Below, piece after piece: positions 1 to 23,433 of a DNA stretch of 23,433 nucleotides. Where the stretch lies: IMG/VR virus record IMGVR_UViG_3300002514_000268, positions 1 through 23,433 of that record, one strand, 5' to 3'. The stretch's first letter is position 1; each line of letters starts with the position of its first letter. Source of the DNA: a virus. The notes under the pieces were generated by a model that saw only the letters and a list, made by a program, of their open reading frames with translations, did not search any database and was not told the DNA's origin. The position numbers were made by a program, and so were the translations under genes.

Positions 1-608
1 TTCAATTGATTGAGAGCCAATAAGGTACTTTGACTATTAGCTAAAGGAATCGTTATCTTTTTCATAGCTTTAGACAAAAGACGCGCCTTATATCCGATAG
101 AAGACTGAGGATCAAAATCTTCATCTAACATCTTGCGAGTAGGGGTTTGGGCAACACTGTCCCAAATAAAAACGACGCCTTCATCCAGCTCTCCGATAAG
201 TTCCTCCATAGTTTCAAAAACATATTCAACAGACTTAGCTTGAACGTAAGCCACTCCCCCCAAATCACAACCTGCCTGCTCAAGAAAACCAGGACTGATA
301 GCAGACTCTGAATCGAAATAGACAACTTGAAATCCCATCTTTTGAGCGTTTGCTGCAATTTGAGCAGCCATAAAAGATTTACCTGAGCTTTCTAGCCCAG
401 CTAATTCTGTGACCTTACCAACAGGAATTCCAGCGTTGGTATTACCAATACAGATAATCTTATTGAGCCACGTTGAGCCAGTCGGAATCCACTGCTTCAC
501 TTCGGTTGGGTTATCTTTGGTCAAGTCATATGCCAAAGTTTCTCCAGCTTTCTTATTAATCAACTCGATTAATTTTGATGTGTTTAATCTACCATTTTTC
601 TTTGCCAT
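1..608 (-). CDS. uvsX: UvsX/RecA-like recombinase, C-terminus cut by window edge
   Basis: Strand-exchange ATPase of the RecA/UvsX family, which coats ssDNA and drives homologous recombination and recombination-dependent replication. About 202 residues are visible, reading MAKKNGRLNTSKLIELI at the start; the frame is still open at base 1. The Walker A loop GLESSGKS is at residues 71-78, YFDSE at 97-101, the Walker B strand VVFIWDS at 145-151, and the segment TLLALNQL near residue 195 matches the end of the RecA core just after the L2 region. The ATG at 608 follows AAGGAGAC with good spacing. It is separated from the upstream nuclease-like gene by a 62-base gap that holds a sigma70-like promoter, so it can be expressed independently of the cassette. 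A bacterial-type RecA is the alternative to a phage UvsX; phage context and the single-stranded-DNA-binding gene nearby favour UvsX. Confidence 0.9.
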   Translation of the reverse strand, partial: MAKKNGRLNTSKLIELINKKAGETLAYDLTKDNPTEVKQWIPTGSTWLNKIICIGNTNAGIPVGKVTELAGLESSGKSFMAAQIAANAQKMGFQVVYFDSESAISPGFLEQAGCDLGGVAYVQAKSVEYVFETMEELIGELDEGVVFIWDSVAQTPTRKMLDEDFDPQSSIGYKARLLSKAMKKITIPLANSQSTLLALNQL

Positions 609-630
609 GAAGTCTCCTTATAACTTCTAT

Positions 631-658
631 AATATAATAACGTTGTCTTGGATGTCAA
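631..658 (-). promoter_or_regulatory. sigma70-like promoter for uvsX
   Basis: On the minus strand a perfect TTGACA (653-658) is followed after 16 bases by TATATT (631-636); the overlapping TATTAT gives 18-base spacing. It lies between the stop of the nuclease-like gene (671) and the uvsX start (608). It implies host-polymerase (early) transcription of uvsX. Confidence 0.6.
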
Positions 659-670
659 GAAATTCTTATT

Positions 671-1417
671 CTAGAAATAAATTTTCTTCATTGCTGTACC
701 AAAATCTGTTTCCTTCGTGTCTATAAACTTGCCTCGGAGTGCTAACGTATACGAGTATTTATTTTTACTATGATATTTTATTCTAAAAACGACATAGCTC
801 TCTCGCAGCGCTTCCGATAGTGAGGGTAATATATTATCCGACAAAGAATAAATATCATCACCAAGAATAATAAAATTGTCACCTTTTTCACTGTAATAAC
901 GCTGAATTAAATCTTTAGATACCGGAATCGTAGTAATATTTCCACTTAAGCTCTTTTCTCTGGGGCGTCCCACGTAAGATTCCCAAAACATTGCTGCAGA
1001 ATCAGATGTTAACCGTGGTCCCTCCGGGAACGGAACAATTTTTGGACTAACTTCACTGTCTAGTGTGCTTTCTACTTCTTGAAAAATAGCTTTAACCACA
1101 TCATTATCTAATCCTGTTGCTTGAGTCCAGCCGGTACTTAAATCATACGAAACCCTGAACTGTCCAAAATCTACTCTTGTTCCTTTGCTAGTTTTAACCT
1201 CATAAGTATGAACTATGTTGCCATTATAATCTTTAACTTCAACATCGCTTCCCTTACCAGCACCGCCTGTGGCTGATGCTGTGTACTCAAGCGAATTATT
1301 CTCGAAAAATGAATTCATCGCCGCAGCAATTGTAGATTCGTATTTTATACCCTTTACGGCGACATTTATTTCCTTTAAATATTTTCGCCAATTCTTTAAT
1401 ATCGGTTTCATATTCAT
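671..1417 (-). CDS. PD-(D/E)XK-like nuclease candidate, third gene of the ParB-methylase cassette
   Basis: A 248-residue protein that I do not recognise by name. The segment at residues 51-92 reads like a PD-(D/E)XK nuclease core: a glycine-rich turn, GSDVEV (Asp58), then a strand with YEVKTS (Glu73, Lys75), and a later Gln86 in VDFGQFRVSYD. Glu27 in an N-terminal helix could be a further metal ligand. These patterns are seen; cleavage activity is inference. The start chosen is the ATG at 1417, whose A is the last base of the methylase stop (TAATG). A longer open frame up to 1507 exists, but it only reads through the methylase gene out of frame. Being coupled behind a DNA methyltransferase suggests the restriction half of a restriction-modification pair. 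Similar ExK-plus-FGQ proteins may also occur in marine phages without any methylase, so a repair or unknown nuclease role is possible. Confidence 0.6.
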   Translation of the reverse strand: MNMKPILKNWRKYLKEINVAVKGIKYESTIAAAMNSFFENNSLEYTASATGGAGKGSDVEVKDYNGNIVHTYEVKTSKGTRVDFGQFRVSYDLSTGWTQATGLDNDVVKAIFQEVESTLDSEVSPKIVPFPEGPRLTSDSAAMFWESYVGRPREKSLSGNITTIPVSKDLIQRYYSEKGDNFIILGDDIYSLSDNILPSLSEALRESYVVFRIKYHSKNKYSYTLALRGKFIDTKETDFGTAMKKIYF

Positions 1418-2304
1418 TACCCTATAATTAGTATTTCTGAACTCTTGCCCATTTCTTTCTTTTCTTTTATTTCTTTTGATTGAACGTTTTTCATCCCATA
1501 AGACCACTTTCCGCTCATGTCAATTATGTCAAAGTCCTTGTACATCTCTTCTATGGTTGCTACATCTCCACTATAAGATAATACCCATTTGCTCCTCTCT
1601 TTCAACAACTCAAAAAGTCCCTCGTGATCAAAGTCTTTGTGTTTATTTCCTTTATCTCCATACAATTTTTCACGTTCTCTTTCAGAGAGCATGTATGGAG
1701 GATCTAAGTATAAGAACGCATTTGGATGTGTCAAGATAGAATCTTTAAAATCTGCATGTTCAACAACCAAATTTGGCTCTTTAAAGTCCCTTATCCTCTC
1801 AATAGAAGAATCAGTGAATCTGGCATACGATGCTTTCTTAGACCAGCCTCCACTGAATGTGGCACCTGAAAAGCTGCTGCGATTAATAGCATAAAAATTA
1901 GCAGCGTTCTTCAGAGAAAACGTTGTTTGACCTCGCAACTCGTCTCGGAGTTTTTTAAATTTCTTCTTTGGAAGTCCTCTTTCGTAGCGGCGTTTCACTA
2001 CCAGCTCGCCATTCTTATTCTCTTCTTCTATTTCTTCTATCAGAGGATAAGCTTCGTCCTCTTTTCTTAGTTTATCGGCTTCATCTGCTAGCTCTTCGGG
2101 AGATTCTAGAAGAGCCTTCCAAAACCAAATAAGAGGTTCAAAGTCGTCGTAACCGTACACCTTTGTTCCTCTTGCAGCGATGGCCAACTCAAGAGAGCCA
2201 CCCCCCAGAAAGGGGGCGCAAAGCTCCCCACAATCTGGGATATGGGGCAAAATATGCTTTACAGCACGAGTTTTGCCACCAGGGTAGCGTAATGGAGACC
2301 TCAT
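1417..2304 (-). CDS. D12-class (Dam-like) N6-adenine DNA methyltransferase
   Basis: Transfers a methyl group from S-adenosylmethionine to the N6 of adenine in a short DNA site. The 295-residue protein has the D12-class motifs in order: LRYPGGK at residues 5-11 (motif X), APFLGGGSLE at 30-39 (motif I, cofactor loop), NRSSFSGATFSGG at 141-153, and LDPPYML at 200-206 (catalytic motif IV, DPPY). Length fits the Dam/D12 family (about 260-300 aa). The start ATG at 2304 shares one base with the stop of the ParB-domain gene (TAATG), and the stop shares one base with the start of the nuclease-like gene, so all three genes look translationally coupled. The target sequence cannot be read from the protein; GATC is only one possibility. 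A role in protecting phage DNA from host restriction, or from the linked nuclease, is inferred. Confidence 0.92.
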   Translation of the reverse strand: MRSPLRYPGGKTRAVKHILPHIPDCGELCAPFLGGGSLELAIAARGTKVYGYDDFEPLIWFWKALLESPEELADEADKLRKEDEAYPLIEEIEEENKNGELVVKRRYERGLPKKKFKKLRDELRGQTTFSLKNAANFYAINRSSFSGATFSGGWSKKASYARFTDSSIERIRDFKEPNLVVEHADFKDSILTHPNAFLYLDPPYMLSEREREKLYGDKGNKHKDFDHEGLFELLKERSKWVLSYSGDVATIEEMYKDFDIIDMSGKWSYGMKNVQSKEIKEKKEMGKSSEILIIG

Positions 2305-3395
2305 TAGTACTTATTAACCGGGACCAAGTTATAGCCATTGATAGGGTGAGCCTGGATAATCTGAGGTAATGCGCCTTCGAAAATAAAGGGTCGTACCGTG
2401 GGGATTGTGAGAGAAATTCCTGCCGGCAACTGACTCTTAACTACTTCCCAGGCATCAACATATAAATTCTCTATATGTTGCATAGACTTCTTGAGTCCAG
2501 CGCGGGCTAGCACCGAATCATCATCAGTGGTGTAAAAGATCAATCTCACAGGTGCGCGATTGTTCTTCAGAGCATCACGGACATGTCGCCATGCGCGTTC
2601 AGCATAGGTCTCCCCACTGTTGTCAGACGTATTGACCAGAACGTAGGAGCCTTTGGTTAGCCCGAGACTTGTCAAAATCCATTTCTCCGCTTCTGCCTTC
2701 GTCATATGCCAGATCAACCCTTGACCCTGGCGGCTTCGACTTAAAATTGCGTTACGGATTTTTGTAACCATCCCGTTGATCTGGTTGTCATACGAGCGGT
2801 TAATATCAACGTCATGATAGAGCCAATCATCAACAGCTGTCTCGGTGTTCGCAAGCACACCCTTTTGAATCAGTTCAACACCTGACGCGACGAAATTACC
2901 AAAAGTAGAATTGTATTGTGGCTTCTTCTGGTTAGCTCGCAGCCCGTTTGTTATAGTATTGCGCAAACCTGTTTTGGTGCGAGTGTATATTGCAACGGGC
3001 ATCCATTTTTCTCCGTTCTTTTGCGCTGCGGCGATGCGAGTACGACCTTCTATCGGCTCTCCATTGGTACAGATACACGGAGGAAATTCCGTCATATCAT
3101 AACCATTCAGCCTGAAAGCGACTTGAAAGCTCTCACGACGGGATTGATAATCTTTATCGTCTCGGATACCAATGTTCTTCCAGTTGGAAGAATTGAAATC
3201 AATTGATTGCAATTCTAGCCATTCGAAATGTGAAAACGTCGCGTCTTGAAATTTCATTTGGCAGGGGGGAAGTTGATTGAGATCAATCGTTCCTTTATTA
3301 TTGAAGCCCTTTCGAACTCTCACATTGCTCTTAGCCTTCTTAGCCTTCTTACCACTGGTAGTAGCGCCAGTATTCGCTTTCTTAAGAATCTCCAT
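2304..3395 (-). CDS. ParB/Srx-fold domain protein linked to the DNA methylase
   Basis: A 363-residue protein. Residues 1-30 are basic and Lys/Ala-rich, probably disordered. Residues 105-140 contain a ParB-like box (GEPIEGRTRIAAAQKNGE, then WMPVAIY), matching the pattern of an acidic residue and Arg before an Ala-rich helix and a following strand in the ParB/sulfiredoxin fold. In chromosome-partition ParB this box binds and hydrolyses CTP; phage relatives next to DNA methylases have no settled role. The remaining 220 residues, with EKWILTSLGLTKGSYVL and PVRLIFYTTDDDSVLARAG, match nothing I recognise. The start at 3395 follows AAGGAGAAG at good spacing. It is the first gene of the cassette, directly behind its promoter, so it could be a regulator as well as a DNA-site recogniser. 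Base composition looks somewhat more GC-rich than its neighbours. Confidence 0.7.
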   Translation of the reverse strand: MEILKKANTGATTSGKKAKKAKSNVRVRKGFNNKGTIDLNQLPPCQMKFQDATFSHFEWLELQSIDFNSSNWKNIGIRDDKDYQSRRESFQVAFRLNGYDMTEFPPCICTNGEPIEGRTRIAAAQKNGEKWMPVAIYTRTKTGLRNTITNGLRANQKKPQYNSTFGNFVASGVELIQKGVLANTETAVDDWLYHDVDINRSYDNQINGMVTKIRNAILSRSRQGQGLIWHMTKAEAEKWILTSLGLTKGSYVLVNTSDNSGETYAERAWRHVRDALKNNRAPVRLIFYTTDDDSVLARAGLKKSMQHIENLYVDAWEVVKSQLPAGISLTIPTVRPFIFEGALPQIIQAHPINGYNLVPVNKY

Positions 3396-3511
3396 TATAC
3401 TTCTCCTTTGGCCATAGCCATTTCATGGAAGGTGCGTTTGCCGTAGCACGTGCACCTTTATTCTAAATGTGATCTTTTTTTAACCCTCGACCACTATCGG
3501 GTATTATCTAT

Positions 3512-3539
3512 ATTATACCAACATTTTCGAAAATGTAAA
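3512..3539 (-). promoter_or_regulatory. sigma70-like promoter with 16-bp palindrome, upstream of the ParB-methylase-nuclease cassette
   Basis: On the minus strand TTTACA (3534-3539) and TATAAT (3512-3517) are 16 bases apart. The spacer carries a perfect 16-bp inverted repeat, ACATTTTCGAAAATGT (3521-3536), which also overlaps the -35 box. A repressor bound there would block polymerase, so it is a candidate operator. The predicted transcript has a leader of roughly 110 bases before the start codon at 3395, with no open frame I would call. Confidence 0.65.
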
Positions 3540-3560
3540 ATATTTTTTTTAATTATTTTT

Positions 3561-3593
3561 AAAAAAATTGAGGCACCTGTAAACCCGTGCCTC
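3561..3593 (-). terminator. Rho-independent terminator after the ssDNA-binding protein gene
   Basis: Minus-strand hairpin GAGGCAC/GTGCCTC (3587-3593 with 3570-3576, loop of 10 bases) followed by AATTTTTTT (3561-3569). It starts about 20 bases after the stop codon of the ssDNA-binding protein gene and separates that gene from the cassette promoter. The gene-free interval 3396-3613 holds this terminator, the cassette promoter and its leader; I see nothing else in it. Confidence 0.8.
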
Positions 3594-3613
3594 CCTGCGG
3601 TTGAGGGTATCAG

Positions 3614-4360
3614 TTACCCGTTCAGAAGCTCGCTGAATGCCTTATCGACATCAGATCCTTCTGTTTTGGCAACGTAGCGCTCCGACTCCTTCGAAACCCC
3701 TTCGGCATCTTCTTGAGTAAGCAAAAACTCGTCCAACATTGATTGAACATCTTGAGGAGTCTTGCGATCAAAAAGCTCCGAAATCTCTGGAATTGAATCA
3801 AGCCACTCATGGGTTTGATTCTCGTCCTTAGAAAGAAGGCTCGTCTTGCGACGTGGCGTAATGGAAGTCTGTGGGAATTGAGCCCCTACTGGTTTGCCAT
3901 ATTGAATGACCAAATCAGTTCCTTCAGATGGGTCAGTAATATCCCCATACTCAGGGTTTAATACTAGGTTTAACAGCTCTTTATAAGCCATCTTACCATA
4001 ACCCCAAATCTTGACACCTTCGTCTTCCTTACCACGTATAATGACGGGTGTGAAGAAGCGCTGACGTGCTCCAAGCTTCTTGGCCAAACGAATGTTATCA
4101 TCACCACCTTCGCGATATAAATTGCGAACAAGGCTATCCAACGCATCATCCTCTCCAAAATTTCTCTTGGGACTCAGAAAACCAGGATTTTCCCCTACAT
4201 TATAGTGGAACCAAAATTCCTTGAAGGGATCACCATCTGACGTTGGTAGAAGTCGAATGACAGTTTCGCCATCATCTGGACGCCAGAAGGCGTTCTTCTT
4301 CCCACCACGGTTTTCAACCGAATCTAACTTTTCACGCATTTTATCTAAATCAATACCCAT
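3614..4360 (-). CDS. 32: gp32-like single-stranded DNA-binding protein
   Basis: Coats ssDNA during replication and recombination and recruits partner proteins through an acidic tail. The 248-residue protein has the gp32-type opening of the OB-fold core, with AFWRPDDGETVIRLLP at residues 24-39, then aromatic-rich strands (EFWFHYNVGE, RFFTPVIIRG, VKIWGYGKMAYKELL). A linker follows, and then an acidic C-terminal tail ending DKAFSELLNG. T4 gp32 is 301 aa, so this is shorter. It contains no cysteine at all, so the zinc site of T4 gp32 is absent. The ATG at 4360 follows AAAAAGGAGAATTATA. It lies between the tubulin-like gene and a terminator and has its own sigma70-like promoter, consistent with high, separate expression. 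Confidence 0.85.
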   Translation of the reverse strand: MGIDLDKMREKLDSVENRGGKKNAFWRPDDGETVIRLLPTSDGDPFKEFWFHYNVGENPGFLSPKRNFGEDDALDSLVRNLYREGGDDNIRLAKKLGARQRFFTPVIIRGKEDEGVKIWGYGKMAYKELLNLVLNPEYGDITDPSEGTDLVIQYGKPVGAQFPQTSITPRRKTSLLSKDENQTHEWLDSIPEISELFDRKTPQDVQSMLDEFLLTQEDAEGVSKESERYVAKTEGSDVDKAFSELLNG

Positions 4361-4418
4361 TATAATTCTCCTTTTTAGGTATAGTCAATTCGAATAATCT
4401 CTCGAACTGCTAAACAAT

Positions 4419-4447
4419 ACTATAGTATCAAATACCCTCATTGTCAA
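4419..4447 (-). promoter_or_regulatory. sigma70-like promoter for the ssDNA-binding protein gene
   Basis: Minus-strand TTGACA (4442-4447) lies 17 bases before TATAGT (4419-4424). The -35 box sits inside the last codons of the tubulin-like gene and the -10 just after its stop. The -10 region overlaps the 12-bp palindrome ATACTATAGTAT (4418-4429). Confidence 0.6.
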
Positions 4448-5291
4448 GAGAAAAATCATATTTTTCTTCTTGGATCAAAGAAGCAAAATGAACTGAATAG
4501 ATATAGTCCTGACCATAGTCGTTCTGAAAAATAGAGTAAGAAACTCTTGTTTTGCCATCTAACCTCGAACGAATTTCACTTTTAATGCGAGATAAAAGCT
4601 TCGTATCGTTTTCAAGATTTTCTGCGTGTATGGAATAGTAATAATGTTTTTCGCGGGGGAACTGAAGGTCATATAAAAGATTCTCATTTCCTTTCTCATC
4701 TACAAATCCCAACGTTGCAATTCTGGCAATCTCTAAGGGTTCCGATAGAGTCTGCATTATCGGCTCGATGTTAGTGAAAACATTATACATATGATATGTT
4801 GAACTAATTAAATCGTTGATTTTATCATAAAAATTTCTGATGGTCAAATCCCCAATTAATTTTTCGCAATTGTCATTAGAAACAATGAACATATTTTTAA
4901 TCAACACACTCCTAGTATACTGCTGAAGAACATGAAATGTAAGACGCTCTTGTTTCTGTCTCAAATCAGATAATAGATCAACATCTGGTTTTATATATAC
5001 GAGATCGATATCTTTGGACTTGATTTGTTCTAGGAGCCTCAAAATAGCTCCCGATATGGCACCCGAGCCACCAACAAAAACAGCGTAAGGGGGCTTTGTT
5101 CGTTCTAGAAATTCTTGAACATTGGGAAAGCTTTCCTCATAAGCCTGATGAGAATTCTGAGCCTCGACGAGAAAAGAATGCTTATGTGGATGTTTTTCGG
5201 TATCGATAAGATAAACACTATACTGCGGATAAAATAAGAATTTTTCCGCTACGGCACAGCCGCCGCCGCCTAATCCAATTATCGTCGACAT
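4428..5291 (-). CDS. Divergent tubulin/FtsZ-superfamily protein
   Basis: A 287-residue protein whose N-terminal half follows the FtsZ loop order. IIGLGGGGCAVAEKF (residues 4-18) matches the T1 glycine loop and YLIDTEKH (27-34) matches T2. VFVGGSGAISGAIL (71-84) sits where the T4 signature GGGTGTG belongs, VYIKPDVDL (98-106) matches T5 (TKPF in FtsZ), and VSNDNCEKLI (137-146) matches T6 (PND). NVFTNIEPIMQTL (170-182) sits where the catalytic T7 loop (NxDxxD) belongs. In FtsZ and phage PhuZ/TubZ this fold binds GTP and forms filaments. The T4 and T7 motifs are degenerate here, so nucleotide hydrolysis is uncertain. The start ATG at 5291 follows AGAGGGTGGA and overlaps the end of the polymerase gene by 13 bases. 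A filament for positioning replicating phage DNA is inference; another Rossmann-type fold is the alternative. Confidence 0.6.
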   Translation of the reverse strand: MSTIIGLGGGGCAVAEKFLFYPQYSVYLIDTEKHPHKHSFLVEAQNSHQAYEESFPNVQEFLERTKPPYAVFVGGSGAISGAILRLLEQIKSKDIDLVYIKPDVDLLSDLRQKQERLTFHVLQQYTRSVLIKNMFIVSNDNCEKLIGDLTIRNFYDKINDLISSTYHMYNVFTNIEPIMQTLSEPLEIARIATLGFVDEKGNENLLYDLQFPREKHYYYSIHAENLENDTKLLSRIKSEIRSRLDGKTRVSYSIFQNDYGQDYIYSVHFASLIQEEKYDFSLDNEGI

Positions 5292-6481
5292 TCCACCCTC
5301 TTCATATTTCCGTAATCTTTTCCCATTGAAACGTTAACTTTGTATTCCCCGAATTCAGTATCTGAAAATGTTTTGATGATATCATTTAATAATGGCTGCT
5401 GTTCCTTACTAATATCTAAAACGATGCTATCGTGTATGATATAAGAGATACAAGATTCTGTATTCTTTAGAAGTTCTCTTATTTTTAGAGTCTGTCTTAA
5501 AACAATATCGCTTGTTGTACTTTGTATCAAATAATTAAAAGCCTTTCTATCATCTACTTCAATAATCCTTTTAAAAGGCGTAGTTAATTCGAAGCAATAA
5601 TACTTTTGTAGTATTCTATCACGATCAAAGAGAGAATTCAACCCTTTATTTTTAGCATTGGGATTATAGAGCCAAGCAAATACTTTTTCTTTGACCTCAC
5701 GTCTCTCATATTTGTTTTTATATATCTCAGCATTAATCCAGGAATGAATATCAACGTCAGGTTGTTCCTTTTCGGCAAGAGCCAACACCGTGCGTAATTC
5801 GGCTGAATTGTAATCCAGCTCAACCAATAGATCGTTTGTTGGCTTGATAATTGAGCGATTCGCCTTGTCTAGAGTTAACATCGGAAAAGAGTTCGGATTG
5901 GTAGAAAGACGACCGGTTACGGTACCATACTGATTATAGGAAATCTTAGTTTTATTTTTATCCTTAACTTTGAGAAGAGAAGATATCTTCTTGCTTGTCT
6001 TACTGAGATTACTCCAATCAATATTCAGATCTCTATTTTTTATTTCCTCAATCAAAAAAGATAAATTCTTTTGAAACTCATAATCATAGGGTTTTTTTGT
6101 TTTAGTTGTATGGGCACAGATAATATTTTCGGCGTCACACCAGTCTCTGATAAATTTAAGAGGGATAGTGTCATAAAAACACAGATCTTGTTCGTCTAAT
6201 TTTGCTTCTCTAAAGGATATATAAAATGAACGAAGTCGCGAAATTAAAGATGAAAAATACTCTTTATATTCGTCCGGACAACCCTCTAACAAAGTTTGGC
6301 CTCCGGACCAAATATAAGCATAGTCATATTTTTGAGGAGATTCAATATGAGAATTGTATCTCCAAGTTATACCATCTAATATATCAAGATTATCCTTGAA
6401 TGTCTCTTCATGGTAAAATTTACTTTTACATTTCTCTTTAAAATCAATTACTTGAAATAGATGTGAACTTTCTCTCGACAT
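5279..6481 (-). CDS. Family A DNA polymerase, polymerase domain only
   Basis: Template-directed DNA synthesis at the phage replication fork. From the ATG at 6481 the protein has 400 residues. The PolA motifs appear in order: TGRLSTNPNSFPML at 189-202; motif A, ELDYNSAELR at 221-230 with catalytic Asp223; and motif B with Arg260, Lys264, Phe268 and Tyr272 at the exact spacing of the O helix. FNYLIQSTTSDIVL at 315-328 and motif C, IIHDSIVLD at 348-356 with His350 and Asp351, follow. Ser352 replaces the usual Glu after HD. The first 180 residues show no 3'-5' exonuclease motifs, so proofreading must come from another gene or be absent. Phe268 at the O-helix position is the Pol I-type residue. 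An open frame extends upstream to 6610, but that part overlaps the previous gene; the ATG 13 bases past that gene's stop is preferred despite a weak ribosome site. Its end overlaps the tubulin-like gene. Confidence 0.88.
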   Translation of the reverse strand: MSRESSHLFQVIDFKEKCKSKFYHEETFKDNLDILDGITWRYNSHIESPQKYDYAYIWSGGQTLLEGCPDEYKEYFSSLISRLRSFYISFREAKLDEQDLCFYDTIPLKFIRDWCDAENIICAHTTKTKKPYDYEFQKNLSFLIEEIKNRDLNIDWSNLSKTSKKISSLLKVKDKNKTKISYNQYGTVTGRLSTNPNSFPMLTLDKANRSIIKPTNDLLVELDYNSAELRTVLALAEKEQPDVDIHSWINAEIYKNKYERREVKEKVFAWLYNPNAKNKGLNSLFDRDRILQKYYCFELTTPFKRIIEVDDRKAFNYLIQSTTSDIVLRQTLKIRELLKNTESCISYIIHDSIVLDISKEQQPLLNDIIKTFSDTEFGEYKVNVSMGKDYGNMKRVECRR

Positions 6482-6494
6482 TAAAACCCAAATT

Positions 6495-7916
6495 TTATGT
6501 ACAAGAATTAGTATCTTCAGGATTATTATTACGCGGCAAGTCCGTAAATGGGGGGGTGTAATCAGGACATTCGCTGCGTTTCGGAATTGGAGCAGACGTC
6601 CTAATATCATAAAGGTGCTTATGTCGCTTCTTAAGCTTGCGATTCAAAAAATCCAGTGATTTTAATTCTCCATATAGATTATATACCTTCTTAGCATTAA
6701 ATAATATGTATTTAACTTCTGCTTTGGAAAATTTAGCATCTGTCTCGTTCATTCTTAACATGAAATAACGCCCCAACCAGAAATCCTTAACAGTATAATC
6801 ACTTTCTGCCTCAAAGTCAAGAGCTTTTCTCTGTTTTCTTACTTGTGATACGATATCGTCGTTGCAGGGGCTACTTTCATACTCTTCATAAAAAGGCGAA
6901 TCACCAATGAAACTTCGATACATCTGATAAAGATAGGTTTTCAAATATTTCATATCCAGCTCGTATGTCTTGAAATAATAAATATCAAATATATTAGCCA
7001 ATCTAGAGGCACGGAATTCAAGAGACGTATTAATATCGGCTGTCCCAGGTCCGGTGCCCGAAAAATCATAATCAATAGAGATTTTAGTATAGGATTCCTT
7101 TAATACGTCAATACTTCCCACTGAGCTATAATATAGTTCTTCGTCCGATATTTTCTTTTGCATATAGCAAGAATTGAGATTGGCAACAATCCGCCATGGA
7201 ATATTTTTATCAATTATAAAACCATGATTGGAAGCAAAAAATTGAAACATTTTAAAGTTATTATCATTAACAAAAACATTATATTTAATTTTGTCATTGG
7301 AATATTTTTTATCACTAATTTCAATTGCCAAGCCGCCGATGCGAGTGGAGCAAAAACGACTTCCCACGAATCCAGACAATGTAAGCGGCGCGCCCAAAGA
7401 TTTTAAAAAATCATAAAATTGAAAAAAATGATCTACAAAATTATCGAAATTTTTAATTTTATTATTAATATCCTTTCTACTAAGATATTCTGCTAATTGG
7501 CTATATATAAACCCCATATGCTGGTGATATTTATCATAAACGCTTTCCCAACCATTAGTTACCGTAAAATTGACATAAGGAGAAGTAAAAAATTCACTAT
7601 TTCCATATATACTTTCTTTTGTTATAGTCTCTACTAATTCATTAAAAGCTTTAGCTACGAATCCCAATGCAAGGTGTGTTGCACCATCTTTAGTTTGCAG
7701 AAATGAAAGAAGATTTTCTTTGGGAATAATGAAATCACCACGATGATTAATTTTTCCATATAAATTTCTTTCCCCCCACAGGTCTAAGACAGCGTTTTCC
7801 AATTCTCCTGTCTCCTTTACTAATACTTTATCCCGATACAAAGATCTGCGATAATATAGATCTACAGTATCCATTTCATTATCTGCATAAGGTAGTTTTG
7901 GTTTTGGAAACGCCAT
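6495..7916 (-). CDS. Protein of unknown function between baseplate and polymerase genes
   Basis: A 473-residue soluble-looking protein that I do not recognise. It is rich in Tyr, Phe, Lys and Asn, has no signal peptide or clear membrane span, and ends in a Pro-rich, probably flexible tail (SAPIPKRSECPDY, FTDLPRNNNPED). A central segment, GFVGSRFCSTRIGGLAIEIS followed by a Lys/Asn-rich strand and PWRIVANLNS, looks like a folded beta-rich core. TSLEFRASRLANIFDIYY suggests a helix. It follows the 865-aa probable baseplate gene with a 34-base gap and precedes the polymerase by 13 bases. It may therefore be the last virion gene or the first gene of the replication group. GGAG lies 13 bases before the ATG, which is a long spacing. 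The long intact frame makes it a real gene; the role is open. Confidence 0.8.
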   Translation of the reverse strand: MAFPKPKLPYADNEMDTVDLYYRRSLYRDKVLVKETGELENAVLDLWGERNLYGKINHRGDFIIPKENLLSFLQTKDGATHLALGFVAKAFNELVETITKESIYGNSEFFTSPYVNFTVTNGWESVYDKYHQHMGFIYSQLAEYLSRKDINNKIKNFDNFVDHFFQFYDFLKSLGAPLTLSGFVGSRFCSTRIGGLAIEISDKKYSNDKIKYNVFVNDNNFKMFQFFASNHGFIIDKNIPWRIVANLNSCYMQKKISDEELYYSSVGSIDVLKESYTKISIDYDFSGTGPGTADINTSLEFRASRLANIFDIYYFKTYELDMKYLKTYLYQMYRSFIGDSPFYEEYESSPCNDDIVSQVRKQRKALDFEAESDYTVKDFWLGRYFMLRMNETDAKFSKAEVKYILFNAKKVYNLYGELKSLDFLNRKLKKRHKHLYDIRTSAPIPKRSECPDYTPPFTDLPRNNNPEDTNSCT

Positions 7917-7950
7917 ATATTAAATAGGCTCCAATAATCTTTTTAAAATA

Positions 7951-10548
7951 CTACCGAGATGGCATTTCATCGATTTTGCGAATAAGTGAACTGGGAGGGG
8001 CTTGTGTACTATTGGGTTGATTCCGCTGTGCACCTGATTGTTCTTTGGGAGCAGCCTTAATTTGTCGAGGGGAAGCGGCACCTGCACAAATTCCACTATC
8101 TTGAAACTTGCAAGATAACGTTACAAAATACCCACTTGATGACAAATCTCCCTCAACTCTGTATACCATATAATATCCCCCCAAGCCCAGAAGTGCTGCC
8201 ATCTGCGCGTCGACTCCCATTGTTTTCGGATCAATGTAAATATATTGCCCGGTTTTAAAAAGCGGACACCCCCACAAAGTCACATCAGCATCATATTTGG
8301 TGAATAATTGTCCAATATTTGTGAGCCCTTTCTCAACAATATTGGCTTCATCAGAATACTTCATTTTATTAGCTTTAAATTTAATATCTTTGACGATACC
8401 TCTATCTAATCCTATACCAAGATGGTATACACCATTTACATCATCAGCAAGACGGGTTATCCCATCATTTCCCGTTATAGTTTTTGAAGGACTCATGGTT
8501 GCCGGTGCGTTATTGGAAGCATGAATAATTATGTAATCAATATATGAAGTGGGATCCGACCGGTCAGACCGAGAAAAATTTGAAACAATTTTTTTTAAGT
8601 CCCCTACGCTACTAATTCTAGAAAATAACCCATTACTTTTTGGGATGGGTTCTTTTCCTGGGCCGGGGATAGCCAGCTGGGTATATTCTATCCCCAATTG
8701 CGCGACGGAACGTCCCACCTCGTCAAAACAACTAGCACCCAATGCATTACCAATGAGAGTTGTCATTAAATGTTTTATAAAAGGTAAGACGTGGTAAGTG
8801 GACGCACCAGGACTAATGACGTTATTTTTATACCACACAATAAATTCATCTAACGAAACAGGTAGATCACAGATATTAACTTCTGTATCTTCTCCCGTTG
8901 CTGGATCTGTAAAGGATAAATTAGAAATAATTGCTCTTACTTTTACAGGACGTTGAGTCTTGTCCACGTTTTCAGCAAAAATATCCATAGCTACATTAAT
9001 AAGATCACCAAAATAAAGATAATATATTCTTTTGTGGCCTTTGGGGACTTTGCCATCTCCCTTCGAAGGGGTAGAAATTTTAGTTTCTAGAATCTTTTTT
9101 TTGGCGGCTTTCGCAGTATCTTCTTTTACGGCATCTTTTAATCCTTTTTGCATTGCCGTTACTGCATTGCCGCCGCCTGCGCCTGAACCAAAATGTGCTT
9201 TTGCTAAAATAGAATCTGCTGTCGTGCGTGAAGCGGAACCTGCTTTTCTTTTTTTAGCATAGTCTGTTTTCGTCGCGCTATCAGCCAATTCTTCTCCTTG
9301 CCATGCTATCAAGTCTTCTTTGCGAACATCTACGTACTGGACCAAATTATTATCTGTAATTCGCGCCAGAAACGATTGATATAATTCATACTTCAACATA
9401 TCCATTTGAGCTTGTGACTGCTCTTGGATTTCCGATTTCTTTTTAGCTACTTTTGCTTGTGCTTCTTTTTCAATTTCAGTTTTCTTCTTTATTAAATCTT
9501 TTCCTTTAATTTTTTTATTAACCTGTTCTACTTCTTTTTCAGCCGCAATCATACTTTCTTTTTCTACATTGGCGACTCTTTCCGACTTACGATTTTGAAG
9601 TGCTAATAACTGTCTTTGTATGTCGAAAAATAAATTTGATTCTTCTGAGAGAAGATCACTTTCGATACTACCTCTATACGAAATTGATAATTCAAGTTTA
9701 CCATCATTATGAAACTCCATTTGATGACTAGTCATTTCTAGAAATAGATTTAATTGCATTCTTTTAAGTAATTTTGTAAAAGATTTAAAATCTAATGTCT
9801 TATTATTATTTAAAAATGAACTATTTACAAATTCGTTTGTTTTATCGGGAGGAATTGCCCAACCAATTTGAGCCCTTATTCTACGATAATTTGGATTAAT
9901 ATTTTGTGTTGTAGGGCTCGAATTCTTCTTTTCAGCTTTGGTTTTTGGTTTTCGGCAAAACGAAGTTGGGTTAGACAAATCTGCATTCTCTCTTTCTTTG
10001 TTGGATGGAACCATTTTTCTAACTCTCTGTACAAGATCGACATAAGAAACCCCACTTTCTTGTGGTTTCGTAAAAGCATCAACACCTGTAAAAATCATTT
10101 TTAATCTAGTTGTAATGGATTTATCAACTGTTGCGGGATCGCCACCATCAAAAGTATAAGAAAAGCTCTTTATACCTGCGGCTCTCCCTCTCCCCCTGCC
10201 GGATGATAAAATCTCTCCAATATTGTCTTCGTACATATGATCATCAAAAAATATTTCTCTTGCACCACTCTCTTGGTGTACACCACCGGCAATATCATGG
10301 TCGACTATAAAAAGTCTTATTGTGGGCTCTAACAATGATAATTGAGCAGGTGATAACTTAAAAAATATTTCCGCGCCGGGTTCTGCTGATAAGATAGACA
10401 CTATCTCAGAAGCATGAACAGAAATAGGAATTATACTAGAATATTCTTTTGTACAATATCTTTTAGCTAATTCTTTCCACCCATCAATAAGGAAGCATTG
10501 ATTTTGCCATCTTTTTACACCAACACTTGGTTTTTCATTTGCAGCCAT
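7951..10548 (-). CDS. Large virion structural protein, probably baseplate
   Basis: An 865-residue protein. The N-terminal part has FDDHMYEDNIGEILSSGRGR (101-120) and a beta-rich segment with IKSFSYTFDGGDP and RLKMIFTGVDAF, a pattern like tail or baseplate hub domains. A charged Glu/Lys/Gln-rich coiled coil covers about residues 305-390. The C-terminal 150 residues contain TGQYIYIDPKTMGVD and GYYMVYRVEGDLSSSGYF, a beta-rich fold common at the end of baseplate proteins, then a short Pro/Gln-rich tail. It directly follows the LysM baseplate protein (11 bases) and the tube-initiator-like gene, so assembly of the baseplate hub or wedge is the likely role. This is inference from position and general character, not from a named family. 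The ATG at 10548 follows AGGGGAAAT. Confidence 0.8.
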   Translation of the reverse strand: MAANEKPSVGVKRWQNQCFLIDGWKELAKRYCTKEYSSIIPISVHASEIVSILSAEPGAEIFFKLSPAQLSLLEPTIRLFIVDHDIAGGVHQESGAREIFFDDHMYEDNIGEILSSGRGRGRAAGIKSFSYTFDGGDPATVDKSITTRLKMIFTGVDAFTKPQESGVSYVDLVQRVRKMVPSNKERENADLSNPTSFCRKPKTKAEKKNSSPTTQNINPNYRRIRAQIGWAIPPDKTNEFVNSSFLNNNKTLDFKSFTKLLKRMQLNLFLEMTSHQMEFHNDGKLELSISYRGSIESDLLSEESNLFFDIQRQLLALQNRKSERVANVEKESMIAAEKEVEQVNKKIKGKDLIKKKTEIEKEAQAKVAKKKSEIQEQSQAQMDMLKYELYQSFLARITDNNLVQYVDVRKEDLIAWQGEELADSATKTDYAKKRKAGSASRTTADSILAKAHFGSGAGGGNAVTAMQKGLKDAVKEDTAKAAKKKILETKISTPSKGDGKVPKGHKRIYYLYFGDLINVAMDIFAENVDKTQRPVKVRAIISNLSFTDPATGEDTEVNICDLPVSLDEFIVWYKNNVISPGASTYHVLPFIKHLMTTLIGNALGASCFDEVGRSVAQLGIEYTQLAIPGPGKEPIPKSNGLFSRISSVGDLKKIVSNFSRSDRSDPTSYIDYIIIHASNNAPATMSPSKTITGNDGITRLADDVNGVYHLGIGLDRGIVKDIKFKANKMKYSDEANIVEKGLTNIGQLFTKYDADVTLWGCPLFKTGQYIYIDPKTMGVDAQMAALLGLGGYYMVYRVEGDLSSSGYFVTLSCKFQDSGICAGAASPRQIKAAPKEQSGAQRNQPNSTQAPPSSLIRKIDEMPSR

Positions 10549-10559
10549 CGATATTTCCC

Positions 10560-10901
10560 CTAAATACCATAATAACTGTATAATTTATCTAATGGGTGGG
10601 GAATATAAACTATATCACCATAACGTACATGAGCTTCTGTGGGACGCTTATTAAACCAAGCAATTGTCCACCAAAGTTCTGGATCGCCATAATTGGTTGC
10701 AGAAAGTTTCCAAAAACGATCACCCATCACCCACATATGTCGTTTAAGAAAAAGGCTTTGAATTTGTACTTGTGTTGGATACTTTAGTTCACCAGTAACA
10801 TATTGTTCAATGAAATCTTTATTTCTCCGTTTCAGAATATTAGAGTACAGTTCACTTGAATTATAAACCACTTCTCTTGAACTATTTCTTCGCACCGTCA
10901 T
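10560..10901 (-). CDS. 53: LysM-domain baseplate wedge protein (gp53-like)
   Basis: A 113-residue protein with a LysM-like domain at about residues 54-102: the pattern HMWVMGDRFWKLSATNYGD, then LWWTIAWFNKR, then YGDIVYIPHP matches the beta-alpha-alpha-beta LysM layout. In T4-like phages gp53 carries such a domain and locks adjacent baseplate wedges together; small LysM tail proteins in other myoviruses act similarly. It is shorter than T4 gp53 (196 aa). The open frame starts upstream at 10964, but I choose the ATG at 10901 because CGAGGAGA lies 8 bases before it and no ribosome site supports the longer form. It follows the tube-initiator-like gene after 72 bases that contain the recurrent octamer ACTATTTA. 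Confidence 0.75.
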   Translation of the reverse strand: MTVRRNSSREVVYNSSELYSNILKRRNKDFIEQYVTGELKYPTQVQIQSLFLKRHMWVMGDRFWKLSATNYGDPELWWTIAWFNKRPTEAHVRYGDIVYIPHPLDKLYSYYGI

Positions 10902-10927
10902 ATAAATTATCTCCTCGAAACTATTAA

Positions 10928-10935
10928 TAAATAGT
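10928..10935 (-). promoter_or_regulatory. ACTATTTA octamer, possible late promoter element before the LysM gene
   Basis: Minus-strand ACTATTTA lies 26 bases before the LysM gene start at 10901. It is one of five copies found in leaders of virion genes. The role is inferred only from recurrence. Confidence 0.35.
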
Positions 10936-10973
10936 GTAACTACATATGTTTCTTTCGGAAACAAACATGAAAA

Positions 10974-11915
10974 TTATTTTGATAAGGCTCCTTCTGTCAT
11001 CTGTGACATCAAGGATTGCGCTATCTCCCCATCGGGCAAACTCATATTTGGGCCAGCTTGTCCAAGAGAAATGTTTTTTCCAGTTTCTGGATCAGTTTCG
11101 CCAGATGGTAAATCTGCCATTGTCTGTTGGGGATTATCTGAAAAGTCCTCAACAGTAGACGATACTGCTAACTCCTCATCCGTCATTGGTGCGTGAGCAT
11201 TAGGTAACGGAGATGCGTCACTTGCTCCCAATTTATTAATTTTAGATGCACCAGCCGGAGGATAAGGGCTCCCATACGGAAATTGAGGGGTACCAGCGGC
11301 ATTGGTTTCTGTTAATCTAGAACGCGATGCGCCCGCTTCCCACCCAAGTTTATGAGTGTGAAGAACAGTGAAAGCAAAACTTAAATTAAATAATAATGGA
11401 TATACTTCGCCAAATCCTGGATCATAAAAACCAGCGCCTTCAAAATCAGGAGTTAAGGAGACCGCACCGTTAATAAAACCCAATAGCCCCCCTTCTCTAA
11501 CTCCTTTTATATTTTTTCCTTGACCTTTCGTCACACTACAAATTAAATTTGCAAACTTAATCTTCAAAAGAGGTGATGCGCTGATTTGTCCTGCGCCTCC
11601 GACCCCTGAAGATGGAGAATATGCAGGATATAACATTGAAAAAAACAATGAAGCTTTCTCTAAATTTAACTTTGCCTCATCATTGCTAAATGCAGGGACA
11701 CTCCAGCCCACAGCTATTTCTCTTGTGGTACCTTGAAATGTTGCAATAGGATCCATTCTTCCATATACTGACTCCGCATTCCAAGAAGAATTATAAGTAT
11801 CAGAAAATTGTGTGAGAAATGCCTTAAACTCAACTATTTTCCCAGTAGGCACATGCATAATCTGCAAACCAAGAAGTTTCTTGGCGTATAGTTCCTCTGT
11901 GCCGTCACTTTTCAT
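10974..11915 (-). CDS. Baseplate / tail-tube initiator-like protein
   Basis: A 313-residue virion protein. Residues 37-100 have the pattern of a widespread phage tail protein family: SWNAESVYGRMDPIATFQGT, then REIAVGWSVPAFSNDEA and a helix ending MLYPAYS. After this, PLLKIKFANLICSV, GFINGAVSLTPDFEGAGFYD and a final strand FNLSFAFTVLHTH complete a tube-like beta fold. The last 100 residues are Pro/Ala/Gly-rich and look flexible. Position directly after the tape measure (one base between stop and ATG) and before the LysM baseplate gene fits a protein at the tube-baseplate junction, analogous to T4 gp48 or gp54. I cannot say which of the two. The ATG at 11915 follows GAGAG within the end of the tape measure gene. 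Confidence 0.75.
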   Translation of the reverse strand: MKSDGTEELYAKKLLGLQIMHVPTGKIVEFKAFLTQFSDTYNSSWNAESVYGRMDPIATFQGTTREIAVGWSVPAFSNDEAKLNLEKASLFFSMLYPAYSPSSGVGGAGQISASPLLKIKFANLICSVTKGQGKNIKGVREGGLLGFINGAVSLTPDFEGAGFYDPGFGEVYPLLFNLSFAFTVLHTHKLGWEAGASRSRLTETNAAGTPQFPYGSPYPPAGASKINKLGASDASPLPNAHAPMTDEELAVSSTVEDFSDNPQQTMADLPSGETDPETGKNISLGQAGPNMSLPDGEIAQSLMSQMTEGALSK

Positions 11916-11916
11916 T

Positions 11917-14709
11917 TTAAGTACTCTCCAACATTGGTTCTAGTTTTCCTTTCAGAAAACTTTCATACACAACTTTTCCAAGACGATATCCATCAACCTC
12001 TAAAATAACCTCTTGTTTCGGTGCAGGCTGGACAGCAGGCTTGCCAACTGCTTTAGCGGGGGGGATCGTATCGGGTTCCCCGCCTGGGAAGAAAGAGTTC
12101 GCGAAGGACATGATTTCAGAGGCTATCGACATGTCTGTATCTGGTGTCGCTGGGCTCAAAACTTCTGTAAATTCAGTTAGTCTAGAAAGCGGAACAATAG
12201 CTTCGGGACCTCCTTCTCCTACACCGACAATCTGTGGACCACTGACGATGCCCCCTTCAGCAAACCAATTAAGCGGATTTAAAGTTTCACCAATGCTGCT
12301 AGCCATATCCCCCAACATATCTAAAGGATTGAAATCCGCGAGATAATCGATTGCCCCTCCGATTCCCTCGACTACGCTTTCGACTGTGCCTGCTAGCCAC
12401 TTAAATGGTGCAGTAATAAAATCAAAGAATTCTCCGGCCCATTCCATTGCGTCACCGAAGAAATCTGCTATAGCAGTCCCAGTATCCCCAAATAAAGATT
12501 CCATAATCGATCTTCCCATGGATGCCAAAGCTGCTGGCAGTTTGGCTGCTAATTTAAAAAGTGCTGTAGGGATTCCGACAAACAGTAATTTAAGGGTGGC
12601 TAAAGGCAGATCCCAAAAAATTGCTTTAAATAATTTGCCAAAAACAGATAAAAATGTTCCAAAAAACGCACTCCCTTCACCAGTCTCCTCTTCGAAAGCA
12701 TTTGCTATCATGTCCGGAATGCCTATTATAAAGTCAACTATCGTATCCGGTAGGGTTTCGAAAACTTTAATCAGCCCTTCGGTCAACCATATGAGCCCCT
12801 CGGCAATACCTTGCAGTATTATATATGGTAATTTAAGCATAAAAATGGATACCTTCATCAATCCCGAAATTAAACTTTCCGCAAAATCAAAAATAAATTG
12901 TGGACCATCAGTAAATAATTTATAGAGCAGGACAATCGATCCAATAATCAATCCTACCGGACTCATAACAGCGCCTATCACTACTCCCAATACCTTAAAT
13001 GCTAAAAATAGTACTCCTAACTTTCCAATCAATTTCATCACCGGAGCTAAGATAGTGAATAAAGCGCCTCCAAGCTCTTCGACAAATTTAAACACTGGTT
13101 CGATCATTTCAAACCCTTCTAATATTCCATCAAAAACTCCCATCACTGCATCAACAAGAGGCTGCATTATCAACATCATTCTATTAAATATGGCATTCAT
13201 TTTATCACTCATGCTCATCGCATCTTTTGCGCCTTGAGTCAAATCTGTTAAACTACCTGCTGCTACTGCAGCGGCGGCTTCTTGTTCGTAATATACATCA
13301 AGGCTGTTACCGAACAGCTTATTGGCCTCGGTCATATCATTAATGCCCGCTGCGTTCATAATTGCTTTTCTTTCAAAGCGACCCATTGATTCCCAAGATT
13401 TACCAGATGCAGCAATTCCTTCCCTCATTAATTCGATTCTTTCTGCCTCAGTTGCGGATACCATTTGCATAGTATCAAAATAAGCCCCACCCAATAACGC
13501 ATTTAAAGAACCAACATGGTCTGCAGCGCTTTCAAAAGTATCAAATCCTTCAGCGATTCCCAAAAGAGAACTCATTTCTACACCTGTGGATTTTACTTGA
13601 GCAGATAATTGTTTGAAAACCTTAAAACCCTGTTTCCCAAATTGTCCAATGACATTTCTGGCAGCATTAAAATCTTTCATGATAATACTGGGTGGCACCT
13701 TTAATGCTTTTGCCAAACCAACCATATCGGCTACTGTATTCTTTGCTGCAGTGTCACTCATCTGTAAAGACATTTGGAGAAAATCCATCGCTTCGGCAGT
13801 AGTTTGAGCCTCGATATTAAAATAATCTAAAGTAGTGGTAAAAGATGCCATATCTGCTTGTGCTTGCCCACTTAAGGCAGAAAATCCAACAAATTCTGTA
13901 TAAAGAGTCTTAACGGCGGCTGCGGTTTCGGCTGATTGTACTCCCAATGAAAGAGTGCTTCGATACGAATTTATAAACACATCATTCATTTCGCGACCAG
14001 CACCGGTTACCTGCCTGATTTCCGCTTCAATATCTGCAAATTCTTGTATGCGAGCGAATGTGTTGGCAAGAATATTAGTAATTAAGCTGATGGGATTAAA
14101 TAGATTTTGAAAATCAGCTCCCATTTTTCCAAGAGTGTCACCCATATCCACACCCTGTGTAATACCCGTTGCAAGGGTTCCGGAGAAACCTTCCATGTTT
14201 TTATCTAACCCAAAGACATTGCCGCCCAGCTTTGCAAATTCCGATCCTAAGTTTGAAGAACGTTCTGTTAATTCTTCCATCTGTTTGATGTCTTCTGCTT
14301 GGGCAGCTGCAAGCTCATGCATATTCTTTACAAGTTCAGCTGTTTCTTCGGCGTCAGCCTCTAAAACCTCTGTAAGACGTTCACGGAGACGTATTTCCTC
14401 CTCAGATAATATGTTTTTTTTCGCAGTCTCCTCTAGTTCTGCTAATCTAAGAGCTGCCTGCTGCTTCATTATTTCAATATCGCCGCCAGCAGTTAAGCGC
14501 ATCTCGGCAAATATTTTGGCACTCTGTTGGAGCTGTTCACTCTGCTCTTTAAGGATATCAAGTTTTGCAGAGACTGCTTCGACAGATTTACCTTCTGCAG
14601 CTGCTAGCTCATTGAGTAATATTTTTTCTTTTTGGCGCTCGGCATTAAGTGAAGCCAGTGCTGCTTCAAGCCGCGCAAGTTGTTCTGGAGTTAGATTCGA
14701 TGGGGGCAT
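11917..14709 (-). CDS. Tail tape measure protein
   Basis: Sets tail length and leaves the tail ahead of DNA at infection. The 930-residue protein opens with an Ala/Glu/Leu/Lys-rich coiled coil (about 1-155). Mostly helical sequence with Met- and Ala-rich stretches follows, then a strongly hydrophobic block at about 549-598 (LFLAFKVLGVVIGAVMSPVG within it) and further hydrophobic helices. The C-terminal region has the tape-measure hallmark WFAEGGIVSGPQIVGVGEGG at 815-834, followed by PEAIVPLSRL, and a final segment LEVDGYRLGKVVYESFL. It lies downstream of sheath, tube and the gp26-like gene and upstream of baseplate genes, the usual tape measure position. T4 gp29 is 590 aa, so a longer tail is implied if length scales with this protein. 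The ATG at 14709 follows AGAGGT and lies 12 bases after the preceding stop. Confidence 0.92.
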   Translation of the reverse strand: MPPSNLTPEQLARLEAALASLNAERQKEKILLNELAAAEGKSVEAVSAKLDILKEQSEQLQQSAKIFAEMRLTAGGDIEIMKQQAALRLAELEETAKKNILSEEEIRLRERLTEVLEADAEETAELVKNMHELAAAQAEDIKQMEELTERSSNLGSEFAKLGGNVFGLDKNMEGFSGTLATGITQGVDMGDTLGKMGADFQNLFNPISLITNILANTFARIQEFADIEAEIRQVTGAGREMNDVFINSYRSTLSLGVQSAETAAAVKTLYTEFVGFSALSGQAQADMASFTTTLDYFNIEAQTTAEAMDFLQMSLQMSDTAAKNTVADMVGLAKALKVPPSIIMKDFNAARNVIGQFGKQGFKVFKQLSAQVKSTGVEMSSLLGIAEGFDTFESAADHVGSLNALLGGAYFDTMQMVSATEAERIELMREGIAASGKSWESMGRFERKAIMNAAGINDMTEANKLFGNSLDVYYEQEAAAAVAAGSLTDLTQGAKDAMSMSDKMNAIFNRMMLIMQPLVDAVMGVFDGILEGFEMIEPVFKFVEELGGALFTILAPVMKLIGKLGVLFLAFKVLGVVIGAVMSPVGLIIGSIVLLYKLFTDGPQFIFDFAESLISGLMKVSIFMLKLPYIILQGIAEGLIWLTEGLIKVFETLPDTIVDFIIGIPDMIANAFEEETGEGSAFFGTFLSVFGKLFKAIFWDLPLATLKLLFVGIPTALFKLAAKLPAALASMGRSIMESLFGDTGTAIADFFGDAMEWAGEFFDFITAPFKWLAGTVESVVEGIGGAIDYLADFNPLDMLGDMASSIGETLNPLNWFAEGGIVSGPQIVGVGEGGPEAIVPLSRLTEFTEVLSPATPDTDMSIASEIMSFANSFFPGGEPDTIPPAKAVGKPAVQPAPKQEVILEVDGYRLGKVVYESFLKGKLEPMLEST

Positions 14710-14721
14710 TCAAAAGGACCT

Positions 14722-15036
14722 CTATTTAAACGGCCATTTGATGCCCGTCTCTCTTTCAAATGCCTTAACGGCATTTTGAAGCTTATATTTATCGCGTTGA
14801 GTTCGCGGATCGTCGAGGCCATGCTTTAGATAGCTTTTCATGTACATCTTCTCACCGGCAAGCGCCATAACAAATTTCTGTACATCTTTTTGGGTGCCTC
14901 GCACAGTCAAATTTGGACTAAATCCTGAAGTGCCAAACATTGCTTTCAATGTGATCATCAAGTTCGAACCAAAAGTTGCAAGCGAAACTTCATTCAATAC
15001 CTTGTATTTATGCAAATCAATTGTAATACTTTCCAT
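14722..15036 (-). CDS. Small protein of unknown function before the tape measure gene
   Basis: A 104-residue, mildly basic protein without membrane segments. It begins MESITIDLHKYKVLNEVSLA and has a beta-rich first half with LTVRGTQKDVQKFVMALAGE, ending in a helix KLQNAVKAFERETGIKWPFK. I do not recognise the family. Its place between the gp26-like/small-ORF pair and the tape measure gene suggests a tail assembly factor or minor tail protein, an inference from position only. The ATG at 15036 follows AGAGGTTTTATTT, with a 50-base gap to the preceding small frame. Confidence 0.75.
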   Translation of the reverse strand: MESITIDLHKYKVLNEVSLATFGSNLMITLKAMFGTSGFSPNLTVRGTQKDVQKFVMALAGEKMYMKSYLKHGLDDPRTQRDKYKLQNAVKAFERETGIKWPFK

Positions 15037-15086
15037 AAATAAAACCTCTACTAATCATTATAATTAGTTTTTATCTACAAAATACA

Positions 15087-15326
15087 TCATCTTCTCTGTC
15101 TAGAAGAATTTCTCGCCTGTTCATGACGCTCTTTTTCTTCTTCAAATTCGCGTTTCAGGCGAGTTAAAAACCAGTTTCTTAATCCAACTGGCATATTATA
15201 CGCTTCAACCAAGCTGATCTTTCCATGAAAAACAAGCGCAAACATTTGCTCATATACATTTTCACTATAGTTATGATCGAGGCCAAAAAAAGTCCGCACT
15301 AAGCGGAACCTCCATTCCTTGCTCAT
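15087..15326 (-). CDS. Small tail-assembly frame overlapping the gp26-like gene; possible frameshift extension
   Basis: From the ATG at 15326 this frame gives 79 residues; a TTG at 15347 is an alternative. It includes YEQMFALVFHGKISLVEAYN, then MPVGLRNWFLTRLKREFEEE and a charged, Arg-rich tail. The pattern of a helix, a Met-Pro turn and a helix ending in Glu/Lys resembles the C-terminal (T-type) part of tail assembly chaperones. The first 56 bases overlap the end of the gp26-like gene in another frame. No Shine-Dalgarno sequence precedes either start. A run of seven T on the coding strand (15285-15291) in the overlap would allow a +1 or -2 shift, making it a C-terminal extension of the gp26-like protein. 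Either way the region is likely translated, judged from its position before the tape measure and the sensible protein sequence. Confidence 0.65.
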   Translation of the reverse strand: MSKEWRFRLVRTFFGLDHNYSENVYEQMFALVFHGKISLVEAYNMPVGLRNWFLTRLKREFEEEKERHEQARNSSRQRR

Positions 15327-16137
15327 GATCGCAAGCGTTGCATTCAAAATGTGTTGTCAAATCAATGTTGGGTACCAGATTAGCATAAGTTTCTCTCAAG
15401 TTTCTCGAATCGGATGCTGGCATTAATTCCAGGAACTCATTAACCATCTTTCTGTCTGTAACATTATTCAAAGAAACCACAATTTTCTTAAACATCTCGA
15501 TTAAACTGATGTCTTTATTGTTTCTAGTATTTTCTATGCCATCATGGCCGTTAAGGAGTCTTACCTCTGCAACAATATTTGTCTTTGGCAATGTAAGGAT
15601 AAAATTACCCCTATCATTCATTTGAACACCGGTAGGTATTTCAAATTCATCACTAGTAGCCAGTAAATCTCCCAAATCCATTTCATGAGCCTGTGATACT
15701 CCACATTCAGGGCACGAAATTTTTACCTTATATTCTGCCCCATACGCTGATATTCTGGCTGCAACTATTACAGCGTTTTTATCGCCCAAAAACAAATCTT
15801 TAACATTGATATTTTTGCTAACCAATAAACTGTGTACTACTCTATCGAGAGCAACGCCTTTCTTTACTAAAGAACGGTTAGTGAGAATATCTTCTTCTTT
15901 GGCTGTCATCTGGTGGATTTCAATATGATCCTGGTTGTGCAGTGCGTGACCTTCGGGATAAAATCTTCCTCCCGTGGGAAGTTTAACAAATTCAGTAGGA
16001 CGTATGAAATTTAACAAGCTATTCTTGTTTGTATTTTCAGTGTTTTCCGTTGCCTCAACAGGAATAGTAGGCTCTTCCGTGGCAGGTGCTGAATTTTCAG
16101 GCGCTGCCAAGCGAGCACTATTATTTCTTGATTCCAT
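15271..16137 (-). CDS. 26: gp26-like baseplate hub / tail assembly protein
   Basis: A 288-residue protein with a Glu/Thr/Asn/Pro-rich disordered start (1-40). A conserved block then follows: VKLPTGGRFYPEGHAL at 51-66, IEIHQMTAKEEDILTN at 72-87, and LVKKGVALDRVVHSLL at 90-105. This is the T4 gp26-type pattern of a Leu-Pro-Gly motif, then a Met-Thr-x-x-Glu-Glu-Asp motif. Two CxxC pairs, Cys142/Cys145 and Cys266/Cys269, could bind one zinc. T4 gp26 is 208 aa. In T4 the protein is needed for baseplate hub formation; location before the tape measure also fits a chaperone role. The ribosome site AAGAGG before ATG 16137 is present twice because of a 16-bp tandem duplication. The last codons overlap a second frame at a seven-T run. 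Confidence 0.72.
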   Translation of the reverse strand: MESRNNSARLAAPENSAPATEEPTIPVEATENTENTNKNSLLNFIRPTEFVKLPTGGRFYPEGHALHNQDHIEIHQMTAKEEDILTNRSLVKKGVALDRVVHSLLVSKNINVKDLFLGDKNAVIVAARISAYGAEYKVKISCPECGVSQAHEMDLGDLLATSDEFEIPTGVQMNDRGNFILTLPKTNIVAEVRLLNGHDGIENTRNNKDISLIEMFKKIVVSLNNVTDRKMVNEFLELMPASDSRNLRETYANLVPNIDLTTHFECNACDHEQGMEVPLSADFFWPRS

Positions 16138-16167
16138 TTTTACCTCTTAAAATTTTTACCTCTTAAA
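16136..16167. repeat. 16-bp perfect tandem repeat duplicating a ribosome binding site
   Basis: The plus-strand unit ATTTTTACCTCTTAAA occurs at 16136-16151 and again at 16152-16167. On the coding strand each copy carries AAGAGG; the downstream copy ends in the first two bases of the gp26-like start codon, and the upstream copy abuts the tube gene stop. Confidence 0.9.
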
Positions 16168-16842
16168 TTAACCTTTATTATCTAGTGGGCTAGCAAAACG
16201 AGGTACTAGACCCGGAGCTGCCATATCGGCCCATCCGCCGCGAACACCGCCTGCGGCTGTCATATAGGCAAAATCATATTGAAGATCAAATTTAACTTCC
16301 ACCAAACCATCGTTCTCATATCCTAGATCACCACCAAAATCAATAGTACCGCCCATCCAAGCGTTGTTCAATGTCCATTGATCGATAATATCTAAATCCA
16401 TGTTAGCTAGAAAAGTATCTGTAGGGACCTTTGTGGCACCACCTACAGGCAAAGGCTTGCCAATTTGGGTAATTGTGACCAAATCAAAAGGAGATGTTGC
16501 TTGAGCCTTTGTAATGCATGTCGACGCAGCATTCATATTTTCGGGCCACGTATATCCTGCTTGTCTCAAAATACCTAAAAGGGTAGCGCTCATATCAGGA
16601 TCAGCTGTATCGACAAGTACCACACTAATTGGTTGCCATACCGCACGATTTGGATATCTAAAAGTATGATTTAAAAACTTATGTTCTGTTGCATCAAGCT
16701 GAACCTTGGGTTTTCCAATACTTTTACATGCGAATGTGGGACCATCGCCCATCTGACCAAAACTAATGTAAAACCTAAATTGCCTTTTAGGCTCTACCAT
16801 GGTCGAATTCCAAAAAGTTGCTGGGTTTAAATTACTTGCCAT
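16168..16842 (-). CDS. 19: Tail tube protein (gp19-like)
   Basis: Major subunit of the inner tail tube through which DNA passes. The 224-residue protein begins with NPATFWNSTMVEPKRQFRFY (6-25), the gp19-type opening strand, then TFACKSIGKPKVQLDATEHK and FLNHTFRYPNRAVWQPISVV, the typical tube beta-barrel with its 'FP.r..W.pi.v' motif. LDIIDQWTLNNAWMGGTIDF and LVEVKFDLQYDFAYM at the end match the last strands of the fold. T4 gp19 is 163 aa; this is longer. It follows the sheath gene by 52 bases, as in T4 (18 then 19). AGGAGA lies before the ATG at 16842, and the octamer ACTATTTA lies 31 bases upstream. Alternative identity within tube-like proteins is unlikely given the neighbouring sheath. Confidence 0.92.
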   Translation of the reverse strand: MASNLNPATFWNSTMVEPKRQFRFYISFGQMGDGPTFACKSIGKPKVQLDATEHKFLNHTFRYPNRAVWQPISVVLVDTADPDMSATLLGILRQAGYTWPENMNAASTCITKAQATSPFDLVTITQIGKPLPVGGATKVPTDTFLANMDLDIIDQWTLNNAWMGGTIDFGGDLGYENDGLVEVKFDLQYDFAYMTAAGGVRGGWADMAAPGLVPRFASPLDNKG

Positions 16843-16873
16843 TTAACTAATCTCCTGTGTGGCTTCTATATCT

Positions 16874-16881
16874 TAAATAGT
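16874..16881 (-). promoter_or_regulatory. ACTATTTA octamer before the tail tube gene
   Basis: Minus-strand ACTATTTA lies in the 52-base gap between sheath stop and tube start. Same octamer as in four other virion-gene leaders. Confidence 0.35.
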
Positions 16882-16894
16882 CACCTATAAAATT

Positions 16895-19873
16895 TTAATC
16901 CTCAAAAGAAGCGCCGGTTGATGTAATATAGAAGTCTAAGGCAATAAATTCGATAGCTCTTGCGGGCTTCAAATAAACCTTAGCATACATAACATTTCGA
17001 TCAATCAAATCTGGTGTGGTGGTAGTTTCATCCAGTACCAATTTGTAATCACTCAAGCCAAATCTGGTTTGTACATCAGATAAAAGTGGTTCAACCTGAC
17101 CTTTGAATCTCGCCCATGTTGCAGGTACGTTTTGATCAAAGAGTAGGTTGTTTGCAATGGTCGAGATTCTCTTCTTAAGATAAATTAACAATCTCCTCAC
17201 ATTAATTCTATCCAAAGCAGTGGCTTGAACTTGACACGTCTTCTGACCAAAAACCACAATACCTTCAGTTGGGAAAGAGGCAATTGGATTGATTCTATGC
17301 TCATAAAGCTTATCACGATTCTTAGATGTAAGCTTCTTGCGTACATTCGTCACTGGAATGCCTGCAGAGCCTTGTGTGAGACCTCCGCGATTAAAACCAG
17401 CTGGAGCAAACCAAAGTTCAGAACGTGCCGCAGAAGAGCCCATCGTTCCTAAAGCAGCAACCGAAGGCGGAATCCACAGTAGCTGACCGCTTCTCCTATC
17501 GCGGGTCTGGACCCATGGGAAAAATGCCGAACCATAACTTGAATCTGTTGAGCGGATTTTCCAACTATTGATCGCATCTGTTACGTTAGGAAGCTTAGGA
17601 TAACTATCTGATGCGCCTTCTGCTCGTGGCTGATAATCGTTTTGAATGTCAACAATAGCTAAAGCATCTCCTCTATCCTCACATACATCAATTAAATTAT
17701 CTGTGAGACCGGCATGAGTAATACCAGGTATCGTAGCCAGATTATAATCTACAAATTCTGCATCTGTGACGATATTGATAGCCCGTTGAAGTGAATGGAC
17801 TGCGTAATTAGCCACTTCCGTGGAACCTCCAATCGTGGGCATGACGTTGGTGTTTGCCAAAAGAGTATTTCTAAAGGGGTCGAGTTCTCGAATATCAAAT
17901 CCATCAAAACCACCGTATAGAACAGTGGTGAATTTATTAATATCAGCAGTGTTAACTAATTCAGCTGCGCCGCTAGCGGCTGTGTAAGAGAAATTTCCTG
18001 CACGTGCGCCATCTTGATAAATCCACTCCACTGGAGCACCAGAAGAAGATACTCTTACAATATTATCCAGAGTAAATTTATATTGCAACGTTGCTACGCC
18101 AGAGGAGTCAGTAAGTCCTGCCGGAAGTACGCGTGTCAAATCAACAATATCCGAAGATAGGCGTCGATTTCCGGCGCTTTCCATCAAGTCAGCACCAAAA
18201 TATGCATTAAGCTGTCCGTTTGTGCCCATAATGACACTTGCGCTCTGTACAAGAGGGATAGACGGAAATTGAGCGACGACTTGTGTCATGCTCGCTGCGG
18301 TACCGCTGCCACCCTCATTGAAGGCGAAATCTACCTTGTTCGTAGCCGGGGAGCCCGACAACACCGGGCCGTCAACAATCTCTAAAGCATCTGCAAAAGC
18401 AGCGTCTTGGGCAATAGTTCCTACTTCGTAAGTTTTGCCACCGCTGAAGCCGCCGTTGTCTATAGTAAAATCAGCGAACTTGGGGGGACCAAGTACACCA
18501 AAAGGCATAAATGAAGGATTGCCTCCACCTTGTGCCACTGTATTGTGTACTTCAACACGCACATGATTAGATTTATTATCATAATCTCCACGAGTTTCCA
18601 GACGTTGTTCAGTGATATTATATTGCATGTATTTATCACCAATTCTGGCGGCAATATAATTAATAGAAGCAGGATTAAGATTTAGCCCACTAAATGTCTC
18701 TAGGACATTTTTCTCCCGATCATTATCCGCCATATGGCGAACTTCTACAGTAAAAGTAGGATAAGGATCCACTGTTTGTTCTTGAGCTGTGGGGAAACGA
18801 AGATCTCTAATAGAAATCTTTACTTTATTTTGCGTTTCGTGACCGGAATCGTAGAGTCCATGTAATCTGAAAAGTCTTTGAGTACCATTATCTGCAGTAA
18901 AACCCGAAGCAGGAGTATTCAAATCTTGAGATACAAACCATCCTGATTTTGCTGTCGGGGGACTGAAATCAGCGTCTTTAAGATTTCTGAAATCTCCCCC
19001 TTCGGTCTCTGCAGTTATGTTTTGGAGCTGCAACATTAAACCAATCATAGGCGCTTCGTCTTTGCCTGTAGCCGAAAGTGCGCTGACGGCTCTTTCAAAG
19101 GTTTGCCCTAAGAAATAACCTTTATTGTCGCCAGAAGGATACAAATTAGTATTCAATTGTGTAGGATCGGTATTAAAAACGTTTCTAATAAAATTCGCGT
19201 CATTAACTGAAAAGTTAAAAGTCTTAAGTCCAGCAGTACCATTTGAGGGATTTAGATAAGTTTTAAAACTGGGAGATCCGTTAGCAGTACTCTCTATCAT
19301 AGTAGCATTTGATTGGGTTACCCCGGTGGTCGCGTCGGCCATCCCGGTGATGCGACCACAGTTGCTTATATTACCACTTAAAATCAGTGACGCGTCAGAA
19401 TTGCAATACCATATCGCTGCTAAAGTTCCAGTAACAGACGTGACAGATCCACTAGGGAATACAAATAATCCATAAGCGCCGCCACCAGCGGTGGTGGGTG
19501 ATTGAGCATTCCAGCCGTTTACACCAACGGTGGTCGATGTTGCATCGGGACTTTGAGCGCCGAGCACACGCACGAATGTTAAAGGTTGATTATTGCGTAA
19601 ATAAGCTTCTGCGGCATAAGTACTATACATGGGTGAACCTTGTGAAGGGTTACGCCATGCATCTCTTACATCGCCTCCTGCCACGGGTTCGCCAAAAAGC
19701 TTGACAAATTGTTCATATGAGTGAACACGCGTTGGCAGGAATGCTGGACCTTTGACGGAGCGCCCAATAACTACCGGACCTCTTTGTTCGAAGTCAACTG
19801 TGTTGACTTGGGATTGGTCTATTTCGGTGGTAAAAACACCAGGGGATATGAAACGATATTTATCTGCAGGCAT
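16895..19873 (-). CDS. 18: Tail sheath protein (gp18-like), unusually long
   Basis: Contractile sheath subunit that drives tail contraction. The 992-residue protein starts with the sheath signature YRFISPGVFTTEIDQSQV (6-23), RGPVVIGRSVKGPAFLPTRV (31-50), then SYEQFVKLFGEP and AAEAYLRNNQPLTFVRVLG. The last 200 residues form the conserved C-terminal domain: RDKLYEHRINPIASFPTEGI, VVFGQKTCQ, LDRINVRRLLIYLKKRI, LLFDQNVPATWARF and a final strand LKPARAIEFIALDFYI. T4 gp18 is 659 aa, so the middle (about residues 110-780) holds an extra 300 or so residues, probably a surface-exposed domain. Start at 19873 follows AGGAGAATGTTCA. It is followed by the tube gene; the leader holds two copies of the recurrent TATTTAC motif. 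Confidence 0.95.
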   Translation of the reverse strand: MPADKYRFISPGVFTTEIDQSQVNTVDFEQRGPVVIGRSVKGPAFLPTRVHSYEQFVKLFGEPVAGGDVRDAWRNPSQGSPMYSTYAAEAYLRNNQPLTFVRVLGAQSPDATSTTVGVNGWNAQSPTTAGGGAYGLFVFPSGSVTSVTGTLAAIWYCNSDASLILSGNISNCGRITGMADATTGVTQSNATMIESTANGSPSFKTYLNPSNGTAGLKTFNFSVNDANFIRNVFNTDPTQLNTNLYPSGDNKGYFLGQTFERAVSALSATGKDEAPMIGLMLQLQNITAETEGGDFRNLKDADFSPPTAKSGWFVSQDLNTPASGFTADNGTQRLFRLHGLYDSGHETQNKVKISIRDLRFPTAQEQTVDPYPTFTVEVRHMADNDREKNVLETFSGLNLNPASINYIAARIGDKYMQYNITEQRLETRGDYDNKSNHVRVEVHNTVAQGGGNPSFMPFGVLGPPKFADFTIDNGGFSGGKTYEVGTIAQDAAFADALEIVDGPVLSGSPATNKVDFAFNEGGSGTAASMTQVVAQFPSIPLVQSASVIMGTNGQLNAYFGADLMESAGNRRLSSDIVDLTRVLPAGLTDSSGVATLQYKFTLDNIVRVSSSGAPVEWIYQDGARAGNFSYTAASGAAELVNTADINKFTTVLYGGFDGFDIRELDPFRNTLLANTNVMPTIGGSTEVANYAVHSLQRAINIVTDAEFVDYNLATIPGITHAGLTDNLIDVCEDRGDALAIVDIQNDYQPRAEGASDSYPKLPNVTDAINSWKIRSTDSSYGSAFFPWVQTRDRRSGQLLWIPPSVAALGTMGSSAARSELWFAPAGFNRGGLTQGSAGIPVTNVRKKLTSKNRDKLYEHRINPIASFPTEGIVVFGQKTCQVQATALDRINVRRLLIYLKKRISTIANNLLFDQNVPATWARFKGQVEPLLSDVQTRFGLSDYKLVLDETTTTPDLIDRNVMYAKVYLKPARAIEFIALDFYITSTGASFED

Positions 19874-19926
19874 TGAACATTCTCCTATTATATTATATAT
19901 TTAATTAAGTTGCTTTAATGCTATAG

Positions 19927-19941
19927 TAAATAGTAAATAAC
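19927..19941 (-). promoter_or_regulatory. Double TATTTAC motif upstream of the sheath gene
   Basis: Minus strand reads GTTATTTACTATTTA (19941-19927), so the octamer ACTATTTA (19927-19934) is preceded by a near copy. It lies 53 bases before the sheath start. Candidate late promoter by recurrence only. Confidence 0.35.
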
Positions 19942-19954
19942 TTTATGAAAAGAA

Positions 19955-20836
19955 CTAACCTCTAAAAAAACCATCATCGTTATTGGGGTTCTTGTCACCA
20001 AACAAAACCCTTTCTCTTCCGATTCTTATCTCCACAAAATTCTGCGTCTTAATTATCTTTGGCAAATTTGCATTAACACCGGAACCAATTGTATAACCAA
20101 GGACATCTAACGTCACAGTAGTTTTATATGATCTCTCTTTTTCCTCAAGGGCATTTGTATTATCAAAAGAAAAGTCAGGTTTGACGAATGCTTCGTATGC
20201 ATGACCATTCCTTTCTAGAACAAAATAATTACTGGGATTGGTACCATCAACCGTGGCAGCTAATATCTCATTCATTTGCTGTTGGTATTCTGTAAAAATC
20301 ACTATTTCGTAAGACATATCCATATAAGCCGGATATGGAACTGTGATAGTTTCATAAACCACTTTTTTATTTTTTCTCTTCATGTTTGGATCATTAAGTT
20401 TGCTTTTTCTATAAGCAGCAGCAGTCGCAAATTTGTTTGTCTCGTTTTGATTTAATCTACGTGAGATAGTGAGCCGTCCTTGATTAAAACTTCGAAGACG
20501 GTCCAACGCAGCATAATATTTTCCTCTTTTCGCCCGATCTTTATTGATGCCCTTTCTTTCTATTGTTATCAAGGGATATATAACCATTCCATTGTTATCT
20601 CTTAACTCTCTAAGTTTTCTAGCAAAGGATCTTTCAGGGGTTACCCAATAAATTGGAACTTTCTTAAATCCTTCATTTGTTCTAGTAGACATATTCAAAT
20701 TGTTATCAAAAAAATCATGCACAGAAAAATCAATATTCTCAATTGTTGAAGGCGTAATGATTTGTTCCTCAATTACTTTGGGATTTTCCACCCCCGTATA
20801 GGTGTAGTCAATATCTTTTTGTTTATTATCGGGCAT
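19955..20836 (-). CDS. 15: gp15-like tail terminator / sheath stabiliser
   Basis: Caps the tail and joins it to the neck. From ATG 20836 the protein has 293 residues. The features shared with T4 gp15 are a strand VPIYWVTPERSFARKLRE (compare the T4 'VPITYASKEH' strand), then YPAYMDMSYEIVIFTEYQQQ followed by MNEILAATV (T4 has a YELSIFTRYEDDM stretch), and a late strand YKTTVTLDVLGYTI. T4 gp15 is 272 aa, so length agrees. The frame is open upstream to a GTG at 20872, but the ATG at 20836 has AAGGGGG just before it and is preferred; it overlaps the preceding gene's stop by 11 bases. The gene order gp13, gp14, gp15, gp18, gp19 matches T4. Confidence 0.78.
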   Translation of the reverse strand: MPDNKQKDIDYTYTGVENPKVIEEQIITPSTIENIDFSVHDFFDNNLNMSTRTNEGFKKVPIYWVTPERSFARKLRELRDNNGMVIYPLITIERKGINKDRAKRGKYYAALDRLRSFNQGRLTISRRLNQNETNKFATAAAYRKSKLNDPNMKRKNKKVVYETITVPYPAYMDMSYEIVIFTEYQQQMNEILAATVDGTNPSNYFVLERNGHAYEAFVKPDFSFDNTNALEEKERSYKTTVTLDVLGYTIGSGVNANLPKIIKTQNFVEIRIGRERVLFGDKNPNNDDGFFRG

Positions 20837-21323
20837 CAAAAACCCCCTTACGTGATCGTATGCATTTTGCACTTATTTCTATTTGATGACTAACTTGACC
20901 AAACAATTGGGCTGGAAAGTCTACATTAACTATCTCATAATATAATTGTCCATATAAAATAAAGTCACCTTCGCGAACAAATAGGTTCTGATCCTCTGAG
21001 ATTCTTCTATTATGAAAATGACATGTTAAGGCACCCGTTTTGTCCATACCATATGTATGACTCGTTTCTGTTGCTATATTATCCCATTCTATAAGGGCCA
21101 TAACCCGAATTGGAGGTAAGAATGTTTTTTCTATTGCCTCGCCATATAAAGGATGGAAATCACTACTTTCAACATCAATAGGGTAATAGAGTATTGTCTG
21201 TCCAATTACTCTTTCAATTAATTCATCACTGACTTGTTTTACCAAATCACGTTCTTTCTTATTAAAGAACAGTGGAGGAGGTGGTTGGGCTGGCTGGGAC
21301 CACTTATTTTTATCATACGACAT
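20826..21323 (-). CDS. 14: gp14-like neck protein
   Basis: Head-closure or neck protein linking the portal to the tail. The 165-residue protein shares a run of features with T4 gp14: TILYYPIDVESSDFHPLYGE (68 bases into the core) resembles the T4 'CYYVPREYVSPDLIFGED' segment. The later REGDFILYGQLYYEIVNVDF, then PAQLFGQVSHQIEI, resembles the T4 '[20 protein letters not shown]' stretch ending in YQLGQ. T4 gp14 is 256 aa and has a longer tail, so this is a short version. It begins PAQPPPPLFFNKKERDL, with a Pro-rich start. GGGGTGA precedes the ATG at 21323, five bases after the stop of the gp13-like gene, so translation is probably coupled. Confidence 0.72.
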   Translation of the reverse strand: MSYDKNKWSQPAQPPPPLFFNKKERDLVKQVSDELIERVIGQTILYYPIDVESSDFHPLYGEAIEKTFLPPIRVMALIEWDNIATETSHTYGMDKTGALTCHFHNRRISEDQNLFVREGDFILYGQLYYEIVNVDFPAQLFGQVSHQIEISAKCIRSRKGVFDAR

Positions 21324-21328
21324 CTAAT

Positions 21329-22600
21329 TCACCCCACATATACGCCGTATGGTATAGATTGAAGAATTTCATTGGCGGATTTTACCATCCCTGCCTGTTC
21401 TTCCTCAACTTTAGCATAAGTCAATTCAGCCAATATAGTCTTCAATTCCTCCCTTAACTTCTCCTGTTCATCTTTTGCCTGACTCAATAAATCAGAAGCA
21501 TTTAAATTCACAGTATTTCCTGGAATGGGGATTGTCGTAAATTTTCCTCGAACTTGTCCTAAAATCTCTTTAGATAACGATAAAGCAAAACGTCGAATCC
21601 ATTGTTTACCAATTGAATTAATGTTTTTATAGGGAATATTGGCGAAAGGGACTGTATTTAAGTTATTAACACCTTCGACACCTGTTTTAGCAGTAGCTGT
21701 ATCGTTCCAAGGATCCAATTTGGTGGTAAATTCTATCCAGTATTTATTAGGAGAATAAAGGCCAGGTAATGGAAAAATTCGAATTTTATTATCCTTTATC
21801 TCATAAGAATAATGAGAATTTCTCGTATAAATCGCATCTTCATATGCCATAGCTTGAAGTTTATTTTGCCATGTAGGTATGACCTCAAAGGTAGAATCAT
21901 CAGCATACATTCCGTAAGTAGACAAATTACCAATCGTATTAATTCCACCATAATAACCGTAAAAACGCCACATGGCATGAGGAGTTTTATACCATACACG
22001 GCGGATCGTTATTCGATTATTGCCCACTTTTCCGTAAAAAGAAGAAGAAGTATCATTACTAGAAGCTGATTGTACTATTTGTTGGAGATCGTAATCTTGT
22101 ACTCCGTTAACTTTGTCAAAAGAAGCAGAATAGATGGGCTGCGTGCCCCCTAGTCCCACTTCGGTAACGGTACGGTCACTTATTTGCTTTACATATCCAA
22201 ATTCAAATTTAGGATACTTGAGAGCCATATTGGGATCATCTACAAGTGGGGAATCTGTTTTATGTTGCCCATCGTGATCAAATGTACCCGTTGGTGTTCC
22301 CAAAGCAGAACCCATGGCATTTTTTGCTTGATATATATTGACGATATAAGAATATTCCAATACTGATTCTTCATAAGCGGCAAAAACATTCTTTTGGGTT
22401 ATTTCAATATCAAGGACATCACCGCCCAGTTTGCGATATGTATAATTAACTTGATCAACAGCGCCAGAAATAAAATCCGTATTAGCAACATACATACCAT
22501 AAGGATAATTAGCAGCTGTGGCAGCCTCTGTTAATGATCCTGTTTCAGGTAAAACTATTGCAGGGGTCTGTGAAGCAGGTGTTAAAGTTGGAACTGCCAT
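21329..22600 (-). CDS. 13: gp13-like neck protein
   Basis: Neck protein that seals the DNA-filled head for tail joining. The 423-residue protein has, near residue 52, YRKLGGDVLDIEITQKNVFA followed by AYEESVLEYSY. This matches the start of T4 gp13 (RRLG, then V, then VEITQ, then a helix with A..LELYMEYH). A later segment, ALSLSKEILGQVRGKF, is the helix common to gp13-type proteins after the 'W..DYA' region. T4 gp13 is 309 aa; the extra length is in the N-terminus and in a Tyr/Gly-rich middle (YGYYGGINTIGNLSTYGMYA). The C-terminus is helical and Glu-rich. The ATG at 22600 follows CCAAGGAGATCAA. The next gene starts five bases after its stop. Confidence 0.75.
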   Translation of the reverse strand: MAVPTLTPASQTPAIVLPETGSLTEAATAANYPYGMYVANTDFISGAVDQVNYTYRKLGGDVLDIEITQKNVFAAYEESVLEYSYIVNIYQAKNAMGSALGTPTGTFDHDGQHKTDSPLVDDPNMALKYPKFEFGYVKQISDRTVTEVGLGGTQPIYSASFDKVNGVQDYDLQQIVQSASSNDTSSSFYGKVGNNRITIRRVWYKTPHAMWRFYGYYGGINTIGNLSTYGMYADDSTFEVIPTWQNKLQAMAYEDAIYTRNSHYSYEIKDNKIRIFPLPGLYSPNKYWIEFTTKLDPWNDTATAKTGVEGVNNLNTVPFANIPYKNINSIGKQWIRRFALSLSKEILGQVRGKFTTIPIPGNTVNLNASDLLSQAKDEQEKLREELKTILAELTYAKVEEEQAGMVKSANEILQSIPYGVYVG

Positions 22601-22626
22601 TCATTTGATCTCCTTGGCTTACTAGG

Positions 22627-22634
22627 TAAATAGT
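22627..22634 (-). promoter_or_regulatory. ACTATTTA octamer before the gp13-like gene
   Basis: Minus-strand ACTATTTA is 26 bases upstream of the start at 22600, between the stop of the 59-aa gene (22650) and the ribosome site. Confidence 0.35.
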
Positions 22635-22649
22635 ATTCAGAAAGGAGTA

Positions 22650-22829
22650 TCAAGCTTTTTTAGTTCTGGACTTGACGACCTTCTTGGGTGGTGCCTTCTT
22701 TTTTGGGGCTGCAGCTGCTGCTGGGGCACTCTCAGGGGCTTTTGGTGCCGGTGGGGTGGTTTCACTCTTGGCTTGGCGAGCCTTCTCTTGTGCGGCCAAT
22801 AAACGCAGTCTCTTTTTCTTTCTACCCAT
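22650..22829 (-). CDS. Small Lys/Ala/Pro-rich basic protein after the capsid gene
   Basis: A 59-residue protein starting MGRKKKRLRLLAAQEKARQA, then a Pro/Ala stretch (PPAPKAPESAPAAAAAP), and ending in a Lys-rich tail KKKAPPKKVVKSRTKKA. The composition resembles a histone-H1-like or nucleic-acid-binding tail; no fold is expected. AAAAGGAG precedes the ATG at 22829 at good spacing, which supports translation. It lies between the terminator after the capsid gene and the gp13-like gene, with its own ACTATTTA octamer 18 bases upstream. Possible roles are condensing packaged DNA or binding capsid or scaffold; neither is shown. The plus-strand frame over the same bases is judged an artefact. Confidence 0.7.
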   Translation of the reverse strand: MGRKKKRLRLLAAQEKARQAKSETTPPAPKAPESAPAAAAAPKKKAPPKKVVKSRTKKA

Positions 22830-22847
22830 GGTAAAACTCCTTTTATG

Positions 22848-22855
22848 TAAATAGT
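22848..22855 (-). promoter_or_regulatory. ACTATTTA octamer before the small basic protein gene
   Basis: Minus-strand ACTATTTA lies just after the capsid gene terminator and 18 bases before the start at 22829, a place where a new transcript must begin. Confidence 0.4.
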
Positions 22856-22867
22856 TGATAATAAAGG

Positions 22868-22900
22868 AAAAGCCCTGGTCTCAAAGAAACCAGGGCTTTT
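22868..22900 (-). terminator. Strong Rho-independent terminator after the major capsid gene
   Basis: A perfect 12-bp stem (22868-22879 with 22889-22900, arms AAAAGCCCTGGT and ACCAGGGCTTTT) with a 9-base loop. The minus-strand stem ends in TTTTCC; the plus-strand side ends in six T residues, so the hairpin could work in both directions. It starts 19 bases after the capsid stop codon. Confidence 0.85.
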
Positions 22901-22919
22901 TTCTAGGCTACACTAAAAA

Positions 22920-23433
22920 TTATGCGCTCGCTGCGCCGCTCTGACCAAGCAAGCCTTCGACGACAACCAGACCATACATATCAGGTCTAACCATCTTCTT
23001 AGCATACCGAGTCATGACGCCTTTGCGCGGCACAAAGTCTTCCGTACCAAAAATGGTAGGGGTGACCTGTAGTGGCACGTAAGGAGCGTATACGTAGCCG
23101 CTTTCGAGGAAGCTGCCTCCCTTGCGACCTACAAGCACCAAATTACGTGGGAAGTAGGGATCGACATAGAGATCAAATTTCTTCGAAATCGAACCAACGT
23201 TAACGGCACCAACAGTACCTTTATCACTATCAGCTGTGACACTAGCGCGGAATCCAGCAGTAAACTCAAGGATGTTTGCAACTTCAGGAGATGTAACTAT
23301 GAAGTTTGCTCCACCACGGAGAGTCTTGCGATGAATCTGGGCGCTTACGTCGTTCATGGTCTCGACAAGAGTCTCATACCATTCACTGACTGTACCGGTG
23401 AAATCGGGGGCTGCAGTATTTGCACCAATTTCA
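22920..23433 (-). CDS. 23: Major capsid protein (gp23-like), N-terminus cut by window edge
   Basis: Main shell protein of the head. The visible 170 residues are the C-terminal part; the frame remains open to the window edge (EIGANTAAPDFTGTVSEWYE upstream of the first ATG), so the real start is outside. Shared features with T4 gp23 are RGGANFIVTSPEVANIL, then a strand FDLYVDPYFPRNLVLVGRKG, then YVYAPYVPLQVTPTIFGTED and the closing KGVMTRYAKKMVRPDMYGL. The ending GLLGQSGAASA follows. It is the first gene of the window in transcription order and is followed by a strong terminator, as expected for the most abundant virion protein. The internal ATG at 23357 is not a real start. Confidence 0.93.
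   Translation of the reverse strand, partial: EIGANTAAPDFTGTVSEWYETLVETMNDVSAQIHRKTLRGGANFIVTSPEVANILEFTAGFRASVTADSDKGTVGAVNVGSISKKFDLYVDPYFPRNLVLVGRKGGSFLESGYVYAPYVPLQVTPTIFGTEDFVPRKGVMTRYAKKMVRPDMYGLVVVEGLLGQSGAASA

Follow-up and report, generated by a model that had tools for sequence, protein, structure and literature searches.

Tubulin-like proteins are known from nucleus-forming jumbo phages, which encode PhuZ, and from the partition systems of plasmids and prophages, which encode TubZ. FtsZ is the division GTPase of bacteria and archaea, and TubZ genes have TubR and tubC as neighbors. Phage and plasmid homologs of tubulin organize replicating or partitioning DNA (PMC12908238, PMC3678025). 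A highly diverged member of the superfamily, FtsZl1, was described by Makarova and Koonin in 2010: counterparts of the T6-H7-T7 elements could not be identified in it, and it is a cellular protein with a coiled-coil domain whose gene neighbors encode VWA and membrane proteins (PMC2875224).

Here we describe TubX, which by its predicted fold is a member of this superfamily but lies outside FtsZ, TubZ, and PhuZ. TubX shares with FtsZ the fold of both domains (TM of about 0.7), a T1-like glycine loop, and asparagines in T6 and H7. However, it is just 10-15% identical to FtsZ, is about 100 amino acids shorter than the protein from E. coli, lacks the T7 motif (NxDxxD), helix H8, and the C-terminal tail, and is encoded by phages within a replication operon. 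Its likeness to TubZ lies in the fold, but it lacks H11 and the T7 motif, and it is flanked directly by polA and gp32 at almost every locus, with no partition-type neighbors seen. PhuZ is likewise a phage protein with a tubulin fold, and there is weak profile similarity between the two (hhalign E = 4e-4), but TubX lacks H11 and the tail, has lost the T7 motif, has a different gene neighborhood, and belongs to T4-type phages on contigs of up to about 195 kb. TubX and FtsZl1 are both highly diverged, but TubX retains T6 and H7. We found no report of tubulins in T4-type or marine phages in the open-access literature.

The tubX locus and its relatives

The window is a whole virus record (IMGVR_UViG_3300002514_000268) of 23,433 bases, which is probably a fragment of a genome. 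The first-pass annotation of this DNA had placed a divergent gene of tubulin/FtsZ type among the replication genes of a T4-related phage. The open reading frame it named is confirmed (tubX; Table 1), and the placement agrees with the fold (see below), with the flanking genes for a family-A polymerase and gp32, with the T4-type tail sheath in the window, and with gp23 in relatives. Specifically, 11 of the 12 large tubX contigs encode gp23, the T4-type major capsid protein; this evidence comes from relatives, as the window is a 23-kb fragment. Each of these 12 contigs (69-191 kb) contains exactly one tubX.

Table 1. Positions of genes in the window, of structural elements within tubX, and of Tub2. 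Fractions are members of the 75-member TubX alignment with the residue.
Feature	Position	Strand	Description
tubX	4428..5291	(-)	ORF, 287 aa, ATG start; predicted tubulin/FtsZ-fold protein
polA	5279..6499	(-)	Short family-A DNA polymerase, directly upstream of tubX; PF00476 (E = 6e-20), phrog_17
gp32-like gene	3614..4360	(-)	ssDNA-binding protein, directly downstream of tubX; PF08804 (E = 6e-12), phrog_1192 (E = 8e-22)
T1-like glycine loop	5250..5276	(-)	Residues 6-14, GLGGGGCAV; G6 74/75, G8 75/75, G11 71/75, C12 70/75
T4-like loop	5046..5072	(-)	Residues 74-82, GGSGAISGA; G75 71/75, S76 42/75, G77 52/75, G81 52/75
T6-like SND	4872..4880	(-)	Residues 138-140; N139 74/75; position of FtsZ IPND
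Core helix H7	4770..4832	(-)	Residues 154-174, helix in model; N159 75/75, H167 72/75, N170 72/75
Segment replacing T7 loop and helix H8	4722..4769	(-)	Residues 175-190; no NxDxxD/E motif, no helix in model
Tail sheath gene	16895..19873	(-)	992 aa
ParB/Srx-like-motif gene	2304..3395	(-)	363 aa, unannotated
Adenine methyltransferase gene	1417..2304	(-)	D12 class
Tub2	L161:1309-2445 (contig IMGVR_UViG_3300029787_000001, 138311-139447)		378 aa; beside gp46-like gene

Several other genes in the window are also of note. The polymerase, at about 400 amino acids, is a short family-A enzyme in a T4-type phage; phage T4's own polymerase belongs to family B. The tail sheath protein is unusually long, and its conserved sheath matches lie in the C-terminal half. 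The methyltransferase gene overlaps by 1 base the gene for the protein with a ParB/Srx-like motif (NGEPIEGRTRIAAAQ).

The closest relatives of the TubX in the window are 92% (L001) and 58% (L002) identical at the amino acid level. A profile built from these two identified 83 relatives, and more were collected through the neighboring gp32, which gave a family of 156 open reading frames in 160 marine loci from IMG/VR (some of these loci are overlapping pieces of one contig). Conservation was computed from a nonredundant alignment of 75 members (A2), which are 31-91% identical to the TubX in the window and share a few near-invariant positions. The tubX genes of the window and L001 differ by 34.5 nonsynonymous and 129.5 synonymous changes (dN of about 0.05, with dS near saturation). 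The 92% identity, the low dN alongside near-saturated dS, and the breadth of the family show that tubX is a real gene. Purifying selection on it is strong and equals that on gp32.

Loci that include enough DNA nearly always have the three genes arranged as polA-tubX-gp32 on the same strand. When contigs were collected through gp32 alone, 76 of 80 contained tubX; in the remaining 4, no more than about 150 nt separate gp32 from the contig end. Across a large clade of uncultured marine T4-type phages, tubX is nearly universal, fixed between the DNA polymerase and gp32. The 3' end of polA overlaps the start of tubX by 13 nt in the window, and among 68 members the overlap is 4 nt in 32, 1 nt in 11, and 13 nt in 5; the two genes overlap or touch in most, which suggests translational coupling. 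Across 113 loci, the three genes have correlated distances (Spearman 0.81 and 0.78; Mantel, 0/499), so tubX, gp32, and polA travel together.

Beyond these marine contigs, tblastn with the protein from the window and three divergent members found no relatives in 50,697 phage records. The phages nearest by gp32 and sheath among those in culture (Microcystis phage Mel-JY01 and Flavobacterium phage immuto), as well as the uncultured LR756508, have other genes in place of tubX at the polA-gp32 locus. Scans of bacterial and archaeal genomes did not identify any relatives either, so these give no clue to the host.

Predicted fold and nucleotide-binding loops of TubX

TubX is not recognizable from its sequence. 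Neither the single protein from the window (no match worth naming) nor the TubX profile (no match) identified a relative in Pfam, PHROGs, or PDB sequences. For the tubulin family PF00091, the curated cutoff was not reached: the protein from the window had no match, and just 5 of the 75 members had E < 1 (best 0.0019). Comparing TubX with small sets of FtsZ, PhuZ, and Tub2 sequences using hhalign gave weak scores (probability of 2% for FtsZ and 33% for PhuZ), and these alignments were used for residue register only. Its kinship with tubulin and FtsZ escapes sequence tools alone, and proteins like it are overlooked in sequence-based annotation.

Structure prediction and a fold search, which the first-pass annotation had proposed as a check, returned the topology of FtsZ and TubZ. 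The AlphaFold2 model of the TubX in the window, built from alignment A2, has a pLDDT of 94 and a pTM of 0.90. FtsZ and TubZ account for all of its best 50 Foldseek matches in the PDB (E = 3e-13 to 1.5e-11), with TM scores normalized to the query of 0.62-0.73 over more than 300 columns, which implies that both domains of TubX match; no other topology and no better Rossmann match is among these 50. Among viral models, the best match is an "FtsZ" from an uncultured member of the Caudovirales (E = 4e-13), followed by further proteins of tubulin type, among them PhuZ of Noxifer. The most divergent TubX (L081), which is 31% identical to the one in the window, was modeled separately with its own alignment (pLDDT 95.5), and its best match is TubZ (4ei7_B, E = 6e-15), with FtsZ next. 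Hence, the predicted structures of both members have two domains linked by helix H7, as in the tubulin/FtsZ fold. The C-terminal domain is reduced. The model of the TubX in the window stops near residue 277, and neither model continues past the last strand of this domain, with no H11 or C-terminal tail. Judging from these models, TubX almost certainly belongs to the tubulin/FtsZ superfamily, as a compact and divergent representative.

We also considered whether TubX might be some other Rossmann-type protein that binds nucleotides or NAD and is not a tubulin homolog: 25 of the 75 members have weak sequence matches to TrkA_N (NAD-binding; best 0.0011), as compared to the 5 with matches to PF00091, but we view this identity as very improbable given that both models match FtsZ or TubZ along their entire length, C-terminal domain included (TM of about 0.7; E = 1e-11 to 6e-15), that theirs is the only fold among the best 50 PDB matches, and that Rossmann oxidoreductases among viral proteins reach TM scores of only about 0.3-0.4 against TubX.

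The first-pass annotation had listed six FtsZ-type motifs. Five of these hold up: the T1 loop (GLGGGGC), YLIDTE (strand S2/T2), VGGSGAIS, IKPD (S5; P102 is present in 70 of 75 members), and VSND. The sixth, NVFTNIEP, is not the T7 loop but the C-terminal end of H7, and the residue of interest in H7, the invariant N159, was absent from that list. Across the family, the T1 loop is near-invariant and follows the pattern G-L-G-x-A-G-C. The T4 loop ([G/C/S]GSGxISG) is shortened and had been called degenerate, which is partly so (Table 1).

In a collinear hhalign register, N139 aligns with N165 of E. coli FtsZ (in IPND) and N159 with N186 (AAND in H7); the alignment is weak, and the register leans on the fold and on the order of the elements. 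These FtsZ residues are the counterparts of N206 and N228 in tubulin, which contact guanine. In FtsZ, H7 is followed by the T7 loop, whose two catalytic aspartates work on the nucleotide bound by the adjacent subunit (PMC8936486). None of the 75 TubX members has the corresponding motif (N-x-D/E-x-x-D/E) after H7, and the model of the TubX in the window has no counterpart of helix H8. At the level of sequence, all 75 members thus support the suggestion in the first-pass annotation of a degenerate T7 loop and of a protein that may bind nucleotide without hydrolyzing it. Since N139 and N159 are near-invariant and the T7 motif is missing throughout, TubX probably binds guanine nucleotide without an FtsZ-type activation of hydrolysis.

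Possible roles of TubX

We favor the view that TubX, alone or with a partner, is a replication-associated scaffold (probability of roughly 0.4). TubX would be made within the replication operon, together with the DNA polymerase and the single-stranded-DNA-binding protein gp32, and would bind GTP or GDP in the canonical pocket. It might then associate head to tail with itself, with another partner, or, where present, with the second tubulin-like protein described below (Tub2). The resulting polymer or cap could turn over slowly, or without the drive of T7-type hydrolysis, and may organize the phage's replication centers in the cell. This proposal draws on the fold, on a family with over 150 loci, on the co-inheritance and overlap with the replication genes, on purifying selection, on N139 and N159, and on the roles of known tubulin homologs. 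Four points argue against a scaffold. First, the bottom face of TubX (T7 and H8), which appears to be remodeled in the model, is half of the longitudinal contact in FtsZ and tubulin. Second, the C-terminal helix H11, which PhuZ uses, is missing from the predicted structures. Third, the position in the operon fits a subunit of the replisome equally well. Fourth, the placement of N139 and N159 at guanine-contact positions depends on the weak hhalign alignment together with the fold.

The same remodeled face is what would be expected of a capper, with the top face kept and the bottom face lost. TubX might therefore be a decoy that binds the host's FtsZ through the retained nucleotide face and caps or poisons its filaments, so that division stops during infection. 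The fold of TubX is closest to FtsZ and TubZ, and there are precedents for phage proteins targeting FtsZ, such as Gp0.4 of phage T7 (PMC13423816). However, tubX lies mid-operon among replication genes, evolves under strong purifying selection, and coevolves with gp32 and polA. Also, phage inhibitors of FtsZ tend to be encoded by small early genes. Both the strong purifying selection on tubX and its inheritance alongside polA and gp32 favor a role in replication over an early function directed against the host, and we consider a decoy unlikely.

Selection and co-inheritance do not distinguish a filament from a subunit. TubX could instead be a monomeric or dimeric sensor of guanine nucleotides that does not polymerize and that binds PolA or gp32, tuning replication or the translation of the operon. 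The translational overlap with polA, the fixed proximity to gp32, and the loss of T7, H8, and any C-terminal tail would all fit such a regulator. On the other hand, we know of no dedicated replisome subunit with the tubulin/FtsZ fold, and the characterized members of the superfamily, as of 2010, formed filaments (PMC2875224). A regulator is possible but also doubtful.

Phage tubulins were previously known from nucleus-forming jumbo phages and from plasmid-like prophages, and TubX has no relative in the cultured phages we searched. If TubX polymerizes, then tubulin-based spatial organization of replication extends to T4-type phages of ordinary size. If it does not, then TubX is a member of the superfamily that abandoned filament formation. 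Either outcome informs what the tubulin fold requires for making filaments. As for a phage nucleus, chimallin (gp54 of phiKZ) had no match by protein sequence in nine large relatives, but chimallins diverge and this comparison had no positive control.

A second tubulin-like gene, Tub2

The 191-kb contig G001 contains, directly after a gp46-like gene, a 378-amino-acid gene that matches PF00091 over the cutoff (Tub2). Relatives of Tub2 are found in 119 viral contigs, and the 80 that were kept are 85-100% identical to each other, so Tub2 is far more conserved than TubX. Tub2 is distantly similar to gp138 of Bacillus phage G, which is annotated as a putative FtsZ-like protein. Tub2 and TubX belong to the same superfamily, occur in the same type of phage, and each have a replication or recombination gene as a neighbor. 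Unlike TubX, Tub2 has canonical T1 and T4 loops, DxxD at T7, and an acidic N-terminal tail, in addition to its clear match to PF00091 and its high conservation.

Six of seven Tub2 contigs of at least 127 kb also contain tubX, and G001 is a further case. We considered whether all phages with tubX might have Tub2 as well, but this was rejected: the Tub2 phages form a single clade (23 rows of the TubX tree, SH-aLRT of 100), the window lies outside it, Tub2 was not found in the 11 other large TubX contigs, and the genes adjacent to gp46 in other members are not Tub2.

A more specific form of the scaffold would be a new class of phage replication cytoskeleton: a tubulin encoded in the replisome operon across the lineage, without self-activated GTP hydrolysis, which in one subclade is paired with a hydrolysis-competent, FtsZ-like partner as a two-component filament (analogous to alpha- and beta-tubulin). 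This combination seems improbable to us as a whole.

In the gp46 regions of seven large relatives (L288-L294), the SbcD-like (gp47) and SbcC-like (gp46) parts are apparently fused into one open reading frame of about 1050 amino acids.
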